Part shown: positions 1-64,000 of the stretch, in pieces
How positions within the stretch are numbered: the stretch's first letter is position 1
Layout of the letters: each line of letters starts with the position of its first letter
Source of the DNA: Bolinopsis microptera
Lineage: Eukaryota > Ctenophora > Tentaculata > Lobata > Bolinopsidae
Assembly (NCBI RefSeq): GCF_026151205.1
Contig: NC_087075.1
Span: 7,768,858-7,832,857 of the forward strand
Length of the DNA: 64,000 nt
Direction of reading: 5' to 3'
Position numbers and translations under genes: made by a program
The notes under the pieces: generated by a model
What the model saw: only the letters and a program-made list of their open reading frames with translations
Told to the model about the DNA's origin: nothing
Databases searched by the model: none

Positions 1-629
1 CCGATTTAAATCTAGCTACGCTTGGAGGACATTTCCTGAAGTACAGCATTAATTTACATAGTCTGTCCGCTCTGCCAAATCATTATACGTTTAAGCTATG
101 AGCCGCAAACTCCAGACTTAAAGTTTCGTTTCTCGGTTTGGTTTGAAACGTTTTAGTGAACAGCTTGTACACACATCTCCGCAAGCAACCCTCACAACAG
201 TTGCAATGTTCGTACAGGTAGTTTAGTTTTGATTGATGACTTTTCTAAAATTGATTATAGCTTCTCAGTTATTGTGCTAGTGTTATGGTTCCACGACAAA
301 GGCTAACCGGTCGAGGGACATTTCTGATCATAAATCTTTCGAAACCGGTTCAAAACCCGTACTAAAAACCTGGAACATGTCCAAATTCTTACACTTTAAA
401 ATCGCTAGGATAGCTTAGTCTTGTGCAACGTTCGTCGACAATATTACGGGACAAACATAAAAATAATTAGTATGATAAAATCAAACCTTTTTGATATCTT
501 TGAGGGACATGATGTACCGGTACTCATGATCCAGAATCTGTTGTAACACCCTGTGTCTGTCAGACACTGTGTAGGGGGCTGAGTTTATACTGCCCACTGT
601 CATTGCGCGGGGTTCTGAAATGGGGGCTT
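1..629. other. Non-coding stretch, no gene seen
   Basis: AT-rich sequence with stops in all frames. I find no exon with usable splice sites, no RNA gene and no repeat array. Confidence 0.5.
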
Positions 630-631
630 GT

Positions 632-701
632 CACGTGGTGTTATGTTGTATCACGTGTTTTAGTGAAATAGCACGTAGTGTGTGTGACGTCATCACACGT
701 G
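632..701. promoter_or_regulatory. Cluster of three E-boxes and one CRE
   Basis: Within 70 bases there are three palindromic CACGTG E-boxes (632-637, 652-657, 696-701) and one full cAMP-response element TGACGTCA (685-692). bHLH-zip factors bind the first and CREB/ATF factors the second. No gene start can be tied to it; the nearest coding-looking sequence is the minus-strand exon ending at 1552. CACGTG in a TCACGTGA context is frequent across this window, so part of the cluster may be background. Confidence 0.4.
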
Positions 702-1281
702 CTCTGTAAGGTCTGCTTTATTTTCAGTTTAATGATTGAAATTTTGAAATTGATTTGAAATTTTATATTTTGGTGCATTTTTTTGTGCTTGAGTAAGATT
801 ATGTTTTCATTTTCAGGATTAATTTACACTTACTGGAGTCAGTACGCGGTATTTAATCTTAAATGATGTACAGGATAACTTATTCAGCTAAATTAATAAA
901 TATCATGAACAAAATACAGGTCACATCGGATCCCAAAATAGATTGTTTTTATTATGAGCGACGAGCGTGACCCTAATCTGTAGCATCTATATCACTTCCT
1001 AAAATAGCCCAATATAACCCTCATACACAACTCATACAAGGTAGGATTAACAAACTAATAATATCTGGCTGCTTGCCAAACTCTCAATCTTAAATCACAC
1101 ACGGCCAGCGTTGGAAAGAAGAGATAATGAGCGTTCATAACAAACTGAGTATCAAGTAATTTTAACATTATCCTCCTCCTTGCATCTAGATCTAATGGAG
1201 CCCTTTTCTCCAACTCTCTCTAACAACAGTGTTCCATGTCTTGTTGTGGAGTGGAAGTTAGCACAGATATTCTAATCTTAC

Positions 1282-1552
1282 TTTTAACCATGTAAATGTT
1301 GTCTCCATCTCCCTTCATGTGCACGGTAGCAGATTTGATCAACTTTCTGGAACCTTCCGAAAGTCTTCTAGCGTTGGCTCGGGAAGATGTAGTGAACTTC
1401 TTAGCATTCTCACGTGAAGTGGAGGACCAGGTCCGGGATTGGTTTGTGAAGCGTTTCACATTCTTACGGGAGGATGCAGCGAGACGACGTGCTTCTTCTA
1501 GAATGAGGGGGAAGTCGGGGACTGGAGAGGAGGGAGCGGAGTGGAGCTGCAT
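1282..1552 (-). CDS. Probable exon: basic, Ser/Arg-rich protein segment
   Basis: On the minus strand a frame opens at an ATG (1550-1552) and runs about 90 codons to a good splice donor (AAAA|GTAAGA, exon end 1282). The product has three diverged copies of a basic unit of about 13 residues (SRKNVKRFT, SRENAKKFT, SRANARRLS), each ending near a Ser/Thr, so it could be a phosphorylated or membrane-facing basic segment. Codon choice is more GC-rich than the surroundings, which supports real coding. The plus-strand frame over the same bases (1296-1583) is taken as a shadow. No family is recognised. The other exons are not identified, so membership in the minus-strand gene at 20.7-21.9 kb is only possible. 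Confidence 0.45.
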
Positions 1553-1599
1553 TCTTCATGGGTCTTCAGAGGTGGTGCGTTAATTTGTTATTTATAATT

Positions 1600-2480
1600 T
1601 TATATGTTTTCTGTTTGTAATAATGTAGTATTTATAGTGAATTGGTAGTTTTAAAATGTTTGTAAACTTCAGCAATTCAGCTATCATAGTCATACAAAGA
1701 TACAAGTTTATGTTAATCAAGTTGAGTACTAGCAGTCCTGACGTAGCAACACGAGGATATTGTGTAGATTTAGTAAGTGGGCAAGTTGAAGAAAATAAGG
1801 TTTAAGTGTCTTAAAATCACGTGACATATGGAGCACTAATTTTGGTAATGGCTACTTTGTGTCATATCATTGTCCAAGCACGCTATTAAGTGCTTTGTAT
1901 AACAAAAAACATTGCAGATTTTATAAAATGTCCTGATACCAGATGTCCACAAACCAGCGTACCGATATTGCGCTCTGAACTTTACTCCAATTAAAATACT
2001 ACAAATTCTAATGGGTTATAGATTAAGGCGAATTGTGTCAAAGGTATTGCAATCAACACTATACACTGCCCAGTGCCCTACAACCTTATCGTATGACTGA
2101 TAATTTTTAAAAGGGTACATTTGTCATGATGTGTTTATGCGATAAAACAACCGTTTTTAAAATGTATGCTGTTTTAACATTTTCGATATAAATAAGTGAA
2201 AAAAACAGGCTATAGCACTAGCAGCAAACAACTTAATTCAACAACACCGTTCTTCTTAATGTACTGGTCCCTGCTATTATTAATAGGTGTAATGATGATT
2301 GCGAACAATTGGCAAGTAAACAATAGGATATTCATTTAAAACAACAAAGAACTTTACAGCAAAAGTATAAAGTATTAAGAGTTCAAAAGGAGCGTACACG
2401 TAAATTGAAACTACATTATCAGGCAGAAAGTGATGATGTTAGCAGGATCACACCATTACATAGGAACATATTATAAAGTA
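1600..2480. other. Non-coding stretch
   Basis: AT-rich DNA without a supported exon or RNA gene. One TCACGTGA site lies near 1817. Confidence 0.4.
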
Positions 2481-2482
2481 CA

Positions 2483-2662
2483 GTGTACACAGCATACAAG
2501 AGCTCTGTACTGTAGTAAGTGTACACAGCATACAAGGGCTCTGTACTGTAGTAAGTGTACACAGCATACAAGGGCTCTGTACTGTAGTAAGTGTACACAG
2601 CATACAAGGGCTCTGTACTGTAGTAAGTGTACACAGCATACAAGGGCTCTGTACTGTAGCCA
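2483..2662. repeat. 36-bp minisatellite, five copies
   Basis: Five head-to-tail copies of a 36-base unit beginning GTGTACACAGCATACAAG. Because 36 is a multiple of three, every frame stays open and gives repetitive pseudo-proteins on both strands (for example TYYSTEPLYAVY repeats). The copies are almost identical, which indicates recent expansion. Confidence 0.95.
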
Positions 2663-3174
2663 ATACTCTGATCAGTCTTATCTAGGTGTTCATTATTCAA
2701 ATGCTACACAAGGACGCTCAATACATAACACATACAGTATACATTGTGTACATAGTACATTGTGTACATAGTACATACTCAGAACGGACACGAAGTTATG
2801 CATAGGAATGTGCGGTCAACATCCGAGCAATTATTGCAACACAAACTAATTAACTAACTACTAAGCTAATTAACAAGGACAACATTAGTAAACCACAACT
2901 GAGTTTATTCTGGCAAACAGCCAACACTTGTAAACTAACATACTGGAAGTGACACACAAACGAGTATCAATGTGTACGTAATGGGACTATACAATACTGG
3001 AGTGCTGTGGTAACGACATGGCATGATGATGTGATCTCGATATAGAGTTACACACTCACACTCACTTCACATTATAATGGGTCTCTAAACAAAACACCTG
3101 AACCTCGGCTCTAATCAGTCACATGATTATATGCATTATGCAATGTGAACATACATAATTAAAATGAGTGCTAA

Positions 3175-3480
3175 CCCCCCAGTTCCATAGCCGGATATTA
3201 TGCAAAATTATTAGACGGAGGTCCATTTCCCGTAGATCATCTCCGGAGATGATTCTCCGGCTCCGTCTACTGTATTAGACGGAGATGAAGCTCTCCGGGA
3301 ATTTCTCGGAGATTGTAGCAGTTTGTGGCAGTTTCTTTGCACTTTTCTCCTCCTGTGAGAATCAACAAAATTACCGTAGATGGTCTCCGGATCAGGTCGT
3401 GGAACTGCAAACCGGAGAAATATCAGTAGACGATCTCCGTCTAATAATTTGGCATAATATCCGGCTATGGAACTGGGGGG
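3175..3480. mobile_element. 306-bp MITE, PIF/Harbinger-like
   Basis: The element has near-perfect terminal inverted repeats of about 40 bases that start CCCCCCAGTTCCATAGCC and are mirrored at 3480. It is flanked by the direct duplication TAA (3172-3174 and 3481-3483). A three-base T(T/A)A target duplication is the hallmark of PIF/Harbinger transposons. The interior has further inverted CTCCGGAGA and CTCCGTCTA motifs and no coding capacity, so it must have been moved in trans. The 69-codon frame across it is fortuitous. Confidence 0.8.
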
Positions 3481-3605
3481 TAAGAACAGTTTAAACTCGA
3501 ATTATTGCAAGTCTGAGTTTCAGAGAAGAGTCCACACGACTACACGAGCTATACAAGTTAGAATCACGACAAAATCTAAATCCGTAAACGCCCAATTTGT
3601 ACAGA

Positions 3606-3638
3606 AACCAAACAGTGACAAGTTGTCACTGTTTGGTT
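3606..3638. repeat. Perfect 15-bp-arm hairpin
   Basis: Two exactly complementary 15-base arms (AACCAAACAGTGACA at 3606-3620 and its complement at 3624-3638) are separated by AGT. There is no T-tract or gene context that would make it a terminator; it may be a remnant of a small fold-back element. Confidence 0.7.
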
Positions 3639-4837
3639 ACTGACATCACCAATCAGTCAGAAGTGAAATGCAACAAGTACCGATACTTTAATACGAATTC
3701 AATCACTCACGAATCAGAATCATCCTTTCAAAATCACAAGATCTCGTCTCCAAAAACCGATTAAGGAAAACACAAACAAGCCCGACCTGAAACTGAAATC
3801 TTAATTAAGATAAACTAAACTCTTAATTAAGATAAACTCTTAATTAACACAAACTAGCCGTCAAATTGCACACAGAGGCCTGATAACAACACACGCAGAG
3901 ATATTTTAAATTGTACAAGCTCAGATATTCTTGGTAAGGGAGTACAGTATCCTATAATACGAAGCCGGACAAAGACGCTGCTACTTTGAGGGAATCTGAT
4001 TGGATATGCAATATCAGCGTTAATAAGAATTATAATATGCATATTTTCCAGCAGGCAACTGACACAGAGGACTTTAAGTGAGTTCACACGATAAGTTGCC
4101 GTACTACGAGTAGCATAATATCAGAAGACTTCTATTATTATAGTTGTAGTGTCGTCATTCAAACCATGAGGTAATGTCAAGTAGGGGAACTGAAAACAGT
4201 GCTTCAAGACAAAAACATTACCTCCGAGCCAATCAGGAACGTGTCAAATTCCACAGAGTTCCAAAAGGAAAGCAGGTCCGGTAGGCGTCAAAAGGAAATG
4301 AAAGCTGCTGCTGCAGTGCTGCTAATTCATGTGACCAAACACAAGACTCTAGGGCATGAAATACCACACAATCTTTCAACAACAAATACACATACCAGCA
4401 CTATGACTAAACAACTAGTGGCTGTTCTCTGACTATGTGACGTTCTCTACAAGAAACGTCAAACATTACTGTGATATTACTGCTGTGACATTACTCGGTA
4501 GTTGTTTATTTGCTTGTAATTGTGTCAAGCTGGAGATGAAAGTGACAAGCATAAACAATCAAATCACAGAGAAGATAACAGTGTTTTTATTTAATTGACG
4601 CGTGTGTCAGTGACAGGGTTATATTATATTGCTAATTTGTGTATTACCATGTAACACTGTTGATATCTGGAGATTTGTGGAGATTACGGAGATTTGTGGA
4701 CTATTTAGTTGAGTGTGTCCCTAGCAACTTCCCTAGAAGTCCGGTACAGACGGTACTATTGTTATGATCCTGAACCTAAGTGGTTAGCTTGCTCTCTAAA
4801 GGTAATAGTATAATGTTAATGTGTGAGTTTAGAGTTA
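3639..4837. other. Non-coding stretch
   Basis: A short TTAATTAAGATAAAC direct repeat lies at about 3800-3850. Open frames at 3854-4087 (-) and 4199-4432 (+) have no recognisable domain or convincing splice sites and are not called. Confidence 0.35.
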
Positions 4838-4975
4838 CCATATTTATTAGCTAATTGGATAATTAAAAGAATCTGTGTATCTCGATTCTCGCTATAACAT
4901 TCCATCGTTTAAACTACGCGTACGTGTTACTAAAACTAAACCCGTAATTAAGCGAGCTTGGGAAATAGAAGCAGG
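4838..4975 (+). repeat. Dispersed repeat copy 1, frameshifted coding-like segment
   Basis: This segment matches, in the opposite orientation, minus-strand 13360-13530. Both would encode a basic peptide around the core KLRVRVTKTKPVIKRAW. Copy 1 has a five-base insertion near 4885-4895 that breaks the frame, while copy 2 is open. Copy 1 ends GAAGCAG|GTAATA and copy 2 GAAGCAG|GTGAAA, both like splice donors, and the 33-bp minisatellite starts exactly there. It may be a dispersed transposon piece or a duplicated exon. Confidence 0.6.
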
Positions 4976-5611
4976 TAATATTATAATGTTAATATTGTGT
5001 GAGTTACAAGGTAATATTACAATGTTAATGTGTGAGTTACAAGGTAATATTATAATGTTAATATTGTGTGAGTTACAAGGTAATATTACAATGTTAATGT
5101 TTGAGTTACAAGGTAATATTACAATGTTAATGTTTGAGTTACAAGGTAATATTACAATGTTAATGTGTGAGTTACAAGGTAATATTACAATGTTAATGTG
5201 TGAGTTACAAGGCAATATTATAATGTTAATGTGTGAGTTACAAGGTAATATTACAATGTTAATGTGTGAGTTACAAGGTAATATTACAATGTTAATGTGT
5301 GAGTTACAAGGTAATATTACAATGTTAATGTTTGAGTTACAAGGTAATATTACAATGTTAATGTGTGAGTTACAAGGTACAATATTACAATGTTAATGTG
5401 TGAGTTACAAGGTAATATTACAATGTTAATGTTTGAGTTACAAGGTAATATTACAATGTTAATGTGTGAGTTACAAGGTAATATTACAATGTTAATGTGT
5501 GAGTTACAAGGTAATATTACAATGTTAATGTGTGAGTTACAAGGTAATATTACAATGTTAATGTGTGAGTTACAAGGTAATATTACAATGTTAATGTGTG
5601 AGTTACAAGGT
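4974..5611. repeat. 33-bp minisatellite, left block
   Basis: About nineteen copies of a 33-base unit built on GGTAATATTACAATGTTAATG. The 33-base period keeps all frames open and produces the ITMLMCELQGN pseudo-repeat. The array starts at a donor-like GCAG|GTAATA and every unit repeats ACAAG|GTAATA. It continues at 6283 after a transposon insertion. Confidence 0.95.
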
Positions 5612-6282
5612 CACCCCTGCAGATTTCGTCGATTTCAGGTGCCGTCGGCACCATAAAAATTAAAAGCAAACATAAATTTTTTCCCCTAAAATCGAACGCT
5701 TTCTGCGCAAAAAATTGACCTCAACAGAAAAAATTAAACATGGCTTCAAATCCAAATTTGAACCAGAGATTTTTCACTTCCTCTCGATAAACTCAATTTT
5801 CAACCCAAAATAAAGTCTCAAAGGGGTAAATTACTCAGGTCAGGATTGTAGGCAATGATTATGCCAAACCATACATTTTTGTAAATTCATTAAACTTTCA
5901 ATTTAGCCTAAAACACCCTATTTCGCAAAAATTTTCCGGGGGCTGCGCCCCCCTAGCCCCCGCCAATGTGGTCCGCCCCTTACCTGGACCCCGCTGGGGG
6001 CCGCGCCCCCAGACCCCTGCCACAGCTTGCAGCTTCGCTCGCCGACAGCCCCCCCCCCCCCCAAAGAAAAATCCTGGCTACGTGCCTGAGCAAAATATAG
6101 GTTTAGGGCTTTTCAGATGATTTGGCTCCTCAACAGATACCGACGTACATAACGGTCAATATGTAGTTTAGGTTTACCTGGCCCGTAGGTTACGAATGTG
6201 CCCGAGGAGGAAAAAAAAAGCAAACTTAAGAAAATTTCTCGGGAACTTAAAAGTTCACCTCAAAACGAAATCTGCACCTATG
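5612..6282. mobile_element. 671-bp non-autonomous DNA transposon in the array, hAT-like
   Basis: The insertion interrupts the 33-bp array. Its ends are inverted (CACCCCTGCAGATTTCGT at 5612 and ACGAAATCTGCACCTATG ending at 6282; 11 central bases match exactly). It begins CA and ends TG, as hAT elements do. The same eight bases, TACAAGGT, lie on both sides (5604-5611, 6283-6290), consistent with an 8-bp target duplication, although the array supplies this word anyway. The interior holds GC-rich hairpins (about 5935-6060) and a C-run, with no coding capacity. Confidence 0.6.
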
Positions 6283-6649
6283 TACAAGGTAGTATTACAA
6301 TGAACTAATGTGTGAGTTACAAGGTAATATTACAATGTTAATGTGTGAGTTACAAGGTAATATTATAATGTTAATGTGTGAGTTACAAGGTAATATTATA
6401 ATGTTAATGTGTGAGTTACAAGGTAATATTACAATGTTAATGTGTGAGTTACAAGGTAATATTACAATGTTAATGTTTGAGTTACAAGGTAATATTACAA
6501 TGTTAATGTGTGAGTTACAAGGTAATATTACAATGTTAATGTTTGAGTTACAAGGTAATATTACAATGAACTACTGTGTGAGTTACAAGGTAATATTACA
6601 ATGTTAATGTGTGAGTTACAAGGTAATATTACAATGTTAATGTGTGAGT
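6283..6649. repeat. 33-bp minisatellite, right block
   Basis: About eleven further copies of the same unit as at 4974-5611, slightly more diverged (two units carry ATGAACTA). This shows the transposon at 5612-6282 landed in an already expanded array. Confidence 0.93.
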
Positions 6650-9436
6650 AAAGTATGCGGAGTGAGATAGAGTACTGCTCTGCAGGATAGTCCAGGGTAT
6701 AAACATACCGGTGTAATTATTTATTGGCGTGTTGTTAGCTAAATATTTGTAGTTATGTGTGATTAACAGGATATTATAACGTTCGTGACGTATATATGAA
6801 TGAATTGACAGTTTGGTGCTCCTAATCGTACGTGATGGGGTGCTCCTAATCGTACGTGATGTGGTTAACAGCACGTACGTGATGGGGTTAACATCACGTA
6901 CGAAAATACAGCAGTTAGTTAGAGAACGTCACGCTTCTTGATATTATCTAACTAGGTAACTAACTAGGTAGGTAACACAGTATTGTAATATAATTGAAAG
7001 TACTCCGGCGCCACCCACTATTTCCCATCAACAGAGCAATTAATGGAAAATATCAAAATATGGACCTGGTCAGTTCGGAAGGGTTTTAAATCGCTACTTT
7101 CTCGTGATCCATTTGGGTACAATAGTCATGTGACAGTTTGCTGTTTGGAGACAATAGTTACTGAAACTAATGTCACGTGACATTAGGAGGTCGGGGACGG
7201 TGTAGTGCAACCTTAACCTGGTAACCTTGTTGCCTTGGTAACCTGGTAACCTTGTTTCCCACACAAGAGCAATTCTAACTGCACATCAACATTTTTTGTG
7301 AACTGAATATATGAATCCTATCTGCACAACATTGTATGTTGTCTGTACACTAAACCTTTACACTAAACTTTTCTGAAGGCACGGTGTAGTGGGTGAGTGT
7401 CTTCCCTAAAAGTGTGTATTACGGGATGGTGAACACTACGGTGGAACCAGACAGTAGACATCTTACCAACGATAAACATTATGTTTGTGTAATAATATAA
7501 CCAATTATGTAATTTGACTTTTTCTCCTTTTTCATTTCTTATCTACTTTATTAGTGCCCTTCCCGGGCACATTTACCACGTTAACAGAACACATAATATT
7601 GTATAGTGTATAAAGTGCACAGTATAGAGTACATAGTACATAATATGCACAGTACACTGTATAGAGTACACTGTACACATATAACCGGTGCAAACCTACA
7701 ATTCCACCTTCTACATTTCCAATATATTCTAAGTAGGTCCTTTAAACTTTGTTTTCATTGAATTCTATAAAATATTTCGTAAGACATTTAGCTCGATCCA
7801 AACTATCAAATAAATGCGCGAAAATGAACCTTCATTTGAAAAAAATTAACACGAATATTTTTCGAGTTGACAAATTTCTCGAACCAGTGGTGGTACTAAG
7901 TCATACCAGAAAGAATTATTTCAATTGGGCACTCAGTGACTGAGCTATAAAGGCCAACGTATGAGTACTGACTTTTGGCCCACCCTGTATTTATGAAACA
8001 TTCCAATTAGTATAAAGGCACTATAGCGAGAACTTGTTAATACCTTAATACAAGTAAAGATCGATCTATCCAATTGGATAAGACTCACGCCCTACATTCC
8101 TGAAGCACAGCCAATACTCCAATAATATCTAATTAGAAATGCCTAACATACCACCTTTTGAACTATATATTATCTACTACATCCTTCAAGGTGTTCTGAA
8201 GGGTGTAGAATGAGCAGGAAGATGAGATGTAGAACTGAGCAGACTAATCAATCTACTGTGTTTTCTAGAGTAATCTAAGTCACATCATTAAAGGATTGAG
8301 TATATCCTGGAGCAGCACAACAGCAAATAAACACCCACTTCCAACCGAACAGATAAACAGTGTTTATCTGTCTGGCGTGGCAGGGCCCCTGCCGCAGGGG
8401 GGGGGGGGGGGGGGGGAGGGGAGTGCTTCCAGTTGGAGTTGAAGCTTACAAAATTTGTTGGTACTTATTTGGCCTCAGGAACAACAGATAAGCTTATTAC
8501 CACAATTATTTGATAATATTTTTGTTTTATGAACCGGGCAAATAAACACCTCCCCGGCAAAGAAACACAACCGAACAGATAGACACACGGACATGTCCAC
8601 ACGGTACAATAAAGTGCAACAGCTCACACAAAGCAAGATCAAGAGTCCCCTCATAATAACATGTAACACAATATAAACCAAGTCTACATGAGTTAGGAGC
8701 TGCACTGTACATATTATAAGCCAAGTCAGGAGCTACACTGCACTGTGCTGCACTCTGTACTCTACTAATCTACTACTCTCTACTGTTACCAGTTACACAC
8801 GTGCAGGTAGAGACTTAGAGCGCCGTGTGTAACCAGTAACATTACAGGTACTGTGTAACCAGTAACAGGTATTGGACCTGGTCACGTAATGGCTCTGGAC
8901 TATACTAAATACTACTGTGTATATCGTGTGCTATATTATAAACTACTGTAATATTATATACTATATATTGTAATATATTATACTTCGTAACAGAGCGCCA
9001 TATTCCTAATGATATATTGCTAATGATAATTGATATATTGCTAATGATATACACATAATATAAGGTCATTTGTATAATTATTGTAGTTTTATTGGCATTA
9101 AAAGATCTCCGCATGCTTTCTGAATAATGGTTAAAGATTTTGCTTGTCAATCCGAGACTTCATTTCAGTTTCATTATGCTCCATAATAATTGGAGTAACA
9201 AGTTATAATGACGACTAATTATAGCTCTAATAGTAAGAGAGCTAGGGTAGTACATATCGGTTAAATGTGTCCGATCCCTCCACCAGAGGGACCATATTGG
9301 CCATTACACGTAATAAAAGTATACTCTTTGAAGGTAGAGCGGTGCTTCACAACTAACCATTAGCCACTAACCTGACTAATTTAGTATTTACGGGAAACCT
9401 TCCTCTTTGGTATGTTGTGACAGGGCTCGTATCGGG
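6650..9436. other. Gene-poor stretch with small repeats
   Basis: It contains short CGTACGTGATG repeats (about 6830-6900), a 20-base perfect palindrome with central CACGTG at 7167-7186, a G-run at about 8398-8416 and an imperfect inverted repeat at about 8785-8840. The small frames at 7749, 8475, 8527 and 8905 show no domain, no splice logic and no codon signal. Confidence 0.4.
7211..7290 (+). repeat. Dispersed repeat, copy 1 (pair at 21020)
   Basis: About 80 bases starting CCTTAACCTGGTAACCTTG recur in the same orientation at 21020-21098 with few changes. Each copy contains internal GGTAACC words. Confidence 0.8.
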
Positions 9437-9595
9437 GTATCTTAGGTATGTATCTTAGGTATGTATCTTAGGTATGTATCTTAGGTATGTATCCTAGGTA
9501 TGTATCTTAGGTATGTATCTTAGGTATGTATCCTAGGTATGTATCTTAGGTATGTATCTTAGGTATGTATCCTAGGTATGTATCTTAGGTATGTA
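9437..9595. repeat. 13-bp minisatellite, about 12 copies
   Basis: Head-to-tail copies of TATCTTAGGTATG with occasional T-to-C changes. It ends about 90 bases upstream of the truncated LINE, so it may have been the insertion neighbourhood of that element. Confidence 0.93.
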
Positions 9596-9697
9596 ACTCT
9601 AAATCATTTAGAGTCTAAATGTGATCGTTTGCTTAGTGAGTGGTGGGGATTTCTCAGTACGTTGTTATCTGTAACTTTGTAGCCGTTCATATCTATT

Positions 9698-12600
9698 GTG
9701 TTTAACAACATTGATGGGAACGCATCTAACTTTGACAGCTTTATTACTGATATGAGTCAATATGATGAGAAATTTGCAGTTATTGCGCTAGCTGAAACAA
9801 ACATTGATGAGGAAAATAAAGATCTATACAAAATTGATGGTTACAGCAGTGAGTACAACTCCAAAACTGATGGGAAAAAGAAAGGTAGTGGCCTTGGTGT
9901 ATATATTGACAATAAGTACCAATACAGCCGAATCGAAAAGCTATGTAAATGCTCTGACAATCTTGAAACACTTTTTGTTGAGATCACTAACACAGAGGTT
10001 CCACAGATTGCTGGTGTTGTTTACAGGCCCCCTAGTGGTGATATTCTAGATGCACTTGCTGAGCTTGATGTGTTGATGAAATTCCTACCGTCTAATAATG
10101 TAGCCTTGACAGGTGACTTCAATGTTGATCTTTTGGCCCAGGGACGAAACATAGCCGAATTTGAACAAACTATCTACAGTAACAATTTAATCCCTTTGAT
10201 ATCGATTGCCACCCATGCCAAGCCGGGTTGCAACGAAAGCTTAATAGATAATATTTTAGTGAACTCTACTGAGCGTGTCTTAGGATCTGGAATTCTTGAA
10301 TCCAAGATTTCCCATCATAACCCCATCTTCTGTTTCATATCGTGTAATACTAAAGAGAGTCCAAATGATGCCAAACTTAAACCTAAGTATGATTACTGTG
10401 AGTCTAATATAGAAAGCTTCCTTAATGATATCGGAAGGGATATCTACCAATCGAACTTTTCGTATGATGAGGAAGGTTTTGAAAAATTTGTCGAAACTGT
10501 CCATGAAAAAATCGAACTGAATTTCAAAGTGGACTCTACTGCTGGTTTTCAATCAAAACGCAATAGATTGATGAATCCATGGATCACTTCTGCGTTAATT
10601 AAATCTGTGTTTACTAAAGGCTTTCACTACAAGCGATGGAAGGCTTCGTGTACAAAAATCAACCCATTAGGTGAGGAAACTTTATATCTTAAGTATAAGG
10701 AGTATCGTTCTATCCTAAACAAAGCTATAAAATCTGCGAAAAAAGCCCACTATGGGAAAAAATTTGAACTTGCTAAAGGAAATATTAAAAAAACCTGGGA
10801 ATTGATTAACGAACTCAGGGGTAAATCTAAAAAAGATATAAAAGCATCATTCTTAATTGATGGTAGAATTGTAACTGAACGCCGTGAGATTGCTAACGGA
10901 TTTAACATCTACTTCTCGTCTATTGCTCGTACTCTTAATTCAAAAGTTCAATCTTCTGTACCATCTCGTACGGTAACTGATGGCAATTTCAATAAAACGA
11001 AGTTTAAGCAATACCTCAAGGGCAGAGAAAGAATAGTGAACTCTTTTTTTCTCAGCCCCTGTGACGAGGAAGAGATAAGTAAAATTATTGGTAGCCTTGA
11101 AAATGGGAAGGCAAGTGATATCTCTGTTAAAGTCTTAAAAAAGAGTGTAAATTATCTGTCTGGTCATATCTCTAGATTCTTTAATTGGTTCTTGGACAAT
11201 GGGGTCTTTCCAAACAAGCTTAAAACGGGCTCTATTACACCAATTTATAAAAAAGGAGACTCACGATGCCTTGATAACTATAGACCTGTTTCTACATTAC
11301 CGATATTTGGAAAAATACTTGAAAAAATAATTTATAATAGGTTATATAATTACCTTAGTGCTATGAACGTGATTTATGATCGACAATTTGGTTTTAGAAA
11401 ACAACACTCAACATCTCATGCCGTAAACTATTCTGTCAATAAAATACTTAATGAGATTGAACAGAAAAATCATGTAATTGGAATATTTATTGATCTAAGT
11501 AAAGCATTTGACACAATCGAGCACGATAAACTCCTGCATAAACTTGAACACTATGGAGTAAGAGGTATTGCACTAAAAACTCTTGCTAGCTATCTAACAA
11601 ACCGTAGCCAAGTAACTTCTTTTCAAACTGAAAAATCAGACAAGTGTTCAGTTGAGTATGGTGTACCCCAGGGGTCAGTGTTAGGACCTCTACTATTTCT
11701 GATTTATATAAATGATATTGTGAGCTCCTCAAGCTTGGCTGAATTCGTCCTGTTTGCTGATGATACAAATATTTTTGTGATAGGTAGTTCAGCACAGGAA
11801 GCTTTTGAAAAAGCTAATCATGTAATGAAACAGGTCAGTAACTATATGGAGTCTAACAAGTTACATATAAATGCAGGGAAAAGTTGTTACATGCATTTTC
11901 AGCCAGGTTTGTCAAGAGCAACACAGACCTGTGCCAGAACACGGCCCTTTAACAGGAATCTAACGATTTTAATAGATGGCAAAAAGCTAGAAAAAGTTCA
12001 ATGTACAAAGTTTCTTGGGGTGATAATAGACGAACAGCTAAGCTGGGAACCACATCTTAATCATTTATCTTTAAAGCTGAACTCCAGTATTGTATCGATT
12101 AAGAGAATTTGCAAATTCATTCCCAAATCTGAATATTTGAAACTATACAATGCTCTTTTTATGTCACATCTTAGCTATTGTATAAGTTGCTGGGGTGGGA
12201 TCCCTAAACATAAGCTGAATAAAATCTTTGCAATTCAAAAACGATGTATAAGACTGCTATTTGGTAACATTCCCAATTTTGATCATAAGGAATACTATTT
12301 AACCTGTGCACGTTCAAGAACTTATAACGAACATATGGCTAGCAAGAACTACTGTCTTGAACACACTAAACCGCTATTCACTGAGCAGAAAATTATGAAC
12401 CTGGAGAATCTGCACATGTACCATACATTTATGGAACTATTCAAAATTCTTAAATTTGATGTCCCCCAGTCGATTAAAGATCTTTTCAAGTTCTGTCCTA
12501 GAAATGAAAAACTTCGTCTGATTGTCCCATTACTGAGGTTGGATATCTCCCAACAGAACTTTTTGTACACCTCTACGAAAATTTGGAATGACCTCAGCCC

Positions 12601-12757
12601 CTATGTATTCGAAATATGTGATGCTAATGTAGATGGGATAATAATCCCGGGTTCTTCCAAGAATTCAGACTTGTCAGCCTCGTCAGGTGTTATTAAATCT
12701 AATCTTAAAAAGCACTTGCTATCCCTCCAAAATCGAGATGACCCTAATACATGGTAA
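9698..12757 (+). CDS. LINE ORF2: APE-type endonuclease and reverse transcriptase
   Basis: About 1019 codons are open without a break. There is no ATG at the start; a TAG lies six codons upstream, so the native N-terminus is lost. The APE-like endonuclease covers about residues 1-215 (NNIDG, catalytic-acid motif AETNID, VYRPPS, GDFNVD, IDNILVN). The last motif, normally S-D-H or G-D-H, reads S205-H206-H207 here, so the Asp that supports the catalytic His is lost. Reverse transcriptase covers about 480-760 with LSKAFDTIEH, GVPQGSVLGPLL and F686-A-D-D689. A C-terminal Cys/His region follows (about 880-1019). The closest relative in the window is the ORF2 at 44129. The frame is intact but the endonuclease change suggests the copy is inactive. 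Confidence 0.9.
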   Translation: MFNNIDGNASNFDSFITDMSQYDEKFAVIALAETNIDEENKDLYKIDGYSSEYNSKTDGKKKGSGLGVYIDNKYQYSRIEKLCKCSDNLETLFVEITNTEVPQIAGVVYRPPSGDILDALAELDVLMKFLPSNNVALTGDFNVDLLAQGRNIAEFEQTIYSNNLIPLISIATHAKPGCNESLIDNILVNSTERVLGSGILESKISHHNPIFCFISCNTKESPNDAKLKPKYDYCESNIESFLNDIGRDIYQSNFSYDEEGFEKFVETVHEKIELNFKVDSTAGFQSKRNRLMNPWITSALIKSVFTKGFHYKRWKASCTKINPLGEETLYLKYKEYRSILNKAIKSAKKAHYGKKFELAKGNIKKTWELINELRGKSKKDIKASFLIDGRIVTERREIANGFNIYFSSIARTLNSKVQSSVPSRTVTDGNFNKTKFKQYLKGRERIVNSFFLSPCDEEEISKIIGSLENGKASDISVKVLKKSVNYLSGHISRFFNWFLDNGVFPNKLKTGSITPIYKKGDSRCLDNYRPVSTLPIFGKILEKIIYNRLYNYLSAMNVIYDRQFGFRKQHSTSHAVNYSVNKILNEIEQKNHVIGIFIDLSKAFDTIEHDKLLHKLEHYGVRGIALKTLASYLTNRSQVTSFQTEKSDKCSVEYGVPQGSVLGPLLFLIYINDIVSSSSLAEFVLFADDTNIFVIGSSAQEAFEKANHVMKQVSNYMESNKLHINAGKSCYMHFQPGLSRATQTCARTRPFNRNLTILIDGKKLEKVQCTKFLGVIIDEQLSWEPHLNHLSLKLNSSIVSIKRICKFIPKSEYLKLYNALFMSHLSYCISCWGGIPKHKLNKIFAIQKRCIRLLFGNIPNFDHKEYYLTCARSRTYNEHMASKNYCLEHTKPLFTEQKIMNLENLHMYHTFMELFKILKFDVPQSIKDLFKFCPRNEKLRLIVPLLRLDISQQNFLYTSTKIWNDLSPYVFEICDANVDGIIIPGSSKNSDLSASSGVIKSNLKKHLLSLQNRDDPNTW

Positions 12758-13147
12758 CTAATTTATATTATATCTCAAATTCTAAATCCGGTACGGCTCT
12801 GCACACATGATATCTCTCTCTGCCATGAAACATGGCTAACCTTTTAAACTATAACTTAAAACTTAAACCTAAACTAAAACTCAACTGGGCTCTCCTATGT
12901 CACCAAACTAAACCAATAAGTAATTTTAGATTGTTATATTTTTCTATATAGTTTATATAACAAGTATATTGACGTAGTGGATGGTTGAGGGGGTTTCAAG
13001 CACAGGTCACTCTCAAATCCTAAAGATAAGCAGTGGCCTTCGGCACTTGAAACCTCTTCAAACCTCCCCTGATATATTTATTATTGACATTGTTTGATTG
13101 TGCCGTAAAAATAAATATTTGTTTTATTAAATATTTGTTTTATTAAA
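12758..13147 (+). other. LINE 3' UTR
   Basis: Non-coding sequence after the ORF2 stop, ending in a tandemly duplicated AT-rich tail. Such short 3' repeats are typical of the CR1/L2/Jockey group, whose reverse transcriptase recognises the RNA 3' end. Confidence 0.55.
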
Positions 13148-13332
13148 AGCTTATTTTGTGAAAACTTATTTTGAACTGCAAAACAAAAAGTGTTTGTTGG
13201 GGATCTGAACGTAGCGAAGATAGTGTAAATTGTAAACGTGCTTTACCACGGGAAACAGCAAGACACGAACTTCATGTCATGAAGTTAGCAACATGTGACA
13301 CAGTCTGTTAAACCAAATAATTTTCATCATAA

Positions 13333-13600
13333 TCATTGATTGTTTAATTGCTTGATAATTTTAATTTTAGAGCTAATTTCACCTGCTTCCATTTCCCAAG
13401 CTCGCTTAATTACGGGTTTAGTTTTAGTAACACGTACGCGTAGTTTCAACGATGGAATGTTGTAGCGAGATACACAGATTCTTTTAATTATCCAATTAGC
13501 TGGTAAATATCGTAATTCTCCCAAATTATACCCAATTTCAAGCAGATTCCTCCAATTTAAAGTAGATTCTTTCGTAGGTTTTACGATTATTTTCTCAAAT
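13333..13600 (-). repeat. Dispersed repeat copy 2, open coding-like segment
   Basis: Minus-strand partner of the segment at 4838-4975. A frame of about 85 codons is open between stops (core NWIIKRICVSRYN, KLRVRVTKTKPVIKRAW) and has no internal ATG. It may be an exon or part of a transposon protein. The product is Lys/Arg-rich and matches no family I know. Confidence 0.5.
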
Positions 13601-15100
13601 TACACGGCACCAGTGCAGGAAAAAGTAAATTAGATCGCATGTGTACGTGATCGTGATAAAAAGAGAACGCTACTTTTGGAACCAGCACTGAAGGGGCAGA
13701 TGTATGTGGGCAAATTCATAATATATATTTCTTTAATTTTATCATCCTATTTCACTTTCAGTGGAACTTATCTAATCTTTGTTAAGGTACTCATGATGTG
13801 TTAAAATATTATAAATATTTATTAAAAGATTTTAAACTCTCGGTTGTCTGATTGCAGGAAATAATAATGTATAATATTATAATATCAGGGGTCGAAAAGT
13901 TCCGTAGAACAAGGGGGCCGTTTAAAATGGGCCTTAAATTTTATTAATCATCAGTTTTCGGTGTAATTTAGTGTCTCATTTGTTTACGTTATCAAATTGG
14001 ATCTGAATATTACTGTTAAGCATTCAAATAATAGTTTATTTCCCACGACAACTCTAGTTCTCATGTCTGTAAGTCGTCTAGATCTCGTAAGGCCGAGCAT
14101 GAGTTTTTAACAGTGTTTAGTAGGGAGCACTGTGTTCTGTTGGGAGCCGTGATGTTCCCTTACTCCTTACTAAACACTACAATAGATTAGCTCGTCTAGA
14201 AAGGAATAGATTTAATTTTATATTTACAATTAGTCACGAATTTGAGCAGACAAGAAATTCCCGCTGATTATCAATTTCACCATTCTGGATCAAATCTTGT
14301 CTACAACTAGATATACAGAGAAATTTAGTAATTTAATGAGAAATTTAATAAACTATTTAATAATTTAATGAACTATTATAGCATTATAATTGGAATATAG
14401 ACGTATAATTTGTACATTTACCGTAAGAAATCATAAAGTACGGGAGGGATCAACATATTATTACAGCTATTATTAGTGGGCTCTCTGTTGTTATTAATGG
14501 GCTGTGTTGTGCAGGTTAATTGACTTAAAACGAATTTGTTTGTCAGTTTTTATCTCTTTCTTATCAAATCGTATCAAAGACGTGAATCTGAGTGAGAACT
14601 GGACACTTTTAGATCATGGCTTATAGCTATAGACCTGATGTGAGTCCTGACTTGAAGGTCAGATTTCCATGAATTGAAGGTCAGATTTTCGTGACTTATG
14701 TCTGAGATCTCAATACTCAAGTTGGCCAAATTGATTCCTTAAGTACATCAGCTCATAGGTCCGGATAAAGTACAGAAAATAGTAGTGAGTCATCATTCTA
14801 ATTACATACCAAGAGCCTCCAACGTTAGTTCTCGCATGAAGAAGTTGCATGAAATGTAACATATTATCTCACATAATATATGCAAAAAGAAGAGTGTTCT
14901 ACATGTACCAGATTTAACACCTTTTTCCCATGTAAACTACGGGAATCTCTCCTCTGAAGTGCACCTGAACATGACATGAATACCATACACTCCGGCATAT
15001 TGTGGCTGCAGTTTGTGTGGCAGCAGTTGGATAATGATCGCAAATTTGGAGAACATGCCATGAATACCAGACACTCTGGCATACTGTGGGTAACATTTCC
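13601..15100. other. Non-coding, small repeats
   Basis: An inverted pair around GTGTTTAGTA lies at about 14118-14185, and a segment similar to its left part (TAGTAGGGAGCA) lies again at about 18995. No exon was found. Confidence 0.35.
15000..15090. repeat. Dispersed repeat (pair at 17185-17290)
   Basis: CTGCAGTTTGTGTGGCA, followed by GCAGCAGTTGGATAATGA, occurs here and again at 17185-17240, where about 15 bases are inserted. Within this copy, ATGAATACCA-CACTC(C/T)GGCATA is itself duplicated (about 14976-15000 and 15058-15085). Confidence 0.65.
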
Positions 15101-15107
15101 ACTTTTT

Positions 15108-15420
15108 GCACGGGGGTGAGAAAGTAGCGAGTAGTAAGTTTTTAATAGCTCGTGAGAAAGTGGTGGCTAGCTCGTGTCACTTGAATTGCAACTATAATCC
15201 CGCGTGGGGATGGGGAGGTTAACTTCCAGAGACCAGGTTTTAGTGCTTCCGAACATGAACCCGCAATTATAACGTGTTGTAAATATTTAAATTTCAAAAG
15301 GGGGTGAGAAAGTAAATAATTTATTAATAAAAGTTAGTTACCCACGTTACTCGTGTTATTGGTGTGACCCGTGTGTAACTACAGTCCCTCGTGAGGATGG
15401 GGAGGTTAACCTCACGGCTA
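15108..15420. repeat. Diverged tandem duplication of about 190 bp
   Basis: Two consecutive blocks each begin GGGGGTGAGAAAGTA (about 15112 and 15299) and end with GATGGGGAGGTTAAC (about 15206 and 15395). The middles have drifted considerably, so the duplication is old. Confidence 0.6.
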
Positions 15421-15744
15421 GGGCTGCGTGTCAGAATAACATTCAATTTATCATCTTCTTAAACAGGCTGTGTGTTACATATTCTCATGTTCTCAACAGC
15501 TGGATTTACAGTTCTAAAGAAAATGAACATTTTGTGGAATGCTAGAAAATAACACTGCCAATAAAGTGGAACGGCGAAGGAGACGTTAGAGCGGGTTTAT
15601 TGAGTAATAGTATTAACTGACAACTGTTCTCCGAGTAAGACATCATAAGAAGTAATATTCTAGTAATTTTGAATTTTCAAGTAATTTTTGCGTCTCTTGG
15701 CACTTGAGAGCATGAAGTGAGTCCTGAACCTTACTTCACATAAA

Positions 15745-15851
15745 GTAGTGTACACACACACATTCACAGTGTACACACCACACACTCACACACTCGCACA
15801 GTGTACACACTCACACCACACACTCACACTCGCACAGTGTACACACTCACA

Positions 15852-15901
<50 letters not shown>
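15745..15901. repeat. CA-rich satellite and (AC)n microsatellite
   Basis: Repeated ACACTCACACTCGCACAGTG blocks run into a pure (AC) tract of about 50 bases ending at 15900. Confidence 0.95.
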
Positions 15902-15904
<3 letters not shown>

Positions 15905-17180
15905 ATAGTACGAGATGTTAAAATAACACGGTACGAGATACCGTGAGTAGGTAATCTTATTTGCGCCGTTAAGAAACGGAATGAATTGTTATTCATTATC
16001 GATCTCATGTATGTGTGACTGTATATTATTATTATAAAATGTAGGAATACTGTGATTATCTTAACTTTATAAAGTTATAAGTTGAATATTGTTTGTAGTC
16101 ATTAAAAACAGCACATATTGGTTATTATACTGGTTATATTGGCTATTTTATTGGTTTTTGCAACAGTCTAATAATAAAATGGGAGTTTTGCTCGCCCCTC
16201 CCAAAATGATAATATTGAATTACCGGAGTAATTATGTTAGTGTCATGTTACAGATAACAGGGTGTCGTGTTACACAACTCTTCATAGGGCCTCTATTTTT
16301 GTAGAAACTCGCAAAATGATAAACTAAATAATACGAATTTTTTACTGAGGATTAGATATTTACTGGGGCGTGACGTGAATTGTTGGTCTTCTACGAGAAA
16401 CTAATTTATTGTTGTTTTTTTTTGATAAGTTTTTTATTTCAATAATTTATGCAAAATATTCAGAAATGCACCAAACTATGATATTATATATTATAGGGCC
16501 TATTATATAATATAATATTATATAGGGTCATTTATCCGATGTAGTCATAAAGACGGAGTAGTGCAGTGATGTAAATGTTCAATATAAAGACATTTTATTT
16601 ACAACTGAATTATGGTCTGTAGTCATATCATTCTATATAATAATATCATTACACTATGTTACTTTATCAAATAATACATGATAAAAAGAGAAATGTTAAG
16701 TCGTTCGCGTTTGGCGTACATCGTCCACAATAAACTATAACATAATTAATGCCAATAAACATTATTTAATTGCATTTTAAACTTTGCAGACCAATTATAG
16801 TTCACAACAATAGCGAGGACTTAACCACCACCAGCTTCATAACCACGCACTGTTGTAGTACAAGGGTGGGAGTGCTATTAACAGAGTGCAATTAGTCTGG
16901 AAAACCCCTATAAAACTCCAACTATTATCTGATCACGTGACAATTATCTCCACCGAATGTCATACTCGTAAAACGTGACCGCCATGACCTCGAACAAGCT
17001 CAAACTCAAGGTTATACTCTTATATACACTACCATTGTAACCGTAGGAGAACCATACCGGATACCATGGTAACCGTACAGGATAAAGTTTAGTCTTGATA
17101 CTTCCTTTGATAAGTTGATAATAGTGTACATAAATCTAACTTAGGGGACAGAACATGTTCTACTTTAGTTGTTGTGGCTT
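15902..17180. other. Non-coding AT-rich stretch
   Basis: It includes self-complementary ATTATATAATATAAT runs (about 16485-16525) and a TCACGTGA site near 16934. The 71-codon frame at 16089 has no supporting signal. Confidence 0.35.
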
Positions 17181-17184
17181 AGAA

Positions 17185-17290
17185 CTGCAGTTTGTGTGGC
17201 ACCAGTTTGTTTAGCAGCAGTTGGATAATGAATTGGAATTTCATAAGTTCATAATGATCGTAACTTTGGAGAGGATGCAGCTTTCGGTCA
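17185..17290. repeat. Dispersed repeat, copy 2 of 15000-15090
   Basis: Same words as the 15000 copy (CTGCAGTTTGTGTGGCA and GCAGCAGTTGGATAATGA), extended by inserted bases. Confidence 0.65.
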
Positions 17291-17619
17291 TCCTGCCATG
17301 CACTCTAACTTATTTAGTATTTACATGCATGGTTTGTCAAACACCATAGAAGGGCACACTTTGCCCAAAATACGAAATTTTTTCAAAGTTTTTCTGGAAA
17401 CTACTTCTGTTCATGTTTTATGCTACCCTAATCATTATGAGCTGAAAATATTTTTCGGTCCTCTAAAGTCCGTACCTACATTCGGAAGGCCGTGGATGTG
17501 ATTGGTTCCATATACTTATAACTTTATAAAGAACGTGATATTTGGCTTTCGGATTTAAAGCTTTAAAGGAGAATGCGCAAATTTGGTCCTCAGATTTAAA
17601 GAAAAAAAAACACAATTTG

Positions 17620-17702
17620 CATTGAAAAAATCGCGATTTGTCGCAGCAAACGTTAAAAATCGCGATTTGTTGCGGAGAATGGGAAAAATCGCGATTTTCT
17701 TT
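17620..17702. promoter_or_regulatory. Three phased AATCGCGATT palindromes
   Basis: TCGCGATT-centred palindromes occur at about 17630, 17668 and 17691, with AAAATCGCGATTT as the best copies. CpG-rich palindromes stand out in this AT-rich DNA. No protein or gene can be tied to them. Confidence 0.3.
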
Positions 17703-17799
17703 TGGCCTTGCCCCCGCTCTCTTCACAATCTTCATACAGTTGTTTGGCAACGACGTACTTGGATAATTACTGTGGTGAAGTTTGTTTGTATTTTAGTTT

Positions 17800-20670
17800 A
17801 GATGGAGCGTACTTTGGTAAAATAAGCGCAGTTTTGTTGAGCAGCTGTGTATGGTTTGTTTGCAGTGTAGTTTAGTTCGAGGCCTTTAGTGCAGATGTAC
17901 TCTGGGGTGAAGTACAACATATATAAGGAAAATTACGCATTGTATTATATTATTAATAATAAAATAAAATAAAACCAATAAAAAAAGGTCTGCTAAATTA
18001 ACACTGATTGTTAATTAGTTAATTGTCATTCACATGTTTTTCGCCAACTATTAAAACATTCCATTGCTTATATTCTATGACTTAACTAACTTTTCCCCTT
18101 AGATGCAAGCTCAATATACAACCTATTAAAATAGTAATTCCTAATCCTAAGAACTTAACGATTTAAAAAGCGTCAACTTAAACATATTGCTAAACTACTT
18201 CTATTCGAGTTCGACTCATAAAAATTGTATCACTGGACTAATTGTCATCTTACAGCTATAATATAGCAATTATAATTATGTACAACTGTACAACTTGCTG
18301 GTGTAGACTGTAAGGGTGTGTTCGATATTATCTGTTCTGTTTTTACCAGTTACCAAAGCACAACTCCTGTTTCATATAATTATTTTTAGCTGCTTTATTT
18401 GTGGTTGTCAGAAAACATGACAATTTAAGTTTTTTTCTGCCTCAATTTAACTATTTAAGAGTATAATCTGTTATTATTAATGATACCATCTGACTTAGCC
18501 TGAAATCATATGTCATTATTTAATATTTACCGATAAAGTGCTGTATACAATTTGACTTTATTCATTGATTAATCGGTTACAGGTTACTACCCACCCTTTT
18601 ATTGGAAACCTCTGAAACTTTAAAACTCGACACTACCAATACTTGGCTTACATACTAAACCTTGTAGTATAACTCTGTCTTTAGTTTGTAAGATTTGTCA
18701 GTTTTACTAATGTTTGTTGCACGGCTTGAGGCTTCTTCTGTAAGCTAGTTTAATTTACAACGTAAGATTTTGTGAGTTTTACAAAACGTTATGTCTGTAT
18801 AACTGTAAGCCTAGTCGACTGGTTATTTTCCCTTAATACACTTTTCCTAAAGTTTGTTTTCTGCTAGTCGAATTAGTTTTGTTTAACAGCCTAATGTTTT
18901 TTTCGCAACTTCTGGGTTCTGGGGTAACCTAAGTCGACCAGTTCTTTTTCCTGTTGTTTTTCTAGATCTATGAAGGCCAAGCGTGAGTTTTAGTGTTCAG
19001 TAGGGAGCATCACATCTCTCAACAGATAAAGTGAAGTAACAGCAATAGTAAAATAAATAAAACTCACTTGCACCAGTTGGCCTAAGATTATAATCTACTA
19101 AGTGGCTAACCCGTTATTTATAGACCTTAAACATTAGTAGTAGAGCCGGACCCCAAATTGCTAACTTGTTAGTATTTTTTTGCCTGTTTCATCGTTGAGA
19201 GCGTTCACTGACATACAAGCTCTCTAAGTATAAAGTGAATGTATTACGGACACTGCATTTGATGCGTGAATTAAGAGTTTACCAAACACGACCAGTTATC
19301 GAGCCTTAAGTGTTTGTTTACCAAGATTTGATCATATGCTCGTACTGAAGATATACAGTTTAAAGCTAAATAAGTCTAATATTATGCCGGAAGTAAATTG
19401 AAACGTTCGATTTATAATTTAAAATGCTTGACATCGGAGGAAGCCTGCTCCCTATCGAATTACACTCTAGAAAAGACGGGAAAACTCTGATTTTAATCTT
19501 GATGTACCGATCTAAATGACTCGGACCTAAAATTTCAACGTCTAATTTTGCATAAGTAATCTGGAAATCTACTATTTATACCGATATATATGAAACTTCG
19601 ACTAAAATTTTAAATTTCAGGGAAGTTCCGATATTCTTTACACAAGTTAAACGATCATTCCGATCTAATAGAAAAGGAGCCAAAAATTACAACGCTTAAT
19701 CTAATCATAAATGATTGTAAACAACTGTATTAACAGGAACGTATACAGATGTCAAAAGACAAACATAAACTTTTCAAGGTAAATTGTAAGTTATAAAACA
19801 AAAAATTAGTAATGTAATAACAGTTTAATGTACCCTGTTGGTTATTGGGTAAGGGTTCGTTAAATTGGTCGTTATACTGTGGTAGTCCGCCTGAAGCTGA
19901 AGATTAGTTTGTTTAGGACTTGAGTTTTCAAAAAGAGACTTTTTACCCTTGGTAAAATCTTGTAATTTGATTCTAACCCCACCCGTTAAAAACATGGCAC
20001 CTTAAACTAAACCTAAAAATGACCCTTTTATTACTAATCCATGACATAATTAGTTGGAACCGAATCCCTGAAACCCAGTTGTACGAGGGGTTGAAGTCGA
20101 GAGTTAAAATTACATTCCCAAGGGAAACATATTGTGCTGGTATAAAGAGGCTTTCATTCCTTTGCATTCTTAGGATTCTTTAGGTTTTGCATGCAAAAAT
20201 TTCCGGGTATAAAGATCCTTGCCCCATTTTCATACCATAGTACATAATTTAAATCGAGTAGAAATAGCTCATACCAAAGAAAATGTTTGCGCTAACATAT
20301 TTTAAAACTATGATGTATCAAAGGCTAATTATTATAATAGGTAACATGTCAACACCCTGCTAACAACTAACAGATAGCAAGCACGCTTCAAACGAGCTAA
20401 CATTTTATTAAAAATACCGTACAACCTTGCTAAGGTATAAAATCTCAAAAAGATTGCTTATACCAACATAGCACAAATAAAAATTCAATTAATTTAAATC
20501 ATATACCGCACCAAAACACAAACGAACTACATTCCCGATAAGAAATTAAAGAGAATGACATATTTCCAAGAATGAGATACATGGAGATAGAGGAGGAAGG
20601 GGGGAAGGAAGCACTATAAAGAATTGTATAATACAAGTGTACATTATCAATACGAATCCCAGGAGAATTG
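17800..20670. other. Long stretch without a supported gene
   Basis: AT-rich sequence with scattered stops in all frames. A possible 14-base minus-strand micro-exon near 19067-19080 (TTAG|GC...CAA|GTGAGT) would continue the phase of the exon at 20678-20746, but I do not consider it proven. Confidence 0.35.
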
Positions 20671-20677
20671 AACATAC

Positions 20678-20746
20678 CAACTGCTGCTGCTCCAGCAGTT
20701 ATGTGCAACTCCATCTTTGCGTATCCTTCCTCTTCTAACGAGTGCT
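20678..20746 (-). CDS. Exon of minus-strand gene (third of three seen)
   Basis: Acceptor AACCAATCAG|AG and donor GTTG|GTATGT bound 69 bases that read in the phase left by the exon at 21140-21282. The encoded segment (EHSLEEEGYAKMELHITAG) is acidic, then turns into a beta-like stretch ending AAAV. The next exon, further left, was not found. Product unknown; the step from a Ser-rich linker into KMELHITAG could be the start of a folded domain such as C2, which is a guess. Confidence 0.55.
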
Positions 20747-20770
20747 CTGATTGGTTAATAGGTTAATTGG

Positions 20771-20810
20771 TTAATGAAATGGTTAATTAATTAATTAACC
20801 ATTTCATTAA
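20771..20810. repeat. 40-bp perfect palindrome
   Basis: A strictly self-complementary run whose left arm is TTAATGAAATGGTTAATTAA. It lies in about 100 bases of TTAATTAA/GGTTAA repeats immediately upstream (minus sense) of the exon at 20678-20746, inside the intron. Confidence 0.85.
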
Positions 20811-21019
20811 TTAATTAATGAAATGGTTAACTAATTGGTTAATTCTTGGTTAGGTTAAATCATGATCCGACCAATTCAAATGTCACCTGAATGGTTTATT
20901 GAATTGGATGAAGCAAACAATCAATAATTACGCAGTAACCTAGCTATAGGGAACACTTAGGATTGATTTTAACTCATCTAAAACACTCTAATAGGGTTTT
21001 ATTCACGGTTAGAAATAAA

Positions 21020-21098
21020 CCTTAACCTGGTAACCTTGTTGCCTTGGTAACCTGGTTAAACCTTGTTCCCTACACAAGATCAATTCTAACTGCATATT
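21020..21098 (+). repeat. Dispersed repeat, copy 2 (pair at 7211)
   Basis: Second copy of the CCTTAACCTGG repeat; here it lies in the intron between the exons at 20678 and 21140. Confidence 0.8.
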
Positions 21099-21139
21099 AT
21101 CCACGAGGCATTTTCTCAAGACATGCTTGTTTAACTCAC

Positions 21140-21282
21140 CTAGAGGCATCTCAACCCTGCCGCCACTATCAGAGTGTTCACCACTGGATATAGCAGATGC
21201 AGAGGTATCACCATGGTAATTACTAGATATCCCAGAGTGCATGCTCTGAACACGTCCCCGGGATTCAGACGTCATGGAGGAT
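21140..21282 (-). CDS. Exon of minus-strand gene, Ser/Gly-rich
   Basis: Acceptor CCCCTCTCAG|AT and donor CTAG|GTGAGT enclose 143 bases. The phase fits both neighbours: it takes one base from the exon at 21853-21916 and hands one base to 20678-20746. The product is a low-complexity linker rich in Ser, Gly and Ala with RGRVQSMHSG and GEHSDSGGRVEM, typical of a disordered, phosphorylatable region of a cytoplasmic scaffold. No family is recognised. Three phase-matched exons in a row make the gene itself credible. Confidence 0.65.
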
Positions 21283-21762
21283 CTGAGAGGGGTCAATTAG
21301 TTAATTAATTAATTAATTAGTACATCTGTCCATTACCTATTTAAATTAGTTCGTGTTATTGATGTATATTTTGTTTATGTAAATCAAGTATCGCACGAAT
21401 GTTTCAAACCGAGCTAGTGTTACAATCAATTACTAGTGCTTGACCTCATGTAAAATGGTAACTACAATCTAGAACCCTCCTCACGGCCACAACTCACAAT
21501 ACGTAATAAGTACTCAGTACACATTACACATTACATTCAACATCATCATCGTATTATCACGGCTCATGTTATGCGGAAATTATTAAACCTTCTAATGTGT
21601 TTCAAGTACAAATTATATATTATGTAGGTATGTGGGGGGAGGGTACGACGTACGTGATGCTTTTCTCGATAATGTGATAACGAACTAAGCTAGTTCTACA
21701 AGAGTAGATCCCGTTTCTCCACTAATATGATCAGTGTAAGATGACAGACAATAATTCGACAC

Positions 21763-21806
21763 CCCCCCCCACTCCACCCCCCCCCCCCGCCCCCCCCCCC
21801 CCCCCC
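21763..21806. repeat. Poly-C tract
   Basis: Interrupted run of about 40 C residues. Its length in the assembly is probably unreliable. Confidence 0.9.
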
Positions 21807-21852
21807 TACGAATTATTAAATTAGTTCTGTGATAATATAGGGGTGAACAAAC

Positions 21853-21916
21853 CTGTGGTCGCTGGCGCTGCCACCAGACGTTTCAGGGTCGTAATACTTA
21901 CTGGATCTCACACTGC
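21853..21916 (-). CDS. Exon of minus-strand gene (first of three seen)
   Basis: Acceptor GGTTGCAG|GC and donor CCACAG|GTTTGT bound 64 bases encoding SVRSSKYYDPETSGGSASDH and the start of an Arg codon completed by the next exon. It starts two bases into a codon, so a further upstream exon must end in phase 1; none was found before 22450. Confidence 0.6.
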
Positions 21917-22449
21917 CTGCAACCTGGATAATAGATATAAGTTAGATTTTAGGAATCAGGATTAACATTATAGTAGTAATAACCTGTATTATATTATATA
22001 CCCTATTAGTACCCTAGAGACTTAGACATGTCCGGTATAGAGAGGTTATAATATTAAATGAACGATAACTTAGACAAGCTCTGAGTCCAGATGGTGATTA
22101 AATTCTGAAGAAAACCTGGGAATCATGATCTTACATCATAAAATATCACAAGACACGGCTTTATCTTGGGAAATGTCCAAAAAGGTTGATAATCAGATAA
22201 CGCCCTAGTTTAGCGCGGACGACAGTTTAATATATTATTATATTAATATAGACTGGGTAGTGGGTAGTGTGGTGCGTGTTGAGCGAGACAAAATACCAAA
22301 CAATAAGAATTAGCATTGTCTATTCCAGCTGACAATTAACAAAACAGTAAAACCAACAGATTTAACATAGACACTCTCTAACAGGTACAATGGCAACGAT
22401 GACAACGTAACACCGCTCATATTCCAAAAAACCACCAACACCCCACAAA

Positions 22450-22665
22450 ATGTCGTCATCAACACCCCGTGACGTCATCAAACTACATGACGTCATCACA
22501 CTACGTGACGTCATCACAATACTATTACTAGTAAACAGTGTTACCACCCACGGTCCAGATGTTACTAGTAGCGATGTTAACATGAGGCAGGGGGCTCATG
22601 GAGAGACGTACTTTTTACACAGATATACAAATATAGACTACCTGGGTAAAGAAGAGAACGAACAG
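22450..22665 (+). CDS. First exon seen of Cys-rich membrane protein gene
   Basis: A frame from ATG 22450 runs 72 codons to donor GAACAG|GTAATT (phase 0). The N-terminal part contains a 6-residue repeat (RDVIKL, HDVITL, RDVITI) encoded by three 18-base units, then a hydrophobic stretch ITILLLVNSV that could be a weak signal peptide. The rest (GETYFLHRYTNIDYLGKEEN) looks like an ectodomain. The real start could instead be an acceptor near 22545 (AAACAG|T). It is the probable 5' end of the gene whose later exons lie at 23018, 24913, 28574, 32184 and 32595. Confidence 0.45.
22470..22513. promoter_or_regulatory. Three CRE palindromes at 18-bp spacing
   Basis: TGACGTCA occurs exactly at 22470-22477, 22488-22495 and 22506-22513, with a degenerate fourth (TGTCGTCA) at 22451-22458. 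CREB/ATF dimers bind this 8-mer. The sites sit between the minus-strand exons ending at 21916 and the plus-strand gene, a position suited to a shared promoter. They may instead be an in-frame coding repeat, since 18 bases equal six codons and the plus frame is open. Confidence 0.5.
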
Positions 22666-23017
22666 GTAATTATATGTAGTTTTACTCGATTAGCAGGGAG
22701 TAGTTGATTGTGCACTTAACTATAGAGCTATAGTTTGATAATTGGGTTATTAATGTTAGAGTCAATAGGGTATTAACGTATTAGTCAGTTAGCCTAAGAA
22801 ACCGAGCACTTTTTTTCAGTTCTATACTGTTTATTTTGTTTAATTTCCAAAAACAAACTTTAACGAGATTTTGTCATAGAATTTTATTTTTCTCCCGCAA
22901 TATTTTGCTGTACTATGAACTAAAGTTTGATAACAATATTGCAGATAAAGCAATGTATATTGAGACTAAAGTTCAATAACAATATTCTAGATAAAGCAGT
23001 GTATATTGCGACTAAAG

Positions 23018-23110
23018 TACACCCCAGTGAGCTGCCAGCTCTACATGCAGCAACTAATGATGAAGTTCCTGCCCTACACATACCGTCCTAACAAGTTCCA
23101 TTTCCAAGAG
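23018..23110 (+). CDS. Exon of Cys-rich membrane protein gene
   Basis: The frame reads SCQLYMQQLMMKFLPYTYRP and continues NKFHFQE. Two acceptors are possible in the same phase: ACTAAAG|TAC (exon from 23018) or GAGCTGCCAG|CTC (exon from 23039). The donor is uncertain. GAG|GTTCGT at 23111 is weak but keeps phase 0, which fits the next exon. If translation continues past it, the frame enters the first unit of the minisatellite (LGTNPNLRRVLLSK) and hits a stop in the second. The gene is on the same strand as the exon at 22450 and its phases agree. Confidence 0.5.
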
Positions 23111-23115
23111 GTTCG

Positions 23116-24674
23116 TCTGGGCACAAACCCCAATTTAAGGAGAGTTCTGCTAAGCAAGCACCCACAAACCCCAATTTAAGGAGAGTTCTGCTAAGCAAGC
23201 ACCCACAAACCCCAATTTAAGGAGAGTTCTGCTAAGCAAGCAGTAAGCACCCACAAAACCCAATTTAAGGAGAGTTCTGCTAAGCGAGCACCCACAATCC
23301 CAATTTAAGGAGAGTTCTGCTAAGCAAGCAGTAAGCACCCACAAAACCCAATTTAAGGAGAGTTCTGCTAAACAAACCCCAATTTAAGGAGAGTTCTGCT
23401 AAGCAAGCACCCACAATCCCAATTTAAGGAGAGTTCTGCTAAGCAAGCAGTAAGCACCCACAAAACCCAATTTAAGGAGAGTTCTGCTAAGCAAGCACCC
23501 ACAACCCCAATTTAAGGAGAGATCTGCTAAGCAAGCACCCACAATCCCAATTTAAGGAGAGTTCTGCTAAGCAAGCACCCACAATCCCAATTTAAGGAGA
23601 GTTCTGCTTAGCAAGCAGTAAGCACCCACAAAACCCAATTTAAGGAGAGTTCTGCTAAGCAAGCACCCACAATCCCAATTTAAGGAGAGTTCTGCTAAGC
23701 AAGCAGTAAGCACCCACAAAACCCAATTTAAGGAGAGTTCTGCTAAACAAACCCCAATTTAAGGAGAGTTCTGCTAAGCAAGCACCCACAATCCCAATTT
23801 AAGGAGAGTTCTGCTAAGCAAGCAGTAAGCACCCACAAACCCAATTTAAGGTGAGTTCTGCTAAGCAAGCACCCACAACCCCAATTTAAGGAAAGATCTG
23901 CTAAGCAAGCACCCACAATCCCAATTTAAGGAGAGTTCTGCTAAGCAAGCAGTAAGCACCCACAAAACCCAATTTAAGGAGAGTTCTGCTAAGCAAGCAC
24001 CCACAACCCCAATTTAAGGAGAGATCTGCTAAGCAAGCAGTAAGCACCCACAAACCCCAATTTAAGGAGAGTTCTGCTAAGCAAGCACCCACAACCCCAA
24101 TTTAAGGAGAGTTCTGCTAAGCGAGCACCCACAACCCCAATTTAAGGAGAGATCTGCTAAGCAAGCAGTAAGCACCCACAAACCCCAATTTAAGGAGAGT
24201 TCTGCTAAGCAAGCACCCACAACCCCAATTTAAGGAGAGTTCTGCTAAGCGAGCACCCACAACCCCAATTTAAGGAGAGATCTGCTAAGCAAGCACCCAC
24301 AAACCCCAATTTAAGGAGAGTTCTGCTAAGCAAGCACCCACAACCCCAATTTAAGGAGAGTTCTGCTAAGCGAGCACCCACAACCCCAATTTAAGGAGAG
24401 ATCTGCTAAGCAAGCAGTAAGCACCCACAAACCCCAATTTAAGGAGAGTTCTGCTAAGCAAGCACCCACAAACCCCAATTTAAGGAGAGTTCTGCTAAGC
24501 GAGCACCCACAACCCCAATTTAAGGAGAGATCTGCTAAGCAAGCACCCACAAACCCCAATTTAAGGAGAGTTCTGCTAAGCAAGCACCCACAAAACCCAA
24601 TTTAAGGAGAGTTCTGCTAAGCAAGCACCCACAACCCCAATTTAAGGAGAGTTCTGCTAAGCAAGCACCCACAT
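23116..24674. repeat. About 40-bp minisatellite, roughly 38 copies, with higher-order pattern
   Basis: Units are built on CCCAATTTAAGGAGAGTTCT followed by GCTAAGCAAGCACCCACAA. A variant unit carries seven extra bases that create CAAGCA|GTAAGC, a splice-donor-like word, and recurs every few units, so the array has a higher-order period. The array starts five bases after the exon at 23018-23110. All six-frame products across it (for example SRTLLKLGFVGA repeats) are artefacts. Confidence 0.95.
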
Positions 24675-24783
24675 TTTTGTTGGTGGACTTTATTTTACAT
24701 CCATAATATCGTCCTTCATCGGCTTGTTTCATATTTTATTTTACAGTTACTATGCAGTATGCATATGGTTATTATTAGTTGCT

Positions 24784-24910
24784 TATTGGTTACTATTGGT
24801 TACTATTGGTTACTATTGGTTACTATTGGTTACTATTGGTTACTATTGGTTACTATTGGTTACTATTGGTTACCATTAGTTGCTTATTGGTTACTATTGG
24901 TTACTATCGC
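24784..24910. repeat. 10-bp minisatellite
   Basis: About twelve copies of TATTGGTTAC with one CATTAGTTGC interruption. It runs directly into the acceptor of the next exon, supplying much of its pyrimidine tract (ACTATCGCAG|AT). Confidence 0.95.
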
Positions 24911-24912
24911 AG

Positions 24913-25023
24913 ATACTAACATGGTCACTGGACCGGTATGACGCTCTGATGGAACTATGTAATGACAACTGTTATAACTACACAATAGCATATACCTATC
25001 GCAACTGTACAGCAAACTTACCC
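24913..25023 (+). CDS. Exon of Cys-rich membrane protein gene
   Basis: Acceptor ATCGCAG|ATA and strong donor TTACCC|GTAAGTAC bound exactly 37 codons (phase 0 to 0). The product WSLDRYDALMELCNDNC and NYTIAYTYRNCTANLP has three Cys and two N-glycosylation sequons (NYT, NCT), as in an extracellular disulfide-rich region. The other frames are closed. The next exon, at 28574, is in the same phase. The intron of about 3.55 kb between them holds the nested gene at 26887. Confidence 0.7.
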
Positions 25024-26400
25024 GTAAGTACTTGTTGTACGTTTTAGCTGTTAGTATTAATTACGGTAGGATTCGACTTTATCAGTAATTGGGGGACTAA
25101 GAAATAAAGAAAAGAGAGGTACAGAATCGTACAGTCAAACGAATGTTACAACACATTAAAAATTGGCATTTTGCAAGTACATTACTCCATATCGCAACAC
25201 AATCTGTTAAATTTGATACCATGATGGAACCAGATAGGAGATTAACTTTTCTTCATGCACGTCTGGCGCTAACAATAACAGATGAAAAGAATCGGTACTT
25301 GCCATTCATAATTATTGTACAAATTGTACTCGGTCGGATTTGAATATTGGAGGATCGATCTTTGGTGATTTATCTATAACTTAGTGATTTTATGATTTAC
25401 TGACAAATTTGATTAATCCAACTCAATTTTAACTTGAAAAGTGAATATGTGCATTTTGGATAGCAGGGTTGTTTCAACTTTCAATTCAAAGATTTTCTAG
25501 TATAATATATAATAGTAAAACGCCACCAAGTCGTATGAACTCTGAACAAGGATGTATGTAAATTATATTTTCAACATTATAGGAATTTTAATATTACACA
25601 GCTCATTAAATTAAAGTTGTACTTGCAATGTTACTGTATTCTGTATATTGGATATAATATATTTGTTCAATAGCAGGTATTTTTTCTGTGATCACATCTT
25701 CTGAAGACATTCCTTTGTCTCTGATATGAGTCACGTAAAGAGTGTGATGGAAAGTTCGGGAACAGTGTAGAATAACTGGTTTTTGTATGTTCCCGCTTTG
25801 CTTGCTGGACGTCCTTTACCAATCAAATGCACGTCATAATATCTTATTATATATAAAGCGAGACGATATATATATATTTATCTGTGCCATTTTACTGACA
25901 CCACGGCATCAACTTTAACGCGAATTTCTGCAAAAACCGTAAAAAATATACAACTGAAACTTTTTTGACTGGGTCAAATGCTTTAATGGCCTCCAAATCA
26001 TTATGAAAAAATTAAAAATTGGCCAAGAAATAGGAGTTTTAGAGCCCAAAATTTGGTACCCCAAGTGGTGTCAAAAACGCGAATTAAATAGGTAATAATT
26101 GTTTTAGTCTCTTGAGTCTTGACACCGTTTTAGGGTTAGACGGGTTCCTGCTAGTACACATAATATATACACATAATATACACATAATATATATATTGAC
26201 GTAGCTATCATATATTTTTAGCTTCTAGCAGACATGACAGTAAAGAATTCGAGAATACTCTTTAATTCTTACACGGCTATATAACATAGTTCATAATATA
26301 TATTTTGGGGTGTTAGTCTATAATAACAGACATCTAACGCCCAAGTTTTAATCACTCCAATTATTATATACGTAGTTTCCTAGACTTGGTTCATAGTAGG
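25024..26400. other. Intron, no element recognised
   Basis: AT-rich intronic DNA with a short ACACATAATATATA run at about 26155-26200. The 66-codon frame at 25143 shows nothing. Confidence 0.4.
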
Positions 26401-26415
26401 GAGATGAACCGTATC

Positions 26416-26489
26416 TGTCACGTGACATTGGTTCGAGGACTTGATTAGTATCTGCTGGAAGCTGATTGGATAACCAATGTCACGTGTCA
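26416..26489. promoter_or_regulatory. Inverted E-box/CCAAT pair upstream of nested gene
   Basis: TGTCACGTGACATTGGTT (26416-26433) is mirrored by AACCAATGTCACGTGTCA (26472-26489) with one mismatch. Each arm joins a CACGTG E-box to a CCAAT box. The pair lies about 400 bases before the start codon at 26887, where a metazoan promoter is expected. It could also be a small fold-back repeat. Confidence 0.45.
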
Positions 26490-26886
26490 GGAATACTATA
26501 TAATTACATCTCGTTACTCCTGACAGCTAAGAAGTTTACATTGTCTGCTTTTAGTTGTTTTAGTGCTACCAGGGCAACGGCATTCCGTACTAGTCAACGG
26601 CATTCCGCACTAGTCTACGGTCGTACTTCTTTGACATGGTTTTAACGGCTTCTAACTTTTTATACAATTTTTTTGAAGTTGTCAAATACCGAAGGACTCA
26701 TTACCTAGACCACACAATTCAAGTTAATTTCGTTAGTTTCAGCCATATACATAATAGATTTATTGAAAAAAAAAATGCTACAAAAACATTGAAATTAATT
26801 GATCGATGTTGAATAATGTAATTAATAATAACCACTGGTAAAGCTGTTTGATTTAACTAAATTAACTTTCACAAAGAAATACCATA

Positions 26887-27489
26887 ATGGGACGATCATT
26901 ATTAGACATAGCTCTCGGATTTACAGCAGTAGGGTCCCTCATAGCACTACTCTTTTGTGGGCTAGCAATATCGCGCCCAAACTTCCACGGCGCAAAGTTT
27001 GAGAAAGGAATCTGCGGGCTAACAACCCGGAATGTTGACGTGAAGAACGTATCTCTGATAAGATGTGACTGTGGCACTGATGAGGAAGATGAGACCTGCT
27101 TTAACTTCTATCCTTGTATTAACGCACGAGGAGTTTTCTACAGGAACGGTAGCGCGGAGAATGCAACTGAAGGCACGTTTCACTATGGGTTCATTGAGGT
27201 AAGGGCGGGATGTCTGATCGTGCCGGTCTGTTTGGATGATTACTCAAGCAACGAGGCACAAGTTCAGAGTACTTGGAACAAGTTTTACAGTTTTCTTGAG
27301 GATAAAACCTATTTTGAGTGCTGGGGACATGAAACTAACTTTTACCTCTGGATGGATTATTCACTCGCTAAAGCGTACATGGGCGTGTTCATACCTACTG
27401 GTATTTTCTTTATTTGCATCATTGTTGGTGTGGTTTTTGGGGACGATCTGTGGAGAAAGGTGTTTTGTTATCCGTGTTTGTCACTTTGA
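26887..27489 (+). CDS. Two-pass membrane protein, BK-channel beta-subunit-like
   Basis: Intronless frame of 200 codons with short cytoplasmic ends, TM1 at about residues 7-28, a large extracellular loop, and TM2 at about 164-185. The loop has eight Cys (43, 60, 62, 71, 77, 109, 115, 145) and three sequons (N54VS, N87GS, N92AT). This layout, the FYPCINARG segment, the Cys-Leu-Ile-Val-Pro motif and the late YFEC match the pattern of calcium-activated potassium channel beta subunits (KCNMB), about 190-280 residues in vertebrates. I base this on topology and motif order, not on high identity, so another two-TM Cys-loop family is possible. AATAAA lies seven bases past the stop (27496-27501). The gene sits on the same strand inside a large intron of the Cys-rich membrane protein gene. 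Confidence 0.6.
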   Translation: MGRSLLDIALGFTAVGSLIALLFCGLAISRPNFHGAKFEKGICGLTTRNVDVKNVSLIRCDCGTDEEDETCFNFYPCINARGVFYRNGSAENATEGTFHYGFIEVRAGCLIVPVCLDDYSSNEAQVQSTWNKFYSFLEDKTYFECWGHETNFYLWMDYSLAKAYMGVFIPTGIFFICIIVGVVFGDDLWRKVFCYPCLSL

Positions 27490-27501
27490 AAATGTAATAA
27501 A

Positions 27502-28573
27502 AGATCTCAGATTCGAAGGAGGAACTTGTGTTCTAATAGTGCTGAATGTATAGAATTCACTGAAAGGTAAATCCAGTGAGAACTATTTTGAAGAGAATCC
27601 TTAGGGGAATTTACCAGCAATACTTTCGCCATACCCCTGCAAATTGAAGATAAAAATGGATCGGAACTGTTCGTAATTTTATAAACCGTCATAAAATTTC
27701 GTAATCTTATACATTTATTATTCTTGTCATGTAGGCAAGTCACCGCAAAGAGCATGTATGGTAGATCTGACATTTTTGCATGCAGTTTTGTCAGCATTTA
27801 TTCAAAGCTCATTGAAAATTTGTTTTTAAAAGATGTGTAAGTTTATGATAAATCGTCAAAAATTATAGCTTAGGAGAAACAGTTTACTTACGAATTAAAT
27901 AATTGAGATGCAGTTTTGTTAGATAAGATTATACTTCTATATACCGGGATTGTTCTTTTCTCCCGAGAAAGCCTGTGGAGGTTTCACTGTAATGAGTTAA
28001 AATAATATGTAAATCCTCTGTACCTTACTTGAAACCCACCAAGATCTTTAATTCATGATAAATTAAATAGTGTTGTTAAACTTAAATGTACGACTTTTTT
28101 CAAGTCAAGTTAGCAAAATACTATTTTGCCAATTTTGAACGTAATTTTGATTTTTATATATAAATAAAATTGATGTCATGTTCCCCTAAAAAATATTAAG
28201 ATGATGACATTAAAACTGCTGCTTATTGTAGTAGCATTGCAAGTTTGATATATATAATACTGAACCTGCCTTGCCAATCTCTGTACGAGATATCCCAGCA
28301 AATAATGTATCATAATGATCACTCAGAAAAATTACTTTCAAGTGCCTCTGAAGTTTGGTTATATATGATACAAAGAAAACTCTATTTATGGACGTGAGGA
28401 GAGTGAGGACTCCTCCAACTACATTAAATCAATTCCTTCTGTAACGTCCTCAATAAATGTAACAGATTTGTAGTGTTGTAATTAGTTTAAAACTAATCAT
28501 TCACTAAAACTAAACATCTCCACAATGCACTAAAGACACATATAATCCTCCTAGATACCATCTCATATTACAG
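27502..28573. other. Intron remainder
   Basis: AT-rich, no exon or repeat array recognised, up to the acceptor at 28573. Confidence 0.4.
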
Positions 28574-28703
28574 GTGCAGAAGTTTTTCCCAGGCATGACG
28601 AACGAGAGGTTCAGTGACATGTTACGGGAAGTTTCGTCTCTACTTTGTCATACTAATCCTGCTGGAGACAGCTGCATGAAGTATGAGGCTGACTTACTGA
28701 CAG
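28574..28703 (+). CDS. Exon of Cys-rich membrane protein gene
   Basis: Acceptor CATATTACAG|GTG and donor CTGACAG|GTACAT bound 130 bases, phase 0 to 1. The product includes VQKFFPGMTNERFSDMLREV and CHTNPAGDSC, two Cys in an amphipathic, helix-like region. The phase agrees with both neighbours. The last 12 bases of the exon and the donor form part of the unit of the minisatellite that follows. Confidence 0.7.
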
Positions 28704-29238
28704 GTACATAGTTCAAATAGTGCTGACCTACTGACAGGTACATAGTTCAAATTTAATAGTGCTGACCGGACCTACTGACAGGTACATAGTTCAAATAGTG
28801 CTGACTTACTGACAGGTACATAGTTCAAATAGTGCTGACCTACTGACAGGTACATAGTTCAAATAGTGCTGACCTACTGACAGGTACATAGTTCAAATAG
28901 TGCTGACTTACTGACAGGTACATAGTTCAAATAGTGCTGACCTACTGACAGGTACATAGTTCAAATAGTGCTGACCTACTGACAGGTACATAGTTCAAAT
29001 AGTGCTGACCTACTGACAGGTACATAGTTCAAATAGTGCTGACTTACTGACAGGTACATAGTTCAAATAGTGCTGACCTACTGACAGGTACATAGTTCAA
29101 ATAGTGCTGACCTACTGACAGGTACATAGTTCAAATAGTGCTGACTTACTGACAGGTACATAGTTCAAATAGTGCTGACCTACTGACAGGTACATAGTTC
29201 AAATAGTGCTGACCTACTGACAGGTACATAGTTCAAAT
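28691..29238. repeat. 34-bp minisatellite carrying the exon's 5' splice site, left block
   Basis: About 16 copies of a 34-base unit containing GCTGACCTACTGACAGGTAC. The first copy is the true exon end and donor of the exon at 28574-28703, and the rest are tandem duplicates of that border. One unit has a seven-base insertion. It continues at 30792 after a transposon. Confidence 0.95.
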
Positions 29239-30791
29239 GGACATCTTCAACAAGACGTTGTCTCACGTTTTGACTGCCACATGCTCGAATTTTGACTGCC
29301 AAACCATGTGATAGTTATTACTCGGCCAATTTTAAAACAATTACCACAAAAATTTGTAGTTTGGTCAACAAGGATACAATAATCACTCATTCATCAACAT
29401 GAAACAGCTAAATTTGTTATTTGTACACTTTATGATAAGAATATCACAGGGAAACTTGTTTATGGCTGTGTAAAATCGAATTTACATAATTTGAGTGAGT
29501 TATCGTGATAGATGTGACCATCAAACCTTTCTGAAGCATGTGGGTGTTATATGTACCGCGATTAATCGTTAAATGTACGAAATATGGTACGATTATCACA
29601 CATCACTTAGGGTAGGCTATAATGACAACCAGTGAGGACTATTTTGATTTTTTAAATGCTATTCAAGGTGCTTTAGGCTGTAAAATAATGTTGTAATGAT
29701 TGACATTCAATAAATGACCTGTAAATGATACAAATATCACATTAAATTCAATATTTTTCACGAATCCATGTCAATAATGTGTGAATGTTGTTTTTGAAGA
29801 TCAATTCATCCAATATTATTAAACATAGTCAATAAGTAATAGGCATTTCATTAAATAAGCACTTTTCAGATACAAATATCACTTGATTAAAAAAAATTAA
29901 AAATAATAAAAAATAATTTAAATTGAAATTGTGATATTCGTATCCTATTTTGGTTCCTAGATGTGCTGTGTAAGATGTTCAGGGAGTAATAATGTTTATT
30001 GTACATGTATCAAAAAGAATCTCGTTCTATAGACCCATATTGATACATTTATCACAAATGTTACACTTGTAAAATTTGGTTCACAAAAAATGTGATATTT
30101 GTATCCTTCAAGTGGTTGGAACAATTTTTCATCCTTGTATCCATACTGAGTTACCATTTTTATAGGTGTGAATGAAGTTTCATCTTTATTAATGAATTAT
30201 GTACCCTTCAAACAGCCACCCAGAGAACTGGACCCGAAAAATAGCTATATTTCGTTGTTTTAAAATACAATGTGATAATTGTAGTACATCTAACGGGAGG
30301 TTGATTTTTGTATCATACTTTTTACTAATTCTGTTTGGAATTGCCTCTGGTACAGTTTGAGTTCAAAGAAACAGAAAAAAGAGGTCAAGGGGATTCAATA
30401 ATCACATCATAAAACGGACAATTTTGAAACGAAAATGTGTGATATTTGTATCATAATGAGCCTAAATAACGATTTCCTTTTGTACACTGCTTCCTTAGGA
30501 GACAGGCATCATGTTAAGAAATTTTCATAAAAAACTGATAACATTCGGTCTCTCCAGACCCATTTGTATCATTATCACATCTCAGAAAATGTGATATTTG
30601 TATCATTGGACTTAAACGTGGTCTAGCTCTGTCAATTTATGTGATAGCATGATTTTGATTTCATAGTCATAAAGCTATGAAGATTCTGCAACCAATCAAT
30701 CGAGTCTATCATAGCCAATATACTATATAAGACCCTAAAAATCAATTTAGAAAAAGTCAAAACGTGAGACAACGTCTTGTTGAAGGTGTCC
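29239..30791. mobile_element. 1.55-kb inverted-repeat transposon with internal motif array
   Basis: Terminal inverted repeats of 36 bases (start GGACATCTTCAACAAGACG, mirrored at 30791 with one mismatch) bound the element, with a possible AAAT duplication at each side. It has no long coding frame. About a dozen copies of a motif near GTGATATTTGTATC, in both orientations, are spread across the interior (for example about 29365, 29580, 29728, 29872, 29930, 30093, 30438, 30592). These resemble subterminal transposase-binding repeats. Superfamily not assigned. It inserted into the 34-bp array. Confidence 0.75.
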
Positions 30792-31582
30792 AAATAGTGC
30801 TGACCTACTGACAGGTACATAGTTCAAATAGTGCTGACCTACTGACAGGTACATAGTTCAAATAGTGCTGACCTACTGACAGGTACATAGTTCAAATAGT
30901 GCTGACCTACTGACAGGTACATAGTTCAAATAGTGCTGACTTACTGACAGGTACATAGTTCAAATAGTGCTGACCTACTGACAGGTACATAGTTCAAATA
31001 GTGCTGACCTACTGACAGGTACATAGTTTAAATAGTGCTGACCTACTGACAGGTACATAGTTCAAATAGTGCTGACTTACTGACAGGTACATAGTTCAAA
31101 TAGTGCTGACCTACTGACAGGTACATAGTTTAAATAGTGCTGACCTACTGACAGGTACATAGTTCAAATAGTGCTGACCTACTGACAGGTACATAGTTCA
31201 AATAGTGCTGACCTACTGACAGGTACATAGTTTAAATAGTGCTGACCTACTGACAGGTACATAGTTCAAATAGTGCTGACCTACTGACAGGTACATAGTT
31301 CAAATAGTGCTGACCTACTGACAGGTACATAGTTCAAATAGTGCTGACCTACTGACAGGTACATAGTTCAAATAGTGCTGACCTACTGACAGGTACATAG
31401 TTCAAATAGTGCTGACCTACTGACAGGTACATAGTTCAAATAGTGCTGACTTACTGACAGGTACATAGTTCAAATAGTGCTGACCTACTGACAGGTACAT
31501 AGTTCAAATAGTGCTGACTTACTGACAGGTACATAGTTCAAATAGTGCTGACTTACTGACAGGTACATAGTTCAAATAGTGC
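30792..31582. repeat. 34-bp minisatellite, right block
   Basis: About 23 further copies of the exon-border unit, with C/T variants (TTCAAAT or TTTAAAT; GACCTAC or GACTTAC). Together with the left block this gives roughly 39 copies of CTGACAG|GTACAT in one intron. Confidence 0.95.
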
Positions 31583-32183
31583 GAATTGACGTGCTAAATC
31601 AGTGATCATGTGAATCAAATAGAAGCTATTCCAGCAATTTAGAGATAACGTCATTAAATTACTCCAGTGGCTCCTTTGTATCTGCTGACAGGTACATAAT
31701 TCAAATATCTTTCAAAATTCTTTCAGTCTCACGTTCGTATCACTCCAAAATGACCATTACATATTATTATTACATGTTGAATGTATCATTACAACATGAT
31801 CAGTGGTTTATCGCTCTAATTATAATTTACGAAAATAGAAATAAATTGAATTGTAAACAGAAGTGATGTCATGTGAAGTACGAGGCTTATAATATACTGA
31901 CAGGTACTTACAAGGGACAAATTACAGGACAATTTTGCGAATTACATTCAATCATCGACAATCACCGGGCCATTACAGGGCAGCTCTTGCATACTAAGTG
32001 TGGGTATTAATCACTCATTACAAGTTACGAGTATTGAATCTTAGACAAAGCTGACCATCACACTGATCAAAGGAACTATTCTAAATTTCTGGAGTGGCTC
32101 TTTTGTATCTGGCACGGAGTCAGTTTAAGAAAAGTAAGTTTACAGTTTACTCCTCTGGGTAGATCCTAACTAAGTACTTGTAG
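31583..32183 (+). other. Intron with decayed copies of the exon border
   Basis: Near 31683 there is a lone CTGACAGGTACATAATTC. Near 31870-31905, GAAGTACGAGGCTTATAATA followed by TACTGACAGGTAC resembles the end of the exon at 28574 (GAAGTATGAGGCTGACTTAC). A segment near 31660-31690 (AGTGGCTCCTTTGTATCTG) recurs at about 32093. These point to older, diverged duplications. Confidence 0.5.
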
Positions 32184-32306
32184 GGAGAATAAAGATGGAA
32201 GAGACAATAAGAGAGAGATGTTTAATACGTGATGTGAACACAAACGATACGATACTTCCTGCTTTCTGTTTACCACAGTGCAAGTTATTCTTACAGAGAA
32301 AGAAAG
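32184..32306 (+). CDS. Exon of Cys-rich membrane protein gene
   Basis: Acceptor TACTTGTAG|GG and donor AGAAAG|GTGAGT enclose 123 bases, taking phase 1 and leaving phase 1, as the flanking exons require. The product contains MEETIRERCLIRDVNTNDTI and FCLPQCKLFLQRKK: three Cys and one sequon (NDT). Confidence 0.7.
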
Positions 32307-32594
32307 GTGAGTAACATATTAGGCACAACTATTACTCATCAGTCAACTTGGGAAACCATGCTTCCTTTTAATATGGGTCAAAAATGTTTACAATTATAAA
32401 CTTAAAATGCGCTTTTGAGACATCCAGAAAACTACTAGATAATTAATGTACAGTTGAAACTAGCATTTGAAAATACATGCCTGAATACTAATGTGTGCAG
32501 TAAGTGTGTATAAAGTTATAGTTAACACTTTATTCATTAAGTACACTTTTTGTCCCACTAAAGAGTGTTATAGTTAACACAGTTTGTCCCTCAG

Positions 32595-32851
32595 AAGAAT
32601 ACGGATGTTGTCTCACCTCTTGGAGGAACCTCTCCAACTACACCTCCGACCTCTCCAAAGTCCTCCACCTCTACCCTAACAAACTGTACAGGCTCCTAGA
32701 GTTCTGTGAGATTGAAACACCAGGGAGCTGTCCGTATACTCCGGATCTTACTAAACTGTCGACAGGGCTGGTTACTTTCCTATCAATAGCAGGGGTTGTC
32801 GCTTTTTTAGTTTTAGTTGCAGGGATTGTCAAGAATTTTAGGGAACACTGA
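32595..32851 (+). CDS. Last exon of Cys-rich membrane protein gene, with transmembrane segment
   Basis: Acceptor GTTTGTCCCTCAG|AA opens a frame of 85 codons to TGA at 32849-32851. It begins EEYGCCLTSWRNLSNYTSDL, with paired Cys and sequons NLS and NYT, then CEIETPGSC, and ends with a clear transmembrane helix (about 20 residues within GLVTFLSIAGVVAFLVLVAG) and a short basic tail KNFREH. The protein is therefore a type I-like, single-pass membrane protein with an extracellular Cys-rich, glycosylated region. The YGCC-containing pattern resembles uncharacterised proteins of early-branching animals; that is an impression and no function is claimed. Five consecutive exons agree in phase. Confidence 0.75.
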
Positions 32852-33242
32852 GTTCAAGCTCGATCAGTTTTGAGTATTTACCTTAGTTGAATGATAGAGG
32901 AGAGTGTTATGGTGACAAGAAGGAGTTTGCCAATTATTATCCGAATACATTAAAAGAGGCAGCTGGCAGGTGAAGCAATTAATGAACTAAGAAAAACGGT
33001 GTACGAAGGTAAAGAGAACAATGAGCATATAAAATGGTTGTTTGATTTGTGTTAGTGAAGAAAATTTATTGTTAGGAAAAGAGCTTCAATACTTGTCACA
33101 TCTTGAGTACTAAGAAATTCAAATTCCTCGATTTCAAATTGGCACTTCGCAGAATACTTTGAGGAAGTAAATTACTTCTAAAATTATTAAAATTATTATA
33201 GAGTAAACGAGTCAATATGTATGTTTAGGTTCAATAACTTAC

Positions 33243-33351
33243 AGACGATTCAAGAGATTCGACATCTTCACAAGATTTTGATCTTCTGATTTTAGATGTA
33301 AATTTATCTTTCCATTTCTTCGGGAGTTTCATGGGGTTCGGTTTCATTTTC
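33243..33351 (-). CDS. Exon of a minus-strand gene, basic/Ser-rich
   Basis: Acceptor GAGAAACAG|G and donor TCGTCT|GTAAGT bound 109 bases. The product (KMKPNPMKLPKKWKDKFTSK then IRRSKSCEDVESLESS) is strongly basic, then has an RRSKSCED motif that looks like a basophilic-kinase or 14-3-3 site. It begins needing two bases from an upstream exon, whereas the exon at 35307 ends in phase 0, so either an exon between them was missed or they belong to different genes. Confidence 0.5.
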
Positions 33352-35306
33352 CTGTTTCTCTTTGATTGGTATATAATTTGTTTTGTATCAATAAATTTGC
33401 AAAAACTTCTCGAAAAGTGAGCTATAATCACCGTAATAATTACTGAATATTACATATTTACGAAAACAAGGAGTTATATTTCTCATTTCACACCTGAACA
33501 GATGGCGGACAGAAAATTGAAATGACAGGTCAGTGCTAAATATAGATAAGTCAAGGAGCAGTACTTAGTAGTCAGCAGTAAGACGAATATTGTACTCCAA
33601 CAGGCTCCCTCACGGAGCAGAAGTGAGCCAAATTACAGATCGAATTTATCGGATTACATCATACTTTTTTAAGGATGTCTTAAAACAGTTATAATATTGT
33701 GTATAATGTAGATTAAACTGATGCCTATCCTGAAAGAGGATTATCAAAACAAAGTACGTGGGAAGACACTGAGCAGGTAGTGAGCTTCAGAGCACATTAT
33801 TGGTCAGATAATCGTAGCCAGGTTACAGGTCGCAGAGCTACCTTAGTCCTTACCGTTCTCAAGTACCGATACTGAATACACAGATCAGGTTTCAATCTGT
33901 GAGACAGAAATAAATGGGCACAATCACCTTACTTAACAGGGGACAAAGCTGATTGACAAATATAATACTGATAGGTGGAAAGGTGAACATAAACCAAGCG
34001 AGAGGGTAGCAACTAGCAAGGCTACGCTACAGAGGCACGGTTTTACACAGTACAGTATACGAGACACTGTCCCCACTGTGCGGTGGTATGTAGGATACGA
34101 GCATGGTGTGCACGGTGCACCTGCCAACCTTACACAAACACACTGTTAATTAACAACCCTTAACAACCCTTAAAAACCTTTAACAACCTTTAACTTCACG
34201 CTGATTCGTAAACAAAATACACGGACAATGGATATTATACTGTATTGCACTATACCGGGTACCAGGTTGTGTGTTGAGTACATTGGTACACGTTTTACAC
34301 TCGTCTAATGTATCTAATGATATCAGTGTTGTTTCTCATTTAATTTAGCCCAATTACCAAAACACCTATAATACTAAGTAAAGTCAGAAATGTAAACAAT
34401 GTACACTGCTGCAAGACATTTACTGAGAGGATCATCACTGTCGGCCGTTGGTGCCATCGGATTTTTACATCTGATATGGCGAAAATGGTCGCCTTTTTGG
34501 ATGCTGAAAATTGCTAGAATTGAGATTTCCTGAGATACACATTTGCATTATTTACACGTGACCTTTTTCACGTACCCCAATTCTGCAAGTTACACAAACA
34601 TCTTAGTTTCCACATTTTACACAAACTTCGCATCTAGTTTAGGAATACTTTACTAACATTGATTAACAAGTTGCATACCAACTTTACCCTCACTATCAAA
34701 ACAAACACAACCCTTTATAGTGAGTTTCCGCAGTTTTTACTTGCTATAAGATAGATATGCCTACGTGCATAAAATATGCCTATATGCCTATTGCTCTCAA
34801 ATCTCAAAGACTTTGGATTGCAACACAAGTTTTACCCTCTCACCCATAGAAACTTGATACACAAGTTACAATACCTCCCACACTCTACAGTCTACACGAA
34901 TTATATACTTGAAACTAAACACTCGCCGTACACTCTCTCAAGCAAGTCGACACTCATATTTAACTTTTTAACAAACTTTGCTGTAAAACATGGATTCTCG
35001 AAGCTCCTAGACTCGATTCTAATCGGAACTTAACTTTCTCACCCACGCATGTACACTGTTTAGTGTGATAATTTAATATCATAACAACACTTAGTTTAGC
35101 TTAACGCCGGCTACAAAGAAATCTCCGTCAACCATTTCACATTATCATTAGAGCCTTCACAAAACAACGACACAATTCACAAACTACACCTAAACTTTCT
35201 TAAACTCTACATAATTGACATAATATGTACGCAAACTACACACAAAGTGTTCAACCCAAAATATAACAAAATATCTCAGTACACGATAATAAAGAATTTT
35301 ACTCAC
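33352..35306. other. No supported gene
   Basis: Repetitive AACAACCCTTAA words occur near 34145-34190. The frames at 33933 (-) and 34776 (+) lack splice logic and domain content. Confidence 0.35.
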
Positions 35307-35417
35307 CGCGGGTTTACCACCAGCAGCACCAGCAGCAGGTTGAATACTCTTGAAGTCATCAGGACTGTGGAATGTCTCCTCTAGTTCTATACTCCCGTCT
35401 GACATCTTGTTACGCTC
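35307..35417 (-). CDS. Exon of a minus-strand gene
   Basis: Strong acceptor CCACCCTCAG|GAG and strong donor CCCGCG|GTGAGT bound exactly 37 codons (phase 0 to 0). The product ERNKMSDGSIELEETFHSPD then DFKSIQPAAGAAGGKPA is acidic, then Ala/Gly-rich, typical of a disordered cytoplasmic linker. The upstream exon at 35684-35774 ends in phase 0 and so may join here. Confidence 0.6.
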
Positions 35418-35542
35418 CTGAGGGTGGCAGAGTTTCATTTTAAAGATGATGTCAGATAAGATATGGTGTGTCGAGAAATTATTACATTGTCAAATACCTA
35501 GATTAAATAGATAATATCCAAGAAGTCCGATCACTATGGGCT

Positions 35543-35632
35543 AGACATTAGGGTAACATTAGGGTAGACATTAAGGTAGACATTAGGGTAGACATTAGGG
35601 TAGACATTAGGGTAAACATTAGGGTAAACATC
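35543..35632. repeat. 12-bp minisatellite at the start of an intron
   Basis: Copies of ATTAGGGTAGAC with small changes. On the minus strand it lies about 50 bases beyond the putative exon 35684-35774 and continues its frame as VYPN repeats. It is another array sitting just inside an intron. Confidence 0.9.
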
Positions 35633-35683
35633 AAGATAGACAACTTTAGGGTTAAACAGATACATATCACCACTTTCCAGCAC

Positions 35684-35774
35684 CTTATTAGTGACAGGGT
35701 AAGAGAAAGTTCTGTAATTCTCATCCCAGGCTTCAGTTAGAGCCTGTTTATCTGTCGCTCCAGTAGACCGTGAT
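35684..35774 (-). CDS. Probable exon of a minus-strand gene
   Basis: Reading from acceptor TTGCTCAG|A to donor AATAAG|GTGCTG gives 91 bases in the phase required between 37459-37529 and 35307-35417. The product SRSTGATDKQALTEAWDENY then RTFSYPVTNK looks like a real protein. Alternatives exist: acceptor CCTGCAG|GG, or a longer exon to AAA|GTTGTC adding VLESGDMYLFNPK. Borders are therefore tentative. Confidence 0.45.
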
Positions 35775-35821
35775 CTGAGCAACCCTTGCAGGGAGTGCTT
35801 ACCCCAGGTCAGGTAGTTCAT

Positions 35822-36748
35822 ATACTAATGAACATTTATTCTTTAAGTTACGTAGTTCATATATACTAATGAACATTTATTCTTTAAGTTAGGTAGTTCG
35901 TATACTAGTGAACATTTATTCTTTAAGTTAGGTAATTCATATACTAGTGAACCTTTATTCTTTAAGTTAGGTAGTTCATATACTAGTGAACATTTATTCT
36001 TTAAGTTAGGTAGTTCATATACTAGTGAACATTTATTCTTTAAGTTAGGTAGTTCATATACTAGTGAACCTTTATTCTTTAAGTTAGGTAGTTCATATAC
36101 TTGTGAACCTTTATTCTTTAAGTTAGGTAGAATTATACTAGTGAACCTTTATTCTTTAAGTTAGGTAGTTCATATACTTGTGAACCTTTATTCTTTAAGT
36201 CAGGTAGTTCATATACTAGTGAACCTTTATTCTTTAAGTTAGGTAGTTCATATACTAATGAACATTTATTCTTTAAGTTAGGTAGTTCATATACTAGTGA
36301 ACCTTTATTCTTTAAGTTAGGTAGTTCGTATACTAGTGAACATTTATTCTTTAAGTTAGGTAATTCATATACTAGTGAACCTTTATTCTTTAAGTTAGGT
36401 AGTTCATATACTAGTGAACATTTATTCTTTAAGTTAGGTAGTTCATATACTAGTGAACATTTATTCTTTAAGTTAGGTAGTTCATATACTAGTGAACCTT
36501 TATTCTTTAAGTTAGGTAGTTCATATACTTGTGAACCTTTATTCTTTAAGTTAGGTAGAATTATACTAGTGAACCTTTATTCTTTAAGTTAGGTAGTTCA
36601 TATACTTGTGAACCTTTATTCTTTAAGTCAGGTAGTTCATATACTAGTGAACCTTTATTCTTTAAGTCAGGTAGTTCATATACTAGTGAACCTTTATTCT
36701 TTAAGTTAGGTAGTTCATATACTAGTGAACCTTTATTCTTTAAGTTGG
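35822..36748. repeat. About 39-bp minisatellite, roughly 24 copies
   Basis: Units built on CTTTATTCTTTAAGTTAGGT and AGTTCATATACTAGTGAA. A block of about ten units is itself repeated (about 35860-36200 and 36275-36600), which indicates higher-order duplication. The minus-strand peptide repeats (PNLKNKGSLVYEL) are artefacts of the 39-base period. A few units continue at 36978-37010. Confidence 0.93.
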
Positions 36749-36751
36749 GTA

Positions 36752-36962
36752 GTTGTAGTAGCAAGTATGCATGGTCTCCAAATCCATCTATATGCTGATG
36801 ATACTCAGATATACTTCTCATTTGATCCTAAGACATGGACATTGAATCTATGAAGAGCAAATTGAAAGAATGTTTCGAGCACATCAAATCATGGATGAGT
36901 GAGAACTACCTGAAACTCAACAACAAGAAAAGTGACAGCATATACTCCATTAAACATACCAA
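36752..36962 (+). pseudogene. LINE reverse transcriptase fragment inside the 39-bp array
   Basis: The frame starting near 36755 gives MHGLQIHLYADDTQIYFSF. This is the reverse transcriptase active-site region (Y-A-D-D) in the style of CR1/L2/Jockey elements, followed after stops and shifts by CFEHIKSWMSENYLKLNN, the conserved WM-N-LKLN segment. It is a short degraded insertion, with array units on both sides. Confidence 0.8.
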
Positions 36963-37010
36963 GTCAGCAAAGATTCATTCTTTAAGTTAGGTAGTTCATA
37001 TACTTTATTC

Positions 37011-37458
37011 TTTAAAGTGGTCGTGTTTATACTTTATATACTGTTCATTCAAAACGTTATCAACTAATGTAGGTTATGATGGTTTAAGTTATGATATTGA
37101 ATCTGATTAACTCATCATTAATTGTGTACGCTCGTATGTTATATAATTAAAACTCAGTCATAAACCAGTCAAAACTCCATCGTGAAATTGTCTAACCTCG
37201 ACCATAAAACAAATCAATGCGGAATTGCGCGACGCGGGTGCTTATTCGTCAAAAATCAGACTTTAAAGAAACCCAAACTGCTGATTATCAAACGGACAGT
37301 GCAAATGCCTCGATTAAAACCACTCCTCAAACTGTCGAATGTCGATGATCCCGTACTACTATGGCTTTATACCCCCACTCCACCCTTAATGTGAAATAAA
37401 CACGAATATCACAAGTATGGCTATTAGCGCCTTAGATCGGCCATTCGGGCGAATGTAC
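37011..37458. other. No supported gene
   Basis: The 70-codon plus frame at 37182 overlaps the minus-strand signal-peptide exon region and has no other support. Confidence 0.35.
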
Positions 37459-37529
37459 CTAAAGTTAAAAACGATACAAACACAGGTAATGGTAAGCAGG
37501 AGAAGGAAAACAGCACTGTTCTGAAACAT
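37459..37529 (-). CDS. Possible first coding exon: signal peptide or anchor
   Basis: ATG at 37527-37529 opens MFQNSAVFLLLLTITCVC and IVFNF before a donor TTTAG|GTACAT (phase 2). The sequence has the polar start and the run of Leu/Val/Ile/Cys of a signal peptide or membrane anchor. Phase 2 fits the exon at 35684-35774. The ATG context is ordinary and upstream codons are also open, so the start is not certain. Confidence 0.45.
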
Positions 37530-37675
37530 GATGCGACAAGCAAGGACTGATAAAACACACGTATCATGGTTTAGAGTGACACTTGTACTGATAAACATGT
37601 GTTGGAGTGTGCACGTGATAGGTGCTGAACTTACAGTGTAAGTAGCGAGGTATGCTGGCATAGTGGTGTGATATC

Positions 37676-38005
37676 AGTTCTAAACACGAGATATTGATCT
37701 GTAACTAGTTGTAGGTCACGTGATATCAGTTCTAAACACGAGATATTGATCTGTAACTAGTTGTAGGTCACGTGATATCAGTTCTAAACACGAGATATTG
37801 ATCTGTAGCTAGTTGTAGGTCACGTGATATCAGTTCTAAACACGAGCTATTGATCTGTAGCTAGTTGTAGGTCACGTGATATCAGTTCTAAACACGAGAT
37901 ATTGATCTGTTGAAGGTCACGTGATATTGATCTGTAGCTAGTTGTAGGTCACGTGATATCGGTTATAAACACGAGATATTGATCTGTTGTAGGTCACATG
38001 ATGTT
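37676..38005. repeat. 52-bp minisatellite carrying TCACGTGA sites
   Basis: Six to seven units, some shortened, each containing GGTCACGTGATATC. Every unit thus holds the 8-mer palindrome TCACGTGA, the E-box form preferred by MiT/TFE and USF-type bHLH-zip proteins, plus an overlapping ATATC. It lies upstream of the signal-peptide exon (minus sense). Confidence 0.9.
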
Positions 38006-38117
38006 GAATTTACACGTGATTTAGTTTGGGTTTGTCACGAGACTTTAGATTACGATCCCATTACCGAACTGCTTGTGTGATATTATCATGTTTATTGCTA
38101 GTTTATACCCACGATAA

Positions 38118-38478
38118 TATAGTGCAATGAACACTACTCCCAACCACCGATATAGTGTAATGAACACTACTCCCAACCACCGATATAGTGTAATGAACAC
38201 TACTCCCAACCACCGATATAGTGTAATGAACACTACTCCCAACCACCAATATAGTGTAATGAACACTACTCCCAACCACCGATATAGTGTAATGAACACT
38301 ACTCCCAACCACCGATATAGTGTAATGAACACTACTCCCAACCACCGATATAGTGTAATGAACACTACTCCCAACCACCGATATAGTGTAATGAACACTA
38401 CTCCCAACCACCGATATAGTGTAATGAACACTACTCCCAACCACCGATATAGTGTAATGAACACTACTCCCAACCACT
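38118..38478. repeat. 33-bp minisatellite, eleven copies
   Basis: Nearly identical copies of a unit containing ATAGTGTAATGAACACTACT, which includes the inverted pair AGTGT/ACACT. All frames on both strands stay open because the period is a multiple of three. It lies downstream of the stop of the scaffold gene. Confidence 0.95.
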
Positions 38479-38632
38479 GATTACCACCACGAATACCGAT
38501 AATTCTGACCACTTAAACCTTTAAACTGTTTATCTTTTGCCACTTTAAATTAGCAATGTGCAACCAGAGTGAACTCTGGAACACTAAAACGTAGACATTA
38601 ATCTCAAAATCAACGCCTTATAAGGCGAAACT

Positions 38633-38822
38633 TTAAAACTTTCCATATTTCACAAATCGACAAAAACTCAACAAAGACGTCAGACTAACGGTGTCAGCGG
38701 GAGGCAGGGTCTTACTCCTCTGTCTACCTTTACCAGACTTGCTGCTGGTTCGTCTTTGTATTGCAGCAATACCGGAATTGTAGATGGACTCTGTGTTTAC
38801 AGCTAGTTCACTTGCTTTCGTT
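38633..38822 (-). CDS. Last exon of tyrosine-motif scaffold gene
   Basis: Acceptor CTTTCTCCAG|A opens a frame in the phase left by the exon at 39283 and ends at TAA (38633-38635). The segment is basic and Ser-rich (IQRRTSSKSGKGRQRSKTLP), with a possible phosphorylated RRTSS. A 14-base perfect palindrome (CGCCTTATAAGGCG, 38614-38627) follows just past the stop. Confidence 0.7.
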
Positions 38823-39282
38823 CTGGAGAAAGTTTAAACTTTTAATTTGTGATAGTTGGAAGTTGGTCTGTAAAATATTGAAATTAGGAAAAAGGTCTGA
38901 TTTTATAAGGTAATCAATTTCTTAATTAATTTCGTAACTGTACTAATTCTGACATAATCAATGCAGGGGTGCGGGGGGGGTGTCAAATAAAGTCTTAATC
39001 AACACAGAATATTATCATTCATCAGTTAACAAAGTGCCCAGAAGTCACTGCATTGGGCGGCGGAATTTGAAAATTGATATTCATCATTATCATTTATTCT
39101 TTCAATGAGGGGTGAATATTTTCATATATTTGTTACTACATCAAGCGATATTAATTCTTAGCCATAATTACAGTATAATGTTGGATTGTAACAGTGCATA
39201 TGCCTGACGGTCACAATATCAAAAATTATTACACTTTTTATCAATAAAGAAATTTCACCTCGAAACTGGAGCAGTTACTTAC

Positions 39283-39428
39283 TTTGTTCCTTTCAGAGCA
39301 ACTTTCAAATCAAGCCTGGCTTTGCTTTCCTTCCACTTAGATTTTCGTTCTTTAATAGAAAGTGTGAAAGTCTCCTTCAAATGTTCGAATTGCTGCGCAG
39401 TCTTTATCTTTGTTTTCTTCACAGATTT
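39283..39428 (-). CDS. Exon of scaffold gene, basic helical segment
   Basis: Acceptor TGTGCTCAG|AAA and donor ACAAA|GTAAGT bound 146 bases (phase 0 to 2). The product starts KSVKKTKIKTAQQFEHLKET and is Lys/Glu-rich and likely helical. The phase agrees with both neighbours. Confidence 0.72.
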
Positions 39429-39571
39429 CTGAGCACATTAATTTATACACGAATATAATAAAAAAATAAAATATAGTAAATACTCATTACAGAAGTATAT
39501 CAAGAGCTTAAATTTTTACCTATTATCAAAATTTCAAGAGGGAACTAATGATAACAGGGAGGTTGACTTAC

Positions 39572-40954
39572 CTTAACAGCAACAGAATATGACCGCCGCC
39601 CGCTATATTCACTCTCAGGAGACTCCTGCTCCGGATCATGATCTTTAGCAAGTTCCTCATCATCTTCAGAAAGCATTTCAATACCATCATACAAACCATC
39701 ACTGGACAAACTTGTTACTGACGCAAACTTGGGACTTGTAGAAGATCTGTAGGAACTGGTCATGTCAGCCAGTGACTTTGATTTAGATATGATGGACTCT
39801 TGAGGCACAGGAGAATAATTGAAGGTCAGCCCATGTAAAGATGGTGATTTTTTTACCGTTCCCTTATTCTTCTTTTTGGCAAAAACAAAAGATGAAGAAC
39901 CAAGTTCTTTATTCTGTGGTATATCAGGTAGAGGTGTAAATGTTTTGGAGGGGTTTCTCATGGGGACAGGTGGTGGTTTTGGTGGAACATACGGTGTATC
40001 TGACTTGGTAAGAGATTGAATGAGATTCAATAAGGAGTCGTCCTCTTTAATGTCATTAAATTCCTGAGGCGACCCCAATCCTTCATAGAAGACATCATTA
40101 TTATCCGGGATACCCTCATAAATATCATTGTCATCATCATCATCATCATCTCCTATACCCTCATAAAAATCATTTTCATCATTATCTCCTATACCTTCAT
40201 AAAAATCATTCATTGGAGATCCAACACCCTCATAAAAGTTCTCCTCATCCTCGTCATGGGGAATGCCTTCATAGAGACAATCAGTATCAACATCATTTAT
40301 TCCTTCATAGAAACATTCCTGAGTCTCACTGTGAGCAATAGCAGCCTCACTGTGGGCAATACCGTTGATAACAGAATTCTGATGATAAAAGATTAGAGGA
40401 TCATTGGCAGAAGGTGGTAATGGGGGGAGAGTTGCATGGTTGATGTCTAAGGGTGTTGGTGCATCATACAATCCTGGGGAGTACTCCTCAGTCCCATGAG
40501 AGAGTTGGTCTGGTGCAATAATTTTTGTTGAGTGATCATTAGAATTTGCATCACCACTCACAGTTGGGGGCACCATGTAGTATTCTTCAGGTGAGGGTCT
40601 ATTTGTTTCGTCATCTTTGAAAGTGACAGATAATGGGCGATTGATGGCCTGTCTTTCAGAAACATATTTAACCGGATAATGTGGGGTTGTGAATTTTTGT
40701 TCTGCATGTAAGGATGTATTCATGTAAATTTCTTCTCCAAAGTTTTGAGCAAATGTTACCCTGGTACCATCAAGCGTTTCAGAGCCATTCTGAAAAGGTC
40801 TTCTAGGGTCTAAATCTGTATTGCCTAGGTTGACATCATTTTCAAGGTTTGGTGTGCTGTTTACATTATGGATTCGGTATCTGTCCTGGGGTGGAAGCTT
40901 TTGAAGCGAAGGGGCACTGTGATGATGTTGATCTGAACTAACTGATGAGGTGAG
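39572..40954 (-). CDS. Main exon of scaffold protein with seven YEG(I/V/L) tyrosine motifs
   Basis: Exon of exactly 461 codons (acceptor AACTTTTCAG|CTC, donor GTTAAG|GTAAGT; phase 0 to 0). The frame continues upstream of the first ATG (40721-40723), so that ATG is internal. A highly acidic region (nucleotides about 40075-40312) holds seven YEGI/YEGV/YEGL motifs 11-15 residues apart, several in ITAM-like pairs, followed later by LYDGI. Other docking sites are EEYYMVPP, LYDAPTP and the Pro-rich VPPKPPPVPMR (SH3 type). The layout suggests a cytoplasmic substrate of a tyrosine kinase that recruits SH2 and SH3 proteins. There is no catalytic domain and no membrane segment in this exon. No orthologue is recognised. 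Confidence 0.8.
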
Positions 40955-41112
40955 CTGAAAAGTTATATTTTCTTTAATTTGATTATTTTCATGTTCAATC
41001 TATCATTGTAGTTAAATAGGTAGTAAAAAGATGGTCATGGGTCTGGGGTTTCTTAGGTGACTCGATAATCAAAATTTTGAGAAACCGCAACATTTACAAC
41101 TATAATGCTTAC

Positions 41113-41185
41113 TTGGCATGGAATGGTATCATATTCTTCTCCATCATCTTCATATAGACCTTCCAAATCTAAGTCCATGCCATAT
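41113..41185 (-). CDS. Exon of scaffold gene, acidic with two tyrosine motifs
   Basis: Acceptor TTATTAATAG|A and donor TGCCAA|GTAAGC bound 73 bases (phase 2 to 0). The product YGMDLDLEGLYEDDGEEYDT followed by IPCQ contains LYEDD and EYDTI, extending the tyrosine-motif region. Confidence 0.72.
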
Positions 41186-41393
41186 CTATTAATAAAATTG
41201 TGTTAATAAACCTTATGATATATTATAAAGAAATATTTTTGATCATCATACAACTACAAGATCAAGATGACATCCAAATACACCGTGAGGCATCTATTTC
41301 ATTCATGAACTAGATGCCTCACAATTTCATACAGTGGTGGTATAGTGGTAATTTTGTAGACTGTAGTTAGGCCCCTCCGTGAAACAGCAATAC

Positions 41394-41426
41394 CTGGGAT
41401 AATTTACTGTCTCTATTGGGTCTGCT
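41394..41426 (-). CDS. 33-base micro-exon of scaffold gene
   Basis: Acceptor CTATTTTGCAG|A and donor CCCAG|GTATTG bound 33 bases encoding ADPIETVNYP plus part of an Arg codon. The phase fits the exon at 41113. Exons further 5' are not identified; they could lie beyond the LINE at 42-48 kb. Confidence 0.55.
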
Positions 41427-42040
41427 CTGCAAAATAGAGTCATTAAGAGTTTATTGATGTGGTCCTGTTGAAGGATTGTGTATCCTGTAAGGGCCACTTC
41501 AGAACACTAGAGAATGCAGACAATGTGGAAACATGTACATACCACTTACTTACTAACTTACGTTCATGTTCACGCAGGCCATACATTAACCGAAGCCACA
41601 GATGTGCTTGAGTATCCAGAAATGACAGTGTGATTCTTTTCTGGACCTGTTCCACAATATATAGTAGTGTTGAAGTATTCCAAGATAGGCATTCTCTGAA
41701 TACCTGTCTCAACAAATTTTTTGTTTATTTATTTTTACTCTGAAAATTCTGCTCAAACAATTTTACCTACACACTTAACAATTTCAAACCAAATCACCCC
41801 ATCCAAACCCAGTTTGTCCTGTTGTTGTTAGTGTGTCTGACCTTTGAATGATTTATATATTTTTGAATACTTCAATCACTCTTTTGAAAGTTCTTGAAAA
41901 AATTCTATTCAATCATATTCCCACTTAACCCACCTCATATCACTCACAATGAACCGGCTGATGCTCTTCTCCTTTCAGGTGCAGGGGTCTGTCCAAGCTG
42001 GCCCCCTGGACTCCGGACATATCTCTGATATCATATCATC

Positions 42041-44122
42041 ATGGCTACTACCTCAAGTGCTAGTACCCAAAGGCGTTCCCCTAGACACACTCCTCCTCCT
42101 ACCAACCCAGGATCCAGAGCTAGCATGTCACCATCCGGCAGAGGAGCTACCTCCCAAAAGAAGAAACCTCTAGCAGACAACAAAGCCCTGCGCAGGAACA
42201 GCCCTAGCGCAATGGCCCAGAAAGCTGTGCTGGGTAAACGCCCATCAAAGTCACCCCAAGAACAACCAGAGACATCTGTTCTTAAACCTCCAGGTAATCT
42301 GGTTATTGAAAAGATCAGCCCAAACCTGATATCAGCTTTAGAATCATCGAACCTCAGAGAGAGCCCCAGAAGTCCAATGAGCCCTCTGTACAAGTCCTTT
42401 CCTCCATTCTCCCGTGCTGAAGAGTCTGCTGAAGAACTTGAAATCCAGGATAAACCTACAGTAAAACAACGGGCTTCAAAGAGTGATTGTCCTTGCCGAT
42501 CAACATCAGATGGTAAGGAATGGAAGTTCAAGTGTACCAGATGTTTTCAGCACTGGCATGCTTCCTGTTGCAATCTCAAGGGTGCTAACAACATTCAGCA
42601 CGATACACCTCTTGAAGCTTCTCTGAATATTATTCTCTCAGAATGGCTATGTCCATGGTGTTTCGATACATCATTCCCCAGACCAGGCTCCAGCATGTCA
42701 GCCAAGATGGACAACAACCTAAAGAGCTCTGTAGACTACAGCCAGAACATACAGGCTATATCAGATGCTATTTCTAATGCTGTTGGTAACAGTATGCCTA
42801 CTGTGGAGATTGTATCCCTGGAGACAAGACTGAAGAAGCTGAGTCAAGAGATTCATGAATTTCAGCAGTCCAGAAGTCCATCTGAAGCACCACCTGCTAC
42901 AGAAATCCCCCTCCCTAAATGCACAGAACCTCCAGTGTGTGATTACCTGGTCGATGTGCTAAGTGCTGAGATCCTCAAAGAAGTTACAGAGTTTCTCCTG
43001 GAGAGCCAAGCTAGTAATAAGTTCATCCCGAAGAATGGAAGACAGGTCCTCAAGTTTGGGGAAGACTACTCTTATACTGGTGATTCAGACCCACCCCTAT
43101 CCCCCACAATCCCAGCACCCCTTGCCTCAGCCATAGACGCAGTTACATCAAAGTGCAGACTGACCCATAAGCCCAACTCCATCCTAATAAACTACTACCC
43201 TCCCTCAGTTGATACCACCACTGGTAGCAAGCTCCCTTTTCACTCTGACGATGAGTCTGAGATTATTGCTAACTCAGAAATTGCTACTATCAGCATAGGC
43301 GACGTCAGGAAGGTGTGCTTTAAGTGCATCCATGAGACCGGAAACGAAGCCTCAACTGAGTATGTTCATAGTGTGAGTCCAGAATCTAACTCAGTGTATG
43401 TGATGACACGATCGTCACAAGCCTGGTATCGTCACGGTATTGATGAAACAGGTCCTGCTGAAACTCAGTCTTCTGTGCAGACAGGAAGGTTCTCCATCAC
43501 ACTGAGAACTGTGAGCAAACAGTTTAGCCGGAGCTGCATCATCATGGGCGACTCTAACACCAAGCCCATCAAGTTCGGTGTCGGTACTGGAACCCTTGGA
43601 CAGTCCTTCCCAAGTGAACGTGTTAAAGCCAACAAGGTCAGTGCAATAGACCCTAAGCTCTGCATTGGTTATAGCAACGTCATCTTAGTTTGTGGGACCA
43701 ACGATCTACGAGTTGAAAATGTGCAGTCACCTGGTGATAAACACCAGCTGGTAGACATTCTCCACCTGAAAATCCAGCAGATCCAGAAACTGTGCCCTAA
43801 GGCGAAGTTGTTTGTCACAGCAGTTTTACCGTCTAGACTCCCTAAGATGAATAAAAACATTATGGCATTCAACAGCTTGGTTGATGAAATGTTGTACTCT
43901 AGCTTTAACCAGAATGTATGGCACCTTGGTGTTGGCCACTTTTTCGACGGTAAAGGGTTGCTTGCTATGAAACTCACGAGAAATGGTGATGAAATCCATC
44001 TCGGAGAGCTTGGTATTGCTAAATTTGTGAGATGTCTGAAACAGTGGGTGTATGTGAGGGAGAGACAGGAGAGAGTAAGACAAAGGAAGGCCACCCGACC
44101 AGTGGGAGTTTATCCCACTTAG
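42041..44122 (+). CDS. LINE ORF1: PHD finger, AlkB-like dioxygenase, SGNH hydrolase
   Basis: 693 residues; ATG in good context (CATCATGG). Residues 1-145 are a Ser/Pro-rich basic tail. A PHD-type C4HC3 finger spans C150-C207 (C150, C152, C165, C168, H173, C176, C204, C207). A predicted helical region follows (about 235-285). An AlkB-like 2-oxoglutarate/Fe(II) dioxygenase covers about 305-492, with GEDYSYTG, ILINYYPP, iron ligands H401 and D403 (FHSDDE), third ligand H465, and the 2-oxoglutarate arginines in R483FSITLR489. An SGNH hydrolase covers about 498-680, with G503-D-S505, C-G-T-N554-D and the D650-E-I-H653 dyad. SGNH esterases are known in ORF1 of some CR1/L2-type LINEs; the added AlkB domain is the unusual part. 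Likely roles are RNA binding, RNA demethylation or repair and ester hydrolysis in the retrotransposition particle, by inference. Confidence 0.85.
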   Translation: MATTSSASTQRRSPRHTPPPTNPGSRASMSPSGRGATSQKKKPLADNKALRRNSPSAMAQKAVLGKRPSKSPQEQPETSVLKPPGNLVIEKISPNLISALESSNLRESPRSPMSPLYKSFPPFSRAEESAEELEIQDKPTVKQRASKSDCPCRSTSDGKEWKFKCTRCFQHWHASCCNLKGANNIQHDTPLEASLNIILSEWLCPWCFDTSFPRPGSSMSAKMDNNLKSSVDYSQNIQAISDAISNAVGNSMPTVEIVSLETRLKKLSQEIHEFQQSRSPSEAPPATEIPLPKCTEPPVCDYLVDVLSAEILKEVTEFLLESQASNKFIPKNGRQVLKFGEDYSYTGDSDPPLSPTIPAPLASAIDAVTSKCRLTHKPNSILINYYPPSVDTTTGSKLPFHSDDESEIIANSEIATISIGDVRKVCFKCIHETGNEASTEYVHSVSPESNSVYVMTRSSQAWYRHGIDETGPAETQSSVQTGRFSITLRTVSKQFSRSCIIMGDSNTKPIKFGVGTGTLGQSFPSERVKANKVSAIDPKLCIGYSNVILVCGTNDLRVENVQSPGDKHQLVDILHLKIQQIQKLCPKAKLFVTAVLPSRLPKMNKNIMAFNSLVDEMLYSSFNQNVWHLGVGHFFDGKGLLAMKLTRNGDEIHLGELGIAKFVRCLKQWVYVRERQERVRQRKATRPVGVYPT
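44101..44119 (+). promoter_or_regulatory. Hairpin at the ORF1/ORF2 junction
   Basis: AGTGGGA-GTTTA-TCCCACT forms a perfect seven-base-pair stem directly before the ORF1 stop (TAG 44120-44122), and the ORF2 ATG follows six bases later. The placement suits a role in termination-reinitiation, which other bicistronic LINEs use to make ORF2. Confidence 0.55.
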
Positions 44123-44128
44123 TTTATC

Positions 44129-47100
44129 ATGATTATGAAACTTATTAAAGATGTGTGCGACCCCTGTAGTAAATACATTAATATTGGCCAGCCACTCTTA
44201 GAATGTGAAAATTGCAGCAAAGTTGTTCATACTAAGTGCTTCAGATCCGCGAAATTTACAAGCAAAAACGGTCTATGGATGTGTAGTGATTGCTGTAGTA
44301 CAATAGAAGATAGGTATTGCCCATTTCCAAGCAGCCAAAGATATGATGATTCAGATAAATTCTATGATACAAACAACCAGGAAGATGTCACCATAGCTAA
44401 ATTCTCTTCAATACTTGAAGACTGTAAGCGTTACACAAAACAAGAACTAGCAAACTCAATCAGCAAACTTTTTCCTGAGAAAAATAAAAATTCTGCTTAT
44501 CTGCCCGCTCTGTTTTGCAATATAGATGGGTTTGCTAGTAATTTTGACAGCTTTTTAATAGAACATAAGACCCTCCCGTGTAATTTTGATGTCATTGGAT
44601 TGGCTGAGACCAACATCGATCCAAGCCAACAAGGCTTATACCAAATCCCCTCCTATACAACATTTTGTCAAGTACCATTCCCTGATAAGAAAAAAGGAAC
44701 AGGAGTATCCTTATATGTCTCTGATCGCCTGAATGCTGTAGTAATCGAAAATCTATCTCACTGTACAAAAGATATTGAGTGCTTATTTGTTGAAATTACT
44801 CTTAGCTCGGGTGATAAACTGACATATGGGGTTGCTTATCGTCCTCCAAATGGCTGTAGTGAGACCTTTTGTCAAACTCTTGAGGATATATCTAAGCAGT
44901 TGGCTGGTAAAAAGTTCCATATTCTTGGCGATTTTAACTCTAACCTCCTCAATGTACAAACCTCCAGCCAGTTATTTGAGGACACGTTACTTCGTAACAA
45001 TATGTATCCTACTATATCACTTGCTACCCACTTCCGTCCTAACTGTAAAAACTCATGTATTGACAATATCCTCACATCAGAGATAGATCATGTACTTCTC
45101 TCCGGTGTATTGAATGATAGGATTGGTGACCATGCCTTTATATTCACCTTCACGTCAATTCCTACCGAAAACAGTACTGAAAAACTTAAACATGTTCGCT
45201 ACTATGATTATTCAAGTTCCAAACTCACTAATTTTGTTAATGAACTCGAGGTGAAGGTGAATGACTTGACTCCCTCGGTAAACTTCAATGAGTTCTTGGA
45301 CTGCTTCAATGAAACACTTGATAAACACTGTAAGCTTGATGTACCAAAAGTTACCAAAAGGACTCCCAAACTCAACCCGTGGATTACCGATGGAATCATT
45401 GTCTCAGTTGAAAGAAAACATGAACTCTGTAGAGACTGGTCAAGCACTGTAACAAATAGAAACCCTGAGGGTAATGTATTGCTCTATAAAGTCTTCAGTG
45501 ACTACCGAAGAATGCTTAAAAGTATTATCAAGGTCGCCAAACGATCGTACTACTGCAATGAAATCCATAAAAATATAGAAAACAGCAAAAAAACGTGGCA
45601 GATAATCAATGAGCTCAGGGGCAAGAAAAAGAAGCAAACTAAGCCTCCCTTTATCATAAACAACGAACGAATCATGAATCGTAGAGTCATAGCCAATGGA
45701 TTCAACTCTTACTTTGTTTCTATTGCCCCTAAGCTCAATGAAACACTTAGTAGCAGTGAGGCCTCTGGTTTACCAATTCTCCCTATAAAAACATTCTATG
45801 ATTTCCTTGGAAAGACTAATGAAAAATCGATTATGTTAGAAGACTGTACACCTTATGAGATAACGGAAATAATAAAAGGATTCGAAAATGGAAAAGCAAG
45901 TGATATTCCTGTTAGTGTAATCAAAAGATCATCTCACGTAATTACACCGATCCTTAGTCGATACATCAACATCTTAATGTCTAATGGCACGTTCCCCGAC
46001 GTTTTAAAGACTGGTAGAATAACTCCTGTATTTAAGAAGGGAAACCCTGAAGAGATAGAAAACTACCGCCCAATCTCTACTCTCTCTATATTTGGTAAAA
46101 TCTTTGAAAAGATCATTTACTCAAGAATATATTCGTTTGCTAGCTCACAGGGTATAATATCTAAAACACAATTTGGCTTCAGGCAGTCACACTCTACTTC
46201 ACATGCAGTTAATCACTCAGTAAACCTTATAACTGAATCTCTAAAACTTAAGCATCATGTCTTAGGCATATTCATAGACCTTAGCAAAGCTTTTGATACA
46301 ATAGATCATGGTACATTACTTGTCAAATTACAGGGCTATGGGATACGTGGGGTGGCAAATGATCTTATAAAAAGTTACTTAACAAATAGATCACAATATA
46401 CTGAAGTTGTTGGTGAGAAATCTGACGCCTTGAAAATACAGTTTGGAGTCCCTCAGGGTTCGATTCTTGGACCTCTCTTATTTCTCCTATATATTAATGA
46501 TATCGCCAACAGCTCCAGTTTGGGATCATTTGTCACCTTCGCTGATGACACCAATATATTTGTGACTGGGAAATCTAAAAAGGAGGCATATATGCGTGGT
46601 AATTCTCTTTTAGCTAGTTTATATTCCTACATGCGAGCAAACAAACTCCATGTCAACTTGTCTAAATGCTGTTTCATTCACTTTAAACCAGCATCGTCCT
46701 CCCAGACTGACAATAATTCTGAATATACTCTAACCATTGATAACTTTCCAATAAAACAAGTTGCATCTGCTAAGTTTCTGGGAGTCGTCATCGATGAAAA
46801 GCTAACCTGGGAAGAACATATAAAATCACTTAGGCGTTCTCTCAGCCATGCAACATCAACTCTCTGCCGCCTACGCTGCTCCCTCCCAGATTTCTTACAC
46901 CGCCAGTTGTATTACACTCTATTTGAATCACACCTCTCCTATTGTATCACGGTTTGGGGTGGGGCAGCCAAAACTCGTATAAGTTCTGTATTCAAAGCAC
47001 AAAAATATTGTCTCAGGGTACTGTTTGGCGACAGGGAGGCATACCTAGATAAATTTAAGACCTGTGCTCGTGCTCGACCGTTTGGCAACCAAAATCTGAA

Positions 47101-47524
47101 CAAAAAATTTTTCTTGAAAGAGCACACGAAACCTTTGTTCAAGGAACACGGAATACTTGCCGTCCAAAACCTGTACACTTACCATTGTTTCCTTGAGCTC
47201 TATAAAATCATGAAATTCCGTGCTCCGATTTCCCTCCATGAAAATTTCACCTGCTCAAGTAGGAAACCCACCCTTATACTAAGCCAAGCAGACCCCCCTG
47301 ACAACTTCAATAGCAGAACGACTCGTATTTGGAACGTAATTGTGCCTAAGCTTGGTATACGTGACTACTGTCTAAGTGTGGCCTGCCTGAAGTCTAGGAT
47401 GAAGCAATCACTGCTCGTCAACCAGCATAACCATGCTGATCTTGATTGGACAAACAAAGATTTCGAATGCTCTAATCTAAATTTTGACATTAAGTCTACC
47501 CTAGGGTCCACACATCCAAAATGA
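44129..47524 (+). CDS. LINE ORF2: PHD finger, APE endonuclease, reverse transcriptase
   Basis: 1131 residues, intact. A canonical PHD finger lies at 10-55 (C10, C13, C26, C29, H34, C37, C52, C55, with W50 two before C52). An APE-type endonuclease covers about 128-345 (LFCNIDG, E160 in LAETNID, AYRPPN, GDFNSN, IDNIL, G333-D334-H335). Reverse transcriptase covers about 600-890 (TGRITPVFKKG, GIFIDLSKAFDTIDH, FGVPQGSILGPLL, F804-A-D-D807). The C-terminal region has LGVVIDEKLTWEEH and a Cys/His segment. The enzyme nicks target DNA and copies the LINE RNA at the nick. It is about half identical by eye to the 9698 ORF2. Confidence 0.93.
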   Translation: MIMKLIKDVCDPCSKYINIGQPLLECENCSKVVHTKCFRSAKFTSKNGLWMCSDCCSTIEDRYCPFPSSQRYDDSDKFYDTNNQEDVTIAKFSSILEDCKRYTKQELANSISKLFPEKNKNSAYLPALFCNIDGFASNFDSFLIEHKTLPCNFDVIGLAETNIDPSQQGLYQIPSYTTFCQVPFPDKKKGTGVSLYVSDRLNAVVIENLSHCTKDIECLFVEITLSSGDKLTYGVAYRPPNGCSETFCQTLEDISKQLAGKKFHILGDFNSNLLNVQTSSQLFEDTLLRNNMYPTISLATHFRPNCKNSCIDNILTSEIDHVLLSGVLNDRIGDHAFIFTFTSIPTENSTEKLKHVRYYDYSSSKLTNFVNELEVKVNDLTPSVNFNEFLDCFNETLDKHCKLDVPKVTKRTPKLNPWITDGIIVSVERKHELCRDWSSTVTNRNPEGNVLLYKVFSDYRRMLKSIIKVAKRSYYCNEIHKNIENSKKTWQIINELRGKKKKQTKPPFIINNERIMNRRVIANGFNSYFVSIAPKLNETLSSSEASGLPILPIKTFYDFLGKTNEKSIMLEDCTPYEITEIIKGFENGKASDIPVSVIKRSSHVITPILSRYINILMSNGTFPDVLKTGRITPVFKKGNPEEIENYRPISTLSIFGKIFEKIIYSRIYSFASSQGIISKTQFGFRQSHSTSHAVNHSVNLITESLKLKHHVLGIFIDLSKAFDTIDHGTLLVKLQGYGIRGVANDLIKSYLTNRSQYTEVVGEKSDALKIQFGVPQGSILGPLLFLLYINDIANSSSLGSFVTFADDTNIFVTGKSKKEAYMRGNSLLASLYSYMRANKLHVNLSKCCFIHFKPASSSQTDNNSEYTLTIDNFPIKQVASAKFLGVVIDEKLTWEEHIKSLRRSLSHATSTLCRLRCSLPDFLHRQLYYTLFESHLSYCITVWGGAAKTRISSVFKAQKYCLRVLFGDREAYLDKFKTCARARPFGNQNLNKKFFLKEHTKPLFKEHGILAVQNLYTYHCFLELYKIMKFRAPISLHENFTCSSRKPTLILSQADPPDNFNSRTTRIWNVIVPKLGIRDYCLSVACLKSRMKQSLLVNQHNHADLDWTNKDFECSNLNFDIKSTLGSTHPK

Positions 47525-48192
47525 TTATCTTGAAATTGAAAATTAACTGGGTGTGCATTTTCCTTTGTCTTACTAACGTGAGCGCAGTGTAGTGAGAAAG
47601 TGTTTTTAACAGATTTATTATTAGACTTAGGATTATGATTTTTAATATATTACATTGATATAAGATTTATTTTTGATAGGTACTTAATAAAGTTGATGAA
47701 TTTCCCTCCCTATTAAAATTTTAAACCCATTTAGTGAAAATTGATAAACGAAGATCTAGATATTGATACATATTATAACCAACATTGCTTATATTCTGCC
47801 TTGTAAACAAAGAGCAAATCTTCTTAATGCCTTCTTCCTGTCCTAAAACTAAAACTTCATCCTATTAAAGTAAAGGCCAGTTGTTACCACAAGCTATTAT
47901 ACCGTCCCTCTCAAAAACATGCCTCAGCCTCCATCAAAAACAATTTTAGTTTTCAGTCCTTCTAGTTTCCAAAAATCTACCGAGCTAGTGTTCTGGTGTG
48001 CACAAAAGCCCCTAAGCCCGTGCATTCCTTGCCCCCGCTAGCTGCCAGTCCTTGACAAACTTCCAATAGCAAAGATCAACTAGTCATTTACAAATTGAGC
48101 ACTATACAATTTTAATTGTTTTAAATATTTGACTTTGTAAAATGAGCTAAAACATTGATTTATTAGTTTCATTGATTTATTAGTTTCATTGT
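47525..48192 (+). other. LINE 3' UTR
   Basis: Non-coding tail ending in a duplicated AT-rich 17-base word, comparable to the tail of the element at 9.7-13.1 kb. Confidence 0.5.
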
Positions 48193-48704
48193 TAACCATA
48201 TAAAGCAGCAACACCCACTATGAACATTGCATACTCATATAATAGGAGTGCAAATAGTAGGTCAAGGCTGCTCCTGGAAGTTCATATCTCTCCGTCCTAA
48301 ACCAATAGGGTTGAACCAGGAAACTACTGGAGTCTGTTGCCGATGTATATGATCAATATGAATATAGTATATAACTTGGGAGTATCTTTCTCCAGCAGTC
48401 TAATGTATCCTTGAAAATTTTCTTATGCCCTAAAACTAGTTAAATGTCTTCAAAAAATAACCTTGTTGGCATCAAATCTCTTCTCAGATCCAAAATTTCC
48501 TCCCACTCAGACTGCCAAACAAACATGTTTCTCAATGTGGGGATGCAAATGTTATTTAAGTTGTCCACCCAATCAAATTATGTCCACCCAACCAAAATTG
48601 TTTAATAATGATAACAATGTATAATGGGGGGGGTGTCATGTCCGTCTATGTCCGCCTATGTCCTGTCCTTTTTGGATTCTATGAGACAACGGACGTGTTT
48701 TTTG

Positions 48705-48870
48705 GGACATTGGCGGACACGGACGGACATTGGCGGACTCGGACGGACATTGGCGGACTCGGACGGACATTGGCGGACCCGGACGGACATTGGCGGACTT
48801 GGATGGACATTGGCGGACTTAGATGGACATTGGTGGACATTAGCGGACATTGGTGGACATTAGCGGACAA
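48705..48870. repeat. GGACATTGGCGGAC tandem array
   Basis: About eleven units of GGACATTGGCGGAC with CGGAC spacers, decaying to GGACATTGGTGGACATTAGC. The long frames over it (for example repeats of the type DGHWRT) are artefacts. Confidence 0.9.
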
Positions 48871-48877
48871 AGATTTT

Positions 48878-50440
48878 GAGGACTGAAGAGTACTGAAGAG
48901 TACTGAGGAGGATGGCTGAGAAGGATGGCTGAGGAGGATGGCTGAGGAGGATGACTGAGGAGGATGACTGAGGAGGATGACTGAGAGGGAGGAGAAGGAT
49001 CAGGAAGACCCAGGAGGAGGAGGAGGAGGAGGACCCAGAAGGAGGACCTAGGAGGAGGAGGAGAACTGAGGAGGAGGACTCAGGAGGAGGACTGAGGAGG
49101 ACTGAGAAGGAGGAGGACTGAGAAGGAGGAGGACTGAGGAGGATGGCTGAGGAGGATGGCTGAGGAGGATGACTGAGAGGGAGGAGGAGGAAGAGGAGGA
49201 AGAAGACTGAGGAGGAGGAGGAGAAGGACTGAGGAGGAGAAGGAGGACCCAGGCGGAGGAGGACCAAGGAGGAGGAGGACCCAGAAGGAGGACCCAGGAA
49301 AAGGCCCCAGGAGGAGGAGGAGGACTGGGTAGGAGGAGAACTGTCGAGGACTGATGAGGAGGACTGAGGACGAGGAGGAAGAGTAGGAGGAGGACTGAGG
49401 AGGGGAGGAAGAAGAGGACTGGGGAGGATCAGGAAGACCCAGGAGGACCCAGGAGGAGGAGGAGGAGGACCCAGGAGGAGGAGGAGGACTGAGGAGGACT
49501 GAGGAGGAGGACTGACGATGACTGAGAAGGAGGAGGACTGAGGAGTACTGAGGAGGATGGCTGAGGAGGATGGCTGGGGAGGATGGCTGAGGAGGATGAC
49601 TGAGGAGGATGACTGAGAGGGAGGAGGAGGAGGACTCAGGAGGAGGACTCAGAAGGAAGAGGAGGAGGACTCAGGAGGAGGACTCAGGAGGAGGACTTAG
49701 GAGAAATGAGAAGGAGGACTGAGGAGAACTGAGGAGGAGGATGAGGAGGACTGAATAGGAGGAGGAGAAGGAGGGGGACTGGGAGAGGACTGGGGAGGAG
49801 GAGGACTGATGAGAAGGATGGGGAGGAGGACCCAGGAGGAGGAGGACTGAGGACCGAGGAGGAAGAGGAGGAGGATGAAGAGGAGGAGGAGGACCCAGGA
49901 GGAGGAGGACTGAGGAGGACTGAGGAGGACTGAGGAGGATGGCTGAGGAGGATGACTGAGAGGGAAGAGGAGGAGGAGGAGGAGGAGGAGGACTGAGGAG
50001 GACTGAGAAGGAGGAGGAGGAGGAGGAGGACTGAATAGGAGGAGGAGGAGAGGGACTGGGGGAGGACTGAGGAGGAGGAATGAGGATGGAGGACTGAGGA
50101 GAAGGAGAAGGAGAAGGACTGAGGAGGAGGACTGAGGAGGACTGAGGAGGATGGCTGAGGAGGATGACTGAGAGGGAAGAGGAGGAGGAGGAGGAGGAGG
50201 ACTGAGGAGGACTGAGAAGGAGGAGGAGGAGGATGGAGGACTGAGGAGAAGGATGAGGAGGAGGACCCAGGAGGAGGACTCAGGAGGAGCAGGAGGAGGA
50301 TGAAGAGGAGGAGGAGGACTGTTGAGGACTGATGATGAGGACGAGGAGGAGGAGTAGGAGGAGGACTGAGGAGGGGAGGAGTAAGAGGACTGAGGAAGAT
50401 CAGGAAGACCCAGGGGGAGGAGGAGGAAGAGTAGGAGGAT
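48878..50440. repeat. 1.56-kb purine-rich (GA/GGA) tract
   Basis: Nearly every base is A or G on the plus strand, built of GAGGAGGA, GACTGAGGAGGA and GATGGCTGAGGAG units. The minus strand gives Ser/Pro-rich frames of up to 286 codons that are not genes. Such strand asymmetry favours triplex (H-DNA) and G-quadruplex formation and stalls replication. Assembly length is doubtful. Confidence 0.93.
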
Positions 50441-50589
50441 GAAGCATCTAAATTTCCATTTTTGTCCGTTTTTGTCCATTTTTGTCCGGTTTTGTTCGCT
50501 CTACTTTTTGTCCGTTTTGAAAATATAGGGTACCGAACGGACAAAAAACATGATCCCCCTATAACAGCAAAAATTGAACATTTTATTTA

Positions 50590-50735
50590 GCAATCTAGGT
50601 GTCCATTAATGTCCGCCTATGTCCGCCTATGTCCGTCTATGTCCGCCTATGTCCGTCTATGTCCGCCTATGTCCGCCTATGTCCGCCTATGTCAGCCTAT
50701 GTCCTGTCCTTTTTGGATTCTATGAGACAAGCGGA
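50590..50735. repeat. 10-bp TATGTCCGCC array
   Basis: About ten copies of TATGTCCG(C/T)C followed by the same GTCCTGTCCTTTTTGG segment seen at 48660, then a C-run (about 50742-50757). Confidence 0.92.
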
Positions 50736-50987
50736 CATAGACCCCCCCCCCCCCCCCTATAATACATTTGTAAATTCGTCTTGACGTAAGGTCAAATTAT
50801 TCAAATAATATACACATAATATAACAATAACAATTCTATATAAAAATTCAATAAAAAATCTTAGAAAATTTCAAAAAAACCCTTTGTAGTAGTAGTAAAA
50901 GTAGCAAATTCAATTTGTTGGCTCTAAATTAATATCTAAATCTGATATTTTAACTATAAGTTACCACTTTTTATCCCTCTTTCTCCT

Positions 50988-52040
50988 CTAAGAACAATAA
51001 TTGTCGTTCTTAATAAGTCAAATCTTATTCTTTTCCTGATAAAAGTCATCGCTTCACTCTATCTTTGGCCTGATTTTCTAGACATTCTATCAGCTAACTT
51101 TTTGAAGAACGTATTTGCTTCTCTCCCCATTCCACCTGTTGTTGATAGGACTATTGGTGTAAATGTTCCAAGTTCCACCTCGCCAATCCTTTTGTTGTAC
51201 ATGTTTTTCTTCTCTCATGGCTAGTGTACATACTCATTGGAGATCCAAGAGCCTTATTGGAAGGAGCTTGAGCATGAAATACTCTTACATCTAAAAATGC
51301 CCTTTCCAATGGGTTCCATACACTCCTAGCACTAACATCTAACCTAGCTCCATCTGCTTTGTTGGCCCCTGCAGGAAGTTCTCTCCCATTGACAGGGATA
51401 AGGAGAGGTTCAGTGGTAACATCTTTATAGCCAGCAGTTTCTAAGAGCTCTGCTAACACATCTCTCAATGAATTGTGGCGGAGAGATACTTACCCACCCA
51501 CATACCGGAGAGATACTTACCCACCCACATTTTCTTGCAGCATCTTTTATTCCAAAGTTGTGCCTAAGAGCTAGGGCGTCATTGAATTCTTGCTTGTTGA
51601 GACAGAATCCAAATGATTTGAGTGGGAGTGATGAAAGCCAGGAACTTGCCCCTTTCTCTGATGTAAGATCTAATTGCAATTTTTGGGTTTCATTCAGGTC
51701 TTTTGTAACCTCATATTTTCTCTCCTTGAAAAACTCTATCCTTGATTTTCGGATTTGGGTCTTGATCTCTACAAGTTCTTCCTGATCATCATAAAAATCT
51801 GGGTGTTGATTGTATATTGCTTCTGTAAGATCTGATGGTACTTGGCATGAGTACTTGTATTCTAGGTCAGACATCAAACTAAGGTCACATAGACCTCCTT
51901 CTTTGACTGGTAATGCAAAGAGTTCTCTGCTAGTTTGGTTGGTTCCAAAAGATCTATCCAATATTGCTGGTATAAGGGATTCTTGAATTTTGTATTTTAG
52001 TCTTTTAAGGTATTGACAAAAAAAAAGAAAAAAAAAAGGG
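50988..52040 (-). pseudogene. Decayed retroelement 3' end A
   Basis: The minus strand reads, with frameshifts, the C-terminal part of a family of invertebrate retroelement polyproteins. SLIPAILDRSFGTNQTSREL with LPVKEGGL is followed by a region with KADGARLDVSARSVW and ERAFLDVRVFHAQAPSN, then, in a shifted frame near 51180-51130, GEVELGTFTPIVLSTTGGMG and the terminal RIRFDLLRTTIIVLRG. Stops and frameshifts near 51200 and 51073 and a 25-base tandem duplication at 51480-51530 (CGWVSISP twice) mark it as dead. The ARLDV...FLDVRVF block is conserved in the family and could be a nuclease fold; that is inference. Confidence 0.7.
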
Positions 52041-52199
52041 GGGGACCCCCAACCCATGTAGCTGAGACACCTCACAGCAAGTATACCAAAGTGGCTCTTG
52101 CTTGTGAATGGTGCGTCAACTACCCGCCGAAGCGGTGGGTTGTCCGTAAAATTATATACAACATAAAATAGTACAGTAAAATATCAAAATTTACATAAA

Positions 52200-52740
52200 C
52201 AAATCTAGGAGACCTCAATTCTCAAAGCTCGTCTTCTAGGGGATGAGGTTGAAGGAAATGTCTTGCAGTTCAAGATGCTGGGCCGTTGATCTTCCTCTGA
52301 TTCCTCTTAGTGCAATGAGTGTACTTCTTAACAGATCAAATCTGAATCGTGTTCTGATATGGTTTTTGATTTGGCTCTTGGCTTCTTTTTTATGGTCAGC
52401 TATCACATATCATCTCAGAGACACGATCTACAAATACAGTGCACAGCGGTCCCACACCTCAAGAGGCTGTGAAGACCAGAGGCCAGAGGGGCAAAGGATC
52501 CCCTCTCTGACTGGAGTATTCTCTCTTCATACAAATATTTTAAGGTATTGACTGATGCCAGGTGTTGTTCGGCATACATGATTCCATCTTTTAGATAACC
52601 CATAGCTTTGAATGCAGAATGAGCTGCCTGAGGTTCCCTTTTAGCAATATCTGCTAGATCTTCAATGTCGTTAATCCATTCATCGACTTTTCTCTCTAAA
52701 AACGATTTTGTCCCCTCCTCCTTAACATTTGTAAATACAA
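52200..52740 (-). pseudogene. Decayed retroelement 3' end B
   Basis: Minus-strand fragments of the same kind of element: a reverse-transcriptase-distal segment (LERKVDEWINDIEDLADIAK, EPQAAHSAF), then ASVNTLKYLYEERILQSERG and SFAPL, then in another frame RFRFDLLRSTLIALRGIRGR to a stop. The middle domain present in copy A is deleted. The two fragments lie head to tail; A and B come from different copies. Confidence 0.65.
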
Positions 52741-54636
52741 TTTAAGATTAGGGAAATAATCGGCCACGATACAAAAGGAAAGTACTATACCATAGTTTTT
52801 ACTTTACTTTACTTAAGGTTCCTAGGACTGGCATTAACGTTGTTCGTATTTTATTGCCGTTGGTCCAGTAAATTTCCTGTTAAGGAAGCTTGAAAATAAC
52901 GCTGCGGACAGGGATTGGCAAGCCACGTAACTTATTTCTTGCTGTTAAACTATCCAGAAAACCTTACCAGCTGGCACACTGGCTTGCTAGATGTGCTTTT
53001 TCACAGCATGCAAGTTTGAACTCTCCCAGCCAACCTTACTGGCTGAGCGTGTTATTTAACATTTAAGTGATTACGTCTTCACAGCAAGCTCGTGCTTGCG
53101 TGCGCTTAAGTTTATTGCACGCGTAATGCATTCCAAACTTTTAGTGACACAATTCAGCCAATCAGAGAACAAAAACTGTAAATCACCAAATGAATTATCG
53201 CTTAAATTTAAATAAGTATTTAAACAAAAACCATCATGTGCCGTTAAGCAGCAGGGCGCGGCTCATCTGGGCCACAGCAAATCGGCGAAAATGGGTTCGA
53301 AAAAGCCACTATTGGCACTCGAGTCTTTGATATTTCCGATGGTTCACTGGGGCTTTTGAGCTGCCGTCCTTCAGCTTTTGTAAACTGAAATTACTACCAA
53401 TCCAAGTTGAGGCAATCAGCCGACGCGCGGCTTTTATGGTTATATATGATATGTTTAATCTGTAATAAAGATCAAAATTCAAATTTGTTTCTCTAAAAAA
53501 AAACAAAAAGCTGCAAAGTTAAAGTTGCATTAAACATTTATTCGGCCCGAAATAAAACTTTTTGGGATAGTTTAAAATTTATATTGCATATTGTTTATTT
53601 CGCCTTGTAAAAATAACGAAATACTTTTTAAGATCGCGCCGAGTTGGACCCAATATTTGAAACAAATATTTTACGAGTATCACCCGTTAACGACGCAAAT
53701 GACGTTTTGTAAATTTAATTTTAAAGTCAAACGTATTTTTATTTGGTCCATGCAAAAAAAAACTTTTTGAAATCGTCAAATTTGCCCCAATTTTCTTTTT
53801 GTGGTAAAAACTGAAAACTTGCTACGATGCTACATGTAGCATTGTAGCAATTTTTCAGTTTTCACCAATACATTCCATGTTATATCTTTTTTGTGTGCAA
53901 AAGAGATATATACAACGTGTCTTAAGTGGAAACGCAAACGTTACTTTTATGTTATACAAAGCAAACTATTTTTGAAATTATTTTTTAAAGATCGGATTGA
54001 AATTGTTAATAGTTTTTATTGGTTTAACAAAATTGAATTCCTAACTACATTTCCAAGTCACCAAATTTTTTACATCATACAAAATTAAATAGCGCGGCGC
54101 GGCGCAGTTTGAAAATCTTTCAAAAATCGAGCGCTACCAAACAACTTTTTTTCATTTTTGATAAATCTGTTGTATCTGTCGCATAAGTTGTTTTCTTATC
54201 TTGCCCTATTATCTTCATAGCGGCTTGGCATTATTTGGTTGAGCAAATATGTTACCGCCACTTTTTACACGATCGGATATGTATCATATTCTGTTGTCCT
54301 CAATGTCACCCAACATGAACACATGGACGTTCGGCAAAGGTCTAACTCAGTCTCAAGATTTAACATTTCTGAATTGGCCTCTTACTCTATAATATTTAAG
54401 CTACACATGATGAGTCTTTTAGGGAAAACAAAATTTTTAAATATAGGGCACTGAGAAGTTGTCTACAGCAACCATAAAACTTACTACGTAGGCTTCGTAA
54501 TGTTGATGAGGTTGAGCAACTTTCTTACTGGCAACTTTTTGAGACAGCAGGTTAAAAGCATCTAGTATACAGAACCGACCTTAAATATTCTATTTACTGA
54601 TTTACTAACAAATGAATTACTGCTGATGCTGTTCCA
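52741..54636. other. No gene; includes a 72-bp imperfect palindrome
   Basis: AT-rich DNA with GC-rich patches such as GCGCGGCGCGGCGC at about 54094. Positions about 53800-53873 form an imperfect palindrome of 36-base arms centred on CTACATGTAG (53830-53839), able to fold into a long hairpin. The frames at 53309, 53891 and 54239 show nothing. Confidence 0.5.
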
Positions 54637-56103
54637 ATGAAGGTTTCCAAGGGAAATTGTCTCTATAAACAGTGGCAGCTGCACCCAAAGCTCATTGCAA
54701 ATCCTCCAGGCTGGAAAAAGTGGTTGAACAGTACAAGGATCCCCCACGAACAAATCATGTTGGGACTTCCTTGGTATACCAACATCTCAAAGCTTCTCAC
54801 CAAATACAACTTCACCACCTCATCTTCCTCAAAATCTAAGCTCTCCACCCAAATCAGTCATAACATGAGGGAAGAATTCGTGAATACCTGGAAAGCTGCC
54901 AAGGCCTCCTCGCCAAAACTAGAATTCTATAACTTAATTAAACATGATTTCGAACCAGAGGCATACCTACGAATTATCAAAATACCGGATGTTCGAAAAA
55001 GTCTGACAAGGTTTCGTATCAGCTGCCACAACCTCTACATCGAAAGGGGCCGATATGAAACCCCCCATGTACCAAGAGAAGAACGTTGGTGCACCTACTG
55101 CTTTTTCAGCAAAGGGCTAAAGCCTATTGAGGACGAAAGTCACGTATTGATTGATTGTTTGCTCTACTCCTCAGTTAGGGAAAAATTCAATTTCCATCCC
55201 CTAAACATTACTGACCTAGTCGGTTTGCTCTCCAACAAAACTCTAGATCCTACCACACTCACTGCCACAGCAAGAGCAATCCATTCAATTCTCTCTGTGA
55301 ACGAAAATTATACGAAAATTATACAGCCTATTATAAGAGTCCATTCAAAAGCATCAAATATAGGCTGCTGGGGCGAAAGTGGGCGCCACCCCCTCTTCTT
55401 TGAAGCCTGCAAACTTGCAATAGATTTCTATACTCGCCTTGAAAGCACTGAAAATGAACTTCTCTCCGCTGCATTTCACGAGCAGATTATGCTGGGCCTT
55501 CCTTGGTACACCAACATCTCTAATCTTCTCACCAAATATAACTTCCCCCACTCATCCTCTTCAAAATCCAAGCTCTCTACCCAAATCAGTCACAACATGA
55601 GGGAAGAATTTGTGGATACCTGGAAATCTGCCAAGGCATCCTCACCTAAATTAGAATTCTACAATCAAATTAAACATGATTTTGAACCAGAAACATACTT
55701 AGGAGTGGTTAAGATCCCCGATGCTCGGAAAAGCTTAACAAGGTTTCGTATTAGCTGCCACAATCTTTACATTGAGAGGGGCCGTTACGAAACCCCCCTA
55801 GTACCAAGAGAACATCGATGGTGCACTTTTTGCTTTTTCAGCAAGGGGCTTAAGCCTATTGAGGATGAAATTCATGTTCTAACTGACTGTTTACTCTACT
55901 CCTCAGTTAGAGAAAAATTTAACTTCCATCCCAAAAATATTACTGACCTAGCCGGTTTGCTATCCGATAAAACACTAGACCCTACAAAATTTACTGCCAC
56001 AGCAAGAGCAATCCATTCAATTCTCTCTGTGAACGAAAATTTTACAGCCTACTATAAGAGCCCAGATTTCCACTCAAATACTGGCCAATGCATAATGCTA
56101 TAG
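54637..56103 (+). pseudogene. Two LINE C-terminal domains fused in frame
   Basis: The 488-codon frame contains the same LINE C-terminal module twice, about residues 38-230 and 283-488. Each has LGLPWYTNIS, then RFRISCHNLYIERGRY, and a zinc-knuckle-like ERWCTYCFF...EDESHVLIDC (or HRWCTFCFF...EDEIHVLTDC), i.e. C-x2-C...H...C. Between them lies WGESGRHPLFFEACKLAIDF, a segment that normally precedes the module. So two 5'-truncated copies, or one tandem duplication, were joined by chance without a stop. The 3' UTR follows at 56104 and is split by the palindromic transposon. The N-terminal ATG is not native. Confidence 0.75.
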
Positions 56104-56680
56104 GACCTCAAAAATAGTACAGGGTGGCCCATAAGTGACTACCCACACGCAACCTCTTAATAACTCACGTAATTCGTCTCCAAATTGCACCAAAATTTCA
56201 GAGATTATAGATATGGGTCAAACTTAGATTTTCTGAAAGTTTTGTAAGCCACGCCCAATTACAGTGGGCGTGGCGTGACACTCCCTCTTTTTCACTATTG
56301 TCTTCATAAAATGAGAACGCTTTAAGCTAAGAACTCAAAATTTTTTGCACACATTTGGCTTGATAATTGAAAACCTTTCCCAAAGTTTCAAGTTCATTGG
56401 TTAAAATATGGCTAAGTTATGACCATTTCAAAACTCATCGGATACGTGATCCGAGCACTCAGTCAGTGATCTCGTCACTTGGGTAATGGCCTGTTTGGCT
56501 CACATGCACCGCTTGATTGGTTGCAGCCTGCTTATGGGCCGGCCTATACAGCTGACTGCACCTAAAACGCTATCACACGAATTTATGGTGGTGTCACCAT
56601 TTCAGGGCTTGTTAGCCCTGCTAGTCACAGGTTCCTTACAATCAATAAAAAGGAATGAACCATCCATTGAATCATCGAAA

Positions 56681-57169
56681 ATGGTTCACTATCCTCCCTT
56701 TACTGCAGAACAACGATTGTTCGTCTACCTGAAGAAAGAAAATGGGGAGTTCTACCCTCAGATTAAACGACAATTTCAGATGAAATTCAACCGACCACCC
56801 CCTTGCCGGAAAAGCTGCTTTGACATTCATCACAAGATCAAGTTTACGTTTTCTGCACACGATCGGCGAAGAGTCGGCAGAAGACGAACTGCAAGGACTG
56901 TAGAAAACATCACGATGGTTGTTGGTGACGTGATGGACACACCTAAGATTGGCACCCGGAAACGAGCTCCTGCCTTAGACATCAGCAGAACCCTTCAGCG
57001 AATCCTAAAGCAAGACCTTTCTAACCGGGCCTACCGAATCACAAAGAAACACAAACTTTTGGACCGTGATTTCCAATCGAGGATAGATTTCGCCAACACA
57101 TTCCTGTCCAAGCAGAATGTGGATCCCTACTTTGAGGACGAAATCTGGTACAGCGACAAGGCCATATAA
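56681..57169 (+). pseudogene. Truncated Tc1/mariner transposase, left arm
   Basis: From the likely start (MVHYPPFTAEQRLFVYLKKE) about 162 residues encode the N-terminal helix-turn-helix region and linker (GRRRTARTVENI, ISRTLQRILKQDL). They end at EIWYSDKAI, just after the first catalytic Asp of the DD(E/D) triad; the usual SDE is SDK. The rest of the catalytic domain is deleted, so it could at most bind DNA. The frame is also open 65 codons upstream of this ATG, without homology that I recognise. Confidence 0.75.
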
Positions 57170-57332
57170 ACGGATATGTCAACTCCCAGAATGCAATTCA
57201 CTGGGGCTCTAGTCACTTATGGGCCACCCCAGATGCAGATCGTGACCTTTTCAGGAAAAGCCGTTCTCTCCACCACTTCATCCGGTCTAGTAGAGCCCCA
57301 GTGAATTGCATTCTGGGAGTTGACATATCCGT

Positions 57333-57821
57333 TTATATGGCCTTGTCGCTGTACCAGATTTCGTCCTCAAAGTAGGGATCCACATTCTGCTTGGACAGGA
57401 ATGTGTTGGCGAAATCTATCCTCGATTGGAAATCACGGTCCAAAAGTTTGTGTTTCTTTGTGATTCGGTAGGCCCGGTTAGAAAGGTCTTGCTTTAGGAT
57501 TCGCTGAAGGGTTCTGCTGATGTCTAAGGCAGGAGCTCGTTTCCGGGTGCCAATCTTAGGTGTGTCCATCACGTCACCAACAACCATCGTGATGTTTTCT
57601 ACAGTCCTTGCAGTTCGTCTTCTGCCGACTCTTCGCCGATCGTGTGCAGAAAACGTAAACTTGATCTTGTGATGAATGTCAAAGCAGCTTTTCCGGCAAG
57701 GGGGTGGTCGGTTGAATTTCATCTGAAATTGTCGTTTAATCTGAGGGTAGAACTCCCCATTTTCTTTCTTCAGGTAGACGAACAATCGTTGTTCTGCAGT
57801 AAAGGGAGGATAGTGAACCAT
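57333..57821 (-). pseudogene. Truncated Tc1/mariner transposase, right arm
   Basis: Exact inverted copy of the left-arm frame: same residues, same truncation after WYSDKAI. No sequence difference was noticed between the arms' proteins. Confidence 0.75.
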
Positions 57822-58385
57822 TTTCGATGATTCAATGGATGGTTCATTCCTTTTTATTGATTGTAAGGAACCTGTGACTAGCAGGGCTAACAAGCCCTGA
57901 AATGGTGACACCACCATAAATTCGTGTGATAGCGTTTTAGGTGCAGTCAGCTGTATAGGCCGGCCCATAAGCAGGCTGCAACCAATCAAGCGGTGCATGT
58001 GAGCCAAACAGGCCATTACCCAAGTGACGAGATCACTGACTGAGTGCTCGGATCACGTATCCGATGAGTTTTGAAATGGTCATAACTTAGCCATATTTTA
58101 ACCAATGAACTTGAAACTTTGGGAAAGGTTTTCAATTATCAAGCCAAATGTGTGCAAAAAATTTTGAGTTCTTAGCTTAAAGCGTTCTCATTTTATGAAG
58201 ACAATAGTGAAAAAGAGGGAGTGTCACGCCACGCCCACTGTAATTGGGCGTGGCTTACAAAACTTTCAGAAAATCTAAGTTTGACCCATATCTATAATCT
58301 CTGAAATTTTGGTGCAATTTGGAGACGAATTACGTGAGTTATTAAGAGGTTGCGTGTGGGTAGTCACTTATGGGCCACCCTGTAT

Positions 58386-58535
58386 TATATTAAACATTTC
58401 TATTTTATCCCTACACATCTGTAAATAACTAGAATTGTGTAACCTTAAATTATTTCAGAATTATAACTATTGTGAATTCAATAAAATAACTATCACTTTT
58501 GTATCCTTGTATCCTTGTATCCTTGTATCCTAAGA
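58386..58535 (+). repeat. LINE 3' UTR remnant ending in (TTGTATCC)n
   Basis: Continuation of the 3' UTR interrupted by the palindromic transposon, ending in four TTGTATCC units (about 58499-58532). Such octamer tails mark LINE 3' ends. Confidence 0.65.
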
Positions 58536-58797
58536 GCCCAGATTTCCACTCAAATACTGGCAAGTGCATTTAAATGCTATAGGACATTAAAATAAGATTG
58601 AACCATACAAACTCGATTTATCTATTTTTCTAAAACTAGCATTATATAACATTTCTAAATTATCCCTACACACTTGTAAATAATTAGAATTGTGTAACTT
58701 AAATTATTTCAGAATTACAACTATTGTGTACTCAATAAAGTAATTATCACTTTTGTATCCTTGTATCCTTGTATCCTTTGTATCCTTGTATCCCCCG
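58536..58797 (+). repeat. Second copy of the same LINE 3' UTR
   Basis: Tandem, diverged copy of the 3' UTR (starts AGCCCAGATTTCCACTCAAA, as at 56059) ending again in TTGTATCC units. It serves as an empty-site reference showing where the transposon inserted (after GCTATAGGAC...). Confidence 0.7.
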
Positions 58798-58944
58798 GCT
58801 GAGAGGCCAAGATGAAAAATTATATTATTTGTTACGTTTAATTCTAATTACCATGCCATTGTTTCTATAGAATGACTGAATTCTCATGCAATCAGAGTTA
58901 GAAAAAGGAAAATCTTGCAGCAGGAAAGTTATTCAAAAATAATT

Positions 58945-58962
58945 ATGAACAGAGAAAATCTG
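58945..58962 (+). CDS. PEX14: PEX14 exon 1 (coding part)
   Basis: ATGAACAGAGAAAATCTG followed by donor GTAAGT. The six codons MNRENL align in front of ITAATAFL, as animal PEX14 has a short N-terminus ending REPL before IATAVKFL. Phase 0 fits exon 2. The start is chosen by this fit; an upstream exon cannot be excluded. Confidence 0.6.
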
Positions 58963-59272
58963 GTAAGTTTTCAGGGGAAGAAAATCCTGTAACCTATAAG
59001 AATTCGCAGTTATTGCTATTTTCACATAAGCTCCAGCATGAGAGGTAGTTTTTATTAAACTCTTTTCAATATTTGATATTTATTAAATTGTTTGTCACTT
59101 AAATACTATTCAGGGTACAAATTTCACAATATATATCATGAAATTTAGCAAACTCTTTCTCTCATACCTTATTTTCTGTGATGAGTTATAGATTTAAAGT
59201 TTTGTGTTGTAAATTAAATGAAATTAAAATTGTTTTAAAACTGCTGTAAAAGGTCGTGTTGATAACATCACA

Positions 59273-59378
59273 GACTCCTTCTAAAACTGTGTAAATGATT
59301 TTTTCCCTGACATTTCAACGTTCAGGACTCCTTCTAAAACTGTGTAAATGATTTTTTCCCTGACATTTCAACGTTCAG
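59273..59378 (+). repeat. 53-base tandem duplication of the PEX14 intron-1 3' splice site
   Basis: The block GACTCCTTCTAAAACTGTGT...AACGTTCAG occurs twice in direct succession, each with a full pyrimidine stretch and CAG. Exon 2 therefore has two equivalent acceptors. Use of the upstream one would add 53 bases and shift the frame. Confidence 0.85.
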
Positions 59379-59554
59379 ATCACAGCAGCCACAGCGTTCC
59401 TGTCCTCTCAAACTGTAAGGGATCATCCTGACGAGACGAAAAGAAAGTTTTTATCTGACAAAGGTCTTACAAACAATGAGATAATTGCAGCTTTTGCTAA
59501 GAGCAGGAATGCTTCTGAGGAAAAACCACCAAATTTCAACCTAGTCATGGATAA
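59379..59554 (+). CDS. PEX14: PEX14 exon 2: PEX5-binding domain
   Basis: Peroxin 14 is the docking protein of the peroxisomal matrix import pore; its N-terminal three-helix domain binds WxxxF/Y motifs of the receptor PEX5. The exon (acceptor AACGTTCAG, donor GATAA|GTAAGC, 176 bases, phase 0 to 2) encodes ITAATAFLSSQTVRDHPDET then KRKFLSDKGLTNNEIIAAF. It matches the family signature FL...V...P...(R/K)..FL..KGLT..EI..AF, including the two Phe that line the ligand pocket. It continues with a linker KSRNASEEKPPNFNLVMDK. Peroxisomal membrane, cytosol-facing. Confidence is high. Confidence 0.9.
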
Positions 59555-59821
59555 GTAAGCTGATAACATGTTTGTTTGTGTTTTTATGTGGCGTTATTTT
59601 TAAAATCATTTCAGCTCTGTTTTTAACCATAATTGTTACAACCACAGTCTTCTAAAATAGAGGCCAATGTAGATTTGGAGGTTTGCTATAATATAATTTT
59701 GACAATCAAATCTATAAATAACTTCAAATATCCGAAAAATTGTTCAGGCTGGCTGTTAAAGTCGGCGTGGGATTGAAAATGTATAGACTATAGAAATGTA
59801 GACTAAAGAAATTGTTGTCAG

Positions 59822-59950
59822 GTGTATAGAAGAAGTTGGGTCCCCAAAGAACAAGCCTTCCCCAACCCGCCCCTCACCTCCACTTGTAGTGGTTGCTGCT
59901 GTGTCTACTGCTGCACTCGGTGTTGTTGTTTATCTGTATCGTCTCTTCAG
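59822..59950 (+). CDS. PEX14: PEX14 exon 3: linker and transmembrane segment
   Basis: Acceptor TTGTTGTCAG|G and donor CTTCAG|GTCAGT bound 129 bases, phase 2 to 2. After a Pro-rich linker (KNKPSPTRPSPP) comes a hydrophobic helix LVVVAAVSTAALGVVVYLYR, in the place of the single membrane segment of PEX14. The coiled-coil part must lie downstream, beyond the LINE that begins near 60.3 kb and beyond the window end. Confidence 0.82.
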
Positions 59951-60048
59951 GTCAGTCTTTTTAATCATTACTGTGTTATATTTGCACGTGGCACGATCTT
60001 ACTAATCACGTGAATGTTCGTTTTGTGAGTATTATGTGTTATTCTAAT

Positions 60049-60162
60049 TTATTATAATTTATTATAATTTATTATAATTTATTATAATTTATTATAATTT
60101 ATTATAATTTATTATAATTTATTATAATTTATTATAATTTATTATAATTTATTATAATTTAT
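60049..60162. repeat. 10-bp AT microsatellite
   Basis: Eleven units of TTATTATAAT in PEX14 intron 3, just upstream of the LINE. Confidence 0.95.
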
Positions 60163-60324
60163 TATTATTATTAATAATTACACATTTGTAGTTTTGTTAC
60201 GTGTTGAAAAACAGAGCTCCCTTATCTCTGTTTAATCGGAAATTTTAACTGCCACTGCACTGCTACTGCATGGTGTTTGTACTTTACCTTTGTACATCTA
60301 TACAAGTACAAATACACAATTGCA

Positions 60325-60522
60325 ATGGAAAAGTCTGCTCATAACTCTGCAAAGAATCTTCTCGTCAACGGTTTATGTAAAGCTTGTTCGAATGATGAGG
60401 TTGTCAAAAGTACCGACATTGTACAGTGTTTTAGGTGTAAGGACAGTTTTCATGCTATCAACTGTTTTAATACTTTCAACACTACTATACTAATACTTTC
60501 AACACTACTATATAACAAATAA
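60325..60522 (+). CDS. Short PHD-like frame ahead of ORF1
   Basis: ATG 60325 in good context (TGCAATGG) opens 65 codons with C-K-A-C, C-F-R-C and H-x3-C (LCKACSNDEVV, QCFRCKDSFHAINC). This is the first three pairs of a PHD-type finger without the fourth Cys pair. A 24-base tandem repeat (ACTTTCAACACTACTATA twice, about 60473-60514) then leads to the stop. It may be a truncated relic of the PHD module that the 42-48 kb element carries. Confidence 0.5.
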   Translation: MEKSAHNSAKNLLVNGLCKACSNDEVVKSTDIVQCFRCKDSFHAINCFNTFNTTILILSTLLYNK

Positions 60523-60783
60523 TTTGAGGACCCCCAGTGGGAACTAATGCCTCGGTAAATGTAACGACCATTACAGGTTGTATGTCAATGTAAATGGTTG
60601 TTGCACGATAAAGTTATCTTAAAGACATCCTAAGGACTATCAGACATCGGTTTTTAAAGCAGTTTACCCCCATCTATCACCTAAAGATTATCAGACATCA
60701 CTTATCCTTATCCTCCGGAGTGCTACAAAGGTACTGTAATCATTAACTAAATTTCGAACAGTAGCATCTTTTTGTGATAAACT

Positions 60784-62436
60784 ATGTCTAGAATACCAGT
60801 TGGCTCAAGACATTACAATCTGAGATATCGAGGGAATTCTGTTAAATTCCCCAGCAACGGCTCTTGTCCTACTGATAAATGTTCAAATTGTTTAACTCTA
60901 TTAAGAGAGAATGATAGTCTTCGTCGGCAAATTTCTTTTCTCTATAAACAATTATCAGAAAGTGACAGTGCACTCAAAGTTCCCCTCAGCGATGGTTCAC
61001 TTATCCCTGTGTTGCCCCAGGTACCTGATCACTGTGAACAGTCTATCAATGTTCCCCTCAGTAATAGGTCATCCTCGCATCTTGTTTCTGAGTTAACCCA
61101 AGAGCTATCCAAATTAGCAGAAGACAGTGAACATTCAGCAGAAATTATCAATTTGGAAAATCCCAAACACTCTGTAAATGGTGACAATGATGTGACCAAC
61201 TCTATCAATCCATACCAAGATCTGAGTCGAGGAGTTTTTCAGTTTGTTGACACTGCCAAGTTAGATATAGAAACCCACTATACTCATAAGTTTGAGAATA
61301 GGGCAGTTGCATATTACGGGGACTTTCCCTACGCTTACAATGGAGGCTTTCATAACACAAGGCCAGTAGCAGACAATCCATACCTAAAGTCTATTTTAGA
61401 ACGCTTACGCTCACAGTTCCCAAAATTGAAATTCAATAGTGCTATGATTACCAAGTATAGAAATGGTCAGCAAGGAATTCCCTTTCACTCGGATGATGAG
61501 AGGTCAATTTCACCAGGCTCCATGATCTCCACCATCTCTTTAGGGGCTACTAGAGTCCTAAGCTTCAGATCCAAACTTAGAGCTCATATTGCTGACCTCA
61601 CCCTCTCCCATGGTGACATAATGAATATGACCAGACAATCCCAGACCAGCTTTGAACACAGCCTCATCCAGGACAAGTCTGAAACCATGAGAATAAGCAT
61701 TACTCTGCGCCTAATTGATGGCAGCGCAACCTTATCTACTCTGTCTGATGTTTCCAGTCAAGTTAAGAACACTGAACCCTCGGCCCCTAAGACTAGATCA
61801 ATAGAACATTCTGATAAATCTTTGTGTGTCTACATTAGCTCTAGTATGTTCTCCAAATTAGAGGGAGAAAAGCTATCGTCCAAACATCATGAGGCACATG
61901 TATTCAGCTACCCTGGTGCCACAGCCAATGCAATCAATGAACGGTTTCAATCAGATGTAAGAAAAGACACTCTTAATACCAATAATGTGAAAAGCATTGT
62001 ACTTATGTGTGGTACAAATGACGTGGACTCTATCCTGAACAGCCCTCGCAACATGAGGACTAAACTTCTGTGCCCTGATAGTTTTTCTGGTGATGCTAGA
62101 GCTCTTGACTTTACAAACAATTGTATTGAAAAACTTGTACTTTTCCTTCACAAGTGGGCACCTGGAGCTGATATTAAAATTGTTAACTTATTACCTCGGG
62201 AGAGTTTCTCCAGAAACAAGGTTATAACTGATATCAATGAGTGTATATCAAATCTGCAAAGAAAATACACCTATGTAAAACTGCTCTCAACCGAGACAAA
62301 TCGTTTCTTGTTTAGTGATAAGAAAGGCTTTAGAAAATCGTCATTTTTTAGTAGTTATGGAGAGGATAATGTCCATCTCAATGATTATGGCATAGTTAAA
62401 TTAGCAAGGCACTTGAAGTATCATGCACACCATTAG
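60784..62436 (+). CDS. LINE ORF1: coiled coil, AlkB-like dioxygenase, SGNH hydrolase
   Basis: 550 residues. A C-x2-C pair and a coiled-coil stretch (LLRENDSLRRQISFLYKQL) lie at about 36-60. An AlkB-like dioxygenase covers about 155-312, with AYYGDFPYAYNG, iron ligands H235 and D237 (IPFHSDDE), STISLGATRVLSF, third ligand H292 (TSFEH) and R303ISITLR309. An SGNH hydrolase covers about 346-545, with a Ser triplet 352-354 in place of GDS, YPGATA, CGTND (N412) and the D528-N-V-H531 dyad. The dioxygenase is closer to the AlkB consensus than that of the 42041 ORF1, while the SGNH nucleophile block is degenerate. Coiled coils typically trimerise LINE ORF1 proteins. Confidence 0.85.
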   Translation: MSRIPVGSRHYNLRYRGNSVKFPSNGSCPTDKCSNCLTLLRENDSLRRQISFLYKQLSESDSALKVPLSDGSLIPVLPQVPDHCEQSINVPLSNRSSSHLVSELTQELSKLAEDSEHSAEIINLENPKHSVNGDNDVTNSINPYQDLSRGVFQFVDTAKLDIETHYTHKFENRAVAYYGDFPYAYNGGFHNTRPVADNPYLKSILERLRSQFPKLKFNSAMITKYRNGQQGIPFHSDDERSISPGSMISTISLGATRVLSFRSKLRAHIADLTLSHGDIMNMTRQSQTSFEHSLIQDKSETMRISITLRLIDGSATLSTLSDVSSQVKNTEPSAPKTRSIEHSDKSLCVYISSSMFSKLEGEKLSSKHHEAHVFSYPGATANAINERFQSDVRKDTLNTNNVKSIVLMCGTNDVDSILNSPRNMRTKLLCPDSFSGDARALDFTNNCIEKLVLFLHKWAPGADIKIVNLLPRESFSRNKVITDINECISNLQRKYTYVKLLSTETNRFLFSDKKGFRKSSFFSSYGEDNVHLNDYGIVKLARHLKYHAHH

Positions 62437-62591
62437 AATACTGCTGAATACTGACATAACACTCCTACCATCAGTTTTATTTTTACAGTACGACATCCAG
62501 ACAAATACAACCTGTTTTTATTCTGTTTTTTAGTTTAAACACAACTTTTCAACTTTTATTCATTCCATTGTGAATTAATAAGATTCACAAG

Positions 62592-64000
62592 ATGACAAAT
62601 TTTAATAATGCAGCTGATAGGTTTCACAACCTCTGCATTGGTCATTGTAACATTCAAGGAGGGCTTCTCAATTTAGCTAAAAGTAATGAACTTTCCCAAC
62701 TTATTAGAGATCATAAATTAGACATACTTTCCCTAAATGAGATGAATCTTAATGATACTATTGACACAGACACCATAAATATTCCTTCCTCCTTCAACCT
62801 TATGCGATGCGACAGGCCAAACAGTTCTAGGGGTGGTTGTGGCTTAATGATAAACAAAAAACTAGCTTACACAGAATTAGTTATGGATAGTAAGCTTGAT
62901 AACATTGAAGCATTATGGGTGAAGCTTAAGAATAGCAAGATCAATGTTTGCTGCTTCTATCGCTCTGGAAATTATTGCAGTGTTGATAACTTTATTGAAT
63001 ACATTCATTTTTGCATGAAAAAATTGAATGGGAAAAAGGTTATCTGGATTGGGGATATAAACATTGACCAGAATAATATCTCATCCACCCAGTACAAAAA
63101 ATTAGATATGACCTTGAGATGTTACAATCTAGTTCAAACCATTCAAGGGATAACTAGAGTTGCTAAACGTGGAGACAATGTTACCCAGACTACTATTGAT
63201 GTAATATTCACTAACTGTTATGCAGATTTTGTTCAATCTTCTGTTCTTGATGAACGTATTGGAGATCATCAAGCCATTATGTGTGAGATAGATTGTAAAG
63301 TACCTATAGCTCCTAAATTTGAGAAGGTTGAAATTAGAAATCATTGTAAACGTAATGTTAAACAATTCTTAGACTATCTAGATACCTGTTCTGATTACAG
63401 TCCACTATTGGAAAGTACAGATGTTGAAGCTATCACTGCTGGCCTTTGTCATCATATTGAACAGGCATATGCAACCTTCTCCCCTTGCAAGACCATAGAA
63501 AGGCATGAAAAGTTCATACATAAACCTTCTACTGAACTTTTAAATGCCATTAATCATACACATTTTCTTCTAAAGAAATTCCGTAAAAAGAAGGATAAGA
63601 GAGACAATGGAAATTGCAATAAATGTGGTACATGTAGCAAATGTATAAAGTGTAATGAGGCCTGGGATTGCTACAAGATTCAGAGAAATATTAGAAATAA
63701 ATTAGCTAAAACCTGCAAAAAGGCTAATGTAATCGATGATCTACAAGTTAAAAGTGCCAAGAATGATCTTAAAGGGATATGGAAAACTGTCAAACTGGCA
63801 TCAAATATGACCCCTGGTACAACTAATTGTCAAACTATCAATGAGAATGATCCTGAGCTATTTAACTTTCATTTTGCAAATGTTGGATCAAGATTACAAA
63901 ATCAGGCCCCCAATATTGAAAGAGTTAGTTTTACTGATTTTTTACCTCCTAGAACTTCTAATATCTCATTTGATAGATTCCAAGAAATAAATGAAACTGA
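62592..64000 (+). CDS. LINE ORF2, 5' part: APE endonuclease and Cys cluster
   Basis: ATG 62592 opens a frame still open at the window end (about 469 codons). The endonuclease covers about 15-232: IGHCNIQGGL, SLNEMNL with the catalytic Glu, CFYRSGN, IGDININQ-like, TTIDVIFTN and I-G224-D225-H226. At 342-354 a cluster of five Cys at exact three-residue steps (C342, 345, 348, 351, 354) lies between the endonuclease and the reverse transcriptase, which must follow beyond 64000. Unlike the ORF2 at 44129, no PHD finger precedes the endonuclease. Confidence 0.85.
   Translation, partial: MTNFNNAADRFHNLCIGHCNIQGGLLNLAKSNELSQLIRDHKLDILSLNEMNLNDTIDTDTINIPSSFNLMRCDRPNSSRGGCGLMINKKLAYTELVMDSKLDNIEALWVKLKNSKINVCCFYRSGNYCSVDNFIEYIHFCMKKLNGKKVIWIGDINIDQNNISSTQYKKLDMTLRCYNLVQTIQGITRVAKRGDNVTQTTIDVIFTNCYADFVQSSVLDERIGDHQAIMCEIDCKVPIAPKFEKVEIRNHCKRNVKQFLDYLDTCSDYSPLLESTDVEAITAGLCHHIEQAYATFSPCKTIERHEKFIHKPSTELLNAINHTHFLLKKFRKKKDKRDNGNCNKCGTCSKCIKCNEAWDCYKIQRNIRNKLAKTCKKANVIDDLQVKSAKNDLKGIWKTVKLASNMTPGTTNCQTINENDPELFNFHFANVGSRLQNQAPNIERVSFTDFLPPRTSNISFDRFQEINET

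Follow-up and report, generated by a model that had tools for sequence, protein, structure and literature searches.

A ctenophore LINE with an ORF1 predicted to unite a PHD finger, an AlkB-type dioxygenase and an SGNH hydrolase

Introduction

Kapitonov and Jurka reportedly showed in 2003 that ORF1 of CR1/L2-type LINEs carries an esterase and/or a PHD finger. In these elements a PHD finger and an SGNH esterase in ORF1 are combined with an endonuclease and a reverse transcriptase in ORF2, and ORF1 evolution has been reticulate (PMC4120745). Metcalfe and Casane found in 2014, among 448 elements, that the esterase type is confined to vertebrate groups (PMC4120745). The ORF1 protein (ORF1p) of ZfL2-1, whose esterase structure is known (4c1b), is an example of an SGNH hydrolase in a LINE ORF1 (PMC3905857), and GDSL esterases in bdelloid LTR elements, Penelope-like elements and LINEs show the SGNH module across element classes (PMC5408684). 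Dioxygenases, too, are carried by mobile elements: Ty3/Gypsy elements of Phalaenopsis bear an AlkB-type demethylase with in vitro activity on m6A RNA (PMC9289625), and TET/JBP enzymes of the 2OG-Fe(II) dioxygenase class have passed between unrelated fungal transposons, Helitrons among them (PMC12730594).

Here we describe LINEs of Bolinopsis microptera in a window of 64,000 nucleotides (the whole stretch of DNA analysed; NC_087075.1, positions 7,768,858 to 7,832,857), two of which appear to join both kinds of enzyme in their ORF1. The features of these two elements lie on the forward (+) strand, and positions are numbered from the first letter of the window.

Results

The first element is a recently active LINE of B. 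microptera. It spans about 41656-48192, the limits to which other copies align, and is 99.6% identical to the copy L032 over 6541 alignment columns. A 5' untranslated region (41656-42040), with a boundary common to most copies and some copies shorter, precedes ORF1 (P0001, 693 residues, 42041-44122), which opens with ATG and has no stops; the preliminary description, made from the sequence alone, was right to see here an intact frame upstream of a LINE ORF2. That ORF2 (1131 residues, 44129-47524) begins 6 nt past the end of ORF1 and, judging by Pfam and profile matches, encodes a PHD-like finger at its N terminus (44156-44293; PF00628 E 1.8e-4, under the curated cut-off; C1_1 1.6e-4), a putative APE-type endonuclease (Exo_endo_phos_2 E 0.014, a weak Pfam match under the cut-off) and a reverse transcriptase (46037-46792; RVT_1 E 2.2e-35, with profile matches to L1 ORF2p at 4.6e-16 and R2 at 8.6e-16). 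Pfam found no RNase H in this ORF2 at E up to 1, and a non-LTR reverse transcriptase without RNase H would place the element in the Jockey superfamily (CR1/L2-like). The 3' terminus (48153-48191) is made of 2.3 short tandem copies of a 17-base unit, and no clear target-site duplication was seen by eye in the flanks. ORF1 is present in 15 full-length copies in the genome, the window's own included, at 98-100% identity, 13 of them without an internal stop. They sit on several chromosomes and have the same ORF1-ORF2 layout where read further; related ORF1 families at 59% and 45% identity keep the identical domain order.

For P0001 the preliminary description had proposed a combination of PHD finger, AlkB-type Fe(II)/2-oxoglutarate dioxygenase and SGNH hydrolase, and this predicted architecture stands; each of the three domains has a complete set of catalytic or metal-binding residues. 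The PHD finger (residues 150-207, 42488-42661) has a full C4HC3 set read from the sequence (C150, C152, C165, C168, H173, C176, C204, C207) and kept in the alignment rows covering the region; its Pfam match is weak (PHDvar_NSD E 0.05, under the cut-off), and a match to the PHD finger of BPTF was obtained with the relative L039 (E 2.5e-4). For the AlkB domain (residues 305-492, 42953-43516), the Pfam match is to PF13532 (E 5.6e-19; 69.6 bits, cut-off 31.2) and covers residues 340-489, and there are profile matches to ALKBH2 and ALKBH3. Both the HxD...H iron ligands and the R-x5-R pair are present, and H401, D403, H465, R483 and R489 are invariant in 12/12 alignment rows, the most distant of which, P0002, is 23% identical. 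The SGNH domain (residues 498-672, 43532-44056) keeps S505, N554, D650 and H653 (S, N, D-x-x-H) in the same 12 rows, with the serine column uncertain in P0002, where the catalytic serine may sit elsewhere in a gapped stretch of the alignment. Pfam sees this domain weakly in P0001 alone (PF13472 E 0.13); the ORF1 family profile, on the other hand, matches the solved SGNH enzymes 2hsj (E 0.0016) and the ZfL2-1 ORF1 esterase 4c1b (E 0.0045). In other element ORF1s the Pfam SGNH match is as strong as 6.1e-14, with none in L048 and L050 and none in L039 at E up to 0.01.

A second LINE in the window has an ORF1 of 550 residues (P0002, 60784-62436) with AlkB and SGNH domains and no PHD finger (PF13532 4e-19; PF13472 1.8e-4, under the curated cut-off), followed by the start of an ORF2 (62646-63281) whose endonuclease part is found by tblastn with the first ORF2 (28% identity, E 3e-9). 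Its family numbers 23 full-length copies including its own, at 96-100% identity and 22 of them stop-free, a count that leaves aside partial matches and C4:1982247 (full-length, 87%, 10 stops). A related ORF2 at 9698 (Exo_endo_phos E 8.3e-4, under the Pfam cut-off) belongs to a third LINE; upstream of this ORF2, 21 ORF1 proteins as queries found no ORF1 at E below 0.1. The preliminary description had treated P0001 as a single protein. It belongs instead to one of many families: P0002 is another ORF1 of the window with AlkB and SGNH, and at least one Helitron shares the pair.

The genome holds at least 151 AlkB matches. The two domains occur together in P0002 and in 18/18 further element loci, each picked by one domain or the other; one of the 18 is a giant Helitron. 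We had expected SGNH-only families, because many SGNH frames of 426-523 aa were not seen in the list of AlkB matches; this was rejected for the five frames read (L059-L063), all of which have the AlkB ligand pattern, and SGNH-only elements may yet occur among the rest. Pfam sees PF13532 in L060 and L062 alone of these; L059 matches only PF03171 (0.0022), and L061 and L063 match neither at E up to 0.1. In the giant Helitron (L037/L053), which has both the Rep-type nuclease region (Helitron_like_N 3.1e-22) and a PIF1-like helicase (PIF1 2.9e-22), the order of the pair is reversed relative to the LINEs. Four further frames (L046, L047, L051, L052) resemble this Helitron by their AlkB part and frame alone. 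By these matches, many LINE families and at least one Helitron carry the AlkB-SGNH pair. Outside the genome, a pattern scan with the ORF1 alignment gave 26 viral-contig and 55 bacterial or archaeal stretches, none of them related to the ORF1 by tblastn.

The family profile, run against the PDB, matched ALKBH2 (1.8e-13), ALKBH3 (5.6e-13) and ALKBH8 (1.3e-6) and no other AlkB-type sequence at E up to 10; ALKBH5 and FTO are absent from the 36 distinct solved sequences matched within that limit. A solved DNA N6-methyladenine demethylase matched L039 at no better than E 0.5. For the tree, AlkB domains were excised by the pattern H-x-D plus R-x5-R, and every element locus put through this excision yielded a domain; H-x-D-[D/N]-E, found also in ALKBH2 and ALKBH3, is kept in 24/25 excised element AlkBs, in which the ligands named by the pattern are partly guaranteed by that choice. 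L003 and L051 (near copies), L062 (close to L060), a badly excised ALKBH8 fragment and the phage sequence L058, in which the pattern found no domain, were left out. In this unrooted tree the element AlkBs, on long branches, form a cluster separate from nine cellular or phage AlkBs (support 92/91). The tree gives no firm branch order among the LINE types and the Helitron type. In an earlier tree, built without L059-L063, the pair L042/L050 grouped weakly with the cellular rows, which it does not do in the later one. ALKBH2- and ALKBH3-like host genes are present in the genome, and a recent capture of AlkB from them was rejected, since in the unrooted tree they fall outside the element cluster.

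Purifying selection acts on the AlkB domain in five element lineages, with dN/dS of 0.05-0.19: values were 0.08-0.13 in three related pairs and 0.12, 0.19 and 0.05 in other comparisons. In the Helitron-type frames the ratio is 0.15 for AlkB against 0.62 for the stretch preceding it. Selection in the window's own family is poorly measured, as synonymous sites are saturated relative to its nearest relative L026 and its young copies are too little diverged (AlkB ratio 0.15 against L009, 0.60 against L003). Further near-identical pairs give loose values (L017/L018 0.85, L035/L036 0.36).

Discussion

The AlkB domain in ORF1 suggests that these elements bring an enzyme of their own, cleaning or unmasking their RNA or DNA, and ligands, selection and spread together support the view that the element carries a putative nucleic-acid demethylase or repair enzyme. 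From distant relatives we infer a substrate class of ALKBH2/3 type. Our best reading, which as a whole we consider about evenly poised between right and wrong, is that ORF1p would bind the element's RNA within the RNP, as ORF1p usually does, and that its AlkB domain would oxidatively strip ALKBH2/3-type alkyl groups (1-methyladenine, 3-methylcytosine) off single-stranded element RNA and first-strand cDNA; such lesions, if left, would block the element's reverse transcriptase. The SGNH domain would serve in membrane binding, as proposed for ZfL2-1 ORF1p, or in deacylation, and the PHD finger would hold the RNP to chromatin. Helitrons move via single-stranded DNA, and their sharing of AlkB with LINEs fits a common single-stranded nucleic-acid substrate. 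A repair role does not explain, however, the constant pairing of AlkB with SGNH everywhere examined. We speculate, though we think it unlikely, that the two form a mobile two-enzyme cassette, passed among elements that replicate in unrelated ways (LINEs and rolling-circle Helitrons) and long kept in ctenophores, which might jointly erase alkyl and acyl modifications on element nucleic acid against a modification-based host defence.

The spread of AlkB through different element types of one genome looks like an arms race, in which the enzyme would erase a deliberate host methyl mark on mobile-element nucleic acid (m6A or m1A in RNA, or 6mA in DNA). Precedents are the orchid AlkB ORF with its m6A activity (PMC9289625) and the many fungal transposon lineages whose TET/JBP enzymes, also in Helitrons, are thought to undo cytosine methylation (PMC12730594). 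Yet the nearest solved relatives are ALKBH2/3, which are not m6A erasers, the 6mA demethylase matched one relative, L039, only at the E value given above, and mammalian L1 is helped by m6A and suppressed by ALKBH5 (PMC7873242); we find a counter-defence of this kind unlikely. In particular, m6A, which the preliminary description had offered as a target, was rejected as the likely substrate, the closest solved structures being ALKBH2/3 and not ALKBH5 or FTO.

Enzymes that modify tRNA or proteins are found among the relatives of AlkB, and the domain might act on something other than element nucleic acid, such as host tRNA or a protein, or be an RNA-binding part in which catalysis carries little weight. 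ORF1p cis-preference favours the element's own RNA. The ZfL2-1 SGNH esterase has a low turnover and a proposed role in membrane binding (PMC3905857), and catalytic domains of ORF1 can therefore serve binding; against this, the Fe/2OG ligands and the Glu after H-x-D-x, needless for pure binding, are kept in the sampled families, in part in domains excised by that pattern, and we deem this reading unlikely. Capture of a host ALKBH gene, or an error of assembly, could in general have produced a frame that is no part of the element, and host ALKBH2- and ALKBH3-like genes exist, but this is exceedingly improbable: a chance frame, host gene or artefact is refuted by 15 full-length copies on several chromosomes, most with a common 5' end and those read further with the same ORF1-ORF2 layout, by the families at 59% and 45% identity that keep the domain order, and by the position of the host genes apart from the element AlkBs in the tree.

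If the preferred reading, an AlkB that removes ALKBH2/3-type lesions, is true, a non-LTR retrotransposon can supply a nucleic-acid demethylase of its own, and this trait can be widespread among mobile elements within a single animal genome and common to Helitrons. Two open questions become directly testable: what purpose the catalytic domains of LINE ORF1s have, and whether transposition is held back by base modification or by alkylation damage. The elements also offer enzymology a natural set of AlkB variants that stand apart from cellular AlkBs in the tree.

The preliminary description knew of no account of a PHD-AlkB-SGNH ORF1, and our full-text literature search (Repbase lay outside its scope) found none either. 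None of the terms AlkB, 2OG, oxygenase and demethylase occurs in the main text of the CR1/L2 survey of 448 elements (PMC4120745); that of the ZfL2-1 paper lacks AlkB and oxygenase (PMC3905857), and that of the bdelloid GDSL esterase paper lacks AlkB and Helitron (PMC5408684). The Phalaenopsis enzyme, in contrast to ours, is ALKBH5-like and encoded by an additional ORF of a plant LTR element, and the available text mentions no SGNH or PHD domain (PMC9289625). The fungal TET/JBP enzymes belong to another family with 5-methylcytosine as substrate, and the available text places none in retrotransposons and does not mention AlkB (PMC12730594). Cellular ALKBH2 and ALKBH3, the best solved matches, share the ligands and the H-x-D-D-E motif with the element AlkBs, whereas the latter cluster separately and carry a fused SGNH domain, in some cases a PHD finger too; because they form a separate, long-branched cluster, their substrate specificity may have shifted.

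AlkB and SGNH domains joined in ORF1 of a LINE

The LINE at about 41656-48192, delimited by alignment with other copies and lying on the forward strand with all of its parts, encodes in ORF1 a protein that combines a PHD finger, an AlkB-like dioxygenase and an SGNH hydrolase. The 693-residue frame at 42041-44122 for which the preliminary description had claimed this architecture is present and intact, and the residues it named beforehand are all found: the AlkB ligands (H401, D403, H465, R483, R489) do not vary across the 12 rows of an ORF1 alignment, and the SGNH residues (S505, N554, D650, H653) are the same in all 12, with the serine column uncertain in the most distant row, the second such element of the window (23% identity). 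The AlkB assignment is borne out by a Pfam match to the AlkB-type 2OG-Fe(II) oxygenases (E 5.6e-19). The PHD finger has a complete set of C4HC3 ligands (C150, C152, C165, C168, H173, C176, C204, C207) and scores under the Pfam cut-off; that of a relative, L039, matches the BPTF PHD finger at E 2.5e-4. For SGNH the Pfam match of this single protein is weak (E 0.13), and the family profile matches solved SGNH hydrolases that include 2hsj (E 0.0016) and 4c1b, the zebrafish LINE ORF1 esterase (E 0.0045).

A 5' leader of 385 bases, its boundary set by other copies, precedes ORF1, and a gap of 6 bases separates ORF1 from ORF2 (44129-47524), where profile matches place a PHD-like finger, an endonuclease part recognised weakly, and a reverse transcriptase with L1 ORF2p and R2 among its matches; the element ends in a 17-base unit repeated 2.3 times. 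With the finger at the start of ORF2 (44156-44293) the element has two PHD-type fingers, as do L039 and L040 by sequence. At least 15 full-length copies of this ORF1, including the window's own, share 98-100% identity and 13 of the 15 lack a stop, which marks the family as young and for the most part intact; at least eight near-full-length relatives match at 58-59% (0/8 with a stop) and at least five at about 45%, all these counts being lower bounds from 64 of 1015 candidates scored. One otherwise young copy, L031 (G000:C2:22209300-22217700), carries an insertion of about 1.5 kb that breaks up its ORF2.

The window, with a GC content of about 38%, also holds a third LINE ORF2 (9698-12757) with 42% identity to the one at 44129, upstream of which a search with the element ORF1 proteins found no recognisable ORF1. 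Shortly behind the first LINE, at 48902-50439, a long (GAG)n-like array, rich in purines, shows strong skew of both GC and AT. Positions 56111-58391 hold an inverted repeat without a mismatch: its two 1101-base arms are 100% complementary, stand 79 bases apart and each contain a 227-residue frame. It may be a fold-back element or else an artefact of the assembly.

Distribution in the genome

Looked for in other LINE ORF1s, the AlkB-SGNH pair recurs, both in the second LINE of the window and in loci fetched from the same genome. The second LINE has a 550-residue ORF1 (60784-62436) with an AlkB domain (E 4e-19), an SGNH domain under the Pfam cut-off (E 1.8e-4) and no PHD finger detected by Pfam. 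It belongs to a family of at least 23 full-length copies, its own included, at 96-100% identity (22/23 stop-free; 79 of 815 candidates scored), with a sister family at about 66%. Across the genome (264,652,675 bases in 232 contigs, of which C1-C13 measure 15-26 Mb and C1, the longest of these, 26,206,493 bases), the AlkB profile gives at least 151 matches, a lower bound with 150 of 587 candidates scored, and those listed are all above the Pfam cut-off. They sit in open frames of varied size, with recurring lengths of about 551, 593, 611, 646, 676, 697, 707, 749, 777 and 843 residues and some giant frames of 2225-3388 residues. At least three are probable host genes (L043-L045): L043 matches human ALKBH2 at E 3.9e-60 and L045 human ALKBH3 at E 1.6e-27, and L044 is called host-like from sequence and tree only.

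Eighteen further loci were fetched, 13 via AlkB (L037-L042, L046-L052) and five via SGNH (L059-L063), and both domains occur in every one by Pfam, neighbouring SGNH matches, or motif and tree. For AlkB, PF13532 recognises 15 of the 18, and the assignment of the other three (L059, L061 and L063) comes from motif and tree. SGNH is recognised by Pfam in L037, L038, L040, L041 and L042 (E 0.0079 or below), L049 (0.039) and L059-L063; by neighbouring matches of the genome SGNH search in L046, L047 (with a stop in the frame around the match), L051 and L052 (here in a separate, shorter frame); L039, L048 and L050 are assigned from the motif only. L042 and L050 represent a further LINE type, in which AlkB leads and a coiled-coil-like stretch separates it from the SGNH domain that follows. 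2A-like peptides of LINEs usually have D-x-E before NPGP; a hydrophobic stretch ending in NPGP directly before the endonuclease part of L059, L060 and L062, without the usual D-x-E, is reminiscent of them in sequence.

The pair is also found in a rolling-circle element, in reversed order relative to the LINE. A single frame in L037 holds SGNH (E 8e-6), AlkB (E 4.4e-21), DUF6570 and Helitron_like_N (E 3.1e-22), and its next stretch, L053, a PIF1-like helicase (E 2.9e-22), so that the giant Helitron polyprotein at G000:C10:16870800-16887000 reads SGNH, AlkB, repeats, DUF6570, Helitron_like_N and PIF1 helicase by Pfam and sequence. L046, L047, L051 and L052 resemble L037 in the stretches read, their AlkB part and frame, and all but L051, left out of the tree, cluster with it by AlkB.

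Ancestry and selection

In a tree of 22 element AlkBs with nine cellular or phage sequences (one host ALKBH2-like, two host ALKBH3-like, human ALKBH2 and ALKBH3, three bacterial, one phage), the element sequences lie on one side of a branch with support 92/91, which does not reach the tool's star; the 20 other than the long-branched L042 and L050 group at 95/92, starred. An earlier tree with fewer rows had placed L042 and L050 among cellular AlkBs, with weak support. In a search of solved proteins, the family profile finds ALKBH2 (E 1.8e-13), ALKBH3 (5.6e-13) and then ALKBH8 (1.3e-6), and ALKBH5, FTO and E. coli AlkB are absent at E up to 10. The motif H-x-D-[D/N]-E, found in 24 of the 25 element AlkBs cut out (H-N-D-G-E in L062), is shared with ALKBH2 (HRDDE) and ALKBH3 (HSDDE); its glutamate may help to select 1-methyladenine and 3-methylcytosine.

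The AlkB domain is under purifying selection between related elements, as judged in ten pairs (Nei-Gojobori, codon bootstrap). Its dN/dS is 0.08-0.13 among L017, L027 and L028, 0.12 for L038/L041, 0.19 for L060/L062, 0.05 for L042/L050, and 0.15 for L037/L047 against 0.62 for the stretch preceding AlkB; SGNH gives 0.11-0.22 in measurable pairs. Synonymous sites of AlkB are saturated, giving no ratio, in three of the ten (L061/L063, L039/L048 and the first LINE's P0001/L026), so the ratios above come from families other than the window's own. Near-identical pairs have too few changes to judge, and some of their ratios are high (P0001/L003 0.60, P0001/L009 0.15, L017/L018 0.85, L035/L036 0.36). 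L017 and L027 are 95-100% identical from the end of ORF1 into ORF2 and 73-84% identical in 150-column windows over AlkB, where dS is about 0.9, a mosaic that looks as if ORF1 segments had been swapped between subfamilies.

Possible function and relation to known systems

LINE ORF1 proteins bind the element RNA and are required for transposition. Reverse transcriptases are blocked by 1-methyladenine and 3-methylcytosine, which arise mainly in single-stranded nucleic acid and are removed by ALKBH2, ALKBH3 and AlkB. The likeliest reading is that the element RNP would carry its own eraser in the AlkB domain, leaving the element RNA and the first cDNA strand clean when copied. The Helitron fits such single-strand clean-up, since it transposes by way of a single-stranded DNA intermediate. 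The SGNH domain may tether the RNP to membranes, by analogy with the role put forward for the esterase of ZfL2-1 ORF1p (PMC3905857), or strip acyl groups.

The main rival explanation is that the AlkB domain counters host defence by erasing a host methyl mark, for which there are precedents in the AlkB of an orchid Gypsy element, described as acting on m6A RNA (PMC9289625), and in the TET/JBP enzymes carried by fungal transposons (PMC12730594). m6A as that mark is disfavoured, however, because the nearest solved relatives are ALKBH2 and ALKBH3, and in mammals L1 is reported to be aided by m6A (PMC7873242).

The preliminary description knew of no prior account of an ORF1 with PHD, AlkB and SGNH, and the literature search likewise found none, although a short Repbase report, or a mention inside one of the papers, may exist: no title or abstract opening listed by full-text searches, whose scope leaves out Repbase and most subscription journals, describes AlkB in either a Helitron or the ORF1 of a LINE, and the words AlkB, 2OG, oxygenase and demethylase are absent from the main text of a survey of ORF1 in 448 Jockey-superfamily elements (PMC4120745). 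PHD with an esterase in LINE ORF1, AlkB in an LTR element and dioxygenases in Helitrons are already known; the fusion of AlkB with SGNH in LINE ORF1, with or without PHD, and the same pair in a Helitron appear to be new.
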